Of a stretch of DNA of 64,000 bases, positions 1 to 64,000 are shown in pieces. Origin of the DNA: an uncultured Lachnospiraceae bacterium. GTDB lineage: Bacteria; Bacillota; Clostridia; Lachnospirales; Lachnospiraceae. The notes beneath the pieces were generated by a model that did no database searches, was not told the origin of the DNA, and saw only the letters and a program-made list of their open reading frames with translations. The DNA lies in contig CANRWO010000004.1 of assembly GCA_947643615.1 (NCBI GenBank), forward strand, positions 1-64,000, read 5' to 3'. Numbering within the stretch: position 1 is the stretch's first letter; every line of letters starts with the position of its first letter. The position numbers and the translations under genes are program-made.

Positions 1-131
1 AGGTACCTTAAGGCTGCTTAATCTCTTCCTTAACTTACTGACATTGGTTCACACGCGCCATTCGCAAAACCGCACTTTCAGTGCCCGCCGCTGCTGCGCA
101 GCTGTTTTTGCTCATAAAAAGGCGCTCCGTT

Positions 132-177
132 CGTACCCAGATAACTTCTTATGCAAGCATAAATTTATCTGGGTACG
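132..177. repeat. Nested perfect hairpin downstream of the GT39-like gene
   Basis: A perfect 13-bp inverted repeat (CGTACCCAGATAA at 132-144, its complement at 165-177) encloses a second perfect 6-bp hairpin (TTATGC/GCATAA, 149-162). There is no T-tract on either strand, so it does not read as a simple intrinsic terminator. The rest of 1-254 contains no convincing gene. A further inverted pair (GTGTGA at 184-189, TCACAC further right) lies next to it. Function is unknown. Confidence 0.6.
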
Positions 178-231
178 ACTGACGTGTGAACTGTAACCAT
201 AAAATTTTCCGAAAATCTCACACCCCTGATT

Positions 232-257
232 TGAGTGCCCGCCAAGGCGGGCGCTCA
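232..257. repeat. GC-rich hairpin overlapping the stop codon of the GT39-like gene
   Basis: GAGTGCCCGCC and GGCGGGCGCTC pair around a two-base loop, with one mismatch in the stem. The hairpin overlaps the stop codon (255-257) of the upstream minus-strand gene. No run of T follows on the minus strand, so it is more likely an mRNA 3' stabilising structure, or a member of the same hairpin-rich family as 132-177, than a classic terminator. Confidence 0.5.
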
Positions 258-1928
258 CTTTTCAACGATCACAAAGTAATTGTCATAGAAGGATGTAATA
301 TCATACCTCTCCCCGTCAAACAGATGCAGGAAATTGGCATTTACCAGGTATACCACCGCCTTCCCTGCATTCGCCGCCAGGACCTCCTCAGATACGTCCG
401 CATACAGATATCTATCCCTGTATGGCAGCCTTTCCACTCCCGCCTGAAAATTGCTGACGCCCTGATAATACAAGGCGTCTATCTCATGGCAGTACATGGT
501 CAGGATCTCTCCAACAGCGCCCACGCCCTCCCCCTGGGGATCCGGCGTAATATGATAGACATCACACTCAAAATTCTCTGCAAACTCCAAAGCCTGGACA
601 TAGGGGTCATAATAATAGATGCGGCTGACATCCGCCCATGAACCGAAATAGGTGGCGGCAAAAAGCAATGCGCAGACACCGTAATAGGCCCCTATGGGCA
701 GAAACAGCAATTTCCGTTTTGTAATGCACCAGTCGATTCCCACTGCCCCGATAGCAAGGATCACATAAAAGATCACATTGATACGGTTGATGGTCACTTC
801 CTTGGTGACCACGCCTACCCAGATCCCCATAAAGAGCCAGAACAACAGTATCGTGTAGGCCAGTCCCCTCGTTTCTGTTGTTCCCGTCGTTTCCGACCCC
901 GCCTCCGCATTCCGCTGTCCCCTTCCCCTGTACAGCCTGATTCCCATCACTGCCAGGCCCAGGATAAAGAAACCCACCGTGAGATAATAGACCGGGCCGA
1001 AGCGGACTATGGTGTTGGTAGCGCTCTTATCCCCATTCCCCCAGGCTACGCTCACCATGGAAACCACGTTTTTCCATAGCTGCGCCCAGGAAAAATTGGT
1101 AAGCAGGATATCCTCTCCCCGGTTGCTCTGTAAAAAAGAAGGAATTGTAAAAAGCGGTGTCTCAATGGATTCGCCGCCCAAAACCGTAAGTGCCATGGAC
1201 AGGTACTCGGGCAATGCAATCACCGTAAAAATACAAAAACAGATTACCAGCTGCCTTATGCCAATCCGCTTCCGCATCAGCAGGTAGGCGGCTGCAGCCA
1301 GCAAAAACAGCGGGACAGAATAATCCGCCACGCCATAACTATAGCAGCACAGGGCAAAAAAGACCATGGACACATAAAGCATCCACTTTCTCCTCACCCC
1401 GGAGATCAAAAAACAGACCCCGAACAGAAACATATGGGGAAACATGTTACAGTCAAAAGACCACCTGCTCTGCATGTAATGCCAGGGGCATATCACCCCC
1501 AGAAGTTGCAGCAGCACACCCGTCCTGACCCCGCCCAAGTGCTTTCCCAGAAAATACAGCGCCAGAATCCCCAGGCTGCTCACAATCAGCATAGGCAGCC
1601 GGATGGTTACCGTAGAGAAGCCAAAGGCCTTGATCAAGGGCACCATACAATATGCTAACAGCACACTCTGCTGGCTGCTGATCCATGCCGTTAAGTGCAC
1701 GGGAAAACGCATCCCATACCGGTCCGTTCCGTATTCGGAAAGCGCCAGCGCATCAACGGCAGTCATCGCCTCGTCCTGGTGGACCCCCACCGGCGACATC
1801 CCGAAATGAAACCCACGTATGAAAATACCTATGCCCAAAAGAAACAGGACCAGAAGGGCCTCCTGTCTTTTGGAAAGTTCAAATTGCCGCCTGCCCGTTA
1901 TCACCATATGCTGAAAATTCCTTTGCAT
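255..1928 (-). CDS. GT39-like multi-pass membrane glycosyltransferase
   Basis: 557 residues. A short cytoplasmic N-terminus is followed by about ten hydrophobic segments and a C-terminal soluble domain (about 430-557). The first loop has a 'GVHQDEAMTA' stretch, the acidic motif expected after TM1 in ArnT/PMT-type (GT-C) glycosyltransferases that take sugars from polyprenyl-phosphate donors. The acceptor cannot be told from sequence. It is the last gene of the yicC-to-cinA run, 21 bp after cinA. The ATG at 1928 has only a weak ribosome binding site; Met8 is an alternative start. Family assignment is reasonably secure, substrate unknown. Confidence 0.75.
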   Translation of the reverse strand: MQRNFQHMVITGRRQFELSKRQEALLVLFLLGIGIFIRGFHFGMSPVGVHQDEAMTAVDALALSEYGTDRYGMRFPVHLTAWISSQQSVLLAYCMVPLIKAFGFSTVTIRLPMLIVSSLGILALYFLGKHLGGVRTGVLLQLLGVICPWHYMQSRWSFDCNMFPHMFLFGVCFLISGVRRKWMLYVSMVFFALCCYSYGVADYSVPLFLLAAAAYLLMRKRIGIRQLVICFCIFTVIALPEYLSMALTVLGGESIETPLFTIPSFLQSNRGEDILLTNFSWAQLWKNVVSMVSVAWGNGDKSATNTIVRFGPVYYLTVGFFILGLAVMGIRLYRGRGQRNAEAGSETTGTTETRGLAYTILLFWLFMGIWVGVVTKEVTINRINVIFYVILAIGAVGIDWCITKRKLLFLPIGAYYGVCALLFAATYFGSWADVSRIYYYDPYVQALEFAENFECDVYHITPDPQGEGVGAVGEILTMYCHEIDALYYQGVSNFQAGVERLPYRDRYLYADVSEEVLAANAGKAVVYLVNANFLHLFDGERYDITSFYDNYFVIVEK

Positions 1929-1949
1929 TACTTTCGCGTATGCACGCTC

Positions 1950-3218
1950 TTAATCCTTTTTCCCGAAGGTCACCTTACTGAAATATTCCAGGATACAGCT
2001 CCGCATCAGGGACAGAGCTGCGGCGACGGAGGACTCCCTCACTTTGCCGCGGTTCCCGCTGAACTGGTATTTTTTCACCGTGACCTTACCCTTTACGCAA
2101 CAGGCTATATACACCAGGCCCACAGGCTTCTCTTCCGTTCCGCCGTCAGGCCCTGCGATGCCGGTCACAGCCACGGCGACATCCGCTTTGGAAAACAAAG
2201 CCGCCCCCTTAGCCATCTCCTCCGCCACCTGCCCACTGACCGCGCCATATTTCTGCAGCGTGGACTTTTTGACGCCCAACAGCTTCCGCTTCGCTTTATT
2301 CGAATAGGTGACATATCCTGACTTATAAACCTCCGACACCCCCGGCACGTTGACAAGCCTGCCGGAAAGCAACCCTCCCGTGCAGGACTCCGCACAGGTC
2401 AATGACAGATCATTGGCTATCAATAGGTCCGTCACGGCCTTCTCCAGTGTGGTATCCTCCTCCGTGGTGTAGATATTGTTGCCAAAACGCGCTTTCAACT
2501 CCTTGACCATAGGTTTGATCAGCTTACCTGCCGCCTTTTGGTCTTCTGCCGCTGCAGTGACACGTATATGGACCTCCCCGGTCTTGGCATAAGTGGCAAT
2601 GGTAGGGTTGGTCTGCCCGTCGATCAAATCCTTCACCATGGTCTCCACCCTGCTCTCCCCCATGCCGCAGATTTTCACTGTCTGGGAACAGATGACCTGA
2701 GGCGTCATTTTCCGCAGATAGGGTTCCACTTTCTCTTCAAACAGGGGATACAGCTCATTAGGCGGCCCCGGCAGGAGCACTACCTTCGCCTGTTCCGTCT
2801 CCATCACCGCACCAGGCGCCGTACCGTTGGGATTGTCCAAAACAATGGCGCCCTCAGGCATCATAGCCTGCTTCCAGTTATTCTCCGTGGGGACGGTTCC
2901 CCGCTTCTCGAAAAACTCCTCAATGCTCTTCCTGCTGGGTTCATGCATCACCAGCTCCCTGCCGCAGACTTCCGCCGCCACTTCCTTGGTCAGGTCGTCC
3001 TCCGTGGGCCCCAGCCCGCCGGAAAGGATCACAATATCGGAACGCTCCATGGCTGTCCTCAGCACCATGGAAAGCCTCTCCGCGTTATCTCCCACTACCG
3101 TCTGGAAATAACAGGATAGTCCCAGTCCCGCACACTTTTCGGCCAGATAGGCCGCATTGGTGTTTACAATATTTCCAAGCAACAGTTCCGTACCCACACA
3201 GATCAGTTCTACCGTCAT
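1950..3218 (-). CDS. cinA: CinA-family protein (competence/damage-inducible, nicotinamide mononucleotide deamidase type)
   Basis: 422 residues, the normal two-domain length. The N-terminal MoCF/MoaB-like domain (about 1-170) carries 'GTELLLGNIVNTNAAYLAEK' and 'SGGLGPTEDDLTKE'. The C-terminal CinA domain (about 255-415) carries 'CAESCTGGLLSGRL' and 'VTGIAGPDGGTEEKPVGLVY', typical of PncC-type NMN amidohydrolases. In this family the C-terminal domain recycles NMN to nicotinate mononucleotide and the N-terminal domain resembles ADP-ribose pyrophosphatases; the competence link is historical. The start is fixed by a strong GGGAGG site about 6 bases upstream. It follows pgsA in the operon; in many Firmicutes it lies beside pgsA and recA. 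Confidence 0.93.
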   Translation of the reverse strand: MTVELICVGTELLLGNIVNTNAAYLAEKCAGLGLSCYFQTVVGDNAERLSMVLRTAMERSDIVILSGGLGPTEDDLTKEVAAEVCGRELVMHEPSRKSIEEFFEKRGTVPTENNWKQAMMPEGAIVLDNPNGTAPGAVMETEQAKVVLLPGPPNELYPLFEEKVEPYLRKMTPQVICSQTVKICGMGESRVETMVKDLIDGQTNPTIATYAKTGEVHIRVTAAAEDQKAAGKLIKPMVKELKARFGNNIYTTEEDTTLEKAVTDLLIANDLSLTCAESCTGGLLSGRLVNVPGVSEVYKSGYVTYSNKAKRKLLGVKKSTLQKYGAVSGQVAEEMAKGAALFSKADVAVAVTGIAGPDGGTEEKPVGLVYIACCVKGKVTVKKYQFSGNRGKVRESSVAAALSLMRSCILEYFSKVTFGKKD

Positions 3219-3342
3219 TGTTTCCTCCCTTTCCCCCAGGCAGGCTTTCCATAAATCCTACCTGTCCCAAGCCGGCTCACGTCCCAATGCCCTTCTTCAC
3301 ATTGCTCTTCCGGTATCCGCCGGAAAGAAAGACCCCGGGTAT

Positions 3343-3978
3343 CTATTTCTGTTCTTTCATAACGTCCTTATTTTTCACCAGATAGTCCACAAGGGAAATT
3401 ACCGTCAGGGCCAGCGCAATCCACATAACGATATCCGTGGCCAGCTGCAGCTCCTCCGTATTGCCGGACAGAAAATGGCCGTTATTCACCAGCATCAGGC
3501 AGATCATAACCATCTGGAAAGTAGTCTTAAATTTCCCCCAGTAGCTGGCCGCGATCACCACATGGTTGTCGGAGGCGATGAGCCGAAAGCCGCTGATGAT
3601 AAATTCCCGGCTGATGATAATGATCACCACCCAGGAGGGGATCCTGCCCATCTCCGTCAATGCGATCAGCGCCGCACAGACCAGCAGCTTATCTGCCAGC
3701 GGGTCCATAAATTTCCCGAAATTGGTTACCAGATTGTATTTCCGGGCGATCTTGCCGTCGGCCAGGTCCGTCAGGCTGGCAACCACAAAGATCCCCAGGG
3801 CAATATAATCCGAATACTCCATGATCCCGCCAAAAAGAGCCGTAAACCAGCTCCATCCGTGATAATTTCCAAGGAGCACCGCCACAAAGGGCAGGATCAG
3901 TATGACTCTGAAGATGGTCAGTTTATTGGGCAGGTTCATTTTACCCTTGGTTTCCATACTGCTCTTCACACTACTCAT
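3343..3978 (-). CDS. pgsA: CDP-diacylglycerol--glycerol-3-phosphate 3-phosphatidyltransferase
   Basis: 211 residues with several membrane segments. The CDP-alcohol phosphatidyltransferase signature is complete: 'DLADGKIARKYNLVTNFGKF' followed by MDPLADK, giving DG..AR..G...D...D. It makes phosphatidylglycerol phosphate, the committed step to PG and cardiolipin, at the cytoplasmic membrane. The ATG at 3978 overlaps the rimO stop by 8 bases (ATGAGTAG) and has a GAGG site 7 bases upstream, so translation is probably coupled to rimO. Internal Met residues at 8 and 14 are alternatives, the latter giving the usual MNLPNKLT start. Confidence 0.93.
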   Translation of the reverse strand: MSSVKSSMETKGKMNLPNKLTIFRVILILPFVAVLLGNYHGWSWFTALFGGIMEYSDYIALGIFVVASLTDLADGKIARKYNLVTNFGKFMDPLADKLLVCAALIALTEMGRIPSWVVIIIISREFIISGFRLIASDNHVVIAASYWGKFKTTFQMVMICLMLVNNGHFLSGNTEELQLATDIVMWIALALTVISLVDYLVKNKDVMKEQK

Positions 3979-5299
3979 GATATACCTCGCCTATCAGATC
4001 ATATTCATTGGAATCCGTCACCAGGGCCTTCACAAAATCTCCCGTCATCAGATTCGCGGTTGTATTCAAAAACAGATATCCGTCCACGTTCGGCGCGTCC
4101 CGGTAAGTCCTTGTGACATACACATCCTCGTCTGCCACCTTTCCCTCCACCATGACGGTCAAGACCCTGCCCACCATATCCTCCGCCTTTTCGAAAGCAA
4201 TGGCCTGCTGAAGCTCCATCAGCTCGTCCCTGCGCGCTTCCTTTACGGATTCCTCTATCTGGCCAGGCATCTCTGCCGCCGCCGTGTCTTCCTCCTGAGA
4301 ATAGGGGAACACCCCCAGCCTGTCAAATTCCATCTCATTGACAAAACGGTACAGCTCCTCGAAATCCTCCTGGGTCTCTCCGGGGAAACCGCTGATCAGT
4401 GTAGTCCTCAGGCAAATATCGGGAATCCTTTCCCGCAGCCTCCCTATCTGCTCCCGCAGCTCTTCCTCCGTAGTCCGCCGGCCCATACGCTTCAGCACCC
4501 CGTCGGATGCATGCTGGATAGGGATATCCAGATAATGGCATATTTTTGGCTCTGCAGCAATGGTCTCTGCCAGTTCCTCCGTGATCTCCTCGGGATAACA
4601 GTACAGAAGCCTGATCCAATAAAGACCGCTGACCCGGGCCAGCCTGCGGAGAAGTTCGGGCAGGCATTTCCTGCCGTACAGATCCGTGCCGTACAGAGTC
4701 GTCTCCTGGGCCACCAGGATCAATTCTTTTACGCCCTGGTCCGCCAACACCCTGGCCTGGGCTTCCAGTTCTTCCATGGGGATGCTCCTGTAGCCTCCCC
4801 TGACCTTGGGGATAATACAATAAGTACAGCGCTTGTTACAGCCTTCCGCTATCTTCAAATAAGCGTAATGCCCGCCTGTGGTGAGCATCCTGTTCCGGTA
4901 AACCGGAGGCGCGCTGTCCAGTTCACGGTAATGGTTCCCGGGCCTTCCTTCCAGTATCCCGTCAAGGGCATCCGCAATCTCTTCAATGGCCATAGTCCCG
5001 ACTATGGCATCTACCTGGGGGATCTCTCTCTGGATCTCCTCCCGGTAGCGCTGTGCCAGGCAGCCTGCCGCAACCAACGCCCTGAGTTGGCTGCTGTCCT
5101 TCAGCTCCGCCATATCCAGCAGCGCTTGAATGCTTTCCTCCTTGGCATCGCCGATGAAGCAGCAGGTGTTTACGATCACCGCCTCCGCTTCCGCTTCGTC
5201 GTCCGTAAAGGAATATCCCCTGTCCCTGAGCATTCCCAACATCATTTCCGTATCCGCCAGATTCTTGTCACAACCCAGCGATACAAACAGTATTTTCAT
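3971..5299 (-). CDS. rimO: Ribosomal protein S12 methylthiotransferase RimO
   Basis: 442 residues from the chosen ATG, which begins MKILFVSLGCDKNLADTEMM and has AGGAAGG upstream; an in-frame extension to 5332 has no supporting site. Three domains are visible: N-terminal MTTase with conserved Cys residues (SLGCDKNLAD, VNTCCFIGDAKEE), radical SAM core with 'CNKRCTYC' (CxxxCxxC) near residue 150, and a C-terminal TRAM domain that binds substrate. The enzyme adds a methylthio group to Asp of ribosomal protein S12. GCDKN is typical of RimO, whereas MiaB usually has GCQMN. It sits between rpoZ and pgsA. Confidence 0.94.
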   Translation of the reverse strand: MKILFVSLGCDKNLADTEMMLGMLRDRGYSFTDDEAEAEAVIVNTCCFIGDAKEESIQALLDMAELKDSSQLRALVAAGCLAQRYREEIQREIPQVDAIVGTMAIEEIADALDGILEGRPGNHYRELDSAPPVYRNRMLTTGGHYAYLKIAEGCNKRCTYCIIPKVRGGYRSIPMEELEAQARVLADQGVKELILVAQETTLYGTDLYGRKCLPELLRRLARVSGLYWIRLLYCYPEEITEELAETIAAEPKICHYLDIPIQHASDGVLKRMGRRTTEEELREQIGRLRERIPDICLRTTLISGFPGETQEDFEELYRFVNEMEFDRLGVFPYSQEEDTAAAEMPGQIEESVKEARRDELMELQQAIAFEKAEDMVGRVLTVMVEGKVADEDVYVTRTYRDAPNVDGYLFLNTTANLMTGDFVKALVTDSNEYDLIGEVYHE

Positions 5300-5321
5300 A
5301 AAAAACCTTCCTGATAATAAA

Positions 5322-5343
5322 GTAGCTGGCAAAAACCAGCTAC
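5322..5343 (-). terminator. Hairpin between rpoZ and rimO, weak terminator or processing site
   Basis: GTAGCTGG and CCAGCTAC form a perfect 8-bp stem. On the minus strand it is followed by TTTATTA, a poor U-tract. It lies in the 52-bp gap between the rpoZ stop and the rimO start, just upstream of the rimO ribosome binding site. It may attenuate or delimit the transcript rather than end it. Confidence 0.45.
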
Positions 5344-5351
5344 CTCCGCTT

Positions 5352-5588
5352 TTATTCTTCGTCGCCTAAAATCTTAATGGCCCCCTGGTTCAACTCGTCT
5401 ACCGCAACAGAGAGGGGTTTCTTACCCGCTTTGGCAATCACCAGGGGATCCTCCCCCGCAATGATCTGCCTTGCTCTTTTTGAAGTCGCCATAACAATGG
5501 AATAGCGGCTGTTTACCACAGGTGACTCACCGGGTTCTACCTCACTGTTTACTACCTTTATCAAATCGGAATAAGATGGATGTAACAT
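5352..5588 (-). CDS. rpoZ: DNA-directed RNA polymerase omega subunit
   Basis: 78 residues, typical for Clostridia. 'MLHPSYSDLIKVVNSEVEPG' and 'SRYSIVMATSKRARQI' are the conserved omega N-terminal region, with the RYSIVMATSKRAR helix clear. Omega binds the beta-prime C-terminal tail and helps assemble RNA polymerase. The start overlaps the gmk stop by one base (TAATG), so translation is coupled. The gmk-rpoZ pair is one of the most conserved in bacteria, which backs the call. Confidence 0.93.
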   Translation of the reverse strand: MLHPSYSDLIKVVNSEVEPGESPVVNSRYSIVMATSKRARQIIAGEDPLVIAKAGKKPLSVAVDELNQGAIKILGDEE

Positions 5589-6223
5589 TATTGTGCTCCT
5601 TTCGCAAATGCTTTTAACTCATTTCTGATCTGTTGAATAAATGCCTCTCTTCTGACAGGCGCCCTGCGGGAAGCCTCCACCAATTGATGAACCTCCTCCA
5701 CACAGACATCCAGGTCATCGTTTACCGCTATATAATCATAGGCTTCTATGCCTTCTGATTCCTCCGCTGCACGGGCAAGGCGCTTCGCGATCACATCCTC
5801 GCTCTCCGTCCCCCGTTTCACCAGCCTGCGTTTCAATTCCTCCCCGCTGGGAGGTGTGACAAATATCAGCAGGCTTTCGGGAAATTGCTCTTTGATCTTC
5901 AATGCGCCCTGTATTTCAATCTCCAGGATCACATTGTTGCCTGCCTGCATCTGCCGCTCTACATAATCCCTGGGGGTACCGTAATAGTTATCGCAGTACT
6001 GTGCATATTCGATCAATCCGTTCCGGCGGATGGTCTCCTCAAAATGCTCCCTGTCCGTAAAGAAGTATTCCACGCCGTCCCGCTCCCCCTCCCTGGGTTT
6101 CCTGGTGGTCATGGAAACCGACAGGGCATAATTGTCATATTTCTTAATAAGCGCCTTCACAAGGGTTCCCTTACCCGCCCCTGAGAAACCTGATATCACC
6201 GTGAGTATTCCCTTATTTTCCAT
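5588..6223 (-). CDS. gmk: Guanylate kinase
   Basis: 211 residues from the chosen ATG, the usual length. P-loop 'SGFSGAGKGTLVKAL' near the N-terminus, GMP-binding 'SVSMTTRKPREGERDGVEYFF', and 'NVILEIEIQGALKIKEQFPE' are all present. It phosphorylates GMP to GDP in the cytoplasm. The open frame continues to 6316, but that stretch runs into the hairpin modules of the upstream leader; GGGGA about 7 bases before the ATG at 6223 supports the short form, though an in-frame ATG four codons earlier cannot be excluded. Part of the yicC-remA-gmk-rpoZ operon. Confidence 0.94.
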   Translation of the reverse strand: MENKGILTVISGFSGAGKGTLVKALIKKYDNYALSVSMTTRKPREGERDGVEYFFTDREHFEETIRRNGLIEYAQYCDNYYGTPRDYVERQMQAGNNVILEIEIQGALKIKEQFPESLLIFVTPPSGEELKRRLVKRGTESEDVIAKRLARAAEESEGIEAYDYIAVNDDLDVCVEEVHQLVEASRRAPVRREAFIQQIRNELKAFAKGAQ

Positions 6224-6241
6224 AATAATCCCCATTCCGGA

Positions 6242-6358
6242 GCGTTTACGCGACGGAGCGACGCAAATATCAAATTTGCGTCTGCAATCAAACAAATTTG
6301 TGACGCTCCAGCACAAATTTGCGTGTGAAAATCAGCACATCAGTGTGATTTTTCACAC
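6242..6358 (-). repeat. Three-hairpin module A (gmk-proximal copy)
   Basis: Read on the minus strand: hairpin 1 (6323-6358, loop CTGATG), hairpin 2 (6293-6321, CAAATTTGTG/CACAAATTTG), the linker GATTGCA, hairpin 3 (6260-6282, GACGCAAAT/ATTTGCGTC), then a mini-hairpin GCGTAAACGC (6242-6251). The same order, loops and linkers recur in module B (6376-6504), but the stems differ in sequence while still pairing. It ends just before the gmk start. Nothing in it looks coding. Confidence 0.7.
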
Positions 6359-6375
6359 TAATCCTCCATGTCAGA

Positions 6376-6504
6376 GCAGTTTACTGCGATGACACGCGAT
6401 GAGAAATTCGCGCAGGCGATTTCTCATCTGCGATCAGGGCATATTTGAGGCTCTGACTCAAATTGCCGATTGAAAAATAAAGTCATCAGACTTATTTTTC
6501 AATC
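6376..6504 (-). repeat. Three-hairpin module B (remA-proximal copy)
   Basis: Read on the minus strand: hairpin 1 (6468-6504, GATTGAAAAATAAGT stem, loop CTGATG), hairpin 2 (6443-6463, ATTTGAG/CTCAAAT), the linker GATCGCA, hairpin 3 (6398-6428, GATGAGAAAT/ATTTCTCATC), then a mini-hairpin GCAGTAAACTGC (6376-6387). Each module is preceded by a near-identical ATGRGGGATTAG-like box (about 6505-6517 and 6359-6372). It starts about 10 bases after the remA stop. Confidence 0.7.
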
Positions 6505-6527
6505 TAATCCCTCATGTCCTCCAAGCG

Positions 6528-6800
6528 TCAGCCTTCCCTGCTGCCGTCCTCCATTCCCTCCGCCCCCTGGCCCATATGGACTCTGCCCGCGATAGTCTCG
6601 GGCAGCAGCGCGGACAGCACGATCTGGCTGTTCTCCATGACCAGCACCGATTTCGTCTTGCGCCCCTGGGTGGCGTCGATTGCCGTACCCTTTTCCTTTG
6701 CACCCTGCACCAGGCGCTTTACAGGCGCCGAATCGGGACTTACGATAGCTATGATCTTGGATGTATTTACAATGTTCCCAAACCCGATGTGGATCAGCAT
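6528..6800 (-). CDS. remA: RemA/DUF370-family extracellular matrix regulator
   Basis: 90 residues matching the DUF370/RemA family from end to end: 'MLIHIGFGNIVNTSKIIAIV', 'SPDSAPVKRLVQGAKEKG', and 'RKTKSVLVMENSQIVLSAL'. In Bacillus subtilis RemA is a DNA-binding activator of biofilm matrix genes, and it lies beside gmk there too. Role here is inferred from the family. The start has AGAGG 6 bases upstream and is 9 bp after yicC. The last 12 residues (MGQGAEGMEDGSREG region) are a non-conserved tail. The stop lies about 25 bp before the first hairpin of module B. Confidence 0.92.
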   Translation of the reverse strand: MLIHIGFGNIVNTSKIIAIVSPDSAPVKRLVQGAKEKGTAIDATQGRKTKSVLVMENSQIVLSALLPETIAGRVHMGQGAEGMEDGSREG

Positions 6801-6809
6801 AGGATACCT

Positions 6810-7688
6810 CTATTCAATATTCTGGATCTGCTCGCGCACCTTCTCGATCTCGGTCTTTAACTCGATGGCACAGTTGGAAATCTCCAAATCGCTGGCCTTT
6901 GATAAAATGGTGTTGGCCTCCCGGTTCATCTCCTGTGCGATAAAGTCAAGCTTCCTGCCGATAGAACCGCCTCCCAGCAGGGTATTCCTGGTAGTCTCGA
7001 TATGGCTGCGAAGCCTTACGATCTCCTCATCCACACAGACCTTATCCGCAAAGATGGTGACCTCTGTCAGCAGCCTTCCCTCGTCCACTGTGGTATCGGC
7101 CAAAAGCTCCCGGACCCGGTCCTCCAGTTTCTGCCTGTATTCCGCAATTATCTCAGGGGACCTTTCCGAAATAAAATCAACCAGCTTCCCCATCCCGTCC
7201 AGTTTGTCGATCAGGTCGTCCCTTAAGTGCCCGCCTTCCACAATGCGGGTTTCAACGAACATCTTCGCCGCTCCCGCCACCGCCTTCTGCAGCTCCGTCC
7301 ACAGCTCCTCCTGATCCACGTCAGCCTCTTCCATGGTAAGCACATCCGGATACTTGGACAGAGCGGATACGCGGATATCATTGTCCAACCCAAAGTCCTC
7401 CGCCATCCGGTTCAGATACTTTAAGTATTCCTCCGCCACCTCTCTGTTGTAGCGCACTGTAGAACGGCTCTCCGAAAGATCCTCAAAGGTGATGAATACG
7501 TCCACCTTACCGCGGGAAATGTAATTTTTCAGTTCCGTGCGGACTGCGGACTCAAAGATCCCCAGCGCTTTGGGCATCTTTATGTTCACATCCAGATAAC
7601 GGTGGTTCACCGACTTCATTTCCACCGTGAACTTTCTGTTGTTCTCGGCAGTCTCGCATCTGCCGAAACCTGTCATACTCTTTATCAT
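6810..7688 (-). CDS. yicC: YicC-family endoribonuclease-like protein
   Basis: 292 residues from the ATG at 7688, which begins MIKSMTGFGRCETAENNRKF, the invariant YicC opening; GGAG lies 7 bases upstream. The C-terminal DUF1732 region has 'IGRKLDFIAQEMNREANTI' and 'EISNCAIELKTEIEKVREQI', both hallmarks. YicC proteins are cytoplasmic endoribonucleases in the cases studied and often precede gmk. First gene of the operon here, with a good sigma-A promoter at 7730-7758. Confidence 0.92.
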   Translation of the reverse strand: MIKSMTGFGRCETAENNRKFTVEMKSVNHRYLDVNIKMPKALGIFESAVRTELKNYISRGKVDVFITFEDLSESRSTVRYNREVAEEYLKYLNRMAEDFGLDNDIRVSALSKYPDVLTMEEADVDQEELWTELQKAVAGAAKMFVETRIVEGGHLRDDLIDKLDGMGKLVDFISERSPEIIAEYRQKLEDRVRELLADTTVDEGRLLTEVTIFADKVCVDEEIVRLRSHIETTRNTLLGGGSIGRKLDFIAQEMNREANTILSKASDLEISNCAIELKTEIEKVREQIQNIE

Positions 7689-7729
7689 AAGCGCTCCAAT
7701 CCTGATAGGAAAACTCTGCCACGGATACC

Positions 7730-7758
7730 ATTTTATCACAAAGAATGTGTTTCTTCAA
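7730..7758 (-). promoter_or_regulatory. Sigma-A promoter of the yicC-remA-gmk operon
   Basis: Minus-strand -35 TTGAAG (7753-7758) and -10 TAAAAT (7730-7735) are 17 bases apart, about 40 bases before the yicC start codon. It faces the rqcH gene across a divergent intergenic region (7741-7936). Confidence 0.65.
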
Positions 7759-7936
7759 TTAAAATATTCTTACTTGAAATAATCTTTGGCAGCGCCTGCT
7801 TTTGCTATTCCCATTCCCCCGGACTTTTGCTATACTTATTCTCAGCCGGGCGGACATGCTGCCGGCCCGGACATGAACCATATCCTTTCCATATAATATA
7901 ATAAATGAAAAGACAAGAAAGAATCGAGGATCCAAA

Positions 7937-9685
7937 ATGGCATTTGACGGCGTTACCATAGCGAATGTAGTATCGGAAATGAAAAAAGAGCTTATAGGCG
8001 GAAGGCTCTATAAGATTGCGCAGCCGGAGGAAGACGAGCTGCTCCTTACCATCAAGCAGCCTGCAGGGCAGAAGCGGCTGTATATTTCTGCCGGGGCCTC
8101 CCTCCCCCTGATCTATCTGACGGACCGTAACAAACCCAGTCCCATGACTGCCCCAAACTTCTGCATGCTGCTGCGGAAACACCTGCAGAACGGAAGGATC
8201 ACGGACATTTCACAGCCGGGCCTGGAGCGGATCGTCCATATCCAGGTAGAACATCTGGACGAGATGGGCGATCTGCGCCACAAGACCCTGGTGGTGGAGA
8301 TTATGGGCAAACACAGCAATATCATTTTCTGTAATGAGGAAAATGTGATCATCGACAGCATCAAGCGTGTATCCGCAGCCCTCAGCTCAGTGAGGGAAGT
8401 CCTCCCCGGAAAACCCTATTTTGTGGCCCGGACACAGGACAAGCTGGATCCCCTTTCTACGGATTATGACACCTTCCGGAATACCCTCGCTTCCAGGGCC
8501 CAGCCTGCCTTTAAGGCCCTCTATGGCAGTTTTACAGGCATTTCCCCCATCCTGGCACAGGAATTGTGCTATGAGGCGGGAATCGACGGGGAACGCCCCA
8601 CTGCCGCCATGGAAGAAGCGGATTACCAGTCACTGTACCGCCAATTTACCAGTATGGTCAACGCGGTAAAGGAGGAACGCTTCTCCCCCGGCATTGCCTA
8701 TACAGGCAAAAAGCCTGTGGAGTTTGCCGCCCTGCCCCTGTCCATGTACACCGGGGGTGGGGACAGGCTCGTGCCCTACGGTTCCATGTCAGAGCTGCTG
8801 GAGCATTATTATGCGGAGAAAAATACCCTCACCCGCATCCGCCAGAAATCCTCGGATCTGCGCCGCATCGTGCAGACGGCGCTGGAGCGCAATGTGAAAA
8901 AATACGACCTGCAGCTGCGCCAGATGCAGGATACGGAAAAGCGGGAGACCTACCGGGTCTACGGCGAACTGTTAAATACCTATGGCTATGACGCGAAGCC
9001 AGGCGCAAAATCCCTGGAAGCGCTGAATTACTACACCAACGAAACGGTCACCATCCCCTTGGACCCTACCCTCACCGCCACAGAGAACGCCAAAAAATAT
9101 TTTGACAAATACAACAAGCTGAAGCGGACCTATGAGGCGCTGACCCAATTGACCAAAGAGGTCAAGTCCGAGATCGACCATCTGGAATCCGTCTCCGCCG
9201 CCCTGGACATCGCCCTTCACGAGGAAGACCTGGCCGAGGTCAAGGAGGAGCTTACCGAAAGCGGATACATCCGCAGGAAAGGCGGCGGTAAAAGGCAGAA
9301 GATCACCAGCAAACCCTTCCACTACATCAGCAGCGACGGGTTCCATATGTATGTGGGGAAAAATAATTTCCAGAACGACCACCTGACCTTTCAATTTGCC
9401 ACGGGAAACGACTGGTGGTTCCACGCGAAGAAAATACCCGGCTCCCATGTGGTGGTAAAGCTAGGCAATGCGGAAGAGCTGCCGGACCGCACCTTTGAGG
9501 AAGCGGCAAGACTAGCCGCTTACTATTCAAAGGGCCGGGACCAGGAAAAAGTGGAGATTGACTATATCCAGAAAAAGCATGTCAAAAAACCCGGCGGGGC
9601 AAAGCCGGGGTTTGTGGTCTACTATACAAACTTCTCCATGGCCATCGACAGCGATATCTCCGGGATACAACAGGTATCGGAATAA
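7937..9685 (+). CDS. rqcH: NFACT-family Rqc2 homologue RqcH (fibronectin-binding protein A-like)
   Basis: 582 residues. The N-terminal NFACT-N domain starts MAFDGVTIANVVSEM and includes 'LIYLTDRNKPSPMTAPNFCM'; a central HhH/coiled-coil part covers about 200-430 ('KYFDKYNKLKRTYEALTQL'); the NFACT-R (DUF814) domain covers about 445-560 with 'NDWWFHAKKIPGSHVVVK'. In B. subtilis RqcH binds stalled 50S subunits and recruits tRNA-Ala to add alanine tails for degradation. The older name comes from fibronectin binding seen in streptococci. GAGGA lies 6-7 bases before the ATG. It stands alone, divergent from yicC, with no clear terminator. Confidence 0.92.
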   Translation: MAFDGVTIANVVSEMKKELIGGRLYKIAQPEEDELLLTIKQPAGQKRLYISAGASLPLIYLTDRNKPSPMTAPNFCMLLRKHLQNGRITDISQPGLERIVHIQVEHLDEMGDLRHKTLVVEIMGKHSNIIFCNEENVIIDSIKRVSAALSSVREVLPGKPYFVARTQDKLDPLSTDYDTFRNTLASRAQPAFKALYGSFTGISPILAQELCYEAGIDGERPTAAMEEADYQSLYRQFTSMVNAVKEERFSPGIAYTGKKPVEFAALPLSMYTGGGDRLVPYGSMSELLEHYYAEKNTLTRIRQKSSDLRRIVQTALERNVKKYDLQLRQMQDTEKRETYRVYGELLNTYGYDAKPGAKSLEALNYYTNETVTIPLDPTLTATENAKKYFDKYNKLKRTYEALTQLTKEVKSEIDHLESVSAALDIALHEEDLAEVKEELTESGYIRRKGGGKRQKITSKPFHYISSDGFHMYVGKNNFQNDHLTFQFATGNDWWFHAKKIPGSHVVVKLGNAEELPDRTFEEAARLAAYYSKGRDQEKVEIDYIQKKHVKKPGGAKPGFVVYYTNFSMAIDSDISGIQQVSE

Positions 9686-9776
9686 CATCTGCTGCAAATG
9701 CCGCTGCCCATGCAAAACGACCGGGGCGGCGCCGGCCCGGCCGTTACCAGAATGTCGTGAAACAGCTTCCGCCGTA

Positions 9777-9805
9777 TTGACATAGGTTTGCATAATTGCT
9801 AAAAT
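9777..9805 (+). promoter_or_regulatory. Sigma-A promoter of the hybrid histidine kinase gene
   Basis: TTGACA (9777-9782) and TAAAAT (9800-9805) with a 17-base spacer, about 40 bases before the start codon, which has its own AGGAGA site. The kinase is therefore a separate transcription unit from rqcH. Confidence 0.7.
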
Positions 9806-9847
9806 GAAAATATTAGATCATTTACATGTAAAGAGGAGATAAAAGGT

Positions 9848-12800
9848 ATGTACAATTGTTGTCTTCACATTTATCTGGCAGGGCATCCTTGCCGTGCGTT
9901 CGAAGTGATAAAAGAGATGCCTTCACTTGAATACTTTACCCATGTATTCTCTGAGAGCGCCATGCCCGACGAGGCTATGGCATCAGAGGCGGATGTGATC
10001 GTGGCCGACCTGACGGGCCAGGACACAAAGAAAGCGCTACAGGCTCTGTTGTCAGCTGCAGGCGCCGACACCCAGGCCATATTACTGGCAGATAAAGAAC
10101 AGGCACAACTCCTGGCTTCGGATCCTGACTTTGGGACCCATCCGTCTGTCAGGGATATCTGGATCACACCCCTGTCAGAGGAGGAAGTGCGCTTCCGCTT
10201 TTCCAGATGGCAGCAGACCTGTAAAATGAGCAAAGATTACTGGCAGACCAGCCAATTTCTGGATGCAACCATAAATAATATTCCCAACCTGGTCTGGTAC
10301 AAGGACAAAAACGGCATCCATGAGAAAGTAAACGACAGCTTCTGCCGGACCGTAAACAAGACCAAGGAGCAGGTACAGGGACAGGGGCATGCCTATATAT
10401 GGGATGTGGAACAGGATGACCCTGCCTGCATAGAGTCGGAGAATGAGGTCATGGCCAAGAAACAGACTTTCGTCTCCGAAGAAACCATCAAAGCCGGGGA
10501 GAGCATGAGAACCCTTATGACTTATAAGTCGCCGCTCTACAATCTGGACAACAGCGTAATGGGCACCGTTGGCGTCGCCATTGACGTGACACAGGAGCGG
10601 GCATATGAACGGGAGATCATTCAAAAGAACCAGACATTGGAAACCATATTTACCAATATAGACTGCGGCGTTTTGTGCCATACCCTGGACGGCTCACGGA
10701 TTCTAAGCATCAACAGGGCCGCCCTCAAAATATTGGGGTATGAAACTCCGGAAGAGATGATCTCAGACGGTTTCGACCTTGTGGCGCCTTCCATCGTCGC
10801 GGAAGACAACGACAAACTCCGTGAATGCATCAAGACTCTGGACAAAGAAGGAGACAGTGTCAGCGTAGAGTACCGCGTGCGGCATAAAAACGGGGACATT
10901 CTGCATGTTATGGGCAATATCAAGCTCTTCAAGGAAAACGGGGAACTCCTCTACCAGCGTTTCCTTTTGGACTGTACCGCCCAGAAGATCCAGGAAAAGG
11001 AAAACGAACGTCGCCAGAAGGAATTGGTACAGGCTCTGAGCATAGACTTTAATCTCGTATGTTTCGTGAACCCTGAAACCGGTACCGTGACCCCCATCCG
11101 AAACGACGGGCGGGGAATCGATAATATCTTCAACGGGGAGATCCCCCTGAAGGAAAGCATGGATGAGTACATACAGGAATGGGTGCATGAGGAGGACCGG
11201 GAAATGCTGCGTGAGGCAGTCTCCCTGGAATACCTGAGAAAGGAGCTGGCCGCCAAAAAACTGTTTTATGTAAATTACCGGAAATGTAAAGATAATGAGA
11301 TCATCTATTTCCAGATGAAAGCGGTAAGCGTGGGCATCGGCGACGGAAACCTTGGGATCGTCCTGGGATTCCGCAGCGTGGACGGGGAAATCCGCAAGGA
11401 AATGGAGCAGAACAACCTGCTGGAAGCCGCCCTCTCACAGGCCAACAGGGCCAGCAAGGCCAAAAGCGTCTTTTTGTCCAACATGTCCCATGATATACGG
11501 ACGCCCATGAACGCCATTGTCGGGTTTACCAACCTGGCTATCGCCCACATTGACCAAAAGGAGCAGGTTGCGGAGTACCTCAAGAAGATCATGACCTCCG
11601 GGAACCACCTCCTGAGCCTGATCAATGATGTATTGGATATGAGCCATATTGAGAGCGGCAAAATCCATTTGGAGGAAAAACCCTGCAGCCTTCCGGACAT
11701 CTTACACGGCCTGCGCAATATTCTCCAGGCAGATGTAAACGCAAAGCAGCTGGATCTGCAGATTGACACGGTAGATGTGCTGGATGAGGACATTTATTGT
11801 GATAAGCTCCGTTTGAACCAGGTTCTCCTGAACCTTCTGAGCAATGCCGTAAAGTATACGGGCGCAGGCGGCACCATCAATATGCGTATCACGGAGAAAT
11901 CCGGCGCTCCTGCCGGTTATGCCAATTTCGAGTTCTTAATCAAGGATACCGGCATGGGTATGAGCCAGGAATTTGTGGACCATATCTTCGAACCCTTCGA
12001 GAGGGAACAGAACTCTACCATCAGCGGGATCCAGGGAACCGGCCTGGGCATGGCAATCACGAAAAATATCGTGGATATGATGGACGGTTCTATCCATGTG
12101 GAAAGTGAACAAGGCGTCGGAACGGAATTCACGGTTTCCTTTACCTTCCGCCTGCACTCCGAAGCGAGAGAACTCCAGGACATCCCTGAGCTGCGGAACT
12201 GCAGGGCCTTAGTGGTAGATGACGACTTTAACACCTGCGACAGCGTGTCCTATATGCTGGGGCAGCTGGGCATGCGCGCCGAATGGACATTGTCAGGGAA
12301 AGAGGCCGTGCTGCGCACCCATCAGGCAATCACCAGGGGCGACGACTATTCCGTATACATTATTGATTGGATCCTGCCCGATATGAACGGCGTGGAAGTG
12401 ACCCGGAGAATTCGGAAAGAAATTGGTAAGGATGCGCCGGTCATCGTCCTCACAGCCTATGACTGGTCGGATATTGAGTCGGAGGCTACAGAAGCGGGCG
12501 TCACCGCATTTTGCAGTAAGCCGCTGTTCCTGTCAGAGCTGAGGACCTGCCTGCAGTCCACTATGCAGCCGGAGGAAGCCGGTAACGGGAAACAGTCGGC
12601 AAAGGAATCCGAAAAACAGCATACCGGGCGTATCTTGCTGGCGGAGGATGTGGAGCTTAACCAGGAAATCGCAGTGGCGATTTTGAGCGATGCCGGATTT
12701 ACCACAGAGGTTGCCGAGAACGGCAAAGTGGCCCTGGAAATGATAAAGCAGTCCCAGCCGGGATATTACCAGGTCGTGCTGATGGATGTCCAGATGCCTG

Positions 12801-12997
12801 TAATGAACGGGTATGAAGCAACCCAGGAAATCCGTAAGCTGGAAAACCACAGCCTGGCGTCCATACCCATCATAGCGATGACTGCCAATGCCTTCGAGGA
12901 AGATAAGCAGGATGCCCTGAGGTGCGGCATGAACGGCCATATTGCAAAACCCATTGACATCCAGAAACTCCTGGAAACCTTGGACAGTGTATTATAG
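9848..12997 (+). CDS. Cytoplasmic hybrid sensor histidine kinase with PAS domains and two receiver domains
   Basis: 1049 residues without a membrane segment. The order appears to be: an N-terminal domain of about 125 residues that looks receiver-like but has no clear phospho-acceptor motif; PAS (about 135-255, 'NNIPNLVWYKDKNGIHEKVN'); PAS (about 260-380, 'FTNIDCGVLCHTLDGSRIL'); a third, weaker sensor domain (about 385-520); HisKA with 'FLSNMSHDIRTPMNAIVGF' near 545; HATPase with 'NQVLLNLLSNAVKYTGAGG' and 'DTGMGMSQ'; REC1 ('RALVVDDD', 'YIIDWILPDMNG'); REC2 ('RILLAEDVELNQEIA', 'VLMDVQMPVMNGYEA'). Such hybrids are common in Lachnospiraceae. No output partner is nearby. The signal is unknown; the soluble layout points to an internal cue. 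Confidence 0.9.
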   Translation: MYNCCLHIYLAGHPCRAFEVIKEMPSLEYFTHVFSESAMPDEAMASEADVIVADLTGQDTKKALQALLSAAGADTQAILLADKEQAQLLASDPDFGTHPSVRDIWITPLSEEEVRFRFSRWQQTCKMSKDYWQTSQFLDATINNIPNLVWYKDKNGIHEKVNDSFCRTVNKTKEQVQGQGHAYIWDVEQDDPACIESENEVMAKKQTFVSEETIKAGESMRTLMTYKSPLYNLDNSVMGTVGVAIDVTQERAYEREIIQKNQTLETIFTNIDCGVLCHTLDGSRILSINRAALKILGYETPEEMISDGFDLVAPSIVAEDNDKLRECIKTLDKEGDSVSVEYRVRHKNGDILHVMGNIKLFKENGELLYQRFLLDCTAQKIQEKENERRQKELVQALSIDFNLVCFVNPETGTVTPIRNDGRGIDNIFNGEIPLKESMDEYIQEWVHEEDREMLREAVSLEYLRKELAAKKLFYVNYRKCKDNEIIYFQMKAVSVGIGDGNLGIVLGFRSVDGEIRKEMEQNNLLEAALSQANRASKAKSVFLSNMSHDIRTPMNAIVGFTNLAIAHIDQKEQVAEYLKKIMTSGNHLLSLINDVLDMSHIESGKIHLEEKPCSLPDILHGLRNILQADVNAKQLDLQIDTVDVLDEDIYCDKLRLNQVLLNLLSNAVKYTGAGGTINMRITEKSGAPAGYANFEFLIKDTGMGMSQEFVDHIFEPFEREQNSTISGIQGTGLGMAITKNIVDMMDGSIHVESEQGVGTEFTVSFTFRLHSEARELQDIPELRNCRALVVDDDFNTCDSVSYMLGQLGMRAEWTLSGKEAVLRTHQAITRGDDYSVYIIDWILPDMNGVEVTRRIRKEIGKDAPVIVLTAYDWSDIESEATEAGVTAFCSKPLFLSELRTCLQSTMQPEEAGNGKQSAKESEKQHTGRILLAEDVELNQEIAVAILSDAGFTTEVAENGKVALEMIKQSQPGYYQVVLMDVQMPVMNGYEATQEIRKLENHSLASIPIIAMTANAFEEDKQDALRCGMNGHIAKPIDIQKLLETLDSVL

Positions 12998-13036
12998 AAT
13001 ATATGGCAGAACGTGCGCCGCAAGGCGCACTGTAAG

Positions 13037-13074
13037 AAAAACGCTTGTGGCAAAAATGCCACAAGCGCTTTTTT
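13037..13074 (+). terminator. Intrinsic terminator of the hybrid kinase gene
   Basis: GCTTGTGGC and GCCACAAGC pair around AAAAAT; the stem is followed by GCTTTTTT and preceded by AAAAAC, so it could also work in reverse for the minus-strand gene that ends at 13103. It lies about 40 bp after the kinase stop. Confidence 0.9.
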
Positions 13075-13102
13075 AACGGCTCCAAAAAGCCATTTATACA
13101 TC

Positions 13103-13582
13103 TCACCTTCCCCAATGCCTGGCTGCGGAAGGATACATTTCCTTTCCCGGGATCAACCCTGCCCTCACCATCAGCTGATGCTTTTTCCTGTTCACCCGCT
13201 TCATTACCGACGGAGGCAGCGCCTCAAGCATATCATCATAATCCAGCTCCGCCAACTGGGATTCTGACGTCAGGAAAATCAGCTGCGAATTGACCCATTC
13301 CTTCCATAAATCCTCAAATAGCTCCTTACTTTCTGTAAAAGTATATACTTCACAAAACCCGAATGATTCTCTGAAATCATTCAATTTTACAAAACCATAT
13401 CGCCCCGCATCCAGCACCAGCAGATTCTCATGCTCGTACATGTCGCTAAACACGGCAGCTACTCTCCTGCACTTCCTCCTCTCTGTCTCCGATATGTAAA
13501 TCTTACCTCTCACGGGCTTCAGTTTATTACTCAGCCTCAGCCAATCCCAATTCCTCATTTCTTTGACCCTTTCCGTCCTCAA
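13103..13582 (-). CDS. Hypothetical protein, possible TTG start
   Basis: 159 residues from a TTG at 13582; this start is chosen because GGGAGGAGG lies 8 bases upstream, whereas the longest frame (from 13621) and the next Met (MRNWDWL) have no better site. The protein is charged and soluble, with no signal peptide or membrane segment and no motif I recognise. Notable stretches are 'DWLRLSNKLKPVRGKIYI' and 'ALPPSVMKRVNRKKHQLM'. It ends against the kinase terminator. An inverted repeat CAGTA(8)TACTG at about 13623-13640 lies before the gene and could be an operator. Function unknown. Confidence 0.6.
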   Translation of the reverse strand: MRTERVKEMRNWDWLRLSNKLKPVRGKIYISETERRKCRRVAAVFSDMYEHENLLVLDAGRYGFVKLNDFRESFGFCEVYTFTESKELFEDLWKEWVNSQLIFLTSESQLAELDYDDMLEALPPSVMKRVNRKKHQLMVRAGLIPGKEMYPSAARHWGR

Positions 13583-13767
13583 CCATTCTTCCTCCTCCCG
13601 GTTATCATGCTTCCTTACCAATCAGTACAATGATATACTGTACGCACAAGCCACGAGATTTCGTATAAGCTGATTATCTTATTCCATTTTATCCTATTAT
13701 GCGCCCATATGCAACCCTAAATTAGTCAAATATTGCATAATTTGTCATAAAAAATAAAACGGGCCGT

Positions 13768-15456
13768 CTATCGGATCAATCTGCACTTCCTGGCTGCCTT
13801 CACCAGCAAGTGCCCCTTGGGAAAACTTCTCAGTTCATTCTCTGTCACACCCCGCATCAGAATCAGCATCACGAAATACACCCCTGCGCCCGTCAGTATC
13901 CCGGGGATCACTGATATACGGGGTGATTTCGTAAGGAGCAGCAACCCTTCGTACACCGCCCATGCGGCGGCGCCCATAAATACGGCCGCTATGGAGGGGA
14001 TCAGGAAACTACGCATGATTTCCTGCCGGTATCCCACCGTCCGGCGGACGGCCATCTGATTCAACACACACATGAGAAAGGAGTACACGGTATTGGCAAT
14101 GGCAATGCTGTACAGATCCAGCTTCGTCCAATACAACAACCCCATGGAGAGTCCCGTCTGCACTGCCAGCGCAACCGCCGCATTGATAATAGGCGTATTC
14201 ACCTTTCCAAGCCCCTGTAAGATAGAGCTGTTCAAAGTGGACAGGGCATAAAATACCACGGACAATGCCAGCGCCATCAACAGCGTTGTGGCCAGGTCCT
14301 CCGCTTCCGCCGTCTTATTCGTAAACAGCAGCCCCGTTATGGGCCTTGCCAGTACCAGAAGTCCCACCGCACAGGGAATGGAAATGATCATGGTGGTTTT
14401 CACAGCCAGGCCGATCTTCTCCCTGGCCCCGTAAATATCCCTTGCCGCAACCAGCTGCGCCACCGAGGGGATCATTGCCGATGCCATGGCGGAGGCAAAG
14501 GCAATGGGAATATTGGATATGGTCAAGGCCTGGGCGGAAAATATGCCCCATCTGGAATAAATATCCACCGCCCCAAGTTCCTTGACGCCCAAATACCATT
14601 TTGTATAGACCGTGTTATTTATCGTGCCGCTGAGATTGTATATGGCAGTGCTCAGGATAAAGGGCATGACCACAAAAGTGATGGTCTTAACCATTTCACC
14701 GTAGGTGTCCACCTGCCTGTGCCTGTCCCTGGCAATCCGCCTCATGATCAGGCCACGGTTCAATCCGTAAATAGCCAGCATAAACAGAAGCGCCACCAGG
14801 ACGCCTGCACCGGTCCCCAGAGCGCTCCCCACTGCGCCGCTGGTGGCCCGGGTCACCTGTTCCGCTTCCGACACGGGTACTTCCAGGGTTCCCATAACGG
14901 ACTGGATCAGCAGATATGCCGCCCCCACACTGACCACCGCGTTGGCAATCTGTTCCAGGATCTGGGACACCGATGTCTGTGCCATACTTCTGTGGGCCTG
15001 GAAATAGCCTCTCAATACGCCCAGTATGCCGTACACAAAAATGGTCGGCGCAAAGGTACGCAGCACCGGGACAGCTTCTTCCCCCACAAACAACCCTGCC
15101 CCAAAAAACAGAAACAGGCTGGCGGCGCTTCCCGCTACAAGCACATAAGCCAGGGCACAATAAAACAGCCTGTGGGCATTCCGGAATTCCTTTTCCGCCA
15201 GCTTCTGGGCAATCACCTTGGAAATGGCAGAGGGAATACTGTAGGAAGATACCATCAGAATGATCGTATAGTAGTTATAAGCGGAATGGTAATACCCCAT
15301 CCCCAGGTCACCAACCACACGCTGTAAAGGGCTCCTGTAAAGGAGCCCTATGATCCTGCTGATAATACCGGCCGCTGCCAGTATCCCTGCCTGCATAATG
15401 AAACTGTCTTTGCCGCCGTTGTTAGGACGGCCCTTCCTGTTGCCGTTGTCTGCCAT
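13768..15456 (-). CDS. MurJ/SpoVB-family polysaccharide flippase
   Basis: 562 residues with about 14 hydrophobic segments, MOP/MVF superfamily. The N-terminal 'MQAGILAAAGIISRIIGLLY' is typical of the YtgP/SpoVB branch, and 'SSYSIPSAISKVIAQKLAEK' follows. Members export lipid-linked precursors: YtgP acts as lipid II flippase in B. subtilis and SpoVB works in spore cortex formation; which applies here cannot be told. It lies 7 bp after glgA on the same strand and is probably co-transcribed with it. No clear terminator is seen after it. Confidence 0.85.
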   Translation of the reverse strand: MADNGNRKGRPNNGGKDSFIMQAGILAAAGIISRIIGLLYRSPLQRVVGDLGMGYYHSAYNYYTIILMVSSYSIPSAISKVIAQKLAEKEFRNAHRLFYCALAYVLVAGSAASLFLFFGAGLFVGEEAVPVLRTFAPTIFVYGILGVLRGYFQAHRSMAQTSVSQILEQIANAVVSVGAAYLLIQSVMGTLEVPVSEAEQVTRATSGAVGSALGTGAGVLVALLFMLAIYGLNRGLIMRRIARDRHRQVDTYGEMVKTITFVVMPFILSTAIYNLSGTINNTVYTKWYLGVKELGAVDIYSRWGIFSAQALTISNIPIAFASAMASAMIPSVAQLVAARDIYGAREKIGLAVKTTMIISIPCAVGLLVLARPITGLLFTNKTAEAEDLATTLLMALALSVVFYALSTLNSSILQGLGKVNTPIINAAVALAVQTGLSMGLLYWTKLDLYSIAIANTVYSFLMCVLNQMAVRRTVGYRQEIMRSFLIPSIAAVFMGAAAWAVYEGLLLLTKSPRISVIPGILTGAGVYFVMLILMRGVTENELRSFPKGHLLVKAARKCRLIR

Positions 15457-15463
15457 ACAATCC

Positions 15464-16909
15464 CTATCCTACGAGCCAGTCGTACATTTCCTGATATTTC
15501 AGCGCAGATACATGCCATGAGAAATCTGCTGCCATGGCGCGGTCCACAATCTTGTTCCACTCGCGCTTCTTATCATAATAGATATGCTCGGCATAGCGAA
15601 TTGTATTCAACATTTCGTGTGCATTATAATTTACAAAGCTGAATCCGGTTCCCGTATTCTCGTATTCGTTGTAAGGCTGTACGGTATCCTTCAGTCCGCC
15701 CGTCTCACGCACGATGGGAATCGTACCGTAACGCAGGGCCATAAGCTGGCTCAACCCGCAGGGTTCGAACAGGGAAGGCATCAGGAATGCGTCGCAGGAA
15801 GCGTAAATCTTATGGGACAGATCCTCCGAATAATAAATATTGGCGGAAATCTTATCCCCATACTTCCAGTCAAAGTGGCGGAACATATTCTCATACCGCT
15901 CCTCACCGGTCCCCAGGATCACCAGCTGTACGTCATCCTGGCACAGCTCATCCATAATGTAAGCGATCAGGTCAAATCCCTTCTGGTCCGTCAGGCGGGA
16001 TACGATACCGATCATCATCTTCCTGTCATCCTGGCACAATCCCAGCTCCTGCTGCAGGGCGCGTTTATTTTTTACCTTCTCTTTACGGAAGTTGGCCGCG
16101 TCATACTGGCGTACGATACGCTTATCTGACTCCGGGTTGAAATCCGTATAGTCGATACCGTTCACAATGCCCCGCAGGCTTCCGCTCCTGGCCCGGAGCA
16201 ACCCGTCCAGTCCTTCCCCATAGAAAGGTGTCTTGATCTCCTCCGCATAAGTGTCGCTCACGGTAGTCACCGCATCCGCATAAACAATTCCGCCTTTTAA
16301 CAGATTGGCATCCTTGTATGCCTCAAGCTTGTCGGGAGTAAAATAGTGTGCCGGGAGCCCCGTGATCCCCTGGACTGTCTTTGTATCCCATTTGCCCTGG
16401 AATTTCAGGTTATGGATGGTAATGACCGACTTCATGCCCCGGAAAAAGTCCCCTCCCTGGAACCGCTCTTTTAAGTACACAGGCACCAAACCTGTCTGCC
16501 AGTCATGGCAATGGATCAGATCCGGCTGGAATCCCACTGCCGGAAGGGCGGACAACAACGCTTTGGAAAAGAACGCATATCTTTCAATCTCCCACTTGGG
16601 ATCGTCGCTGTACACCTTCATGCCGCTGAAATAATATTCATTGTCAATAAAATAATAATGGACACCGTCTTCAACTATTTCCATTACTCCCACATACTCA
16701 TTCTTCCAGTTGAAATCCATGTAAAAATGAGTCACATACTGCATTTTGTCTTTCCATTCCTGTTTCATGCAGGAATACTTGGGAATAATGACCCTGACAT
16801 CGAAATATTCTTTATCGATACATTTTGGCAGAGATCCCACCACATCTGCCAAGCCGCCCGTTTTGATAAAAGGGACCCCTTCTGATGCTGCAAATAATAT
16901 TTTTTTCAT
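15464..16909 (-). CDS. glgA: Glycogen synthase (ADP-glucose type, GT5)
   Basis: 481 residues from the ATG at 16909, which has GGAGGG 7 bases upstream and begins MKKILFAASEGVPFIKTGGL; KTGGL is the ADP-glucose binding motif of GT5 enzymes. 'LIHCHDWQTGLVPVYL', 'GIVSRLTDQKGFDLIAYI' and 'MPSLFEPCGLSQLMALRYG' are the other conserved blocks, the last holding the catalytic Glu. It extends alpha-1,4-glucan chains in the cytoplasm. It stands without glgB/C/D in this window, between a Spo0A-like gene and a flippase. Storage polysaccharide synthesis is often tied to sporulation in Clostridia, which fits the neighbour. Confidence 0.95.
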   Translation of the reverse strand: MKKILFAASEGVPFIKTGGLADVVGSLPKCIDKEYFDVRVIIPKYSCMKQEWKDKMQYVTHFYMDFNWKNEYVGVMEIVEDGVHYYFIDNEYYFSGMKVYSDDPKWEIERYAFFSKALLSALPAVGFQPDLIHCHDWQTGLVPVYLKERFQGGDFFRGMKSVITIHNLKFQGKWDTKTVQGITGLPAHYFTPDKLEAYKDANLLKGGIVYADAVTTVSDTYAEEIKTPFYGEGLDGLLRARSGSLRGIVNGIDYTDFNPESDKRIVRQYDAANFRKEKVKNKRALQQELGLCQDDRKMMIGIVSRLTDQKGFDLIAYIMDELCQDDVQLVILGTGEERYENMFRHFDWKYGDKISANIYYSEDLSHKIYASCDAFLMPSLFEPCGLSQLMALRYGTIPIVRETGGLKDTVQPYNEYENTGTGFSFVNYNAHEMLNTIRYAEHIYYDKKREWNKIVDRAMAADFSWHVSALKYQEMYDWLVG

Positions 16910-16978
16910 CGTAACCCTCCACCGATTATAGATATAATCATTATACATCATTCCCCATTCAGTGGAAAGCTTTTCTTA

Positions 16979-17500
16979 TCAATTTCGGTAAGATAATCTG
17001 ATTCTGTCGGCAATCAGCGCAATGAATTCAGAATTTGTCGGCTTCCCTTTCCCGGTATCAATGGTATAGCCAAACAGTGCGTCCAGTGTTTCCATCCTTC
17101 CTCTGCTCCAGGCCACTTCGATAGCATGCCTGATGGCCCGCTCCACCCGGCTGGGTGTGGTCTGGAAACGTTTTGCTATGGTAGGATACAGGATTTTTGT
17201 AATGGAACTGATCATCCCGGGATCCTCCACCGACATCATGATCGCCTCCCTCAGGTACTGGTATCCTTTGATATGGGCAGGGACACCGATCTCATGTATC
17301 ATGTTGGTGACGTCTTTCTCCAGGTCGCGTACCGCCTGTTCGTCTTTCTCGGCGCTCTGTATGGTCGCCTTGGCAGATTTATTCTTGGCAGAAGGCACCG
17401 TGATCATGATTTGAAATTCTTTGTCAGCATCCATCAAATCTCCCAAAATTTTGTATATTTTCTCGTTATCCTTCGCAGCGGTAATGTTCAATTGTTCCAT
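16979..17500 (-). CDS. Spo0A C-terminal DNA-binding domain protein without receiver domain
   Basis: 173 residues. From about residue 63 to the end it matches the Spo0A effector domain: '[20 protein letters not shown]', '[20 protein letters not shown]', [17 protein letters not shown], and '[16 protein letters not shown]', including the recognition helix. The first 60 residues lack the Asp-containing receiver and instead read as a short charged helix-rich segment. A full Spo0A is about 260-270 residues, so the phosphorylation switch is missing by design; the ATG has GGAGGT 6 bases upstream, so this is not a mis-called start. It probably binds 0A boxes or related sites constitutively, or acts as a dominant competitor. 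glgA is 69 bp downstream. Confidence 0.9.
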
Positions 17501-17849
17501 AATGCTACCTCCAAGAATAAAAATATCTAAATTTCGTGCTTTCCTTATTATAAAAGATAAAAGAATGCCGAATCAACTCAAAGGCATCGCAGAAAAACCT
17601 TATCTTCTGCAAAAAATATGACTTTCACTTAAATTATCCTTGATTTTTCCAATATTTTGGGAGAAATGCTATCATAATCTGTCGGAATTTGAAAAAATGT
17701 TACTGTTCAATGCGACTCGTCCTTTCCTCTTTTTCCGTTGCATGGGAAAAAAGAATGGGGTACAATATTACATATCATGTGACAAATCCGCTTAGGCCCA
17801 AAGAAGGGGTTATAAACTCTCCTGGGGCAGCGTAGGAACGGAGAAGCAA
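17501..17849. other. Divergent intergenic region between the Spo0A-like gene and holA
   Basis: About 350 bases without a gene. On the minus strand TATAAT (17547-17552) with a poor upstream hexamer is a possible -10 for the Spo0A-like gene. TGTCGGA at 17680-17686 resembles the core of a 0A box (TGTCGAA) with one mismatch, but this short match proves nothing. No hairpin or repeat stands out. Confidence 0.4.
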
Positions 17850-18824
17850 ATGAAACAGATCAGCGAAGACATCAAACAGGGAAATTTCAAGCAGGCCTAT
17901 CTGCTGTATGGGGAAGAACGCTATCTGCGCAGGCAGTACAGGGACCGTCTGCGGAAAGCTCTGTGCGGTGAGGACGACACCATGAACACTCACTTCTACG
18001 AGGGGAAAAACATCAACCTGGGAGAGATCATCGATCTGGCGGAAACGCTTCCCTTCCTGGCAGAGCGACGGGTGATTTTCATCAGCAACAGCGGCCTGTT
18101 CAAATCCGGCGGAGAAAAGATGGCAGAGTATCTGGCGGCGCCCAACGGGTCTACCTTTTTCGTCTTTACGGAAAGTGAAGTGGATAAGCGCAGTAAACTG
18201 TTCAAGACGGTCCAGTCCAAGGGTTACGCCGCCGACTTTGCCGTCCAGGACGAAAAAACGCTGAAACGCTGGATCGGCGGGACACTGGGGCGGGAAGGGA
18301 AAAAAATCACAGAAAATACGGTCCAGCAGTTTCTCACAAAAACCGGCACGGATATGGAAAACATCCAGATGGAGCTGGAAAAACTGATCTGCTACTGTAT
18401 GGATAAGGAAGTGGTCACTGACGAGGATGTGGAAGCCGTCTGCACCACCCGCATCAGCAGCCACATCTTTGACATGATCAACGCCATTGCGGACAAAAAG
18501 CAAAAGGAAGCCCTGGAGCTTTATTACGACCTTCTGGCTCTGAAGGAACCCCCCATGCGGATCCTGTTCCTCATTGCCAGGCAGTGCAATATGCTGCTGC
18601 AGGCAAAAGAGTTAAAGTCCAAAGGGCATGACCAGCGCTCCATTGCATCCAAGATCGGGATCCCCCCCTTCGCAGCGGGAAAATACCTGGCGCAGGCATC
18701 CCGATTTAAACCCGAAAAGCTCCGCCAGGCCGTGGTAAAGTGCGTGGAGGCAGAGGAGGCTGTCAAAAGCGGCCGTATGAATGACGTAATGAGTGTGGAG
18801 ATCCTGATCCTGTCGGTGCTGTAA
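17850..18824 (+). CDS. holA: DNA polymerase III delta subunit
   Basis: 324 residues, normal for the clamp-loader delta subunit. 'AYLLYGEERYLRRQYRDRLR' near the N-terminus and 'LPFLAERRVIFISNSGLF' are conserved blocks, and the C-terminal collar domain has 'RILFLIARQCNMLLQAKELK'. Delta opens the beta clamp for loading onto DNA. The ATG has GGAG 6 bases upstream. Its last 62 bases overlap the 3' end of comEC on the other strand; holA-comEC neighbourhood is common in Firmicutes, though usually in the same direction. Confidence 0.93.
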   Translation: MKQISEDIKQGNFKQAYLLYGEERYLRRQYRDRLRKALCGEDDTMNTHFYEGKNINLGEIIDLAETLPFLAERRVIFISNSGLFKSGGEKMAEYLAAPNGSTFFVFTESEVDKRSKLFKTVQSKGYAADFAVQDEKTLKRWIGGTLGREGKKITENTVQQFLTKTGTDMENIQMELEKLICYCMDKEVVTDEDVEAVCTTRISSHIFDMINAIADKKQKEALELYYDLLALKEPPMRILFLIARQCNMLLQAKELKSKGHDQRSIASKIGIPPFAAGKYLAQASRFKPEKLRQAVVKCVEAEEAVKSGRMNDVMSVEILILSVL

Positions 18825-21276
18825 GGTACGTCTCCACCATGACCATGCCCTGCCCGGCATACACCCTGACCGCTCCCCTCCCGCTGGTGGCCACCGTGAT
18901 ACTCCCCGCCTTGTCCAGCCGCTCCAGCAACTCCTGATGGGGATGGCCGTACCGGTTATCCCTTCCGCAGGATATCACCGCCAGGGCAGGCGCGGCCTGT
19001 TCCAGCAGAGTTTCGGGAGTTGAGTTTTTTGACCCGTGATGGGCAACCTTCAGCAATGACACACTGCCGATTCCCCTTTCCCGCAATTCCGCAAGCAGAG
19101 CCTCCTCTCCGGCTCCCTCCACATCCCCTGTAGCCAGGAAATCAAATTCTTTCTCCCCATCCCCGTCCATAAACCGGCCATAGACACAGAGGGAATAGAC
19201 GTTGGGTTCCGCCAGCCCCCAGTCCCCCGGGGGATGCAGGCAGACAAATTCCGCCCTGCCACACCGAAAGCTATCCCCTGCGGCGAGATAACCTATGGGA
19301 ATCCGGCAACCCCAGTCTTCCTGCTCCGCATACTGCCCCAGCTGGCTCAGCATTTTTTCCCTCTCTGCTTCCGACACTCCCGGGAGTACCAGCTGCCTGA
19401 CCCTGACCCCGCTGTCCCGTCCCATTGACAGCAGCTCCATCACACCGTTCACATGGTCTGCGTCAGGGTGTGATAAAACAGCCGCATCCAAAGTCTGTAT
19501 TCCGTAATACCGAAGGCATGGCAGCAGCACATATTTCCCTGCCTGGTTCCGGCTGCTGCTCCCACAGTCAAAGAGATAGTTCTCCCCCGAGGCGGTGCGC
19601 ACCAGTATGCAGTCTCCCTGCCCTACGTCCAAAAACAGCAGTTGGTTTTCTGCAGGCGGCCGCCAGGCAAAGATCACCGGGCCAAAAAGCATCGCTGCAA
19701 GGCAGGCTATGGCTCCACCCTTATATTTCCGGAATTTTTGCAAGTTTTCCTGCAAATTTTGCCCGTTCCTTCCGAATGAATCCTTCTCCCGGCCTCCCAC
19801 CATGCCTTTTTGCAAATTCCGGCATTTATTTCCCAGGTATTTTCTGCCCCACACGGCTGCCCCAAACACCGTATAGTAACCCCCTATCTGCCAGAGCCGG
19901 GGTTTCCCGGGGTTCCATGTATGGTAAGGAAAGCTGTCAAATATCCCGCACAATCCCTCATATCCCCATAATATCAGCCGGTCTGCCCAACCACAGATGC
20001 CCAATCCCGGGACCAAGGCCAGGCCGCCTGCCCCCATCAATATTTTCATAAATGGCAATATGAGAATATTCAGCAGCACAGAATAGCTGGGAACCTGATA
20101 ATATGACCATAGCTGTACCGGAAGCGTGGCAAGTGTGATGGCCGTCCCCGACAGGGCGGAATCGGCCAGCCTATCTTTTACAGTTCCTGCAATTTGGGCC
20201 AACAGTCCTCCTGTTCCCACACCTTCGGACCCCAATCCCCCAGGTCTCCTGCCCCCGGCCATACATCCCCCCGGGGCATTTCCCCACCGCCGGAAAGGGA
20301 TCCGTTCCCTGCGTCTTTCCGCCGGAGGCTTAGCGCTTTTCAGGGAAGCTGCGGCACAGACCCCTGCCATGGAGGTAAAGGAGAGAAGAAAACCCGTATG
20401 CCTCAGGTAATAGGGGTTTTTTACCACCAATACCGCCCCCAGCACGCCCAGGGCAGTGGGCATATCGTAGGTCCTTCCGATGACCTCCGCCAGCATCCTC
20501 AACAGGTACATCCCCAGGGCACGGCATGAGGACACGCCAAATCCCGTCATCATGCCATACATGAAAAGGAAACCGCAGCCTGCAATGGCTGCCGGGCACA
20601 CCGGTATCCGGCATCTGCGCAGCAGCTTATACACCGTCATCCCGATCATAGTAATATGAAGGGAGGAAATGCTCAAAATGTGCAGAATCCCGTTTCGCTG
20701 GTACAGCTCTTTCAACCCGGGGTCCAAATCCTCCTTGTCCCCTAACAGGAGGGCGCACATGACGGCAGCCTCCTTCTCCGGGAATATTTTCTCCAGGCGC
20801 TTTCCAAGCGCCCCTCTCAGCTGATACAAAGCTTCCCTGAGCTCCCAGAAGGACTCTCCCTGTGCCAGTACCACAACACTTTTGACCCTTCCCCCGATGC
20901 CCAGCGTCCTGTAGTACTCACGGGAATCAAATTCCCCCGGGTTGGTGGCCCCGGGAAAGGGTTGGAAAGTGCCCGTGGCCAGCACAACGCATCCCAGCGG
21001 AACATCCGCCTCCTGCTCTAATATGCATATAAGATTATCTTTACACGGAATTGCCGGCTGTGAAAATTCAGCCGAAGAATAAATTTGAATAGATCGAAGA
21101 TAAAGCTTCTCGGAATCTTTTTGGTATACCTGTCCCGTAAAGGCCAGGGATTCGCCGTCAGACAGTGCATCCGCGCCTGTCTGCCCTTTGGGCGTCCGGT
21201 CAAACACGCCCAGGTGCAGCAGGAAACCCATGGCCAAAACCAGGCATATGGCAGCCAACAATAAAGGTCGCCGCAT
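18763..21276 (-). CDS. comEC: ComEC/Rec2-family DNA internalisation protein
   Basis: 837 residues from the ATG at 21276; a GTG at 21288 is too close to AGGAG to be used. Three regions: N-terminal DUF4131 with two membrane segments, a central ComEC 'competence' domain (about 180-500, 'GNGILHILSISSLHITMIGM'), and a C-terminal metallo-beta-lactamase-like domain with 'LLFLDVGQGDCILVRT', SHPDADHVNG and KVAHHGSKNS, so the metal ligands look intact. ComEC forms the channel that carries single-stranded DNA across the membrane. A low-complexity Gly/Arg-rich stretch (about 320-350) interrupts the membrane domain. The C-terminus overlaps holA head to head at their 3' ends. Confidence 0.93.
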   Translation of the reverse strand: MRRPLLLAAICLVLAMGFLLHLGVFDRTPKGQTGADALSDGESLAFTGQVYQKDSEKLYLRSIQIYSSAEFSQPAIPCKDNLICILEQEADVPLGCVVLATGTFQPFPGATNPGEFDSREYYRTLGIGGRVKSVVVLAQGESFWELREALYQLRGALGKRLEKIFPEKEAAVMCALLLGDKEDLDPGLKELYQRNGILHILSISSLHITMIGMTVYKLLRRCRIPVCPAAIAGCGFLFMYGMMTGFGVSSCRALGMYLLRMLAEVIGRTYDMPTALGVLGAVLVVKNPYYLRHTGFLLSFTSMAGVCAAASLKSAKPPAERRRERIPFRRWGNAPGGCMAGGRRPGGLGSEGVGTGGLLAQIAGTVKDRLADSALSGTAITLATLPVQLWSYYQVPSYSVLLNILILPFMKILMGAGGLALVPGLGICGWADRLILWGYEGLCGIFDSFPYHTWNPGKPRLWQIGGYYTVFGAAVWGRKYLGNKCRNLQKGMVGGREKDSFGRNGQNLQENLQKFRKYKGGAIACLAAMLFGPVIFAWRPPAENQLLFLDVGQGDCILVRTASGENYLFDCGSSSRNQAGKYVLLPCLRYYGIQTLDAAVLSHPDADHVNGVMELLSMGRDSGVRVRQLVLPGVSEAEREKMLSQLGQYAEQEDWGCRIPIGYLAAGDSFRCGRAEFVCLHPPGDWGLAEPNVYSLCVYGRFMDGDGEKEFDFLATGDVEGAGEEALLAELRERGIGSVSLLKVAHHGSKNSTPETLLEQAAPALAVISCGRDNRYGHPHQELLERLDKAGSITVATSGRGAVRVYAGQGMVMVETYLTAPTGSGSPHSLRHSYGRF

Positions 21277-21511
21277 ATCTGTGCCCACTCCTGTTCTTTT
21301 GTTATTTTGTTCATTTGTTATTCTATAACTGTTTTCGTTGTCTTAAATTTGTTATAACGTATTTCATTTCTTATCTCGTGTTTCTTAATTCGGTTTTCCT
21401 GCTATGCTTTCCCGCTTTCATGCTTCCCGTTACACTCGCCTGTTATTTCTTGTTTTCGCGGATTCCGTTACCTTTTCAGATTCCGTTACCTTTTCAGCAT
21501 CCCTTATCACT

Positions 21512-22540
21512 TCAGTTTTTCAGCGAAGTCACTATATCCAGGTTTCTCTCAAAGGTGGAATTCTGGAAAATGGAGGATGTGGTGGGCACTTCGCCGTTTA
21601 CCAGGATCTGTACCTTGTTGATATTGCTCAGCTCCACCAGGGAATTCACTATGGAATAAACCGCTGCTTCCATGGACACATTCTCCGGCACTGTCAGGAA
21701 ATTCTCATCCAGGTTGACATAGCATATCCCGTCTTTGGTAGTCACATTGATTATTTTGGTACTGGGATTGATGGTGGAATGCAGTCCCGCCACCTGCCCG
21801 CTTGGGCCGGCGATCAGTTCTTCCACAATAAAGCGCTCAATGGGCGTATTGGTGGAATAATGCTTCTCCCTGTAAGCCGCTATCAGCTGTGTCCCTTCGT
21901 CACTGGCAAAAAACAGCTTCACTCTGGCAAGCTCATAGGTGTTGATCTCATTGCCGTCATTGTCAATGAACTGGTCCGCGGCCATCCTTCCCACCACATT
22001 GCCCAGGCTGTCCTCCAACGGTTCTCCTTCCACTGTGATCTCCACATAACTGATTTCCGGAAGCTGGGTCAGAGTCCGCACGATGGCCGCCCGGATCAAT
22101 ACCTCCGTAGTGACAGGCAGTTCCAGGTAAGCCTTGTCCACATCAATCTTCATCTTTTCCTCTTCCAGGTCAATGGCCAGGATCTCAAATCCCATGGCAA
22201 GAGGCGCCTGGTATTCCAATTTCTCAGGTGTGGAGGCCAGGCAGCGCATCAGCTCCCTGAGGATGGCCTGGCTGCTTTTCGCCTGCGTCCAATAGGGATG
22301 CATCTCTACTTTCATCTCGGATTTGCTGATATAATAAACCTGGTATTCCGTGCCTTCCGGCACTTCCTCCCTGCCGCAGGCGGACGCCGCCAGCAGGAAG
22401 ATTATCCCCCAGATCAGACATAAACATTTTTTCACATTTCTACCCGTCTGCGCGCTGCTCCGCGCATTCATACAACAGAGAACGCCCCGTTGCCGGGGGC
22501 CAACGGCTGAATACGCATTTTTATCCAACCTTCCAAACAT
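21512..22540 (-). CDS. GerMN-domain lipoprotein
   Basis: Up to 342 residues. A signal peptide with lipobox LLAASAC is followed by two GerMN/spore-germination-like domains; 'YVNLDENFLTVPENVSMEAA' and 'NINKVQILVNGEVP' are typical of the second. GerM is a lipoprotein of the forespore-mother cell interface in B. subtilis. The start is unsettled: the ATG at 22540 has AGGGA 11 bases upstream, but it leaves a long n-region; an ATG at 22471 or a GTG at 22435 would give a more usual signal peptide. It follows the histidine kinase by 13 bp, so all three genes probably form one operon, and the lipoprotein may be linked to that signalling pair. Confidence 0.85.
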   Translation of the reverse strand: MFGRLDKNAYSAVGPRQRGVLCCMNARSSAQTGRNVKKCLCLIWGIIFLLAASACGREEVPEGTEYQVYYISKSEMKVEMHPYWTQAKSSQAILRELMRCLASTPEKLEYQAPLAMGFEILAIDLEEEKMKIDVDKAYLELPVTTEVLIRAAIVRTLTQLPEISYVEITVEGEPLEDSLGNVVGRMAADQFIDNDGNEINTYELARVKLFFASDEGTQLIAAYREKHYSTNTPIERFIVEELIAGPSGQVAGLHSTINPSTKIINVTTKDGICYVNLDENFLTVPENVSMEAAVYSIVNSLVELSNINKVQILVNGEVPTTSSIFQNSTFERNLDIVTSLKN

Positions 22541-22553
22541 GCCTGCACTTTCC

Positions 22554-24050
22554 CTATGAAGCGATATAAGTAAGGGGAATCCTCACCGTAAAGCAGGAAC
22601 CCTCCCCTTCCACACTGGTGACGGTAATGGAACCGCGGTGCATCAGCACTGCGCTCCTGGTGATAGCAAGTCCCAATCCCGTCCCCCCAATCTCCCTGGA
22701 ATGGGATTTATCTACCCTGTAAAATCTTTCATAGATATGGGACAATTCATCTTCCGGTATCCCCACGCCTGAATCGCTGACCCGGAAAGTAAAGAACTGA
22801 TGGTCTGCATCCAGCTCCACCTTCACCCAGCCATGTTCTTTATTATACTTGATCGAATTTTCCACAAGGTTGGTCATGATCAATGTCATCTTGACCTCAT
22901 CCACCTCCGCCACCACGGGGCGCATGCTCTCAAAGACCACCTCCACATCCCGCTTTCTGGCTATGGGGCGCAGACGCTTCAGGATCAGCTCCGTAAGGTC
23001 ATTGATATTCAAGGACGCGATATTCAGGTCCTGGACCTTCTTGTCCATCTTCACCAATGCCAGGAGATCCGTAATGATCCGGCTCTCCCTGTCAATCTCG
23101 GACACGATATCTTCCATGAATTCCCTGTAAAGCTCCGCCGGGGCATTTTCCTGCATCAGCAGGGAGTCTGCCAGCACCTTCACAGATGCCATGGGCGTCT
23201 TCAGCTCATGGGACACATTTGCCACAAATTCCTGCCTGGAGTTGTCCAGGACTTTCATCTGCTTAAGCAGCTGGTTAAAGGCATCCACTATGTGGGCCGT
23301 CTCCGTATAATCGGGGACGGAAATGGCCTCGTCACTGTACCCCGCCTTGACTTCGTTGATCGCATCCGTGACACGGGCAAAAGGCTTTGTCAGGACCACG
23401 GACAAAACAAGGGCAAACCCAACCATGACCACAATCATCAGCTGCTCGATGACCATGGATTTCCGGTTCAGCGTTTCCATGGTTTCCACAATGGAGCTGT
23501 TGGATATGCTGGTCAGCATGACACCCACTATCTTACCGTTGTTCTTTCCCTCTTTATCTGCGGCGGAAGCGTCTATAATAGGGGTTGTCATTTCTATAAA
23601 GCCGTGTTCCTGGTCGTAATAATTGGTGTTTTCCCCCCGCAGGCACCGGATCACTTCCTCTGAAATAATGGTTTTGCCGTCACTGATCCCATAAGTGTCC
23701 TTTATTACTTTTAAGCTGGAGTCTATGATCATGACACGGCCTTCATACAGGTTGGATATCATTTCCAGCTCCGCATCGATCACCGCCCTGGAATTCCGGT
23801 ATACGGCTTCGTCTGATTTATAGGTGACAAGATAATTATTGTTGAGAAGGTGGTTGCTTACCACCAGCAGCTGGTTCTGGACCATGGAGATCCTGTTATT
23901 CACCGCGTGCTCCTCATAGTTGTTTACAATGGCGCCACGCATTAGGATACTGGGTATCACCCCGGCAATCAATATAATCGCAAAAATGCGTATTTTCAAG
24001 CTGCGCAACGACAAAGCGGCCTTCAGCTCACCGAATATTTTAGCAAACAT
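22554..24050 (-). CDS. Membrane sensor histidine kinase, PhoR/WalK type
   Basis: 498 residues from Met at 24050, which has GGGGG 5 bases upstream; the ATG at 24062 has none. Layout: TM1 (about 20-42), an extracellular sensor of about 135 residues, TM2 (near 175-195), HAMP, HisKA with 'FVANVSHELKTPMASVKVLA', and HATPase with 'LIMTNLVENSIKYN', SDSGVGIPEDEL and 'GGTGLGLAITRSAVLMH'. All boxes look intact. It pairs with the adjacent OmpR-type regulator (66 bp gap). The signal is not known; context with GerMN and Com proteins hints at envelope state. Confidence 0.92.
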   Translation of the reverse strand: MFAKIFGELKAALSLRSLKIRIFAIILIAGVIPSILMRGAIVNNYEEHAVNNRISMVQNQLLVVSNHLLNNNYLVTYKSDEAVYRNSRAVIDAELEMISNLYEGRVMIIDSSLKVIKDTYGISDGKTIISEEVIRCLRGENTNYYDQEHGFIEMTTPIIDASAADKEGKNNGKIVGVMLTSISNSSIVETMETLNRKSMVIEQLMIVVMVGFALVLSVVLTKPFARVTDAINEVKAGYSDEAISVPDYTETAHIVDAFNQLLKQMKVLDNSRQEFVANVSHELKTPMASVKVLADSLLMQENAPAELYREFMEDIVSEIDRESRIITDLLALVKMDKKVQDLNIASLNINDLTELILKRLRPIARKRDVEVVFESMRPVVAEVDEVKMTLIMTNLVENSIKYNKEHGWVKVELDADHQFFTFRVSDSGVGIPEDELSHIYERFYRVDKSHSREIGGTGLGLAITRSAVLMHRGSITVTSVEGEGSCFTVRIPLTYIAS

Positions 24051-24128
24051 CTTTTCCCCCATATGGCTGAACGGATCCCCGCCAACCCTCCCATTCCTGA
24101 CGGGGTGGGTTCCCCTCCCCGGCGCATG

Positions 24129-24824
24129 CTACGAATTCAGGAAGTAGTATCCCACGCCCCACTTTGTATGTACGTACCTGGGTTCGCTGGGATTCTGCTC
24201 TATTTTCTCGCGGAGGCGGCGGATGTGTACGTCAACGGTACGGACATCCCCCGGATAATCGGTGCCCCAGACGATCTGGAGCAGGTTCTCCCTGCTGTAT
24301 ACCTTATTGGGATTGAGCATCAGAAGCTCCAGCACCTCAAATTCCTTTGCCGTCAGGCCAATCTCCTGGCCGGAAATATATGCCCTCCTGCCCTCGCAGT
24401 CCAGGCGCATCTCCCCGCTCTCAATGGCCTTGGGCGCTTCCCCGGTGACACGCTTCGGCTCAATACGGCGCATAATGGCCTTGATCCGTGCTTTCACTTC
24501 CAAAATATTAAACGGTTTCGTAATATAATCGTCCGCCCCGTACTCCAGGCCAAGGATCTTGTCCATATCGTCGCCCCTTGCCGTCAGCATTATAATAGGC
24601 ACATTGGAGAATTCCCTGATCTGCTGGCAGACCTCAAACCCTGTCAGCTTTGGCAGCATGATATCCAACAAAATAATGTCATATTGATTGTTGCGTGCAA
24701 GCTCAAGCGCTTCCTCCCCGTCATAAGCACAGTCCACCTGCATATCATCCTGCTCCAGGCTGAATCGTATCCCCTTTACGATCAACTTCTCGTCATCCAC
24801 TACCAATGCCCTTTTTCCTGCCAT
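24129..24824 (-). CDS. OmpR/PhoB-family response regulator, WalR-like
   Basis: 231 residues. Receiver: 'ALVVDDEKLIVKGIRFSL', 'YDIILLDIMLPKLTGFEV' with the phospho-acceptor Asp near residue 53, 'PIIMLTARGDD' and 'ADDYITKPFN' with the conserved Lys. The winged-helix output domain ends 'DVHIRRLREKIEQNPSEPRY' and 'WGVGYYF'. The ATG has GGGAGG 7 bases upstream. It lies upstream of and together with its kinase. Targets are not visible. Confidence 0.94.
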   Translation of the reverse strand: MAGKRALVVDDEKLIVKGIRFSLEQDDMQVDCAYDGEEALELARNNQYDIILLDIMLPKLTGFEVCQQIREFSNVPIIMLTARGDDMDKILGLEYGADDYITKPFNILEVKARIKAIMRRIEPKRVTGEAPKAIESGEMRLDCEGRRAYISGQEIGLTAKEFEVLELLMLNPNKVYSRENLLQIVWGTDYPGDVRTVDVHIRRLREKIEQNPSEPRYVHTKWGVGYYFLNS

Positions 24825-24912
24825 TTTGACCTCCCTCTAAACCCTTGCTGTTTTTCCCAAACCCTGCCGCCGCTCCCTCGGCCATCCCCGCAGGGCCAAA
24901 GTCTTACCCATT

Positions 24913-25518
24913 TTATTTTACTGTTATCATATGGCTTATCTTGCCGTACACGCTTTCCTTGATTCCCGGCACCTGCATAATGTCCTCACAGGCCCCAAAG
25001 CCTCCGTGGGCCTCCCTGTAGGCAATGATATCAGCGGCCCTGGACGCCCCGATCCCGGGAAGGGTGCACAGCTGCCCGGAATCCGCAGTATTGATATTTA
25101 CTAACCCGTCCCCGGCGTTCTCCCCCTGTGCTTCCGGCGCCGAATATTCTTCCACGCCGGGAAAATACAATTGATCCCCGTCGGAAACCTTTGCCGCCAG
25201 GTTCACCGCTTCCTCCGCCGCGTCCCCGGCAAAGCCTCCCGCCGCGTCCAAAGCGTCCGCCGCCCTGCTGCCCTGGGGCAAAAAGACCACCCCCGGAGCC
25301 TCCACGGCCCCGCAGACATAGACGCAGATTTCCTCCATTGCCTCTTCCTCCGGGGTCTCCGATCCCGCTTCCGGCAACCGGGCGGCACAGGATGGGCCCG
25401 GTTCCTGCAGTTCCTGCCGCCCGACCAATAAAACCTCCTGCCCCTGCCTGCTGCAGGCGGAACAGCTCATCACGAAAACAAGACTGCATATAGCAGCCAA
25501 AATTCTGTTTTTACTCAT
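24913..25518 (-). CDS. comEA: ComEA-like DNA-binding lipoprotein (SLBB + helix-hairpin-helix)
   Basis: 201 residues from the second of two tandem ATGs; GGGG lies 5 bases before it. The signal peptide ends in SCSAC, a lipobox, so the protein is probably lipid-anchored, unlike the single membrane helix of B. subtilis ComEA. An SLBB domain (about 65-125, 'VYVCGAVEAPGVVFLPQGSR') precedes a double HhH domain: 'VNINTADSGQLCTLPGIGAS' and 'GFGACEDIMQVPGIKESVYG'. It receives double-stranded DNA for uptake by ComEC, whose gene is 3.6 kb downstream on the same strand with the two-component operon in between. Confidence 0.9.
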   Translation of the reverse strand: MSKNRILAAICSLVFVMSCSACSRQGQEVLLVGRQELQEPGPSCAARLPEAGSETPEEEAMEEICVYVCGAVEAPGVVFLPQGSRAADALDAAGGFAGDAAEEAVNLAAKVSDGDQLYFPGVEEYSAPEAQGENAGDGLVNINTADSGQLCTLPGIGASRAADIIAYREAHGGFGACEDIMQVPGIKESVYGKISHMITVK

Positions 25519-25627
25519 CATATCCCCTTTCCGATGGGCCGGCAATACGGCTTACCGCCATCCAAAAGGGTTGCCTCTCTATGCTGATGTATTTTATTGT
25601 AAATTAATCACAGCCTTTTTACAAGTG

Positions 25628-26059
25628 CTATTTCCACTTAAAGATCACAATTCCCGCAATGGCTACCGCCATCCCCAAAGCTTTTCTCCACTCCCAGGGT
25701 TGTTTCTCCACACCGAAAATTCCCAGAAGCTCAATCATATAAGCTACCGCCAGCTGAGCTACCACAATGAGCATCACCGCCTTTGCAGGCCCCAGCATAT
25801 CCATGCTCTTGATCACCGTATAGGTTATAAACGCACCGATAGCGCCTCCCAGAAGCATATACTTCGGCTGGACCTGAAACACCTTCAGCAGATTACTCCT
25901 GTCCGTGCATATCCACGCCCCCAGGCAGACAATCAGCGCCGTCAGCTGCACAAAGGCGCTGGCCGCCCAAATGCTGGAAGATTTCGTCACCTGTGTGTTA
26001 AATACTCCCTGCACGCTCATAAGCGCACCGGATATCAAAGCAATCAAAAAACCAATCAT
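25628..26059 (-). CDS. DUF606/YdcZ-family small membrane transporter
   Basis: 143 residues with five hydrophobic segments, the DUF606 (DMT superfamily) size. 'MIGFLIALISGALMSVQGVF' is the typical start, and 'GGAIGAFITYTVIKSMDMLG' and 'ALGMAVAIAGIVIF' follow. Family members are half-length DMT transporters of unknown substrate. The ATG has GGAGGTG close by. Monocistronic as far as can be seen. Confidence 0.85.
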   Translation of the reverse strand: MIGFLIALISGALMSVQGVFNTQVTKSSSIWAASAFVQLTALIVCLGAWICTDRSNLLKVFQVQPKYMLLGGAIGAFITYTVIKSMDMLGPAKAVMLIVVAQLAVAYMIELLGIFGVEKQPWEWRKALGMAVAIAGIVIFKWK

Positions 26060-26182
26060 AAGGCACCTCCTATGTTCCTTTTCCTATAAGAAGTGTATCC
26101 TATGATTGGTAAATTATGCACCCATAAGCATACCGCCATATTCATTGGCAGGCACGCCGTCTGATAAAGCATGGCCGTAGGG

Positions 26183-27586
26183 TCAGGACCCGTCCCCCAT
26201 CTGTGAAAGGATCTGGTTCGACAACTCCTCAACAAGGGCCGTGACATCGGCGCCATTCCACACGCTGGAAAACAGCCTTTCCAGCTGCAGCCAGAAATTT
26301 CCCGTTTCCATCATCTTGGGCAGGGGAATGCTCTCCCCGTACTCCAGCATGAATATCTGTAACGCCCCGTTGTCCAAATTGGCGTTCCTGTTGGCCGGCA
26401 CCTTTCCGCTTCTCTCATACAGGGAACCCGCACACTCCGTCACAAGGTAGGAAGCAAAACGGTTTGCCAGGTCCTTATTCTCCGAATAACCGTTTACCGC
26501 CACAGCCTTTGTGACAGACATGGAACGGCTCTGCAGCTGCGGGCTGACATCAGGCATCATGGCAAACCCATAGTCAAACTGAAGTTCGCCGTTTTCCTTT
26601 GCCTCCGCCAAACGCGCCGCGGCATCTGTGGTGGCAATGGTATAAACCGTTTTCCCGTCTATAAAATCCTGCAGCACGGAGTCATACGTCACCGTATCCG
26701 ACTCGATAAAGAAAAACTGGTTCAATGCCTTGTAGACCTCCAGGCACTGTATCGTCTCCTGGTTATTGATATCGATCCGGGCCTCGTCGTCCCCCGCATC
26801 GCCGCCTACGACCATGTAATTCCCGACGATCCAGTAATTGTAGAAAATATCCGTCACATCCCATTTCAGCACACCGTCCACGCCTTCCGGCAAGTCAAAA
26901 GTATTGGCAATATTTAAGACATCATCTACCGTGGCCGGTACCGCTTTCCGGAAGTATTCCTCCGTCAGGGCCGCCAGCTGCGCCTCATCCACGGGGATCC
27001 CGCTTTGGTTTTCCTCGGAAGCCAGATCCTCCCCTGCGTTGAGCAGGTCCCTCTGGGCAGTCTGGGCCGCCCATTCGGCCAGATAAGTTTCGTTGTAGAC
27101 CAGGATGCTTGTCTCGTATGAGAGAGGGTAGGCCACCGTCTTGCCGCGGTACTCAACCGCCGACAGAGCGGCGCCGGGGAAATAGGACTCGTTGCAAACT
27201 GCCCCCCCATCCCTTACTTCCTCCGCCAATCCCGCAAGATACGCTTTTTCCAGGGAATCGTTATTGATGATATAAGCGTCCGGCACCTGGTCGGAATGCA
27301 GGGACGCCTGGTTTAACGCTTCCAGATACTCACTGTCTTCGGTGAGCACCGGAATGACCCTGACGTCTTCCTGCTCTCCGAAGGTAACGGCGGCGCTGTT
27401 GATAAAATTTGTCATTGCCTCATCGGTATACCAGAAATAAATGGTATCCGTCTTCTCAAACCACAGATGGCTGCCGCCTGTGTCCTCTTCCACAACAGTC
27501 CGCATTTCCAATGTGCTTCCATAAAAAAGCGCGGCAGCCATAGCCACTACAGCTGCCACAGAAAGGAATCTCTTATTTAATAACAT
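26183..27586 (-). CDS. ABC-type extracellular solute-binding protein, family 1
   Basis: 467 residues from the ATG at 27586, 7 bases after AGAGG. An N-terminal hydrophobic segment (about 5-22) lacks a lipobox Cys, so it is either a signal anchor or a cleaved signal peptide. The body has the two-lobe sugar-binding fold pattern: 'DTIYFWYTDEAMTNFINSAA', 'YPLSYETSILVYNETYLAEW', 'DYGFAMMPDVS', and 'AVAVNGYSENKDLANRFASY'. No permease or ATPase gene adjoins it, which is unusual; it must share a transporter encoded elsewhere. Substrate is probably a sugar or oligosaccharide. Confidence 0.8.
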   Translation of the reverse strand: MLLNKRFLSVAAVVAMAAALFYGSTLEMRTVVEEDTGGSHLWFEKTDTIYFWYTDEAMTNFINSAAVTFGEQEDVRVIPVLTEDSEYLEALNQASLHSDQVPDAYIINNDSLEKAYLAGLAEEVRDGGAVCNESYFPGAALSAVEYRGKTVAYPLSYETSILVYNETYLAEWAAQTAQRDLLNAGEDLASEENQSGIPVDEAQLAALTEEYFRKAVPATVDDVLNIANTFDLPEGVDGVLKWDVTDIFYNYWIVGNYMVVGGDAGDDEARIDINNQETIQCLEVYKALNQFFFIESDTVTYDSVLQDFIDGKTVYTIATTDAAARLAEAKENGELQFDYGFAMMPDVSPQLQSRSMSVTKAVAVNGYSENKDLANRFASYLVTECAGSLYERSGKVPANRNANLDNGALQIFMLEYGESIPLPKMMETGNFWLQLERLFSSVWNGADVTALVEELSNQILSQMGDGS

Positions 27587-27625
27587 ACATAAACCTCTTG
27601 CGTGCTCCGGCACGCGTACCAATAT

Positions 27626-28843
27626 CTACGCATTCTCTATACATTGTCCCAAAATGGACACCATTTCATCCACATTTTCTTTTGTGATGGTAAGAGGCGG
27701 CACAAAACGTATAATATTTGCCCCTGCATTGATCAGGATCAATCCCTTTTCCATTGCGGCAGCGATCATATCCCTCACAGGCCGGTCAAATACAAGTCCC
27801 TGCATCAGTCCCATGCCCCGCCGCTCCGTGACACAGGGAAATCTGTCCTTCAGCTCTTCCAGGCGCTGTTCCAGATAGGGGGCAACCTCTCTCACATGTT
27901 CTATTATATGGTTCTTTTCAAATAAATCAAGCACTTTTTCGGCCGCCGCACAGGCAAGTGGATTTCCCCCGTAGGTGGTCCCATGGTCCCCTGCCTCCAG
28001 GGAACGCTGCGCTACGCGCTCGGTCATCAAAAATGCCCCCACGGGCACGCCGCATCCCAAGGCCTTGGCCGTAGTCATAATATCTGGCTTTACGCCGTAC
28101 TTCTGCCAGGCATACATATAACCGGTCCTGCCCATGCCGCACTGCACCTCGTCAAATACCAGCAAAATGTCCCGCTGGTCACAGAGTTCCCGGAGCTTTT
28201 TCAGAAATTCCTCCGAAGCGGGCTGCAGGCCGCCCTCCCCCTGTACCGGCTCCAGCATTATGGCACAGGTCTTACCCGTCACCTGTGCAAGGACGCTTTC
28301 ATAATCATTAAAATCCGCAAATCTCACATTGCCGATCAAAGGCTCAAAGGCTTCCCGGTAATGTGCGTTCCCGGTGACAGCAAGCGCCCCCATGGTCCTG
28401 CCATGGAAAGAATGATGCATGGCAATGATCTCATGGTCCGTAGACCCGTCTTTCAAAAATGCATACTTCCTGGCCGCTTTAATGGCCCCCTCGTTGGATT
28501 CCGCACCGGAATTGGTGAAAAACACCCTGTCCATCCCGGATGCCTCTTTGATCTTCTTTGCGGCCTCAATGGCAGGTACATTGTAATAATAGTTTGAAGT
28601 GTGTATCAGCTTATCAATCTGGGACTTAAGGGCATTGTTATACTCTTCGTTGCCGTAACCCAGTGCGAACACCGCGATGCCCGCGCAGAAATCCAAATAT
28701 TTTTTGCCCTCGATATCGTAGAGATATACCCCTTCCCCCCTGTCAAGGACGATCTGATAACGGTTGTATGTGTGGAGCAGCACGCTTTCCGCCTGCTGGA
28801 TATATTCTCCCATGTCCGGTTTCTGTCCTGATATCTGTTCCAT
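27626..28843 (-). CDS. argD: Acetylornithine aminotransferase
   Basis: 405 residues from the ATG at 28843 (GGAG 9 bases upstream). Class III PLP aminotransferase: 'FFTNSGAESNEGAIKAARKY', 'HHSFHGRTMGALAVTG', 'DEVQCGMGRTGYMYAWQKYG', and the PLP lysine in MTTAKALGCGVP. It converts N-acetylglutamate semialdehyde to N-acetylornithine in arginine synthesis. Context with argC, argJ and argB supports ArgD over GABA or ornithine aminotransferases. It is separated from argB by a 280-bp region holding an inverted element (28964-29117). Confidence 0.94.
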   Translation of the reverse strand: MEQISGQKPDMGEYIQQAESVLLHTYNRYQIVLDRGEGVYLYDIEGKKYLDFCAGIAVFALGYGNEEYNNALKSQIDKLIHTSNYYYNVPAIEAAKKIKEASGMDRVFFTNSGAESNEGAIKAARKYAFLKDGSTDHEIIAMHHSFHGRTMGALAVTGNAHYREAFEPLIGNVRFADFNDYESVLAQVTGKTCAIMLEPVQGEGGLQPASEEFLKKLRELCDQRDILLVFDEVQCGMGRTGYMYAWQKYGVKPDIMTTAKALGCGVPVGAFLMTERVAQRSLEAGDHGTTYGGNPLACAAAEKVLDLFEKNHIIEHVREVAPYLEQRLEELKDRFPCVTERRGMGLMQGLVFDRPVRDMIAAAMEKGLILINAGANIIRFVPPLTITKENVDEMVSILGQCIENA

Positions 28844-28963
28844 TGTCTGTTCTCCGTTCCCGTGTTTCCACGCACTTTCAATATGCCGCACCCGGCTGGT
28901 TCCTCAGTGCATTATGGCATTGGCCTTGAGGGCGTCAAAGGGTGCTGCTCTAAGGGTTTTAAG

Positions 28964-29117
28964 GCGTGTTTGAAAAATGCTTTCCCGGGGTGTGCGCCAT
29001 ACTATGTGGGATATAAGGCCCGATTGGGGACGCGCGAAAGGACTGGGGTGGCCAAATTGGGGCGCAGCAGACCTCCAAGTGGGGCGTACATACCGGGGAA
29101 TGTTTTTTCAAACACAC
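28964..29117. repeat. MITE-like element with imperfect inverted ends in the arginine cluster
   Basis: The left end (28964-28998) and right end (29081-29117) are imperfect inverted repeats: both contain GTGTTTGAAAAA, then TTYCCCGG and a GTRCGCC core, with about 27 of 35 positions pairing. About 80 bases of GC-rich sequence lie between. The whole could fold into one long stem-loop. It sits between the argB stop (29125) and the argD start (28843), so it would be in the arg transcript. No coding potential is seen. Confidence 0.55.
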
Positions 29118-29124
29118 TGCATTG

Positions 29125-30045
29125 TTAATCCATGCAGAAATGGTCCCTCCTGGCTCCTACGGCAAGATTGTCGTCGTCGGAAATAATGGCGGTGCCGATT
29201 CCCTGCTTGGTAAATATTTCCAGCAACAGGCAATGGGGAACCCGGCCGTCCAGGATATGGACTCTGCTGACGCCGTTCTCGATGGCGGAGGTACAGTTGT
29301 TCAGCTTTGGCAGCATTCCGCCGCCGATAATGCCGCTATGGATCAGCTCCTCTGCCTCGGAAGCCGTGATGCGGGAGATAAAGGTACTCTTATCGTTGAT
29401 ATCCCGGTAAAGGCCCTCTATATCCGTCAAAAATGCCAGCTTCTCGGCGGAAACGGCCTTGGCGATGGCACAGGCCGCGTCATCCGCATTGATATTGTAA
29501 GTCTGGAAATTCCCGTCCAGTCCGATAGGCGCCACAATGGGAAGGAAATCCTTCTCCAAAAGGTCGTACAGGACTTTGGGATTCACCTCTGTGATCTCCC
29601 CCACATAACCGATATCCTGCCCGTCGGCATACTTTTTCTCCACCTGCAGCAGGCCGCCGTCCTTGCCGCTGATACCCACCGCCTTGACCCCCAGTTCCTG
29701 AACCATGGTCACCAGGCTCTTGTTCACCTTATTCAAGACCATCTCGGCAATCTCCATGGTCTCGTCGTCGGTAACCCTCAGGCCGTTGACAAACTTAGCC
29801 TCCTTGCCTACCTTCCCCACCCAGCGGCTGATCTCCTTGCCGCCGCCATGGACGATGATAGGCTTGAATCCCACCAGCTTAAGCAGGGTGACATCCTTGA
29901 TCACATTTTTCTGCAGCTCCTCGTTGCTCATGGCGCTGCCGCCGTACTTTACAACGATGATTTTGCGGTTGAAGCGCTGGATATAGGGGAGCGCTTCGAT
30001 CAGGACCTCCGCCTTCTGCAATACCTTTTCCATATCTTTTTCCAT
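29125..30045 (-). CDS. argB: Acetylglutamate kinase
   Basis: 306 residues from the ATG at 30045, 10 bases after AAAGGA. Amino-acid kinase fold: '[12 protein letters not shown]', '[15 protein letters not shown]', '[20 protein letters not shown]', '[13 protein letters not shown]', and the C-terminal '[18 protein letters not shown]' are all ArgB hallmarks. It phosphorylates N-acetylglutamate; family members with an N-terminal helix like this one (about 1-22) are often arginine-inhibited hexamers, so feedback control is possible. Between argJ and the inverted element before argD. Confidence 0.95.
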
Positions 30046-30139
30046 GATGTATCGTCCTTTCTGTGTGGTTCTCCATCGCCGGGACATCCCTGCCGCGGCT
30101 TTTCTCCTCACGGCCCGTTCCGTATCCGCAGCAACAGAG

Positions 30140-31363
30140 TCAGCTCCGGTAATCGGCGTTGATCTTCACATAATCGTATGTCAGGTCACAGCCCCATGCA
30201 GTTGCCGTCTCCTGGCCTGCCTTCATATCCACAAGCACCGTGACCTCCGGCTGGGACAGGATTCTGGTTGCCTCCTCCTCATCGTAGTCCGATGCCGCCC
30301 CGTCCTTATAGATCAAAAGCTTTCCTGCGCTGCTCTCAAAATACAGCTCCACCTTTTCCGGGTCGAAGCTCACGCCGGAATACCCGAGGGCGCACAAAAA
30401 CCTTCCGAAATTCGCATCATGCCCATAAATCGCCGCCTTGCAGAGGCTCGAACCGATCACGGATTTTGCCAGCGTCCTTGCATCCTGCTTCGTAGCCGCA
30501 TGGATCACCGTGGTTTCAAAAAGCGCCGTTGCGCCCTCCCCGTCCCCCGCCATTTTTCTGGCAAGGTACCGGTTGATAAAGTCAAGGGCCTCACAGAACC
30601 TGTCGTAGTCCTCGCCCTTCTGCGCTATCTCGTCATTGCCCGCAAGGCCGTTGGCAAGCACAAGGCAGGTGTCGTTGGTGGAAGTGTCCCCGTCTACGGA
30701 AATCATATTATAAGTATCCACGATACTGTTGCTCAAAGCCTCCTGCAAAAGAGCCTTGCTGATCACTGCATCCGTTGTGATATAGGCAAGCATGGTACAC
30801 ATATTGGGATGTATCATACCGGAACCCTTGCTCATTCCGCCAATGGTCACAGTCTTACCGCCCAATTCTATCTCCACGGCAATCTCCTTGTTCACCGTGT
30901 CGGTGGTCATGATTGCCCTGGACGCAGTGGTTCCGGCTTCCAGTGTATTATCCTTTGCGGCAGCGAGCTTTTTGATCCCTTCGTTAATGCGCTCCATGGG
31001 AAGCTGCATACCGATCACTCCGGTGGAACCTACCAGCACGGAATTCTCGGGAATGCCCAAAAGGCCGGCGGCTGTCCGGGCCTCTTCCCGGCAGTAATCC
31101 ATTCCCTGCTTTCCCGTACAGGCATTGGCTATTCCTGCATTCACCACAACCGCCTGGGCAAACGGGCTGTTGTCCACAATGTCCTTATCCCACAGGACCG
31201 GGGCCGCTTTCACCACATTAGTGGTAAAGGTTCCCGCCGCCCTGCAGGGCGACTGGCTGTAAATCAGCGCCATATCCATCCTGTCCTTATATTTTATATT
31301 TGCCGCCGTCCCCGCCGCATAAAAACCCTTTGCAGCCGTCACTCCGCCTTCAATCTGTTTCAT
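30140..31363 (-). CDS. argJ: Bifunctional ornithine acetyltransferase/N-acetylglutamate synthase
   Basis: 407 residues from the ATG at 31363 (GGGAGG 8 bases upstream). '[20 protein letters not shown]', '[19 protein letters not shown]', '[14 protein letters not shown]' and '[10 protein letters not shown]' are conserved. The precursor cleaves itself before the Thr in MxTML; here the residue before it is Cys instead of the more usual Ala. ArgJ recycles the acetyl group from acetylornithine to glutamate. Whether it is bifunctional cannot be decided from sequence, but no argA is seen nearby. Confidence 0.94.
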
Positions 31364-31428
31364 CCGTATACCTCCCTGTGGTTTATTACAAATGGATTCT
31401 CTTTTCACAAAAATATTTCCCGCAGTGC

Positions 31429-31893
31429 CTATTGATTAAATGCCGTAATGTTTGCATCGTTCAATGTAAAATCATAATAATTCAGGTCTTCCCTTTTCGT
31501 CCATCCGATGCAGTTCCAGAAAGCGTTGCCCACATCATTTTTCGTGAAAGCGATGAGGCTTACCTTGTTGATCCTCTCCTCCTTCAGGGCGTTCATGCAA
31601 TGCACCACCATGGCCTTTCCAATGCCCAGCCTTCTGTAGTCTTCCCTGACGCAGACATGGTACAGGCAGCCCCTCCTGCCGTCGTGCCCGCAGAGGATCC
31701 CTCCCACAATGGAGCCGTCCTCACCCACAGCTACCACACTGGTATCGGGATTCCTCTTCAGAAAGCGCTCCACGCCCTCCCTGGAGTCGTCTATGCTGCG
31801 GATCCCGAATCCCCGGATGGTCATCCACAGTGCCTTCAGGCCGTCATAGTCCTCCGCTGCCATGGTCCTGACCGTATATGTTTTCCTGCTCAT
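31429..31893 (-). CDS. GNAT-family N-acetyltransferase in the arginine cluster
   Basis: 154 residues with a full GNAT fold: acetyl-CoA loop 'VREDYRRLGIGKAMVVHCMN' and the late 'FWNCIGWTKREDLNYY'. Placed between argC and argJ, so an arginine-related role such as N-acetylglutamate synthesis is tempting, yet it resembles general YpeA-type GNATs more than ArgA. The ribosome binding site (AAAGGA) is rather far from the ATG. Function is uncertain. Confidence 0.75.
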   Translation of the reverse strand: MSRKTYTVRTMAAEDYDGLKALWMTIRGFGIRSIDDSREGVERFLKRNPDTSVVAVGEDGSIVGGILCGHDGRRGCLYHVCVREDYRRLGIGKAMVVHCMNALKEERINKVSLIAFTKNDVGNAFWNCIGWTKREDLNYYDFTLNDANITAFNQ

Positions 31894-31978
31894 ATCGTAA
31901 ATTATATCCTTTCCAGATGGTATTCTGCCGCACTCCCCTGCCGGCAGATTATATCACAGCTTATTCTTTTGCGGGTTT

Positions 31979-33037
31979 TTAGGGGAAACAGGGAACCAGC
32001 TCCAATCCTTCGCTCTCCTTCAACCCAAACAACAGGTTCATATTCTGTACCGCCTGCCCCGCTGCACCCTTTACCAGGTTATCCAGCGCCCCCATCATAA
32101 TGATGCGGCCGGTGCGCTCGTCTATGACAAAATTGACATCCACATAGTTACTGCCCTCCACCCACTTTGTCTCGGGGCAGACGCCCTTTTCCAGGACGCG
32201 GACAAACTTCTCCTTGGCATAATATTTGTCGTACACCGCCTTGACCTCCTCATAGGAAGGGAGCGACCCGTCCGCTTTTCTCCTCAGGGAAGCGTATTCC
32301 GTGGCAAGGATCCCTCTGTTCATGGGAACCAGATGAGGGGTAAAGTTGATGGTTACCCGGCAGTTCCCCGCATAACCCAGCTGTTCCTCAATCTCCGGGG
32401 TGTGGCGGTGGGACGCTACACCGTAAGCCTTCATATTTTCATTGACCTCACAAAACAGATTGGGAACCTTGGCCCCTCTTCCCGCACCGGAGGTTCCCGA
32501 TTTGGCATCAACGATCAGAGTATCAACATCAATCAGGCCCTCCTTTACCAGAGGGTATGCCGTCAGGATAGAGCAGGTAGTGTAACAGCCGGGATTGGCA
32601 ACAAGGCGTGTTTCCTCCGTGATCAACCCCCGGTTGACCTCACACAGGCCATACACTGCCTCCGGGATAAACTGGGGCGATCTGTGCTCGATCCCGTACC
32701 ACTTTTCATAGACAGATACATCCTTAATACGGTAATCGGCGGACAGATCCACGACCTTAACCTTGGAAAGGATTTCCTCTGTCAAAACCCCGGCCAAAAA
32801 TCCCTGGGGGGTAGCGGTAAAGATCACATCCACCTGGCCTGCCAGTTCCGCCAGGTTATCGTCCTTACAGACATCCTCCACGATATGGAACATATTCTGA
32901 TACACTTCGCTGTATCTCTTATCTATGTAACTCCTGGAACCATACCACACGACCTGGGCCTCCCTGTGGTTTGCCAGCAGGCGCACAAGCTCTCCTCCCG
33001 CATAGCCGGTTGCTCCGATAATTCCAACTTTTATCAT
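31979..33037 (-). CDS. argC: N-acetyl-gamma-glutamyl-phosphate reductase
   Basis: 352 residues. Rossmann start 'MIKVGIIGATGYAGGELVRL', catalytic Cys in 'VANPGCYTTCSILTAYPLV', and 'HRHTPEIEEQLG' with the active-site His. It reduces N-acetylglutamyl phosphate with NADPH. First gene of the arginine cluster (argC, GNAT, argJ, argB, argD), with a promoter and several ArgR-like boxes just upstream. Confidence 0.95.
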   Translation of the reverse strand: MIKVGIIGATGYAGGELVRLLANHREAQVVWYGSRSYIDKRYSEVYQNMFHIVEDVCKDDNLAELAGQVDVIFTATPQGFLAGVLTEEILSKVKVVDLSADYRIKDVSVYEKWYGIEHRSPQFIPEAVYGLCEVNRGLITEETRLVANPGCYTTCSILTAYPLVKEGLIDVDTLIVDAKSGTSGAGRGAKVPNLFCEVNENMKAYGVASHRHTPEIEEQLGYAGNCRVTINFTPHLVPMNRGILATEYASLRRKADGSLPSYEEVKAVYDKYYAKEKFVRVLEKGVCPETKWVEGSNYVDVNFVIDERTGRIIMMGALDNLVKGAAGQAVQNMNLLFGLKESEGLELVPCFP

Positions 33038-33140
33038 AGTCTCTCCTCATTCTGAAGAGGGCATTCCCTCCTCCTTGTTCTCGGCTTTTTTCACCTTCCC
33101 GCTCCGGCGGGTTTTCCGGTGAAAAACAGTATCTTTTGTA

Positions 33141-33168
33141 ATCATACCACTTTTTGCATAAATGTCCA
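33141..33168 (-). promoter_or_regulatory. Probable argC promoter
   Basis: Minus-strand -35 TGGACA (33163-33168) and -10 TATGAT (33141-33146) with a 16-base spacer, about 105 bases before argC. An ATGCA-type box lies in the spacer, where a bound repressor would block RNA polymerase. Confidence 0.55.
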
Positions 33169-33242
33169 CTATATTTTTAATCTTTATGCAAATAAATTTG
33201 AAGTTATTGCATATTTATGCAGAAACATATGCATAAATATTA
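33153..33242. promoter_or_regulatory. Cluster of ArgR-like operator boxes upstream of argC
   Basis: Four AT-rich boxes resemble the ARG box consensus with TGCATAAATA half sites: 33153-33166 (TTTTGCATAAATG), 33184-33197 (TTATGCAAATAAAT), 33208-33221 (TGCATATTTATGCA, 6-bp arms) and 33229-33242 (TATGCATAAATATT). ArgR hexamers bind pairs of such boxes. The spread over 90 bases suggests arginine-dependent repression of the cluster, possibly with looping. Confidence 0.7.
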
Positions 33243-33279
33243 CTTTCTTGTGTTTTTATTCATTTTACAATACTATAAG

Positions 33280-34158
33280 TCAAAGGATCATCAGCATTGT
33301 CCCCACCACAATCAGGGCCAGTCCGGCCATCCCTTTCTTGGACAGCCTCTCTTTAAAAACCATATAGGAAAACGCTATTGTCACCAGGATACTGAGCTTG
33401 TCTATGGGCACTACCACACTGGCCGGCCCCTCTTGGAGCGCCCTGTAATAACACAGCCATGAGCCTCCTGTGGCAAGTCCCGACAAGCAGATAAATAGAA
33501 GCTCCTTTCCCGTGATCTCCCTGACCGTATGCTGCTTTTTAGTGGCAAACACCACCACCCATGCCATAACCAGCACCACCGATGTACGGATCGCCGTGCC
33601 CAGGTCGGAATTCAACCCGCTGATGCCTACTTTTCCCAGAATGGATGTAAGGCTGGCAAAGACTGCGGAAAGGCAGGCATAGAGAAACCATGTTCCGACA
33701 GCCTCCTTCTTTTCTCCGGCTTCCTTCTTTTCCCCGGTTTCCTTCTTCTGGATCATCAGGTACGTGCCAAGCCCGATCAGGACCACACTGACAATTTTCA
33801 GGGGACTGACGCTTTCATTGAGAAACAGGAAGGCAAGCACGATCGTCAGCACCGTGCTGGATTTGTCAATGGGTACCACCTTGTTTACATCCCCTGTCTG
33901 TAACGCCCTGAAATAGCAGAGCCAGGATGCCCCTGTGGCAATCCCTGACAGGATCAGGAAAAGCCATGTGTGGCCTTCCACAAGTCCAATCTCCCCCTGC
34001 GCCCCCACCATAAATACCAGGACCCATGAAAAGACCAGGACTACCACCGTGCGGACTGCCGTAGCCACATTGGAATCCGTCCTCTTAATACCGCACTTTG
34101 CAAGAATCGATGTGACCCCCGCAAAGAAAGCCGACCCGAAAGCATATGCCAACCACAT
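33280..34158 (-). CDS. EamA-family (DMT) transporter
   Basis: 292 residues, ten membrane segments in two repeated EamA halves (about 1-138 and 155-290); the repeats are obvious, for instance 'SGIATGASWLCYFRALQTGD' and 'SGLATGGSWLCYYRALQEGP'. A hydrophilic linker between the halves has a small repeat, ETGEKKEAGEKKEAVG. Substrate unknown; such transporters often move amino acids or metabolites, which fits the arginine neighbours, but this is a guess. AAGGAGG lies 9 bases before the ATG. Confidence 0.88.
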   Translation of the reverse strand: MWLAYAFGSAFFAGVTSILAKCGIKRTDSNVATAVRTVVVLVFSWVLVFMVGAQGEIGLVEGHTWLFLILSGIATGASWLCYFRALQTGDVNKVVPIDKSSTVLTIVLAFLFLNESVSPLKIVSVVLIGLGTYLMIQKKETGEKKEAGEKKEAVGTWFLYACLSAVFASLTSILGKVGISGLNSDLGTAIRTSVVLVMAWVVVFATKKQHTVREITGKELLFICLSGLATGGSWLCYYRALQEGPASVVVPIDKLSILVTIAFSYMVFKERLSKKGMAGLALIVVGTMLMIL

Positions 34159-34244
34159 TTTACCTGCCCTCCTTAAATATGACCATGCCGGATATCCAAT
34201 CCGGCTTATATATAAAAGATATTATATACCGTTTCCTGTCATTT

Positions 34245-34292
34245 TAAAAGGAGCAGCACTCCCCGACCGCTGCCGATCAGGGGTACTGCTCC
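34245..34292 (-). terminator. Intrinsic terminator of the 116-residue secreted protein gene
   Basis: On the minus strand GGAGCAGTACCCC pairs with GGGGAGTGCTGCTCC (one bulged base) and is followed by TTTTAAAA. It lies 35 bp after the stop codon of the gene ending at 34327, just before the EamA gene. Confidence 0.75.
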
Positions 34293-34326
34293 CATATCAC
34301 CGTAACCCGTTATCCGGAGGATATGC

Positions 34327-34677
34327 CTACCTTTCATCCCCCGTATCCGTAACATATAAAGCCGCTTCCCCAGTCTCATGGTTTACGTAACCAACGCCGG
34401 AAGCTCCGTAAGATACTATTCGGAAGTTTGTGCCCGAGCCGTAAGTAGATTCCATATATTCCCGGTGTATCCCGTATATTTCGTCTTCGGCTAAACTTCT
34501 TGAACCAGATTCCGCATATTCCTTTAATGTCTCCTGCGTCTGCTCAGAAACCCAGCCATTTGAACTTACATCACTTGTGTTTCCATGCAGAAGAATCCCG
34601 GAAATGGCAAATAGCATAAGTACAGATATGGCTGCAAAATATTTCTTGTTTTTTAGCATTTTTATGATTCTTTCCAT
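34327..34677 (-). CDS. Hypothetical secreted or membrane-anchored protein
   Basis: 116 residues from the ATG at 34677 (AGGGAG 4 bases upstream). Positive start, then a hydrophobic segment (about 14-30, 'YFAAISVLMLFAISGILLHG') that could be a signal peptide or anchor, then an acidic polar domain with 'YMESTYGSGTNFRIVSYGAS' and 'GYVNHETGEAALYVTD'. No family recognised. It has its own terminator. Confidence 0.6.
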   Translation of the reverse strand: MERIIKMLKNKKYFAAISVLMLFAISGILLHGNTSDVSSNGWVSEQTQETLKEYAESGSRSLAEDEIYGIHREYMESTYGSGTNFRIVSYGASGVGYVNHETGEAALYVTDTGDER

Positions 34678-35015
34678 CCTTCTCCCTCTACTCCCGATAG
34701 AATCCCTTAATAAACAGATGCACTTACGCATACCGGGGCGTATCAACGGTTACCGATAGTTCCTGTGAATCTCCTATAGAATGTCCAATAAAACCTTCCA
34801 TTATTTCTTAAAAGTAGTATATACCTTTTACGCCTATATTTCAATTACATTCCATAGTTTATTTTTGTTTTCCCTGCGCTGCTTTCAGCCGGGCATACGG
34901 CTGATCCCCTCCAAAGCCGATGATGCTTTCGTCTACATAAAAAATCCGTCCAGACGCTCTGATTACTTGTATAATTTATTTTAAATTGGGGATATTGACC
35001 TTGAGGTGAAATAAC

Positions 35016-35162
35016 ATGGATAAGAAAACCCAGGAACAGATTCAGGAGCAAAAGAACCACAATAAATTCAATAGTATAACGCAAAAGGTTACACCGGAGA
35101 ACCAGAATCAGGCACATAATTCCAGAAAAGAAGGATTGCAGCCAATTAACCGGAACAGATAA
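35016..35162 (+). CDS. Small hydrophilic protein, 48 residues
   Basis: ATG with GAGGTG 7 bases upstream; it reads MDKKTQEQIQEQKNHNKFNS at the N-terminus and ends LQPINRNR. The composition is Gln/Asn/Lys-rich with no Cys or Trp and almost no hydrophobic residues, as in small acid-soluble or heat-stable spore proteins, but no family motif is visible. TATAAT at 34970-34975 is upstream without a clear -35. It lies 200 bp before the tRNA gene. Real gene probable from the ribosome binding site and codon pattern; function unknown. Confidence 0.5.
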   Translation: MDKKTQEQIQEQKNHNKFNSITQKVTPENQNQAHNSRKEGLQPINRNR

Positions 35163-35302
35163 CCGTCCCCTTTCTGTAATCATATATTTCTATTTTTCAG
35201 TGAGGCAATGGGAATCAATGCCGATTACTTTTGAGGTTCCACTACCTGCCAAAAGCGACCTGTAAAAAACTGCAAAAAAATTTTGAAAATAAATAAATAT
35301 TG

Positions 35303-35331
35303 TTGACAAACAGAAATACATTTGCTACAAT
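35303..35331 (+). promoter_or_regulatory. Promoter of the tRNA-Thr gene
   Basis: Consensus TTGACA (35303-35308) and TACAAT (35326-35331), 17 bases apart, ending 33 bases before the tRNA. Confidence 0.85.
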
Positions 35332-35364
35332 GTAAAACGGTGATTGCGGAAGCAGTCGCGAGGT

Positions 35365-35437
35365 GCTGCTGTGGCTCAGTCGGTAGAGCGTCGCATTGGT
35401 AGTGCGGAGGTCACGGGTCCGATTCCCGTCAGCAGCT
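35365..35437 (+). tRNA. tRNA-Thr (anticodon GGT)
   Basis: 73 bases fold as a full cloverleaf: acceptor GCTGCTG/CAGCAGC, D stem GCTC/GAGC, anticodon stem TCGCA/TGCGG with loop TTGGTAG (anticodon GGT), variable AGGTC, T stem ACGGG/CCCGT. CCA is not encoded. The T loop reads TCCGATT, so position 55 is C rather than the near-universal T (pseudouridine). It stands alone with its own promoter and terminator. Confidence 0.95.
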
Positions 35438-35455
35438 CTGAAGAGCAGGATTGTG

Positions 35456-35499
35456 AAAAAGGCGGAAACTATTGTATAGTCAATGTTTCCGCCTTTTTC
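35456..35499 (+). terminator. Intrinsic terminator of tRNA-Thr
   Basis: AAAAAGGCGGAAAC pairs with GTTTCCGCCTTTTT around a 15-base loop, 19 bases after the tRNA. The A/T flanks make it potentially bidirectional. Confidence 0.9.
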
Positions 35500-35705
35500 T
35501 ATCGCCTAAAATACAACCGTGATTTTTTTAATTGCGCTGTTCTTGTGAAGTGGGGATTTTATTTCGCAATACAATTCTGTATGCCCTTCACAGGTTATCG
35601 CTTACAAATACTGGCTTTGACTAAAAATTATATTATGTTGTATTTTGTCTATATATTTACTTTCTTATTCTGCATCTGATTATTTTAATGACCACTATTT
35701 ATGTA

Positions 35706-36138
35706 TAACTGGAATTTGTACGATATTGTTATTGTGTTTCTGTCAACTTTTGTATTGCCGCTTCTTTGGTTGACACAAAGAAGAAATCATTACCATTATT
35801 TGATTCGTAAATAAAATCTTTTAATGGTTTGCTTGTATACTGTGTGTAATCTCCATAAATGGCAATTTTGACATGGTAATTGATAAACTTTTGAAGTATT
35901 TCGCCCGCCATACCGCTACTAAGGATAAAAAATTCCTCACATACCGCCGATTTATTGATTACTATATTTGTTGCACCCGTTTCATACTTAACAGTCATAG
36001 CCAAATCTAAAGCGGATTGCGTATCTACAATAAGCTTTTCATCACTGGAAATAACTACAATATCTGTTTCGTTGTCTTTCAAGTGTTCAATATTCATAAT
36101 ATCCTCCTAAACCTCATTTGCAGTACAAATTCCAGTTA
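35706..36138. mobile_element. DUF4180 gene enclosed by perfect 16-bp inverted repeats (possible cassette)
   Basis: TAACTGGAATTTGTAC at 35706-35721 and its exact complement at 36123-36138 flank a single gene with only 7 and 25 bases to spare. The region is AT-rich compared with the chromosome around it. There is no transposase, and no clear target duplication. It could be a small gene-carrying non-autonomous element, or the repeats could pair in mRNA. Confidence 0.5.
35729..36097 (-). CDS. DUF4180-domain protein
   Basis: 122 residues matching the DUF4180 family over its full length: 'VISSDEKLIVDTQSALDLAM', 'TNIVINKSAVCEEFFILSSG', 'NYHVKIAIYGDYTQYTSKPL', and 'FIYESNNGNDFFFVSTKEAA'. The biochemical role is unknown; the alpha/beta pattern resembles STAS-like proteins. 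AGGAGG lies 5 bases before the ATG. Codon use is AT-rich, unlike the neighbours, and 16-bp inverted repeats flank the gene, both signs of transfer. Confidence 0.82.
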   Translation of the reverse strand: MNIEHLKDNETDIVVISSDEKLIVDTQSALDLAMTVKYETGATNIVINKSAVCEEFFILSSGMAGEILQKFINYHVKIAIYGDYTQYTSKPLKDFIYESNNGNDFFFVSTKEAAIQKLTETQ

Positions 36139-36170
36139 AGGATATATTCTATTTATAAAGCGTTAAATTG

Positions 36171-36713
36171 TCAAGCATTGCACAGTTTAACACGCTTGAT
36201 CGCTTGACCTACAATTACTGACAATCTCTTTCGCCGCCGTTTTGGTTGCCCTGGCTCATTCCTCCCGGAAATTCTTACCAGAAAAGAGAACCGGGGCGCA
36301 CCGTTCCAGTATGCGGTCATATATCCTTGCGTGGGCAAGGTCTGGCAGATTTTTAATTCTGATTTCTCCCCACTTCTCTCTGGCTCTGGCGTTACTGTAA
36401 CCCTCGTCAGAGAGGAAAAAGCGGTATGGCTCTCCGGGGAATCCCACCGGACTGTCACTGTTCAGAATATCCACCGTTACCATATGCCTTGTTTCCGGCA
36501 GGAACCGCTCCATGCCTGCCAGGCCATGCCCCTGCAGAACCGGCTCCCCCTTCCTGGCTTTGGCGGCGGCAAGCCTCTGGCGGATAGAATTATCCCGCCT
36601 ACAAGTCCGGCGGCATCCATAAAAGCCTGTGGCAGGCCATTTAATCCAGAACCTAAATCAAGTACAACTCCAATTATAAAGGGTGCACCTGTTGTAATCA
36701 GGGACTGTATCAA
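36171..36713. other. Non-coding or degraded stretch between DUF4180 and the UDG-like gene
   Basis: Several short overlapping open frames exist on both strands (for instance minus 36256-36513 and 36477-36713), but none has a ribosome binding site, a sensible start or a recognisable domain. The GC content is higher than in the AT-rich genes on both sides. A membrane-like piece 'TTGAPFIIGVVLDLGSGLNG' near 36700 may be a gene remnant. I cannot assign anything here. Confidence 0.4.
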
Positions 36714-36716
36714 TTT

Positions 36717-37310
36717 TTATTTGATTATTTCCAACATAGTAGCAATATCCTCGGTTGCCATTGTTACTTTTGATTTTTCAATTAAGATATTCCCTCCTGT
36801 CATTATGTATGACGGCATTACCCGAATCCCCTTATAATATATTTGGCTATTCCGCAATTTATAGGTGGAAACAGCGGGAACAGCGTTTTTCTTTGTTGAC
36901 TTTTTCGTAATCATGTTAAAGGCTTTCTTTGCAACATCTCCCATAAGCATAATAACCTTTGTGTTGGGGAATAAAGAAAGCTCTGCTTCTAAATATGGCA
37001 AGCTACTTTCAATACTGCTTTTGTCAATTGCATATTCTGTCTTTGGGATTTTAACTGCATTTGTGATATAGATACCCATTTGTAATATATCTTGTATGGA
37101 GGTAACTGCTGTTCCCGCTCCTTGCAAAAGGGGGATAGTGGTTTTCAGATAATCAGCATCGGGAAGTCCATAAAAATCCTGTAAAGGATCAGAGGGAACA
37201 ACTTCATTTATCATAATTGCCTTAATCGTAGGTGGAGAAATATCAATATCGTTTAGATAAATGCCGTTTGCTATACCCACTTTCTTTTCAAGTTCTTTTT
37301 TAATGTTCAT
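36717..37310 (-). CDS. Uracil-DNA glycosylase superfamily-like protein
   Basis: 197 residues from the ATG at 37310 (AAAGGAG 9 bases upstream). The layout suits the UDG fold: an early 'AIMINEVVPSDPLQDFYG' replacing the GExPG motif of family 4, 'MGIYITNAVKIPKTEYAI', 'FPNTKVIMLMGDVAKKAFN' and a late 'RVMPSYIMTGGN' in the place of the HPS motif. Catalytic residues of known families are altered, so glycosylase activity is uncertain. AT-rich. It follows a WYL-domain remnant with overlapping signals, as in a former regulator-effector pair. Confidence 0.65.
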   Translation of the reverse strand: MNIKKELEKKVGIANGIYLNDIDISPPTIKAIMINEVVPSDPLQDFYGLPDADYLKTTIPLLQGAGTAVTSIQDILQMGIYITNAVKIPKTEYAIDKSSIESSLPYLEAELSLFPNTKVIMLMGDVAKKAFNMITKKSTKKNAVPAVSTYKLRNSQIYYKGIRVMPSYIMTGGNILIEKSKVTMATEDIATMLEIIK

Positions 37311-37314
37311 ATCT

Positions 37315-37512
37315 TTATTCTCCTTTATGATGTTCTCTTGCAGCCTCATGTTTTGCTTTCAATGTTTGACGAATAGATTTCGGCTCAATTATTGTTACTT
37401 TGTTTCCGAATGACATAAGGAAACCATAGAGCCAATCATTTTCTGGCAGAGTGAGCTTATTATAAGATGAGCAGTAAAATGTAATAGGGTGACTTTCCGG
37501 AAATTTATTCCT
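37315..37512 (-). pseudogene. C-terminal remnant of a WYL-domain regulator
   Basis: About 65 residues matching the end of YafY/WYL transcriptional regulators: 'ITFYCSSYNKLTLPENDWLY', GFLMSFGNKVTIIEP, ending KAKHEAAREHHKGE. The HTH and most of the WYL domain are missing: the frame is cut off at about 37512, directly beside the terminator of the surface-protein gene. The break suggests that the surface-protein region replaced or was inserted into the 5' part. The ribosome binding site of the UDG-like gene lies within its last codons. Confidence 0.65.
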
Positions 37513-37519
37513 GCGAAAA

Positions 37520-37550
37520 GGCCGGTGCAGTAAGCTATACTGCACCGGCC
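37520..37550 (-). terminator. Intrinsic terminator of the pectate-lyase-like surface protein gene
   Basis: A perfect 13-bp stem (GGCCGGTGCAGTA and its complement) around a 5-base loop, followed on the minus strand by CTTTTC. It lies 21 bp after the stop codon. Confidence 0.8.
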
Positions 37551-37570
37551 CATAGGTCACAATCTCACAC

Positions 37571-40500
37571 TTATTTTTCCCCTCCGGCAGATCTGCGCTT
37601 ACGCATGTATACCAACAGACCTGCGCCTGCCACTGCTGCCAGCAGGATGACGCTCCATACTGCCGCTGCAACGTTCATGTGGTCACCGGTCTTGGTGGCC
37701 TGTGTCTTCACATTTTCCCCTGTCTCGTCCACATCATCGTCGTCATCGTCATTATGGCTACCATCATTATTGTTGTTGCCACTGTTGTTGCCGTTATTGT
37801 TGTTGTCATTATCGCTGTTGTCGTTATCGCTGTTGTCGTTATCGTTGTTGTCATTATCATTATTGCCGTTATCGCTATTGTCGTCATCCGACGCTTTTTC
37901 ATTAGCGATCACAATGGTGCTGAATTTGTTTACCGTGAAGGATAAGGTATTGTTCTCCAGGTCGAACTCCGGTTCCAGTTTGACGGGTTCTTCACCCTCA
38001 TGGATATGGTATACCAGAATATCACGGGTTTTGTCAACCCCTTCCGGGATCTGCATGGTAACCGTCACGGGAGTCCAGAATTCCGTTGACCATACGATGC
38101 CATCCAGGTACAAACTCAAATCATAGGCAACGGCATTATCAAATGTCACACCGGGAATCTCAGTCTGCGTGTGCACAGGACTTACCCGCAGTTCGATCTT
38201 CTCAACACCTTCCGGCGCATATGCCAGGAATTCTTCATTCAAGCTTACTCCGCAGGCATCGTCCAATCCACCCTTGTACGTGATATCAAAGACCGTCTTA
38301 CCCGACTCATCCTCAGGGATCTCGCTCAACTCCAGGGAAGGATAAATCTGGTTATCCTCATGGTCGATCAGGACCACATCCGACACAACCGCTTTCGCTC
38401 CCAGCAAGCCGATTCCGTAACGCACAGGGTCTCCCGCCTGCATGGAGCCTTCATTGGCTTTAAACTCCTTCGTCCCCTTCTGGCTTCCGTCTGCGGTGGT
38501 CCAGGTCACAAGGTACCCGCCCTTTCCGTTGGGTTTAAATACCACTTCATATTCTGTATCCAGCACTACGTCCTGCTTCGGATTGCCGTTTCCGACATTT
38601 CCGCTGTTCTTGGTCCAATAGCCGCAGAGAGAGTCCTTAGCGCTGGGCCTGAAACCAAGGGATGAGAACATATTTCCCTCGATATTGAACGCTCCTACGA
38701 ACACACCCGAGTTATTCTTATCGTTCGTTCCTGTCAGCTCTTTGATCGTAATCTTCATGGACATGGTCTGGAATTCCGTAGTTTCAGGGAACAGGATATA
38801 GCTCATGTTCACCGCAGGAGTATTGATATTCTTTGCCACCGCTCCTGTGGTTGCGGTCTGGGTCAGCGTTATGGTGCCGTTCCCGTTGTCCTCCACTGTC
38901 AGGAATCCGCCTTCGTCCACGGCCTCATAATCCACTTTAACCACTTCACGCTTGATGCCGATTGCCTTGACCACAATATTTTGGGTCACATTGGCCATGA
39001 AGATCATCCCGGTTTCCTTGTCATAAGTGAATTCAACCGGCTCGCCCTTATCCGTGCTCACCAGAACGCTCTCGGGAAGCAGATACCCCTTCTTTGTGGT
39101 CAGCCTTACAGACAAGTCCTCTCCTGACGCAATTCTCTCTGCGCCCTCCATCTCCAGGTTCTTCACTATATAGTCGATAGATACAAAGCCTGTGTTAATC
39201 TTGATGTTGGAAAACTTAGCCGTGGAATAATTCTCCAGGTCGTTTGCCACCTTGTTGGCATCCACCGCAAAACCCACATAAACCGTATCCGGCAGGTTCG
39301 CCTCAAGGGTTCCCACAGGAATCCAGGTAGTGCCGTCATTTGATACAAAGCCATGGAAGGAGCTTCCCTCCCTGGACAGTTTCAGCCAGGTTCCGTTATA
39401 GGTATTGCCTTCCTTAAAGTTCAGCTCCGAAACCAGAGGGATCCCGGCCTTTTCCGCCGCTTCCGGACTGTCTATGGTCTCGCTGATCATACTCATATTT
39501 CCGCCGGTTTCCGCTCTTTCTACCATATAAGCGGACCATGTGGTATTGATATCGATTTTTACCAGGGACAGTCCCAGGCCCACCGCCGCAGAATTGGCAT
39601 CCAGGGATTCCCTGAACATAATGCCGTTAAAGGTATGGTTATCCACGGTAGTAAAGTAATCCAGTTTGGTCACCAGTTCCATGTCACCGGTAAACTGCTG
39701 ATACACGTAATGGAAATCATCCGTAGTGGCATCCGAATACCTCTGGCCGCTTAATGAGCTTTCACTCCTGCCCAGCTTACCGGAACCTTTCACGGTCATA
39801 ATGCCATCCACCAGGGAAGCCGTTCCTGCCACTGCAGGGTTCCCGATGTCCGCGCCGACCCACTCCCCGGTCCCTGCCGTAGAGTTCACATGCAGCCTGG
39901 AGGTATTGCTCTGGGTCGCAAAACCGTTATTGTCGTATGCCCTTACACTGATATGATAAGTCCCGTCAGCCAATCCTGTATAAGTATGCTGATAAGGCGC
40001 GCTGTCGGCGGTTCCCACCAGCTGGTTCCCATTATAGAATTCCACCCTGGCAATGCCGCTGTCATCGGAAGCACTTGCAGTCACTGTCACGCTGTCGCCT
40101 TCGTTCATCAGGGTATTGTCAGGCAAGTCGATGGACACCGCAGGGTTGGAAGCCACATATCCGTTCATCCGATCTTCTACCATTTCGTTTGCGTATACTT
40201 CAATCCACGAATATCCGTATCTTCCGTCGCCCATGGTCCCGGTGCGGATGATCTTTTTGCTGTCCTCCGGGTCGTTGGGGTTCAGTCCGTTCTCAGTTTC
40301 CCAAGCATCCGGAATACCGTCGCCATCGGTGTCAAATCCGTCTTCCCTGTGCACTTCCGGCGCACAGTAACCGCCTACTTCTTCCGGAACATTGATAAAT
40401 GTGCCTGTGTCCGTCCTGACCTGGTTGACCACTCTTGCGTCTATGGCATCACGCCTGGGATAGGTAACGCCTGCGCTGTCAAGAACCAGGCCGTAAGCCT

Positions 40501-42979
40501 CCTCTGCGTTTCTCAGAGTGATCGTGTCAAAACCGTTAAATTCGATCCCTTCTTTGGATGTATCCGGTACATAAGGCGTCCCGGAAATGACAGTCATGGT
40601 ATCTCCCTCCAAGTCGCCGGAGTTCTTGATCCCGCTGTCACCATAAGCCTGCACCGTACCGTCCTGGTACTCCACCACATTACCCGCTATGTAGAATCCG
40701 CCCGGCTTGGTCTTCTCTCCGGCATCCATCTGCTGTTCCTTGATGTTATCCCTGGTGCCCTGGCCGATCTTGTGGTAATTGTTGATATAATTGCTGTAGG
40801 TATAGCCGCCGCCGTAGCAGTTATTATACCCGTAATTGTACAATACGTTATTGCTCAGCTGAAGCGTCGCCATGCTTCCGTCCGACGTAGGATCCCCCAT
40901 GGAACCGCCGCCGATACGGGGATTTCTGGACGTGTGGTTGGCTACAAGGTTATACTGGAACACCACATTGTCCCCGCCCCAGATTCCGCCATAACCATGG
41001 CGTCCTTTGGAATGCCCTGACACCGTAAGGCTCTCCGAAACGATGCACCACTGCACCGTACCGTTCCTGCCCCTGTAGGTGGAAAGGGTCTCGTCCGTAT
41101 TCCAGCTGAAAGTACAATGGTCCACCATAAAGGTATCGTTATCCCTGCCCCAAAGCGCATCCATGGAGTCGCCGCCGCTGAGCAGGTTGTCCGTTCCCAC
41201 GCGGAAATGTATGAATCGGAAAATCAGGTTTTTGGAGTTGCTGATATCCGTATCGTATCCCGCAATGGTAATACCGTCCCCGGGCGCCGTCTGGCCCTCC
41301 AGCGAAATATTCTGGAGTCCGCTGAAGCTCAGGCGCTGCTTCAGGTCGATCGTACCGCCCACGTCAAACACAATGATCCTGCCATTGCCGGGCGCACTCT
41401 CAATACCGTACCGCAGAGATCCGGGGATAGCCTCCTGGCCCTTGGCATAGTCTTCCAGTGTGGTCACTACATAGACATCACCGCCTCGTCCGCCGGTGGC
41501 ATACATTCCGCCGCCCTCTGCGCCGGGGAATGCGATCACACCGTCAATCAGCTCCTCCCCGCCGGGCGCTTTCTCTACCTGATAGGAGTAAAGGATACCC
41601 GCGATGGTAGCTTTGGAACCGTCCCTGCAGGCATAATAAGTATTCCCTGCTTCCAGGTCATAGCTCACCGCCACATAGCCTTTTACAGCCGCACTTTCGT
41701 CGAGCGCTTCCGCATTGGCATCCTGGCCCTGCATGGAGAAAAAGAACTTCTTGCCTGTATTCTTTTCCAATACAAGAGTTACCGTACAGTCTGCTACCGC
41801 TGTAAACTGTACCACTGCACCTGCCGTAGGGACTCCACCGTTTTTGGAACCCACAGGGTTGGTGGTTCCGGCCACCGTGCACGAACTGGAGAAACCGGAA
41901 AGATAATTTGTAATATCTCCTGCTATATCAGCGGTACCGCTGTGTATCACCTCTTCCACATTGTCCGTCACGGAGACCTTGGGAGGCGTCTTTGCAGGCA
42001 TGTCCTCCAATACGGTAATGTTCACATACTGATCACTTCCATAAGTCTCACCGGCCTTCAATCCCTCGCTCAGATCCAGGGATTTCGTCACGGTTTCCAT
42101 CTCCACAGGCGCTTTCTCCACCTGATGGGAGTAAAGGATACCCGCAATAGTAGCCTTGGAACCGTCCCTGCAGGCATAATAAGTATTCCCTGCCTCCAGG
42201 TCATAGCTCATGGCCACATAATTCTGTGCAAATGCGCTTTCATCCGGGGCTGTAGCATTGCTGGCCTGGCCCTGCATGGAGAAAAAGAATTTTTTACTGG
42301 TATTCTTTTTCACAATAATCGTTACAGTACAGTCTTCTACTGCCGTGAACTGAACCACTGCCCCGCCTGTAGGAACCGCTCCGTTTTTGGAACCCACAGG
42401 GTTGGTTGTCCCGGCTACTGTAACTGTACTGGAAAAACCGGAAAGATATGTTGTAATATCTCCCGCTACAGAGGCCGTGCCGCTTTGCGTTACCTCCCCT
42501 ATATCAGTGCCGTTTACCGTTGCGGCGGCAACATTCATATCCTCCATTACGGTAATATTCACATACCGGGCATCTCCATATGTGTCGCCGGCCTTCAAGC
42601 CGCCGCTCAGGTCAACCGATTCTGTCACGGTTTCCCGAGATGATAAGGCGTCCCCTCCGCTGACTGTGCCCTGCCTCGTCAACGTATCCTCACTTTCCTG
42701 GCCTGTCCCAGGCTGTACGGAAGGCGCTGTGACGCCATTGGCGGCCCCTGCGTCACCTTCGGACACCGTTTCGCCGCCTGCCGACCCGGGCGCCACTGCC
42801 GCTGCCGCATCTGTACTTGGCCGTGCCGATTCGTCCGGTGCCGTCTCGTTGCCAACAGTCTCCTGTTGTGCCGGCGCCCCTTCCGCCCGTACGCTGCTTA
42901 CGGTTCCAGGGTTAAATACCCCCCCCAATACCATGATTGCAGCGAGCGAAAGAGCCAAAAGCTGCTTTCTTCGCTTCAT
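37571..42979 (-). CDS. Large pectate-lyase-like cell-surface protein with KTGD sorting signal
   Basis: 1802 residues. A signal peptide (1-33, 'LLALSLAAIMVLGGVFNPGT') and an Ala/Glu/Thr-rich linker come first. Two tandem copies of a module of about 180 residues follow (about 117-475), then a right-handed beta-helix pectate-lyase-like domain (about 480-790; 'FPGAEGGGMYATGGRGGDVY', 'GTIDLKQRLSFSGLQNISLE', 'DSMDALWGRDNDTFMVDHCT'). Next: a Ca-binding-like 'DTDGDGIPDAWE' (about 890), an Ig-like domain (about 945-1027), a concanavalin-like domain (about 1040-1266) and further beta domains. The end is an Asp/Asn-rich linker (about 1697-1753), TKTGD, a membrane helix and RKRRS, a sortase-type tail. 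It probably degrades or binds pectic polysaccharides at the cell wall. AGGAGG precedes the ATG. Confidence 0.88.
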   Translation of the reverse strand: MKRRKQLLALSLAAIMVLGGVFNPGTVSSVRAEGAPAQQETVGNETAPDESARPSTDAAAAVAPGSAGGETVSEGDAGAANGVTAPSVQPGTGQESEDTLTRQGTVSGGDALSSRETVTESVDLSGGLKAGDTYGDARYVNITVMEDMNVAAATVNGTDIGEVTQSGTASVAGDITTYLSGFSSTVTVAGTTNPVGSKNGAVPTGGAVVQFTAVEDCTVTIIVKKNTSKKFFFSMQGQASNATAPDESAFAQNYVAMSYDLEAGNTYYACRDGSKATIAGILYSHQVEKAPVEMETVTKSLDLSEGLKAGETYGSDQYVNITVLEDMPAKTPPKVSVTDNVEEVIHSGTADIAGDITNYLSGFSSSCTVAGTTNPVGSKNGGVPTAGAVVQFTAVADCTVTLVLEKNTGKKFFFSMQGQDANAEALDESAAVKGYVAVSYDLEAGNTYYACRDGSKATIAGILYSYQVEKAPGGEELIDGVIAFPGAEGGGMYATGGRGGDVYVVTTLEDYAKGQEAIPGSLRYGIESAPGNGRIIVFDVGGTIDLKQRLSFSGLQNISLEGQTAPGDGITIAGYDTDISNSKNLIFRFIHFRVGTDNLLSGGDSMDALWGRDNDTFMVDHCTFSWNTDETLSTYRGRNGTVQWCIVSESLTVSGHSKGRHGYGGIWGGDNVVFQYNLVANHTSRNPRIGGGSMGDPTSDGSMATLQLSNNVLYNYGYNNCYGGGYTYSNYINNYHKIGQGTRDNIKEQQMDAGEKTKPGGFYIAGNVVEYQDGTVQAYGDSGIKNSGDLEGDTMTVISGTPYVPDTSKEGIEFNGFDTITLRNAEEAYGLVLDSAGVTYPRRDAIDARVVNQVRTDTGTFINVPEEVGGYCAPEVHREDGFDTDGDGIPDAWETENGLNPNDPEDSKKIIRTGTMGDGRYGYSWIEVYANEMVEDRMNGYVASNPAVSIDLPDNTLMNEGDSVTVTASASDDSGIARVEFYNGNQLVGTADSAPYQHTYTGLADGTYHISVRAYDNNGFATQSNTSRLHVNSTAGTGEWVGADIGNPAVAGTASLVDGIMTVKGSGKLGRSESSLSGQRYSDATTDDFHYVYQQFTGDMELVTKLDYFTTVDNHTFNGIMFRESLDANSAAVGLGLSLVKIDINTTWSAYMVERAETGGNMSMISETIDSPEAAEKAGIPLVSELNFKEGNTYNGTWLKLSREGSSFHGFVSNDGTTWIPVGTLEANLPDTVYVGFAVDANKVANDLENYSTAKFSNIKINTGFVSIDYIVKNLEMEGAERIASGEDLSVRLTTKKGYLLPESVLVSTDKGEPVEFTYDKETGMIFMANVTQNIVVKAIGIKREVVKVDYEAVDEGGFLTVEDNGNGTITLTQTATTGAVAKNINTPAVNMSYILFPETTEFQTMSMKITIKELTGTNDKNNSGVFVGAFNIEGNMFSSLGFRPSAKDSLCGYWTKNSGNVGNGNPKQDVVLDTEYEVVFKPNGKGGYLVTWTTADGSQKGTKEFKANEGSMQAGDPVRYGIGLLGAKAVVSDVVLIDHEDNQIYPSLELSEIPEDESGKTVFDITYKGGLDDACGVSLNEEFLAYAPEGVEKIELRVSPVHTQTEIPGVTFDNAVAYDLSLYLDGIVWSTEFWTPVTVTMQIPEGVDKTRDILVYHIHEGEEPVKLEPEFDLENNTLSFTVNKFSTIVIANEKASDDDNSDNGNNDNDNNDNDNSDNDNSDNDNNNNGNNSGNNNNDGSHNDDDDDDVDETGENVKTQATKTGDHMNVAAAVWSVILLAAVAGAGLLVYMRKRRSAGGEK
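37735..37890 (-). repeat. Asp/Asn/Ser-coding simple repeat in the surface-protein gene
   Basis: A tract of GAT/AAT/AAC-type codons encodes an Asp/Asn-rich spacer before the membrane anchor. The codon triplets repeat (GATAACGACAACAGC and variants), so the tract can change length by slippage in frame. Spacers like this usually lift surface domains through the wall. Confidence 0.7.
41560..42640 (-). repeat. Tandem duplicated module (period about 543 bp) in the surface-protein gene
   Basis: Two copies, about 41560-42100 and 42101-42640, each encode about 181 residues ending in a conserved block 'YDLEAGNTYYACRDGSKATI'. Long stretches are near-identical at the DNA level (for instance around 41585 and 42127), so the duplication is recent or kept alike by recombination. 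Each copy carries 'VAGTTNPVGSKNG' and KKFFFSMQGQ. The beta-rich pattern suggests a carbohydrate-binding module. Confidence 0.8.
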
Positions 42980-43062
42980 TTTGTTACATCCTCCTTTGGG
43001 TTATGTTTTCATCATATTACCATTTTAGCAATATATGGAACAAGGTACATTTCTTTGGATAA

Positions 43063-43093
43063 AAATAGTTCCCCCCAATTGGAGAGAACTATT
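43063..43093 (-). terminator. Intrinsic terminator after the TetR gene
   Basis: AAATAGTTC and GAACTATTT form perfect arms, extended inward by CTCC/GGGG around AATT; the minus strand continues TTATCC after the last T's. It lies 70 bp after the tetR-type stop and before the surface-protein promoter region. It could also serve as an operator. Confidence 0.6.
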
Positions 43094-43162
43094 TCAACAC
43101 AAAAAGCTATATTTTTCCATAATCAAATGGTTTTACTGCAATCTTTCGCAATTGCGCATTCA

Positions 43163-43810
43163 CTACAATAAACATTCCTTCTTTTCACACAATTCCTGCA
43201 CAATCTGCCGCTGCACAAAATGTTTTATTTTATCCGGGTTTATCCGAAAACATTCCTCCGTGCTGATACTCAGCATATAAGTCAGGAGGCCGGAAAAAAC
43301 CGTGTACACCATATATTCCAGGGGCAGGTCGTCCCGGATCTCCTTCCGGCGGATTCCCCGCCTCAGGATATTTCCAAAGACATTTATGGGATGATATTTC
43401 TCAAAGGATTTGGATGTCATCTTACTGCGCACCTGGAGGCTGAACTCAGAATTATCCGTCAAAATATGCACCATCCGGATAAAGCAATATTTCCTGTTGC
43501 TCTCCCTCCCCATCTCCTCCAAAAGCCATGAAAGCTGCTCCCGAAAGCAATCATGTTTCAGAAGTTCCTGTTCCAGCAGGCTGAAGATCCGCCGGATATG
43601 GAATACCACCGCACAGGCGACAATGTCCTCCTTGGTGTCAAAATAATCATATGCGGTACCTTTGCCGATACCTGCCCTGTCAGTGATCCTGGAGACGCGG
43701 ATGCTTGACGCATCCTCGCCCTCTTCTATCAGCTGTATCACTGCGTCATACATCCGCAGCACCTTGGAAGGAATCTCGTGGAACTCTTCCAAACCCGTCA
43801 TTTTAGCCAT
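43163..43810 (-). CDS. TetR/AcrR-family regulator of the RND exporter
   Basis: 215 residues. N-terminal HTH: 'SSIRVSRITDRAGIGKGTAY' and DYFDTKEDIVACAVV, the TetR signature; the rest is a helical ligand-binding domain without recognisable motif. GGGAG lies 8 bases before the ATG at 43810. It follows the RND gene by 90 bp on the same strand, and a palindrome typical of TetR operators overlaps the early transcribed region of that gene, so it probably represses its own operon until an exported compound binds it. Confidence 0.9.
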   Translation of the reverse strand: MAKMTGLEEFHEIPSKVLRMYDAVIQLIEEGEDASSIRVSRITDRAGIGKGTAYDYFDTKEDIVACAVVFHIRRIFSLLEQELLKHDCFREQLSWLLEEMGRESNRKYCFIRMVHILTDNSEFSLQVRSKMTSKSFEKYHPINVFGNILRRGIRRKEIRDDLPLEYMVYTVFSGLLTYMLSISTEECFRINPDKIKHFVQRQIVQELCEKKECLL

Positions 43811-43900
43811 AATCCCAACTCCCTCATATTTACCCGCCGGACTGCCCCAAGGCGATACTGCCTCAAGGCGCTTTCCGTCCGGACGCCAATCCTTCCCGCC

Positions 43901-46900
43901 TCAGGCTTCCATGGAATGTCCCCCGGAAAGGATCTCTTCGTCTGTCTGCTTTTTCTCCCTGATCATGATATCATAGACGCAGGGGATCACCACCAGGGTC
44001 AGCAATGTGCCGTACAACAGTCCGCCGATGGTTACCACCGCCATGGGTTTTCCCATCTCGGAACCCATGTCGCTGCTGAACACCATGGTAGACAATGCCA
44101 GTATGGTAGTCAGCGCCGTCATCAATACAGGACGGAGCCTGGTACGGCCTGCGGTCAGGATGGCTTCCTTCTTCTCCATGCCGCCCTCCCGGAGCTGGTT
44201 CATATAATCAATCAAAACAATGCCGTTGTTTACGATAATGCCTGCCAGCATGACGAAACCGATCATTGCGATGACACTGACCTCGCTGCCGCTGATAAAC
44301 AATCCCATAAAGCCTCCTGTGAATGCCAGGGGGATGGTGAACATTATGATAAACGGGGACAGCAGTGACTGGAACTGGGCCACCATGATCAGGTACATGA
44401 AGGCAATGGCCAGCACCAGCATCAGCACCATCTGCTGCATGGCATCCTCAATCATTTCGTTTTCACCGGAAAATACCAGCTGATATCCTGCCGGGACCTC
44501 ATAGTGCGCCAACGCCTTCTCCACATCATCTGCCACCAACCCTACATTATACCCTTCCGCAATTGCCGCAGATACCTGGACATACCTGGTCTGTTCCGCC
44601 CGGTTGATGGAGGTCAGGGCATAAGCAGGTTCAAAAGATGCCACCTCTGACAAAGGGATCTTCACGCTTTCGCCGTCTTCATCCGTCCCCTTGATCTCAA
44701 TCTCTTCCACCAGCGCCCTTGTCAGTTCCATATCGGTGCCGCTCATCACATAAACGCTGTAATCCTTATCCGCCGCTACCAGGGTGGTGCTGCTGCTTGC
44801 CGCCGCAAGCTTTGCGGATATCTGGGTAAATACCTGGGCAACGGTGAGGCCGTAGTTTACGGCCTTGTCACGGTCGATGAGGACCCTCAGCTCCTCCTCC
44901 GCCTCTTCCAACCCGTCGCTGACATCGGCAGTGCCTTCCACATTTTCCAAAATAGCCGCTACTTCCCCGGCAATCCGCTGCAGGGTATCCAGGTCACGTC
45001 CCCTGACTTGGATGGAAATACCGCTTCCGCCCATAGCGGACATATCCATGCTTGAAGTGTCAATGGTAATCTCCGCGTCCAGGCCGGCTGTCTTCTCCTC
45101 TATGATATCTCCGATCTTTTCATTGCTCATGGACTTGTCATCCTTCGTCACCACGTAGATCGACGTGGCATTGGCAGGGCCGCCCGCGCTGCTCCCACCC
45201 AGGAAAGCCATATTGTTACCGCTTGTCATAGCGCCCACATTCCGGACATCTTCTATGGAAAGGATTGCCTCCACCACCTGATCCGTAAGTGCCGCCGTCT
45301 CCTCCAGAGTGGCGTTTTCCCCCAGCTCCACATTGACCGTCAGCTGATTGGAATCCATATCTGACATAAAAGCCGTGCCATTGGTAAATGCCAGCGCCGT
45401 GCTGGCCGCCAAAAGCAGCAGGACCACAACAAATACCACCGGCTTCACTTTCAGGGACACCGCCAGCAGCTTCTCATAACCTTTTGCCAGGCCGCCGAAG
45501 AACCGGCCTTCCTTCTGCTCCTTTGTCTTCACCAGCATCTTGGAAGACATGGCGGGTACCACTGTCAGCGCGATCACAAGGCTGGCGAGCAGGGAATAGG
45601 CAATGGTCAGCCCCATATCCACAAAGAGCTGCCTGGTGATTCCCTCCGTAAATACAATCGGCAGGAATACACAGACGGTAGTCAGGGTAGATGCCATGAT
45701 GGCCCCGGAGACTTCCTTTGAGCCTTCCATGGCGGCCTCCCGCACCGAATATCCCTCACTCCGCAGACGGTAAATGTTCTCAATGACCACAATGGAATTA
45801 TCCACCAGCATGCCGATACCCAGCGCCAGGCCGGACAGGGAAATGATATTCAGCGTGACTCCGCTGAAATACATGCACACTATAGCCGTCACGAGGCTGA
45901 TCGGGATGGAAAATGCGACGATCACCGTGGGCCTCATATCCTTTAAAAAGAGCAGCAGGATCAATATGGCCAACCCTCCGCCAAAGAGGATGTTGCTGAG
46001 GATGGAGTCCATGACCAAATCTATGTAGATGCCCTGATCCATCAGCGTGATCAGCGTAAGGTCAGGATTCATCTCCATCAATTCCCCGAAACGGTCTGCC
46101 AGCAAGTCGGAGACCTCACCGGTGGAATACCCGGTCTGTTTCTGGATCGTCAGCATAATACCGGCGCTCCCGTCCACATTGGCATAAATCTCATGGGAAT
46201 TATCGGTGTAAAATACATCCGCCACATCCCCCAGGGTGATTACAGGCACACCGTCCATATGCAGATCCAAAAGAGGCATCGCCTGCAGTTCTTCCACCGT
46301 GGCAGGTTTATCCCCCACACGGACCATATAGTCAATCCCTTCCTCCGTCACATATCCCGCAGGCATGGAAAAGTTCTGTGCTGCCAGAAGGCCCTCTATG
46401 GCTTCCACTGTCAAAATGCCGTTTAAGTCGGCGGAGTCATAGGCGCTCTGCCTTGCATCCTCCAGCTGCTCCTCCCCGTCCTTGAGTTGATCCTCCGCAT
46501 CCTGCATCTGGTCCTGTGCATCCTTCAGTTGGTCCGCTGCGTCATTGAGCTGGGTCTCGGCATCCTTCATGGCATCCCAGCCGCTGTCAATCTGCTTCTG
46601 GGCCGCTTCCAGCTGGGCATCGGCAACCCCCATCTGGTACTCGCCCAGGGAGATGCCTGCCTTACCGTTGGCAAATTCTATGGCCGCCGTCATCTCCCCC
46701 TTTTCGATCTCTGCCAGTCCCCCGTTCACGGTGGCCAGGGCAGTATCCAGGTCTGACATACCCATGGCAGCCAGCTGCTGGTTTATCATGGCGGAATAAC
46801 CTGCGTATCCGAGGCCGGAAGTCTGGGCATTGAGTGCCGACACCAGGTTCTCCCTCTGGGATCCCGCCAACGCTTTCCCGTTTTCCGCTTCTGCCCTGGC

Positions 46901-48184
46901 CTGCTCCAGAGCCGCCTTACTCTGTGCCAATACGGCTTTGTTTCCTTCCAGTTCAGCGATCAGGTTTGCCACGGAATCCTTATCCGTCCAATCAATCAGG
47001 GACAGAAGCTCCTGGTTTCCCCCCAGCGCTGCCGACAAGGCTGCCTGTAGGGCGGAGATAGCCGCGCTGTCCCCCGACTCCACCGTGGTCCTGAAGGTCT
47101 CTTCCACCAGGGAAAGGCCGCCGATGGCTCCGTCCAGCTGAGCGGCGTTCTCTTCTACCTGGGCCAGGTTTGCGTCGATCTCGGATAAGCCGGCGTCAAT
47201 CTTCGCCATCTCCTCATCCAGCCGGGCAATGCCGTCCTCCAGCTGCTTCGCAGATGTCAGGCTGCTCTTCATATTATCCAGCTGGGACTTCACCGTGAGC
47301 AGTTCCGTCTTTTTCGCCGCCAGTTCCGCTGCGGTTTTGGCCTGTGCCGCATCCAGCTGCTCCTTGCCGTCGGACAGCGCATCCTTCCCCTCCTCCAGTT
47401 TTTCTTTATTTTCGTCCAGCTCTTTCTGCCCGTCCACAAGCTCCTGCCTGCCGTCCGCAAGCTCTTTCCGTCCGTCGTTGAGCTCCTTCCAGCCGTCGGA
47501 GATCTCTTTCCGTCCGTCCTCCAGCTGCTTTCTTCCGTCCTCCAGCTCCTCCTCGGCATCCTTCATCTTATCGTCAATTGCGGCAAATATTTTCTCATTC
47601 AGCTCATCCACCTTATCCTGCCGGATGATCACATGGACGCTCTCCTCCAGCAGGCCGGTGGCGCTGACGCTTGCCACGCCTTCAATGCTCTCCAGCTCGG
47701 GCATAATGGAATCCTGGACATATGTACTGATCTCGCCGTTGTCCATACCGTCCACGCCCACCGCCGCGATCATGACCGGCAGCATATCCGGGTTCAGTTT
47801 CATGATAATGGGATTTCCCACGGAATCGTCCCAATAGCTCTTGATCTGATCCAGGCTTTCCCGGATTTCCAGTGAAACAGCGTTCATATCCGCTGTCTGG
47901 GCAAATTCCAGTACCACCATGGAATAATTTTCGGCGGACACGGAGCTGATGCTCTCAATATTGCTGACAGTGGCCATACTGGCCTCCACCGGCTGGGTGA
48001 CCGCCATCTCCACCGTCTCCGGACTGGCCCCGGGGTATGTGGTCATAACGATCACATAGGGAAGGCTGATGCTGGGCAGCAGGTCCGCCGTCATTCTGGT
48101 GAAAGACACCACTCCCAGAATGATGGCCAGAACAACTCCCACAAATACAGTATAGGGTTTCTTAACGCTGAATTTCGAAATCAT
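43901..48184 (-). CDS. RND-family efflux permease with long coiled-coil insertion
   Basis: 1427 residues from the ATG at 48184 (AGGAG 10 bases upstream), against about 1030 for typical HAE1/AcrB proteins. RND features: TM1 with 'KKPYTVFVGVVLAIILGVVS', porter domain ('YPGASPETVEMAVTQPVEAS'), the TM cluster with 'GLALGIGMLVDNSIVVIENI', and the second half with 'GIIVNNGIVLIDYMNQLREG'. Residues about 200-590 are an insertion of heptads such as LEDGRKQLEDGRKEISDGWK, a long coiled coil in the extracytoplasmic porter region. In a Gram-positive cell with no outer membrane, it may take the place of an adaptor or span the wall. Probable lipid, peptide or drug exporter. Confidence 0.9.
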   Translation of the reverse strand: MISKFSVKKPYTVFVGVVLAIILGVVSFTRMTADLLPSISLPYVIVMTTYPGASPETVEMAVTQPVEASMATVSNIESISSVSAENYSMVVLEFAQTADMNAVSLEIRESLDQIKSYWDDSVGNPIIMKLNPDMLPVMIAAVGVDGMDNGEISTYVQDSIMPELESIEGVASVSATGLLEESVHVIIRQDKVDELNEKIFAAIDDKMKDAEEELEDGRKQLEDGRKEISDGWKELNDGRKELADGRQELVDGQKELDENKEKLEEGKDALSDGKEQLDAAQAKTAAELAAKKTELLTVKSQLDNMKSSLTSAKQLEDGIARLDEEMAKIDAGLSEIDANLAQVEENAAQLDGAIGGLSLVEETFRTTVESGDSAAISALQAALSAALGGNQELLSLIDWTDKDSVANLIAELEGNKAVLAQSKAALEQARAEAENGKALAGSQRENLVSALNAQTSGLGYAGYSAMINQQLAAMGMSDLDTALATVNGGLAEIEKGEMTAAIEFANGKAGISLGEYQMGVADAQLEAAQKQIDSGWDAMKDAETQLNDAADQLKDAQDQMQDAEDQLKDGEEQLEDARQSAYDSADLNGILTVEAIEGLLAAQNFSMPAGYVTEEGIDYMVRVGDKPATVEELQAMPLLDLHMDGVPVITLGDVADVFYTDNSHEIYANVDGSAGIMLTIQKQTGYSTGEVSDLLADRFGELMEMNPDLTLITLMDQGIYIDLVMDSILSNILFGGGLAILILLLFLKDMRPTVIVAFSIPISLVTAIVCMYFSGVTLNIISLSGLALGIGMLVDNSIVVIENIYRLRSEGYSVREAAMEGSKEVSGAIMASTLTTVCVFLPIVFTEGITRQLFVDMGLTIAYSLLASLVIALTVVPAMSSKMLVKTKEQKEGRFFGGLAKGYEKLLAVSLKVKPVVFVVVLLLLAASTALAFTNGTAFMSDMDSNQLTVNVELGENATLEETAALTDQVVEAILSIEDVRNVGAMTSGNNMAFLGGSSAGGPANATSIYVVTKDDKSMSNEKIGDIIEEKTAGLDAEITIDTSSMDMSAMGGSGISIQVRGRDLDTLQRIAGEVAAILENVEGTADVSDGLEEAEEELRVLIDRDKAVNYGLTVAQVFTQISAKLAAASSSTTLVAADKDYSVYVMSGTDMELTRALVEEIEIKGTDEDGESVKIPLSEVASFEPAYALTSINRAEQTRYVQVSAAIAEGYNVGLVADDVEKALAHYEVPAGYQLVFSGENEMIEDAMQQMVLMLVLAIAFMYLIMVAQFQSLLSPFIIMFTIPLAFTGGFMGLFISGSEVSVIAMIGFVMLAGIIVNNGIVLIDYMNQLREGGMEKKEAILTAGRTRLRPVLMTALTTILALSTMVFSSDMGSEMGKPMAVVTIGGLLYGTLLTLVVIPCVYDIMIREKKQTDEEILSGGHSMEA

Positions 48185-48309
48185 CTCGCTCGCTCCTGTT
48201 CCATTGCCTCTATAGGCAGCTTCGGTTGTCCATACGCCTCCAATGCTTTTGGGGGAATCCCCCCGGCGGAAAACACATGGCAAATAGCTCCGGCTGTTTT
48301 TCTGCCCGT

Positions 48310-48325
48310 CCGACCAGTCGGTCGG
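48310..48325. promoter_or_regulatory. Palindromic TetR-type operator
   Basis: CCGACC-AGTC-GGTCGG is a perfect inverted repeat of 6-bp arms, of the GACCGACNGGTC kind often bound by AcrR/TetR proteins. It lies just downstream of the -10 box of the RND promoter, at about +8 to +23. Confidence 0.75.
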
Positions 48326-48339
48326 TTTTATCCTGTAAA

Positions 48340-48368
48340 ATTATATGGCCTTGACCGTCCAAAGTCAA
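48340..48368 (-). promoter_or_regulatory. Sigma-A promoter of the RND-tetR operon
   Basis: TTGACT (48363-48368) and TATAAT (48340-48345) on the minus strand, spacer 17. The operator at 48310-48325 is placed so that a bound repressor would block initiation or early elongation. Confidence 0.8.
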
Positions 48369-48392
48369 GGCACATACTAATAAGTTATATTT

Positions 48393-49013
48393 TTATAATA
48401 ATTTTTTTATTTTTGCCTTTAATCTCTGCAGAGCGTTATCGGTGGCTTTTTCCTCCCTGCCCAGCACTTTGGCGATCTGGGAATAGCTCATACCCGTCAT
48501 GTACAGGTCCAATACCTGCTTTTCAAAATCGCTGAGCTCCGTTTCAATGGTCTTTTCCAAATAGGCCACGCGCTCCTTGTCCAGCACCATTTCCTCAGGG
48601 CTCAGCCCTGCCCTGTCGGCAATCAGTTCCGCCAGTGTGCTCTCCTCCCTGCCCTCCTGGTTAGTGCTGCCTGCATCCAGCGAGATATAAGTGTTCAGCG
48701 GAAAATGCTTCTGCCGCTTTGCGGCCTGTACGGCCGTGTACATCTGCCGGCTGATGCACAGCTCCGCAAAGGTAAAAAAGCTTGCATCCCTTCCCATATC
48801 ATAATCCCGCACCGCCTTAAACAGGCCGATCATGCCCTCCTGGATCAAATCGTCGCTGTCCGCCCCCAAAATGAACATGGATCTGGCTTTGCTGCGCACC
48901 AGATTTTTATATTTGTCGCATATGTAGTCCATAATGGCATCTTCCCCATGGCGCAGGCGGTCTATCAATTCTTCGTCCGTACAAGGCTCATAATCTTCAT
49001 TCCGGTACACCAT
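48393..49013 (-). CDS. sigH: RNA polymerase sigma-H factor
   Basis: 206 residues matching the SigH family: region 2 'DSDDLIQEGMIGLFKAVRDY' and DASFFTFAELCISRQMYTAV, region 4 'LSDFEKQVLDLYMTGMSYSQ' followed by IAKVLGREEKATDNALQRLK. It directs RNA polymerase to early sporulation and competence genes, which fits the Spo0A-like and Com genes here. The ribosome binding site is poor (AGGA only 2 bases from the ATG; a GTG one codon later would be better spaced), hinting at weak or regulated translation. It follows rlmB by 12 bp. Confidence 0.94.
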   Translation of the reverse strand: MVYRNEDYEPCTDEELIDRLRHGEDAIMDYICDKYKNLVRSKARSMFILGADSDDLIQEGMIGLFKAVRDYDMGRDASFFTFAELCISRQMYTAVQAAKRQKHFPLNTYISLDAGSTNQEGREESTLAELIADRAGLSPEEMVLDKERVAYLEKTIETELSDFEKQVLDLYMTGMSYSQIAKVLGREEKATDNALQRLKAKIKKLL

Positions 49014-49025
49014 ATCCTAATTCCG

Positions 49026-49934
49026 TCACACCCCTCTCTGGCGCAGGATCTCATATGCCAGTACGCCTGCCGCCACAGAGGCATTTAAGGAGTCGATATC
49101 TCCCTTCATGGGAATGGCTGCCGCCATATCGCACTTCTCCCTGACCAGCCTGCCCACGCCCTGTCCCTCGCTGCCTATGACAAGGCCGATGGGCCCTTTC
49201 AGGTCTAACCGGTACATCACCGTCCCGCCCATATCCGCGCACACAAACCAAAGTCCTTCCTTTTTCAGGTCCTCAATGGTCTTTGCCAGGTTCGTCACCT
49301 TGGCAACAGGCGTATAATTTAGCGCCCCCGCAGAAGTCTTTGCCACGGTTGCAGTCAACCCCACCGCCCGGTTCTTTGGGATAATGACGCCATGGGCGCC
49401 CGCCAGGTTGGCAGTACGGATGATGGCGCCCAGGTTATGCGGATCTTCAATATTATCCAGGAGGATGATAAATGGAGCTTCCCCCTTCGCCCTGGCTGCC
49501 TCAAGGATGTCTTCCACTTCCGCATACTTATAAGCCGCCGCTACTGCAATGACACCTTGGTGCTTTCCGGTGGCAGACAGCTGGTCCAGGCGTTCCCTTG
49601 GCACATATTTGACCATGGTACCCTGCTTTTTTGCCTCCCGCTTGATGGTCATCACAGGGCCGTCCTGACAGCCGTCCAGGACATAGAGTTTATCGATCGT
49701 CCTGCCGGATCGGAATGCCTCTATGACAGCGTTCCGCCCCTCTATCGTATACTCTTCATACGCCCTGTCTTCCTCCAGCTTCTCCGCCCTGCCCCCGGCC
49801 ATATCTTCCGCTCCGTTTTTTGCCATGCTATTTTCCATATTCTTTTTTATTTGATTATCCATATTCTTTGCCGTATTCCTCGGCATGCCCTGGGTCTCTT
49901 TCCCCGCCACATGTTTCCTGTTATTCTTCGCCAT
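49026..49934 (-). CDS. rlmB: 23S rRNA (guanosine-2'-O)-methyltransferase RlmB
   Basis: 302 residues from the ATG at 49934. The SPOUT/TrmH core starts near residue 63 ('EYTIEGRNAVIEAFRSGRTI') and includes 'ILLDNIEDPHNLGAIIRTAN', 'IIPKNRAVGLTATVAKTSAG', and 'GLVIGSEGQGVGRLVREKCD' with the knot motifs. It methylates G2251 (E. coli number) of 23S rRNA. The first 60 residues are an unusual Lys/Asn/Met-rich tail (KNMDNQIKKNMENSMAKNGA) absent from most homologues. Between mrnC and sigH as in many Firmicutes. Confidence 0.93.
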   Translation of the reverse strand: MAKNNRKHVAGKETQGMPRNTAKNMDNQIKKNMENSMAKNGAEDMAGGRAEKLEEDRAYEEYTIEGRNAVIEAFRSGRTIDKLYVLDGCQDGPVMTIKREAKKQGTMVKYVPRERLDQLSATGKHQGVIAVAAAYKYAEVEDILEAARAKGEAPFIILLDNIEDPHNLGAIIRTANLAGAHGVIIPKNRAVGLTATVAKTSAGALNYTPVAKVTNLAKTIEDLKKEGLWFVCADMGGTVMYRLDLKGPIGLVIGSEGQGVGRLVREKCDMAAAIPMKGDIDSLNASVAAGVLAYEILRQRGV

Positions 49935-49959
49935 GTTCTTCCATCCTCTTTTTCGTCTC

Positions 49960-50466
49960 TCATCCCGGTTTCTGTTTTGTGGATACGGCATCCCGGCATC
50001 CCGCCAGCCGGATCCCCTTTTCCACCAGCTCCAGCACTCTGTCCATGCGGCCAACCAGATAAAGGTATCCTATCACCGCCTCAAACCCGGTGGCCTTCAG
50101 GTATGCCTCCACAGAAGCGTTTTTTGCCGTAGTGTGGGGTTTCGAATTCTTCCCCCTTCGGTAAACCGCCAGCTCTTCCTCGGTTAAATGTTCCATAAGC
50201 GCCTGGACGATCCTGGACTGGGCATTGGCGCTGACATATTTTACCGTGCTGCGGTGAAGGTCGTTAGCAGGCCGGTTGGCTTGTGCCACCACAACGGTAC
50301 GGACCACAAGCTCATAAACCGCATCCCCGATATATGCCAGCGCCAGGGGAGAATAGGTTCTGATGTCCTGCTGCTTTTGGGGAAAGGCCTCCATAACTCC
50401 GGCCAGGAAACCATCCGCAGGGCCGTTCCCTGAAAAAGTACCCATTCCCGTTACGCCTTCTTCCAT
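49960..50466 (-). CDS. mrnC: Mini-ribonuclease III
   Basis: 168 residues. The RNase III catalytic core without a dsRBD: 'YSPLALAYIGDAVYELVVRT', 'LHRSTVKYVSANAQSRIVQA', and 'RRGKNSKPHTTAKNASVEAY'. It matures 23S rRNA ends in B. subtilis. The ATG at 50466 overlaps the cysS 3' end by 16 bases, so they are co-translated; Met8 is an alternative start. Conserved place between cysS and rlmB. Confidence 0.93.
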   Translation of the reverse strand: MEEGVTGMGTFSGNGPADGFLAGVMEAFPQKQQDIRTYSPLALAYIGDAVYELVVRTVVVAQANRPANDLHRSTVKYVSANAQSRIVQALMEHLTEEELAVYRRGKNSKPHTTAKNASVEAYLKATGFEAVIGYLYLVGRMDRVLELVEKGIRLAGCRDAVSTKQKPG

Positions 50467-51872
50467 TTTACACCCTCTCGCGTGTCTTCCAGCACAATGC
50501 CTTTTTCCAGCAGCTCATTTCTTATGGCATCGGCTTTGGCAAAATCCTTCTCCTTTTTCGCTGCTTTCCGCTCCTGGATCTTGGCCAGAATATAGTTTTC
50601 TGTTTCGGCATCTACCCCGTTATCTGCTTCTTTTGCCTCATGGGCGGTGGTCAGGTTTAGGGAGAGAACCTGGTCAAAACTTTCCGCCAGGGCAAATTTG
50701 GTGGCATCCGTCATCTCCTCCTTCAGCATATCGTAGAGCACGGTTATAGCCATGGAAGAATTCAGGTCATTGCAAAGAGCCGCCTCAAACTGCTTCCTGT
50801 ACTCCGCAAACTTGGCCCCGTCTACTTCCCCTTCCTTCTGCAGTCCTCCAATCTTCTTAACCAGCTTGTCGTAAGCGGCCGCCATATTGTCCAGATTCTC
50901 ATAGGTAAACTCCAGAGGCTTGCGGTAGTGGGACTGTAAGCAGAACAGTCTGTATACTATAGGGTCATACCCCTTTGATTCCAGCAGGGACACTGTCAGG
51001 AAATCACCTTTGGATTTGCTCATCTTGCCGGATTTGTCATTCAGATGGTGTACATGGAACCAATAGCTGCACCATTTATGTCCCAGATAAGCCTCGCTCT
51101 GGGCCACCTCATTGGTATGGTGCGGGAAAATGTTGTCCACGCCGCCGCAGTGGATATCCATATATTCGCCCAAGTGCTTCATGCTGATGCAGGAACACTC
51201 AATATGCCATCCGGGATATCCGATCCCCCAAGGACTATCCCATTTTAATTCCTGGTCGTCGAATTTGGACTTGGTAAACCACAGGACAAAGTCGCTCTTA
51301 TTCCTCTTATTCCGATCTTCGTCCACATCTTCCCTCACGCCTACCAACAGCTCTTTTTCACTCTGGTTGGAAAACACATAGTAGTCCTCTAACCGGGATG
51401 TGTCAAAGTAAATATTGCCGCCGCTCTCATAAGCGTATCCTTTTTCCAGAAGTCCCCCTATCACGCGGATAAAGTCCGAAACGCAGTTAGTTGCAGGCTC
51501 CACCACATCTGGAGTCTTGATATTGAGCTTCCCGCAGTCGCTGAAAAAAGCATCGGTGTAAAACTTTGCGATCTCCAGCACGGATTTATGCTCCCGCTTT
51601 GCCCCTTTCAGCATCTTATCTTCCCCGGTATCCGCATCGCTGGAGAGATGGCCTACATCGGTAATGTTCATAACCCGCTTTACGTCATAACCCACGTAAC
51701 GAAGCGTCTTTTCCAGCAAATCCTCCATGATATAGCTTCTCAGGTTCCCGATGTGGGCATAGTGGTATACGGTAGGGCCGCAGGTATACATTGCCACCTT
51801 TCCGTCTTCGTTAGGGACGAACTGTTCCACCTTTTTAGTAAGTGTGTTGTACATTTGTAATTTATTTTCCAT
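50451..51872 (-). CDS. cysS: Cysteinyl-tRNA synthetase
   Basis: 473 residues from the ATG at 51872 (GAGGA 7 bases upstream; the ATG 12 bases earlier has no site). Class I features: 'YTCGPTVYHYAHIGNLRSYI' with the HIGH-like HIGN, and 'KMSKSKGDFLT' as KMSKS. Zinc ligands: CGPTVY Cys, 'WHIECSCISMKHLGEYMDIH' and the following 'NEVAQSEA'. It loads cysteine on tRNA-Cys. Downstream of cysE under the same T-box. Confidence 0.96.
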   Translation of the reverse strand: MENKLQMYNTLTKKVEQFVPNEDGKVAMYTCGPTVYHYAHIGNLRSYIMEDLLEKTLRYVGYDVKRVMNITDVGHLSSDADTGEDKMLKGAKREHKSVLEIAKFYTDAFFSDCGKLNIKTPDVVEPATNCVSDFIRVIGGLLEKGYAYESGGNIYFDTSRLEDYYVFSNQSEKELLVGVREDVDEDRNKRNKSDFVLWFTKSKFDDQELKWDSPWGIGYPGWHIECSCISMKHLGEYMDIHCGGVDNIFPHHTNEVAQSEAYLGHKWCSYWFHVHHLNDKSGKMSKSKGDFLTVSLLESKGYDPIVYRLFCLQSHYRKPLEFTYENLDNMAAAYDKLVKKIGGLQKEGEVDGAKFAEYRKQFEAALCNDLNSSMAITVLYDMLKEEMTDATKFALAESFDQVLSLNLTTAHEAKEADNGVDAETENYILAKIQERKAAKKEKDFAKADAIRNELLEKGIVLEDTREGVKWKKA

Positions 51873-51960
51873 TATATTCCTCATTTCTGCGTTGCTCTCT
51901 GCGCATAATCATACAATATCCCTGTCATTCTAAGGTGCACCCTGGAGTGTATTTGAAAAT

Positions 51961-52629
51961 TCATTCCTGCCGGATGCACTGTTTCATCTGCCGCTCCAGC
52001 TCCAGGATGCGGTTGATCAGTTCCGTGTTTGCCCTCTGAAGGCCAATGATATCCTCCCGCACGGGATCCGGAAGGTCGGTCTGGTTCATGGTCTCCTGGG
52101 GCAATACCATGTTGCAGCGTTTCACCACCCGGCCCGGCACGCCCACCACAGTGGAATTGGGCGGCACGTCACAGAGCACCACGCTTCCGGCACCGATCTT
52201 GCAGTTGTCCCCTATGGTACAGGAACCCAGTACCTTGGCACCGGCGCCGATCATAATATTGCTGCCCAGGGTAGGATGGCGCTTTCCATGTTCTTTGCCG
52301 GTGCCCCCCAGCGTCACTCCCTGGTACAGGGTGACATTATCCCCTATGATGGTGGTCTCCCCGATAATAACTCCGTTTCCGTGGTCAATAAAGAAACCTG
52401 TGCCGATGGCTGCCCCGGGGTGTATCTCAATGCCTGTCTTCCTCACCCCCCGCTGGGAGACCCATCTGGCCCAGAAATAGTGGCCGCCCTCATATAGCCT
52501 GTGTGCCAGACGGTAGTGCATCATGGCTTTAAAACTGGGGTAGAGAAATACCTCCATGGAAGAATGGATCGCCGGATCCCTTTCCCTGATAATTTTAATT
52601 TCCTCTCTAATACTGCCAATCATTCCCAT
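51961..52629 (-). CDS. cysE: Serine O-acetyltransferase
   Basis: 222 residues from the ATG at 52629, which has AGGAG 6 bases upstream; the longer frame to 52761 runs into the T-box leader and should be ignored. An N-terminal helical domain and a left-handed beta helix of hexapeptide repeats ('GIEIHPGAAIGTGFFIDHGN', 'GVTLGGTGKEHGKRHPTLG'). It makes O-acetylserine for cysteine synthesis. Placed with cysS under a cysteine-type T-box, so both react to uncharged tRNA-Cys. Confidence 0.95.
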   Translation of the reverse strand: MGMIGSIREEIKIIRERDPAIHSSMEVFLYPSFKAMMHYRLAHRLYEGGHYFWARWVSQRGVRKTGIEIHPGAAIGTGFFIDHGNGVIIGETTIIGDNVTLYQGVTLGGTGKEHGKRHPTLGSNIMIGAGAKVLGSCTIGDNCKIGAGSVVLCDVPPNSTVVGVPGRVVKRCNMVLPQETMNQTDLPDPVREDIIGLQRANTELINRILELERQMKQCIRQE

Positions 52630-52739
52630 AGCTGTCTCCTGTGGGCATTTCCTCTTTCCGCCCGCTCCCTGCATTCCGGCCGGCCAGTCCCTGCACAAAA
52701 TAAGTAACCCGGCCATAAACGGCAGGTAAACGGTAACAG

Positions 52740-52990
52740 CAAATAACCGCGGAGAATCCATCCCTGCTTAGAGACGAATTCATCCGCGGTTCCACTCTAC
52801 TTAAAGGCACATGCCCTTCCCTCAACGCGTTTAACGCACGCCTACGTGCCTGCTTTTCAACAAGCCTGCTCCCGGGCGCACTTCCCTTTTCTCCCGCGGA
52901 AGCTGCTCTCAGCCTGCCTGCAGCTCCTCTCTGGCACGTTCCAAAAAGATACTCTTCCCGTTCTCCGCATTTTTCTGTTCTTTCTTAATT
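52740..52990 (-). promoter_or_regulatory. T-box leader (cysteine) of cysE-cysS
   Basis: On the minus strand the T-box sequence GTAGAGTGGAACCGCGG (52784-52800) is present; its AACCGCGGA can pair with TCCGCGGTT (52745-52753) to form the competing terminator stem. The leader contains AGAGAGG and GGCTGAGAGC features of stem I, and the specifier is probably TGC (Cys) in AAGTGCGCC near 52879-52887. Uncharged tRNA-Cys would stabilise the antiterminator and allow cysE, cysS and perhaps the following genes to be transcribed. Confidence 0.88.
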
Positions 52991-53019
52991 AGGATATGCA
53001 AAAAATCAGTTTTTGTCAA
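52991..53019 (-). promoter_or_regulatory. Promoter of the T-box/cysE operon
   Basis: TTGACA (53014-53019) and TATCCT (52991-52996) on the minus strand, spacer 17. The -35 hexamer contains the ispF stop codon (53016-53018), so promoter and coding sequence overlap. Confidence 0.75.
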
Positions 53020-53555
53020 CCCTTTCTGCTACAGCCGCCGCAGCCTTCGCAGTCGCCTGACACCTGCCGGGCCGCCAAGTCAAACGGACTGGTCAGCATA
53101 CAGATTGCCTGGGCCGCTATCCCCTCCCCGGCGCCTGTAAAGCCTAACCCCTCCTCCGTGGTGGCTTTCACATTGACGGAATCCACATCCATCTCCAATG
53201 TCCCTGCAATGTTTTCCCTCATACGGTCAATGTATGGCCGCATCTTCGGCGCCTGGGCAATGACAGTGGCATCTATATTCTCAATAAAATACCCCTTCTG
53301 CGCCAGGAGTTTCCCTGTTTTTTCCAACAATACCAGGGAAGAGATTCCCTGATATGCAGGGTCGGTATCGGGGAAGTGTTTCCCGATATCCCCCAGGGCC
53401 GCAGCCCCCAACAATGCGTCCATGATGGCATGAAGCAATACATCCGCATCCGAATGCCCCAACAAACCTTTCTCATGGGGAATCGTCACGCCGCCGATGA
53501 TCAGGCTCCTGTCCTCCACCAGGCGATGGACATCATATCCCATACCAACTCTCAT
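53016..53555 (-). CDS. ispF: 2-C-methyl-D-erythritol 2,4-cyclodiphosphate synthase
   Basis: 179 residues; the core (1-158) is normal: '[20 protein letters not shown]' with the metal ligands D8/H10, '[20 protein letters not shown]', '[19 protein letters not shown]', and '[20 protein letters not shown]'. MEP-pathway step for isoprenoids. A C-terminal tail of about 20 residues adds four Cys/Gly-rich positions ([12 protein letters not shown]), unusual for IspF. GAGGG lies 6 bases before the ATG; it follows the helicase gene by 34 bp. Confidence 0.95.
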
Positions 53556-53589
53556 TCAATCCCTCTCTCCCTGTGCCGGTGCTTACATT

Positions 53590-55368
53590 TTATATATCAC
53601 GTTTCCTCTTAGGCGACCTGCTGCCAATCTCCTGGCTTCCGTAGTCCCATCCGCGGACGCTGCCGTCACGGCGTACATCACGCTCTTTCGGGATTCTTCC
53701 CTTGCCGTCCCAGCCGCTCTTTTCTCCGCGGAAATCACGGTCACCGCTGGCACGTTTATTATCCCTGCGCCTGTCGTCCTCCCAGCCGCCGCTCCTTCTC
53801 CTGTCGCGGCCGCCGAATTCTTTTCCGTCTCTGCGGCTTCCGCCCTCTCTCCTGTCACGGCCGCCAAATTCTTTTCCGTCTCTGCGGCTTCCGCCCTCTC
53901 TCCTGTCACGGCCGCCAGACTCTTTTCCGTCTCTGCGGCTTCCGCCTTCTCTCCTGTCACGGCCGCCAGACTCTTTTCCGTCTCTGCGGCTTCCACCTTC
54001 TCTCCTGTCACGGCGGCTTCCGCCCTGGCTGCCGAAGCGGAACCCCCGGCGGCTCCCGGAATCGTCCACCTGTATTTCCGGCCCCTTATCGCCTACCTGC
54101 TGCTTTAGCATCACGGCCGCAATCTCCAGGGCGTCACAGCCTTCTTCCTCCATCTTCCGCTGGACATACGATCTCATCAGTTCCATATCTTCATGCTCAT
54201 GGAGTTCCCATGCACGGTTCAGGTACTTGTCCGCTTTCGCCTTCAGCACTTTCCCTGCCCCAGGCAGCTTTTTCTCCTCGATGACCGTGTGGCAGACTCT
54301 CTCGATCTCACGGATCCTGTGAAGCTCCCTGCCCCCCGCAAAGGTAAAGGAGCGCCCTGTCCTGCCGGCACGGCCCGTCCTGCCGATACGGTGTACATAA
54401 TACTCGTTGTCCTGAGGTATGTCATAATTAATGACCACCTCCACGTTATCCACATCTATGCCCCTGGCCGCCACATCCGTAGCAATCAATATGCTGGTGC
54501 TGCCATTGCGGAACCGGTTCATGGCCACATCCCTCTGATGCTGTGACAGATCCCCGTGGAGTCCTTCTGCCTGGAATCCGGCCCTTTTTAACACTTCCGC
54601 AAGCTCGTCCACTTTACGTTTCGTATTACAGAAAATCAGGCACAGCTTGGGTTGGTAATATTCCAGCAGGCGCACACATGCGGCATCCTTATCATGGCTC
54701 TTTACCTTATAATACCTCTGGGACACCAGAGGGATGGTCAGCTCCTTTGCCGCAACCCGAATCATCCGGGCATTGTTCTGGAACTGCTTTGTAATGTCCA
54801 GGATAGGCTGAGGCATCGTGGCGGAAAAAAGCGCCGTCTGGTGCTCGTTGGGAATCTGCCCCAGGATTGTCTCCATATCTTCCCGGAATCCCATATTCAG
54901 CATTTCATCCGCCTCATCCAGCACGACCATAGTCACGTCATCCAACTTTATGGTATGGCGGCGCATATGGTCCATAACACGGCCCGGCGTCCCCACGATA
55001 ATCTGCACGCCCTTCAGTCCCGCAATCTGCCTTCCTATCTCCTGTCCGCCATAGACGGCGAGCACTTTGATGCCATGCATATATTTAGCCATTTTGCGCA
55101 GCTCCTCAGCCGCCTGCATGGCAAGCTCTCGGGTAGGGCACAAAATGATGGCCTGAAGCTTTCTCAGCTCCGGATCTACTTTCTGCAATAAAGGTATCCC
55201 GAATGCAGCTGTCTTCCCGGTGCCCGTCTGGGCCTGCCCTATCACGTCATCCCCTTCCAAAAGATAAGGGATAGCTTCTTTCTGGATTGGGGACAGCTTC
55301 TCAAATCCCATTTCCTGCACTGCACGTTTGATACGTTCATCCAATAATTCTTCCAATAAATCTTCCAC
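53590..55368 (-). CDS. DEAD-box ATP-dependent RNA helicase, CshA/DeaD type
   Basis: 592 residues from a GTG at 55368 (AAGGAG 6 bases upstream). Helicase motifs: Q motif in 'MGFEKLSPIQKEAIPYLLEG', 'AQTGTGKTAAF', PTRELAMQ, TPGRVMDHM, DEADEML, SAT, and 'YVHRIGRTGRAGRTGRSFTF'. The C-terminus (about 440-592) is Arg/Gly/Asp-rich with four tandem repeats of a 17-residue unit GRDRREGGSRRDGKE(S/F)G, a disordered RNA-binding tail like RGG boxes. Likely role: mRNA decay or ribosome assembly at low temperature. Upstream of ispF. Confidence 0.93.
   Translation of the reverse strand: MEDLLEELLDERIKRAVQEMGFEKLSPIQKEAIPYLLEGDDVIGQAQTGTGKTAAFGIPLLQKVDPELRKLQAIILCPTRELAMQAAEELRKMAKYMHGIKVLAVYGGQEIGRQIAGLKGVQIIVGTPGRVMDHMRRHTIKLDDVTMVVLDEADEMLNMGFREDMETILGQIPNEHQTALFSATMPQPILDITKQFQNNARMIRVAAKELTIPLVSQRYYKVKSHDKDAACVRLLEYYQPKLCLIFCNTKRKVDELAEVLKRAGFQAEGLHGDLSQHQRDVAMNRFRNGSTSILIATDVAARGIDVDNVEVVINYDIPQDNEYYVHRIGRTGRAGRTGRSFTFAGGRELHRIREIERVCHTVIEEKKLPGAGKVLKAKADKYLNRAWELHEHEDMELMRSYVQRKMEEEGCDALEIAAVMLKQQVGDKGPEIQVDDSGSRRGFRFGSQGGSRRDRREGGSRRDGKESGGRDRREGGSRRDGKESGGRDRREGGSRRDGKEFGGRDRREGGSRRDGKEFGGRDRRRSGGWEDDRRRDNKRASGDRDFRGEKSGWDGKGRIPKERDVRRDGSVRGWDYGSQEIGSRSPKRKRDI
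53821..54024 (-). repeat. 51-bp tandem repeat in the helicase gene
   Basis: Four copies of a 51-bp unit start at about 53821, 53872, 53923 and 53974 (TTTTCCGTCTCTGCGGCTTC in each), encoding 17 residues per unit. Because 51 is a multiple of three, copy number can change without a frame shift. Copies differ at only a few bases, so they are young. Confidence 0.85.
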
Positions 55369-55767
55369 TATATTCTCCTTCTGCTCTATTAATCAACAAA
55401 TAATGACATTGTACCATATACCTTGTGATTTGTACAACAAAATTTCCATGTTTGATGAAAATTTGATAAAAATTGTTTTACGGAAATTTTTTATGGGAAT
55501 TTTTTTGTTATTTCTTTTTACATTTTCTTTTTTACATTCCTTTTTATATTTTTCTTCCTGTTTATTTTAGCATCCATGTTTTTCTGCACTTTACGGAAAT
55601 AATACTTGCATTTCCAAAGTATGTCCATTATAATGTTCCTTAACCTTATGGGATTGTATTATATAACTTCCTTTTCAGAATTGTGTACCTATTAACTATC
55701 AACTTGTAAATAAGATAGCAGATAAATATTTTATAATCAACTACATAAACTTATGGGGATATGAATA
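55369..55767. other. AT-rich intergenic region with no clear features
   Basis: About 400 bases, markedly T-rich on the plus strand (55440-55570). TATAAT at 55732-55737 could be the -10 of the GNAT gene that follows, without a good -35. No RNA or repeat is evident. The composition break supports an island boundary here. Confidence 0.45.
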
Positions 55768-56268
55768 ATGGAGTATGAAAGAATTAACAGTCTGAATAGG
55801 AATCGGATTGATACATTTATTAAGCAACATTGGTATACAACAACGATGATTATTCGTGGCAAAGAGATTGATATGACTAAAACAGAAGGATTTTATTTTA
55901 ACGACGGAGAAGATATCATTGGTTTGATAACATATATTGTTTATGACAACATATTAGAAATAACATCTCTTGATAGCCTGCACGAGAAACAGGGAATCGG
56001 AAGTAAACTTGTAGAAGCTGTGATACATGAAGCAAAGGAGAGAAAGCTCGAAAAAATTGTTCTCATAACAACAAACGATAATATCAATGCAATCAAATTT
56101 TATCAAAAAAGAGGATTTGATATGGTACGCTTGTTCCATGATGCTTTAGAGGTCTCAAGAAAATTAAAGCCTGAAATTCCCTTAATTGGTGAAAATTCTA
56201 TACCTTTGCGCCATGAAATTGAGTTTGAACTTTATATAAATCCATTAATGATAGAAGAAAGTATATAG
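55768..56268 (+). CDS. GNAT-family N-acetyltransferase
   Basis: 166 residues with 'GDGE'-type start, 'LEITSLDSLHEKQGIGSKLV' (acetyl-CoA loop) and 'INAIKFYQKRGFDMVRLFHD'. The C-terminal extension of about 35 residues ('SRKLKPEIPLIGENSIPLRH') is typical of a GNAT group with many AT-rich homologues. AT-rich codons unlike the neighbourhood mark it as acquired. GGGGAT lies about 9 bases before the ATG. Substrate unknown. Confidence 0.85.
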   Translation: MEYERINSLNRNRIDTFIKQHWYTTTMIIRGKEIDMTKTEGFYFNDGEDIIGLITYIVYDNILEITSLDSLHEKQGIGSKLVEAVIHEAKERKLEKIVLITTNDNINAIKFYQKRGFDMVRLFHDALEVSRKLKPEIPLIGENSIPLRHEIEFELYINPLMIEESI

Positions 56269-56445
56269 GATACTTTCAGTTTTACGTAATAGAAACAATT
56301 TTTCAAAAAGGGAGTTATATAATTCCATCATTCTGTCGGATTCGCCGGCATATCGCCGCGTTTTTCCCAATTGGAGTTTTTTGTATATATGTAATAACAT
56401 AATAAAACCTATTTCTATTTTAACAAAAGAAAGAGAGGCCATTTT

Positions 56446-57555
56446 ATGAACCACATTCCAGCATTTACAGGAGACAGGCTGTGGGACGAGATCTTCAAAG
56501 CTGTCATAGACACAATGCCCGAACAGCTTTTCCCACTCTTTAAAGAAGTATTCGGTAAGGAATATCCACCCGGGTCCGCCGTCCGTCTGCTGGCAACAGA
56601 GCATTCCACCTATCTGGACCACCCGACACAGCCACCCTCATCAAAGCTCATGGATATTGCCCTTCTGGTAGCCGGTACCGACTACTACCACATCGAATGC
56701 CAGATGCATAACGACTGGCAGCTGGTCCTGCGCATGATCGCCTATGACCTGCATTTCTCCCTGCTGCACACCGCTTCCGCCGGCCCGGGCACAGGCGAAG
56801 TGACTATCCGTTTCCCACAGTCCGTCATTATCTATCCTGACCAGAACAGTGCCCTGCCGGACAGGCTCCGTTGCCGCATCCTATTCCCTGACCAATCCGA
56901 GTATACCTACCAAATACCAACTGTCAGGATACAGTCTTATTCCCTCGGTGAGATCCACCAAAAGCATCTGAACCTTTTCCTTCCTTATGTATTGCTGCGC
57001 CTGAAACCAAGGCTGAAACAATCCTCTCCTTTGACAAAAGAGGAATTGACATCTTTCATAAATGCCATTATAGTAATCTTAGAGGAAGACGTTGCTTCCG
57101 GCTATCTGACACCACAGCAGTCATATGACTACATACAGCTGCTGACTCACGCTTCCAGGCATATCTTCCAAAAATACCCACACTATCACGAGGAGGTGCT
57201 GCAATTGACAAAACCTTTGATCAAACTCCCAAGCGTTGAACTACGCGAAGCTTATGAAGAATTGAACAGAATACAAGCCGAGCTTGCAAACCGCAGGAAT
57301 GAACTTGCTGACAGTGAGGCCAGGCTTGCCGACAGTGAAGCCAAGCTCGCTGACAAAGATGCCAAACTCGCTGACAAAGATGCCGAACTTGCCGACAAAG
57401 ATGCCGAACTTGCTGACAAAGATGCCAAACTTGCCGACAAAGATGCCAAGCTCGCTGACAAAGATGCCAAGCTCGCTGACAAAGATGCCAAGCTCGCCGA
57501 CAAAGATGCTGAAATCGCCCGATTAAAAAGACTGCTTATGGAAAAGAACAGTTAA
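56446..57555 (+). CDS. Rpn-like PD-(D/E)XK nuclease-fold protein with heptad-repeat tail
   Basis: 369 residues. The N-terminal 240 residues resemble the Rpn/PDDEXK_2 'transposase-like nuclease' group: 'AVRLLATEHSTYLDHPTQPP', and SSKLMDIALLV followed by YYHIECQMHND, giving the D...ExQ catalytic pattern. Residues about 286-355 are ten heptads based on LADKDA, then a short ending ARLKRLLMEKNS. Similar Lachnospiraceae proteins occur in many copies per genome. Role is unknown; Rpn proteins promote DNA exchange in E. coli and have been linked to phage defence. AGAGG 7 bases before the ATG. Confidence 0.72.
   Translation: MNHIPAFTGDRLWDEIFKAVIDTMPEQLFPLFKEVFGKEYPPGSAVRLLATEHSTYLDHPTQPPSSKLMDIALLVAGTDYYHIECQMHNDWQLVLRMIAYDLHFSLLHTASAGPGTGEVTIRFPQSVIIYPDQNSALPDRLRCRILFPDQSEYTYQIPTVRIQSYSLGEIHQKHLNLFLPYVLLRLKPRLKQSSPLTKEELTSFINAIIVILEEDVASGYLTPQQSYDYIQLLTHASRHIFQKYPHYHEEVLQLTKPLIKLPSVELREAYEELNRIQAELANRRNELADSEARLADSEAKLADKDAKLADKDAELADKDAELADKDAKLADKDAKLADKDAKLADKDAKLADKDAEIARLKRLLMEKNS
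57301..57510 (+). repeat. Ten copies of a 21-bp repeat encoding a heptad
   Basis: Exactly 210 bases as ten units of 21 bp encode (E/R/K)LADSEA or (K/E)LADKDA. Synonymous changes (CTC/CTT, GCT/GCC) show the array is not brand-new, but neighbouring units are nearly identical. Copy-number change would lengthen or shorten the helical tail in frame. Confidence 0.93.
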
Positions 57556-57617
57556 CTACTCTTTTCAGACATCGTTTATCCCAAAATGTATTATACCTCA
57601 AGCTTTATGCAACAAAA

Positions 57618-58133
57618 TTACTCATTTGAAGAATGAATTATTTTATTATCGTTGACTACTGTTGCTCCATCCGGCACGTCTTTTGTAACTACGGCATTAG
57701 CACCGATTTTAACATGATCCCCTATTGTAATTCCTCCGATAATTTTCGCTCCCGCGCCTATAATAACATTATTCCCTATTACAGGCGCGGCACCGGGATC
57801 CGTTATCTCATCAACGCCAATAGTAACTTGATGAAAGATTGTACAATTTTCGCCGATGGACGCATTGCCAGAAATAACGATTCCCATATTGTGAGGAATC
57901 CTAATGCCCCCCCCAATTGCTGTACCATAGGAATAATGATTATATTTATTAAGGGTAAGCCGCATTATACCGCGGCACAAATAATAGGAAGCATACGCCG
58001 CCAGGTTTTTCCTATAATTCCAATGCCCCCACTGCCCCATTCGCAGGATCCTGATAAAAAAGCGGTTTTTACTAAGGTCCCGGTTTCTATCTATATCCAT
58101 TTTTATCAAATGCCTTGCTTCACCGAATGTCAT
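57618..58133 (-). CDS. Serine O-acetyltransferase-like hexapeptide acyltransferase
   Basis: 171 residues, CysE-like left-handed beta helix: 'HNMGIVISGNASIGENCTIF', 'HQVTIGVDEITDPGAAPVIG' and 'GAGAKIIGGITIGDHVKIGA'. The N-terminal part 'DIDRNRDLSKNRFFIRILRM' is typical of polysaccharide-locus members (WcaB/EpsH-like) and not of cysteine enzymes. It probably acetylates a sugar of the surface polysaccharide. Last gene of the minus-strand cluster in this window. Confidence 0.85.
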   Translation of the reverse strand: MTFGEARHLIKMDIDRNRDLSKNRFFIRILRMGQWGHWNYRKNLAAYASYYLCRGIMRLTLNKYNHYSYGTAIGGGIRIPHNMGIVISGNASIGENCTIFHQVTIGVDEITDPGAAPVIGNNVIIGAGAKIIGGITIGDHVKIGANAVVTKDVPDGATVVNDNKIIHSSNE

Positions 58134-58179
58134 ATCTTTACCTATTTTTAAATATTCCGGACAGGAGTATCTCTAACAG

Positions 58180-59384
58180 TTAACTCTTTCCCAACAGCCG
58201 TCTGATATTGCGCTTCAGGGACCACACTGTTTTAAACAATAGCACTTCTATTAAAGAAGGCATTTTCAGGCCATTCTTGCGTGCAAAATCTACATTATCT
58301 GTGGCAAAGCCTTCCTTTTGGTAAAGCGCTGAAATTTTCAGTTTATTAACATATGCTTTTTTGCAGTATACTTCCAGATCAAATACATCCGCAAAATCCT
58401 CCAGCTTTCCTAATGCGTCAAGGGGAATCATTGTCCGCATGCATTTAGAACATTTAGAGCAATTTGCCGTATCTGCGGTTTTGGCCACACATACATTTAA
58501 ATGCTTCTTGGCAATGTCCCAGCCTGAGATAAGCTGTGTCTTCTCGCTCCTTGTATATTGCGCTCCCTCCAGTATCAACTCCATCTGTTCCGTCTGGATC
58601 AATGGGATAAGGTAGGAATCCGAAAATTCTGCCATGTCAAAGTCATGGGACTGTTTTCCAAATTCCATGATCTGGCCATATTCATACGTGCCGGATATGT
58701 AATATTTGCTAATGGCTTTCTGCAGACTCAGGATACAGGATTCAATGGCAAAGTAGCCTACCTTCTGTTCCGATATTCTATGTGTAAAAGCATGCAAGTT
58801 GGAATCCACCAAATAGATAGGCAAATCCATTTCCATCGCTGCAGTACTGTTTTGTTCATACCGTGCCAGATATTTTTCCCTTGTCCCTGCTTCCTCATAA
58901 TCTCCATGGGTCCCACAGTTAAACAAAAACAAACCGGTTATCCGGTAGTCCGGATCCTGCTCCGCAACAAAACGGTTGTAAATTGTGGACAGGGAATCTA
59001 TGCCGCAGGATATGCCTGTACCGATAATACCCCCCCATTTATATTTGTTTCGCAAAACCCGTCTACACTTACCTTCACCTTTCTCAGTGCAGATGAGAAA
59101 TTGCAGAGAATCCTCTGGCCGTAATTCATCATATTCCGGTATAGTTTTTTTGATACATTTCCCCGTATTTTTAAATCTGTTCCGTAATGCATGCATAAAT
59201 ACAGGGGAACCAAAAAAAAGGGATCGTATGTTTCGGTGGTAAGCATTTCCGCATTTTCATTCTTTACGGCAAACCACATGGTACTCTCCTGAAAAGGATT
59301 TTCTATCTCCGTAACATGGATATCACACACTAGCTTCGTCCACTCTTCCTCTTTTTCCAATCTCAAATTACATAATTCCAACAT
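58180..59384 (-). pseudogene. ATP-pyrophosphatase-like (AANH) protein, frameshifted at a G7 run
   Basis: Two open frames join to one gene: 59384 to about 59025 (MLELCNLRL..., about 120 residues) and from about 59030 to 58180. The break is at a run of seven G (minus strand, 59031-59037). With one more G the frames fuse as NGGG-IIGTGISCGIDSLS, restoring an SxGxDS-like ATP-pyrophosphatase loop; the ORF would then have about 400 residues. The C-terminal half has a Cys cluster 'CSKCSKCMRTMIPLDALG', as in zinc-binding AANH proteins. It is either a sequencing error, phase-variable slippage or a young pseudogene. Role in the polysaccharide locus is unknown. Confidence 0.75.
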
Positions 59385-59410
59385 TTGTGTTCTCTGCCTT
59401 CCTGGAATGA

Positions 59411-60859
59411 TTATTTGCTTCTAAACATTTTTATCAATGAAAAAAGGAGCTCTCTTTTCAGTATGGCAATACCCGCAAAAACAAGGAGTAACAATAACCG
59501 GACCAACAAATACGGATACAGCAATGTTGTAACAAATGCGACAGCCAGGACACAGCCCGAAATGATCACGCAGTTCCTTATATTGTATACCTCTTCCCCT
59601 TCCATATAATCCTTCACCACTTTTTCATAAAAAAATACATGCATCACCAAAAGCACTATATGGGATATCAGCGTCGAATACCCTGCGGCATAATAGCCAA
59701 AATGGGGAATCCACCATATATTCAGCACAATGTTCAATATGGTTGCCGTCACCGTTCCCATTACCACATATGCCTTTTTCTCATAATACAGCTCCACACG
59801 CCCGAAGACCTGATAGACAAATCCAAAGAACACGCTGGCGCTTAATGTGGGAATCAGATAAACCGCCCCCACATATTTCGGCCCGGCCAAGACAGCCACG
59901 ACCTCCGGCGCAAATAAAATCAACATGAACAACAAAAGCGCCACTATCACAAAAACAATGCTGGCAACTTTGCCCAACATTTTATATTCTTTTTCCTTCA
60001 GTTTCTGATACTGCCATGGCACAAATGCAGTATTCAGCGATGTAGCAAAAATAGAAAACAGGGATGCCGCAGAATAAGCGACGCTATAGACTGCTGCATC
60101 CCCCGTCCCGCTATATGCATTTATCATAATCCTGTCAGTCTGGTTTAAAAGGCTCTCGGAAAGATAATGTGCAACCAGGGGTACGCTGAACCCCAACGCA
60201 TATGTCCATAATGTCCTGTCATAAAATGTCTTGTCCTTTTTATAATTCACAAAGTAAAACAGAAACCCCGGCGCAATCCCATTGGCACATACAAAAGCAA
60301 TAACACGGGCAACCCCCTGATTACCGGTTGTAAAAAAGATTGCCAAAAGGCTGGCAAGGGGTGTTATAAATGAGACTGTGATCGTCACAGCCGCAGCTTT
60401 TTTATAATCGTACTGATATCTTTTATAAGCAATCCATATCGCATACGGCTCCCTGAATACCAATCCCAAAAACATAAATACTACCACGACCACCGGCAAC
60501 CCCATTACTGCCGACAATTGTTCCCTGAACACCACGGCTCCGGCAAAGCATATGCCGGATATGACCAACGCCAGGCTTTGAAAAGACGATACGATCTTTT
60601 CTTTTGCTGCTTCCATTTTAATAAACGCATTGTTTAAAACGCTTAGATCCAGATTAAGCGTTATAATAATCGCCAAAACAACGTAATATGCGATAAAAAC
60701 GCTGAATATCCCATAATCCTCCGTTGACAGCACACGTGTAAATATAGGCGTTGTAATGACGCTGATACCCTTTTGCAGGACACCTATAAAGGTAAACCAA
60801 AACACCAGTTTCAGCTGCCTGTTCATTGATTTATATTTTAGGAATATTTTCTCAATCAC
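59411..60859 (-). CDS. Wzx-type polysaccharide flippase
   Basis: 482 residues from a GTG at 60859, chosen because AAGGAG lies 9 bases upstream (60869-60874); an internal ATG at 60826 is the alternative. Multi-pass (about 12-14 helices) MATE/MOP protein: 'ISVITTPIFTRVLSTEDYGI' near the N-terminus is the standard Wzx motif. It moves lipid-linked repeat units across the membrane. The first 42 bases of the gene's leader overlap the 3' end of the acyltransferase gene. Confidence 0.9.
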   Translation of the reverse strand: MIEKIFLKYKSMNRQLKLVFWFTFIGVLQKGISVITTPIFTRVLSTEDYGIFSVFIAYYVVLAIIITLNLDLSVLNNAFIKMEAAKEKIVSSFQSLALVISGICFAGAVVFREQLSAVMGLPVVVVVFMFLGLVFREPYAIWIAYKRYQYDYKKAAAVTITVSFITPLASLLAIFFTTGNQGVARVIAFVCANGIAPGFLFYFVNYKKDKTFYDRTLWTYALGFSVPLVAHYLSESLLNQTDRIMINAYSGTGDAAVYSVAYSAASLFSIFATSLNTAFVPWQYQKLKEKEYKMLGKVASIVFVIVALLLFMLILFAPEVVAVLAGPKYVGAVYLIPTLSASVFFGFVYQVFGRVELYYEKKAYVVMGTVTATILNIVLNIWWIPHFGYYAAGYSTLISHIVLLVMHVFFYEKVVKDYMEGEEVYNIRNCVIISGCVLAVAFVTTLLYPYLLVRLLLLLVFAGIAILKRELLFSLIKMFRSK

Positions 60860-60899
60860 GATAGTACACTCCTTGACAATGTCCAAACCCCTCCGAATA

Positions 60900-61925
60900 T
60901 TATACAAAACCGATCCACAATAAAATATCTTTTTTCTTGATGCATTTTCTGGCAAGCCGAATTACCAAGATGCATATGACCGCCGTAGCCGAAACCTGTA
61001 TGGCATGGATAACCGGCAATGGCAATTCCCCGGCCCCCAAGCAGCTCCGAAGCAATACATTTTCACATTTTAGGACAAAGGTATGTAAATAGAATATCCC
61101 GTATGAATCATTTCCAACCTCAATGATCCCCGGCGGAAAATGAATCTTTCCATAAGAGGCAAACAGGAACCCTGCCACGCCACAGGCCAAAAGGAATGTG
61201 CCGACTTTCAGCTGCCCCACTCCCATTGGCACATACCCTGCTGTGTAACTGAAATAAAAGCCTTCTGTAAAACACAATGCCAAACCTACCGCTGCAAGCA
61301 TAGTACAGCGTCTTACAGGGACACGCAATCTCCCCGCCCTGAATAACATTCCCAAATAGTAATAAGAGACCCACGCACAAAAGACCCTGCCCTTCCAGTC
61401 CGTTTCAAACCCGCAATTCAACTGGAGAAAATTAAAGAACATAAAATAGGCAGGCGATGCCATCAGAATCAATGCCGAAACCGCCTTACTGCCGATTGCC
61501 CGCTTCAGCAGCGGTGTGATCAAATTTAATTGAACCAGCACTAATATGAAATACAATTGCACGGAAGCTCGCCCGGTCATGATCCGTTTCACGCAATCTC
61601 CAAGCTGCAGGGAATCAAGATTGTTCACGACGGCATAAAAAGCAGACCAGCACAGATAAGGTATGAGCAGTTTCCTGTACCTGCTCTGCCCCCCAATCGA
61701 ATCAGCGGAAAAATATCCTGACAGAACAAGGAACAGCGCTACTGCTATGGAGCAAAATTGCCTCACTGCTATCCAATAGTTCAATTCCCAGGGCGCTCCC
61801 TTGTCACCGGCTGCCGAATGAATATATATGACCATCAAAATGCAGATTCCCCGAATCGCCTGAAAATAAGAGTCCCTTTTATTCCCTTTTTTCCTAATAG
61901 AGTTTCCGGCATTATTCCCAAACAA
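60900..61925 (-). CDS. Acyltransferase family 3 membrane protein
   Basis: 341 residues from a TTG at 61925, supported by AAGGAGG 7 bases upstream. About ten membrane helices; 'SYFQAIRGICILMVIYIHSA' contains the R/H pattern (catalytic His) of acyltransferase_3, followed by 'ALFLVLSGYFSADSI'. It probably adds acetyl or succinyl groups to the exported polysaccharide. Between SDR and flippase. Confidence 0.88.
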   Translation of the reverse strand: MFGNNAGNSIRKKGNKRDSYFQAIRGICILMVIYIHSAAGDKGAPWELNYWIAVRQFCSIAVALFLVLSGYFSADSIGGQSRYRKLLIPYLCWSAFYAVVNNLDSLQLGDCVKRIMTGRASVQLYFILVLVQLNLITPLLKRAIGSKAVSALILMASPAYFMFFNFLQLNCGFETDWKGRVFCAWVSYYYLGMLFRAGRLRVPVRRCTMLAAVGLALCFTEGFYFSYTAGYVPMGVGQLKVGTFLLACGVAGFLFASYGKIHFPPGIIEVGNDSYGIFYLHTFVLKCENVLLRSCLGAGELPLPVIHAIQVSATAVICILVIRLARKCIKKKDILLWIGFV

Positions 61926-61937
61926 AGTTCCCCCTCC

Positions 61938-62777
61938 TTAATGATGGAGCGTAACCGTTCCACTGCCACCAGTCATATAAAAGGTATCCCCTATAATCAA
62001 ATTTCCCATATTGCTTACCATAAAAGTCGCCAGCGCAGCAATTTCACTTGGCATGCCATAACGCTTTACAGGGGAAAAACTCTCGTGGATACTGTCCCCT
62101 TCTTCTTTATGCAGCATTGGCGTCGCCACCGGCCCGGGCGCTATGGCATTTACAACAATTCCGTGAGGAATCAATTTATCAGCCATTCCCAGCGTCAGTC
62201 CCCGCACCGCCCACTTTGACATCTGATATGCCGTCCATGCTGGACGAAGTGCCGATGATGATGTCACGTTCAAAATATGCCCTTTGATTTGGTTTTCTAT
62301 CATGTAGCCTGCCATTGCCTGCCCCATAAAGAAAGTCCCCTTGGCATTAATATCCATAATCGAATCGTACTCTTCTTCCGACATATGGAAGAAATCCGAA
62401 TGGCAGACCACTCCCGCCGAATTTACAAGAATATCGATTCTGCCCTCGGGAAACAAGGCGGCTGCTTCCCGTATTTTTTCAGGCATCTCTTTGACCTCCA
62501 GGACATTCAATACAATATATTTGATTTCCGCCATCCCACCGCAGAGCTTTTTTAGCTTATCCTCGTTGGTCCCTGCTATGATCACTTTGCAGCCAGACTT
62601 TTGAAATGCCTGCGCCATAGCCCAGCCGATTCCGCCGCTTCCTCCTGTGATCAGCGCTACCTTCCCTTCCAGAATCTTCTGAGCGTCTACAGGATATGGA
62701 ATGGGAATTTTCTTCTCGTCCTTCAATTCCCTGATAATAGATTTAATGGCAGACTTTACCTTAGAGCGAAAACCCAT
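61938..62777 (-). CDS. Short-chain dehydrogenase/reductase
   Basis: 279 residues. NAD(P) loop 'ALITGGSGGIGWAMAQAFQK' (TGxxxGIG type), 'DILVNSAGVV', catalytic Ser in 'ILNVTSSSALRPAWTAYQMS' with YQMSK as the YxxxK pair, and 'HGIVVNAIAPGPVATPM'. It lies 3 bp after the ThDP-enzyme gene and is co-translated. It probably reduces an intermediate made by that enzyme; substrate unknown. Confidence 0.92.
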   Translation of the reverse strand: MGFRSKVKSAIKSIIRELKDEKKIPIPYPVDAQKILEGKVALITGGSGGIGWAMAQAFQKSGCKVIIAGTNEDKLKKLCGGMAEIKYIVLNVLEVKEMPEKIREAAALFPEGRIDILVNSAGVVCHSDFFHMSEEEYDSIMDINAKGTFFMGQAMAGYMIENQIKGHILNVTSSSALRPAWTAYQMSKWAVRGLTLGMADKLIPHGIVVNAIAPGPVATPMLHKEEGDSIHESFSPVKRYGMPSEIAALATFMVSNMGNLIIGDTFYMTGGSGTVTLHH

Positions 62778-62780
62778 ATC

Positions 62781-64000
62781 TTATTCCCCTTTTCCCATCA
62801 GTTTCTTCACACTCCGAACGCCCTGCTCCCCCAACATTTTCCTGACAAATTGTTTGGTGCTGCCCTTTGCCGATGATACAAGGTTATGCATCTGTTTCAA
62901 TGCCTCGCTCTCGCTGCTCCCGTCTGTAAACACCTCAAATATCATGGAACGGTCCCTGGGTTGGCCGCTCAGGAACTTGCCGATATTATTTTCAAATTCT
63001 TCCTTGTTTACAGCCGTTAAATATTCAAACCCCAGGTCTTCCGCATAATGCCTTACCAGCTTATCCGATTTGTTTCCGAAATGGCCTCCGGCAGCAATAT
63101 AGCTTTCCGTTTCCTCACCAAACATTGCGCCCGGATGATTATAATTTGTAAACTCCGTCCCATGTCCGTTATTGATGAGCATAAGGCGCACATTATTCCC
63201 AATATGACGGTTCCCCAAAACATTCATATCGTAAAAAAAGGCCAAATCACCGGTAATGCAAAAATACAGCCTGGCCGGATCGACAAAGGACGCCCCTATC
63301 AGGGAAGATATGCCGCCGTCAATGCCAAACCCGCCCGTATTGCTGTAGCCTGTAACTCCCTTCGGAGCCTCAAAATAATTCCAGCTCCGAAGAGTATTTA
63401 ATATAGCATAATATACCGTACTTCCGCCGGGAAATTTATCTATTGTATTTTTCGCGATCCACACATTGGAAAAGGGCAGTTCCGGTATCCGGGCGCTGAC
63501 TTGCCTGCATTCCTCTTTCCATTCTTCATAGAATGTATTTGTACTGCTGTCCCGGCCTGGATCCGTGACATAGCCTTCAAAAAAATCCGTCTCACCCATT
63601 TCAAAGACATAACCCAGCTTTCTGAAAGTATCCCGCACTTTTCCGTCCGGATTTACACGCCATACAACAGCGGCATCCATCCACATATCGGCGCCTGAAA
63701 TATCCCCTATATGAATCAGCAGGTCCACTTTCCGGCAAGGCGACTTGTATTGCGCCTGGCTGCATACCAGGCTTGGATACACTGCAAACTTTCCCTGGTA
63801 ATTGCTTGTCTGGTCACAGAATACCACTCCGTTATGTTCCGCGCAAAACCGGTCAACCGCTTTGGTCAACCGCTGGCTCCACCTTAAATGCGCTCCTACA
63901 AAAATACCTACCCTGCCCTGGGTGATCGGCGGGCGTCCGTCACTGCAGCCAATCCTCCTTATCACTCTCACGGCAGGCAAATCTTTCACATTATATATCT
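62781..64000 (-). CDS. Thiamine-diphosphate-dependent enzyme, 5' part outside the window
   Basis: The frame is open to the window edge, so the N-terminus is missing; 402 residues follow a GTG at 63989 that need not be the start. The C-terminal part has the ThDP-binding motif 'ITGDLAFFYDMNVLGNRHIG' plus NNVRLMLINNGHGTEF, closest in style to MenD, and the middle domain 'RVGIFVGAHLRWSQRLTKAV' is the usual spacer domain. Not a menaquinone context: it sits with an SDR and polysaccharide genes, so it probably decarboxylates or condenses a keto acid for a special sugar. Confidence 0.8.
   Translation of the reverse strand, partial: IYNVKDLPAVRVIRRIGCSDGRPPITQGRVGIFVGAHLRWSQRLTKAVDRFCAEHNGVVFCDQTSNYQGKFAVYPSLVCSQAQYKSPCRKVDLLIHIGDISGADMWMDAAVVWRVNPDGKVRDTFRKLGYVFEMGETDFFEGYVTDPGRDSSTNTFYEEWKEECRQVSARIPELPFSNVWIAKNTIDKFPGGSTVYYAILNTLRSWNYFEAPKGVTGYSNTGGFGIDGGISSLIGASFVDPARLYFCITGDLAFFYDMNVLGNRHIGNNVRLMLINNGHGTEFTNYNHPGAMFGEETESYIAAGGHFGNKSDKLVRHYAEDLGFEYLTAVNKEEFENNIGKFLSGQPRDRSMIFEVFTDGSSESEALKQMHNLVSSAKGSTKQFVRKMLGEQGVRSVKKLMGKGE

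Follow-up and report, generated by a model that had tools for sequence, protein, structure and literature searches.

A dispersed structured element of Lachnospirales that favours translation starts and is probably mobile

We analysed a 64,000-nucleotide stretch of DNA from an uncultured Lachnospiraceae bacterium, referred to here as the window. Between remA and gmk it carries two tandem modules, A and B, which can be read directly at positions 6226-6504 of the minus strand and together measure 279 nt. The features of the locus, in minus-strand order, are these:

6528..6800, minus strand: upstream gene of the remA family (PRK04323, 116 bits, cut-off 87)
6505..6515, minus strand: left flank ATGAGGGATTA, a probable former Shine-Dalgarno sequence (SD) of gmk, judging by its letters and by the SD enrichment in left flanks
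6359..6504, minus strand: module A, 146 nt, from the sequence; P1 (TGAT loop), P2, P3, TAAA mini-hairpin and SD-like box GGAGGATTA
6226..6358, minus strand: module B, 133 nt, from the sequence; design as in A, ending in GGAATGGGGATTA
6226..6235, minus strand: third box ATGGGGATTA with the gmk SD, from the sequence, its spacing to the gmk ATG and the ORF-start statistics of non-array copies
6221..6223, minus strand: gmk start codon ATG, from the sequence; TT separates it from box 3
5588..6223, minus strand: gmk, guanylate kinase (TIGR03263, 230 bits against a cut-off of 160.45)

Against the RemA model proper the upstream gene scores 114.1 bits, under the cut-off of 140; protein family models also name a YicC-family gene in the window. 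The order of the boxes on the minus strand is ATGAGGGATTAG, module A, ATGGAGGATTAG, module B, ATGGGGATTA, TT and the gmk ATG. Common to both modules are P1, a long-loop P2, a linker (GATCGCA in one, GATTGCA in the other) that pairs with the far side of P3, P3 itself, a mini-hairpin with a TAAA loop and an SD box. An earlier note on this DNA had described two minus-strand modules of the same design, and hairpin 1 with its TGAT loop, hairpin 2, the linker, hairpin 3, the mini-hairpin and the arms it quoted are all present. It placed the modules wrongly, at 6242-6520, and of its box ATGRGGATTAG, which is there, the first instance, ATGAGGGATTAG, has one G more. That box is an SD. The note missed that box 3 is the SD of gmk, that the P2 loop pairs with the strand preceding the SD, and that the family is dispersed.

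The region is highly structured in prediction, RNA folding of 6221-6520 giving -116.6 kcal/mol against a shuffle mean of -78.97 (sd 4.86, z -7.74, reached by 0 of 200 shuffles). A promoter scan of 6150-6900 returned three promoter-like sites (shuffle mean 0.8, sd 0.9), two of which are one P1 palindrome read on both strands, and a terminator scan of the same interval returned one terminator-like site against 0.7 in shuffles.

A 321-base query had 50 BLAST matches in its own genome, so the modules are real and not a chance arrangement. These matches split into 40 places and 63 segments, arranged as A, B, A-B, B-A, A-A-A or B-B; several other copies of module A are full-length at 100% identity, and the other segments of module B have 90-97% identity. 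By DNA search the element occurs in 23 of 99 genomes, its own included. We aligned 19 diverse copies (alignment A1) and built from them a covariance model, R1, which has 49 matches in the own genome. The window modules score 108.7 (A) and 145.4 bits (B) with R1, values that prove nothing since both were in the model. Six own-genome contigs (C10, C21, C95, C105, C121 and C123) start inside a module, and the true copy number is therefore probably above 49.

The search for further copies with a covariance model, which the earlier note had set as a test, thus found them in the own genome and in other Lachnospirales. Of 61 genomes searched with R1, 21 have matches; an order-wide sample of 294 yielded 26 positive genomes, which fall in two families and 16 of the 144 genera covered (the own genome is included in both counts), and a phylum-wide sample of 398 yielded the own genome only; weak copies may be missed in these counts, as the three large R1 searches used stricter filters and the order-wide and phylum-wide ones scored few candidates per genome. 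In twelve chosen positive genomes the numbers of matches were 130, 71, 56, 55, 50, 30, 20, 20, 17, 16, 13 and 5. Relatives found through gmk include Acetatifactor and other Lachnospiraceae. Two weak model matches lie elsewhere in the window, at 35461-35564 (13.7 bits, resembling a terminator hairpin by eye) and at 34218-34346 (11.7 bits).

As the earlier note had supposed, the family is absent from Rfam: no covariance model of release 15 matches the modules at the gathering threshold, window positions 6000-6800 gave at raised E-values only two matches, both on the other strand (E 4.1 and 6.2), and five related loci gave none at E up to 0.1. Rfam does recognise a T-box leader elsewhere in the window, at 52767-52974 (122.2 bits). 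With E up to 1e-3 the element had no match in phage and plasmid records. In viral contigs a 16-base pattern picked out five stretches; none of the five reached E 0.01 with the model, and they were taken as chance. None of the article titles listed by our literature searches, to whose scope preprints, most subscription papers and supplements did not belong, describes such an element, which may nevertheless stand unnamed in some published list of candidate RNAs.

The design is maintained by paired changes. In A1, 95.8% of 863 cells over 46 pairs are paired and 23 of the 46 pairs have changed on both sides, and none of 500 shuffles reached this level of pairing or change; shifting by 1-3 columns as a control lowered pairing to 34-45%. 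In addition, the P2 loop forms a pseudoknot with the strand just 5' of the SD, and the two covary. We measured the longest complement, allowing G-T, in 88 R1-aligned copies with 75 distinct loop/tail pairs; the pseudoknot is absent from R1, the model behind the alignment. Over the distinct pairs the mean complement was 8.03 bp, compared with 5.88 when tails were permuted (0 of 2000 permutations) and 4.39 when loops were shuffled. At least 7 bp were found in 79%, against 3.9% with shuffled loops, and 6 of the 88 copies had 5 bp or fewer. The loop/tail types include CCGGAGCG/CGCTCCGG, TTTCTGAG/CTCAGAAA, CCGCAGGC/GCCTGCGG, CGAGAACG/CGTTCTCG and GTCAGAGC/GCTCTGAC.

To place the element relative to genes we began with 136 matches, using 89 at 94.5 bits or more and dropping 47 at 42.8 bits or less, many of which arise from the palindromic P1 on the opposite strand. 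In 82 of the 89 fetched copies the right junction coincides with the start of an ORF of at least 50 codons, compared with 517 of 1780 random positions. A wider set comprised 128 strong copies (the 89, 33 from fetched loci and 6 from the own genome), leaving out duplicate rows for one place and short or weak matches; own-genome copies ending in A, window A apart, are not among them. Removal of 16 array-like copies, which have an element end just to their left, left 112, with three copies in one carrier repeat of genome G283 counted as three. In 102 of the 112 an ORF starts at the right junction on the strand of the element. An SD 4-mer lies within 20 bases to the left of the element in 89 of the 112 (18.6% of 1658 control windows), and the last letters of the left flank are T (79%) and A (85%). 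Left flanks that resemble the element's own pre-SD end were also considered; the resemblance was seen in 22 of 78 flanks and at 12 of 91 ordinary gene starts, a signal too weak to use.

Within the own genome we could check 34 of the 40 places, the other six ending at a contig end. An ORF of at least 60 codons starts at -7 to +9 bases in 18 of the 20 places that end in B, the exceptions lying on C11 and C107. Places ending in A fit in only 4 of 14 (ORF of at least 60 codons starting within 9 bases), which lowers our trust in a mobile element aimed at translation starts; at several of the non-fitting places more repeat-like sequence follows.

Other repeats were seen around module A. Immediately to the left of module A, or of a remnant of it, four own-genome loci (L031 2267, L014 1680 minus, L040 115 minus, L042 3420) have a second type of short palindrome, GCCGCCCAAAGGCGGT or CCCGCCAAAGCGGGC followed by a box such as ATGGGGGATA. 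This type may represent a shorter module within the superfamily. A pattern for a short palindrome, run against all loci, found no match. Larger imperfect palindromes that start with GTGTGAGAAG follow module A at L049 (C19 after 21305) and L043 (C53 after 371), and are possibly another module type.

Own-genome genes downstream of the element include gmk, gyrB, glmS, fabZ, radA, a DNA-3-methyladenine glycosylase, a pyrK-type gene and rnhB; gyrB, glmS, radA and pyrK score under their model cut-offs, only 250 residues of each having been supplied. In other genomes, 80 gmk loci all lack the element before gmk (locus L102 offers just 84 bases upstream), and one of them, L092, has a copy elsewhere. 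The proposal of the earlier note that the modules are a leader specific to gmk, or separate remA from gmk expression, is thus unsupported, copies preceding unrelated genes.

The most exact view of an insertion comes from genome G283, where three element copies have identical flanks. Joined together, the flanks recur in a carrier repeat that has inverted ends and of which 17 full-length copies are empty. The carrier is about 150 bases long with ends TTGTACAATATAAACAATCC (loci L370-L386 and L297-L299). Empty carriers read GGTGCATA followed by ATATG (16) or ACATG (1). All three occupied carriers read GGTGCATA, then an insert running from GTGTG to GGAACAGCGATTA, then ATATG, with the letters of the target intact on both sides. 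The clean match of empty and occupied carriers, with the junction between TA and ATATG, shows that the module is inserted whole; all three occupied carriers go back to a single insertion and count as one event. The ATG that follows has only six codons behind it, so the case speaks for a choice of target and not only for survival near genes. A less exact comparison (77% identity) is provided by a gene that is valS-like by eye, where G067 has GGAGGAGATTATG and G113 has GGAGGAGTAA, the module and TATG. Together with the near-identical dispersed copies, the empty and occupied sites bear out the behaviour of a mobile repeat that the earlier note had suggested.

The target is duplicated to a limited degree. 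Target duplication and CTCC were compared in 88 of the 89 strong copies. In the wider set, left and right boxes share at least 8 nt in 16 of 102 copies, where about 3 are expected by swapping, and 2 nt or fewer in 57 of the 102; in the carrier the duplication is TA at most. A general target-site duplication of 8-11 nt was therefore rejected, as it holds in a subset only. From these sequences the SD seems to have been duplicated in a subset of insertions, and elsewhere the right SD seems to have arrived with the element or the left SD to have decayed. Terminal inverted repeats, which a MITE of a DDE transposon would have, were not seen by eye, the left end GTGTGAAAAATC and the right end CGGAATGGAGATTA not being complementary, and a repeat search in 6200-6540 returned the P1 pair only.

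What does the structure serve? The arms of a perfect hairpin can be matched to each other by hairpin-templated repair, and the covariation of the stems could be a by-product of such repair of palindromes instead of selection on structure. The stems are nearly perfect, and departures from pairing show no clear excess of G-T over A-C (41 against 38 in alignment A3 and 7 against 11 in A1, one doubtful pair aside; 16 against 10 within the pseudoknot). For these reasons the stem covariation that the earlier note had taken as a sign of selection, real as it is in the 19 copies, is alone no proof of RNA function. Yet the strands of the pseudoknot lie about 70-80 nt apart, share no common hairpin and still covary in many types, and we judge repair to be a rather improbable account of the whole; of the two, the pseudoknot speaks more strongly for selection than the stems. 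The same departures bear on a cis-acting regulatory RNA, riboswitch-like or bound by a protein and selected at each gene, in which strand CGCTCCGG could switch translation. Beside the SD this strand has three mutually exclusive partners, the P2 loop, the outer arm of the mini-hairpin and, as CTCC in many lineages, the SD itself; the covariation of the pseudoknot, the sense orientation and the ORF starts at 102 of 112 junctions are likewise what a regulatory leader would show. RNA under selection at each site should, however, favour G-U, and G-T and A-C departures in about equal number are what neutral decay would produce once the element has inserted, so that the structure may matter more for movement, as DNA or RNA, than for each host gene. 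What is more, the named downstream genes have no common theme, many near-identical copies stand in one genome, CTCC:GGAG pairing is absent in some lineages (G333, for example, has CTGCGG ends), and engaging the pseudoknot raises predicted SD exposure only weakly, from 0.30 to 0.43 (an increase in 49 of 103 and a decrease in 29). Selection of a regulator at each gene is therefore a possibility that we hold to be unlikely.

The machinery of movement is a separate matter. The lack of inverted ends, hairpins towards both ends, a single orientation, a short target and tandem copies would all suit a REP- or PATE-like element that a Y1 transposase (IS200/IS605 or RAYT) mobilises as single-stranded DNA. 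No Y1 domain (PF01797) was found in the own genome (a draft of 126 contigs, 96% complete) despite its 49 copies, and genomes that have the element carry Y1 in 9 of 23 cases, genomes that lack it in 31 of 76 (tables compared by hand), which makes this route a quite unlikely one. Still less probable, and in our estimate a long shot, is that the module is the RNA of an IS110-type recombinase (a bridge RNA) or of a reverse transcriptase that moves it. The folding of the module, a loop that complements the module's own end, and TA at both junctions in many copies would fit such a role, but among 25 chosen genomes the IS110-type DEDD recombinase (PF02371) was not found in the own genome, G297, G314 or G113, nor the reverse transcriptase domain RVT_1 (PF00078) in the own genome, G286, G283, G258 or G187. 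These absences are no proof, because draft assemblies easily lose repeated transposase genes.

We consider it probable (about 0.7) that the modules are a non-autonomous mobile element of Lachnospirales that favours translation starts and leaves the gene with an SD. The dispersion and near-identity of copies, their covarying structure, the position and orientation of most strong copies and one exact comparison of empty and occupied sites are direct results of computation. The element, of about 130-150 nt, would fold into three hairpins, a mini-hairpin and a pseudoknot of the P2 loop with its own 3' strand, and a trans-acting enzyme may recognise this folded single strand, whether DNA or RNA. 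Insertion would take place in one orientation, preferably downstream of the SD and upstream of the start codon, at sites that read SD...TA/NTATG (the slash marking the junction). The right end would carry an SD or, in some insertions, duplicate one, so that the gene would still have a correctly spaced ribosome-binding site, preceded now by a structured leader. Repeated insertion at the new box could then build tandem arrays such as A-B, and the copies before gmk may have arrived by this route. The earlier guess, of a structured family and of a mobile unit, thus holds in part on both halves.

A bolder and doubtful extension is that the element finds starts by pairing. Its own CTCC/CTCA strand, which alternately pairs with the P2 loop, would read the SD of a target in single-stranded DNA or mRNA, and the element would insert between SD and start codon and replace the SD. 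Ribosome-binding sites would then be safe harbours, and scattered genes would come to share a single switchable leader with a pseudoknot.

What is new here is where the element lands, in the space from SD to start codon. As a rule, small repeats of bacteria settle at any harmless position; this family favours one functional spot and leaves an SD there, with up to 130 matches in one genome and with housekeeping genes among those preceded. If the element itself picks the target, it would represent a new way of inserting safely and a source of shared translational leaders among these bacteria, and it would be categorically new should base pairing with the SD prove to do the picking. The comparison of empty sites and the covariance model make the interpretation as a mobile element testable.

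Like MITEs, BOX, REP, ERIC and RUP, the element is short, non-coding, dispersed, hairpin-rich and non-autonomous, and some of those are modular too. Unlike them, it has no inverted ends, contains a pseudoknot, ends on the right in an SD and occupies, in a single orientation, the space from SD to start codon. With REP/RAYT systems and the PATEs derived from IS200/IS605 it shares asymmetric hairpin ends and oriented insertion, and it differs from them in that no Y1 gene was found in its own genome and in being longer, with four hairpins and a pseudoknot. Leader RNAs in Rfam, such as the T-box and riboswitches, are likewise structured leaders with alternative pairings beside the SD, whereas the element is dispersed and mobile, precedes unrelated genes and has no Rfam match. 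The TAACTGA repeats of Beggiatoaceae are 7-nt direct repeats, and about 10% of their intergenic regions hold an SD (PMC4679880). They too are dispersed, forward-oriented and placed just upstream of the start codons of genes without a common theme; the element, by comparison, is a folded module of 130-150 nt that carries an SD.
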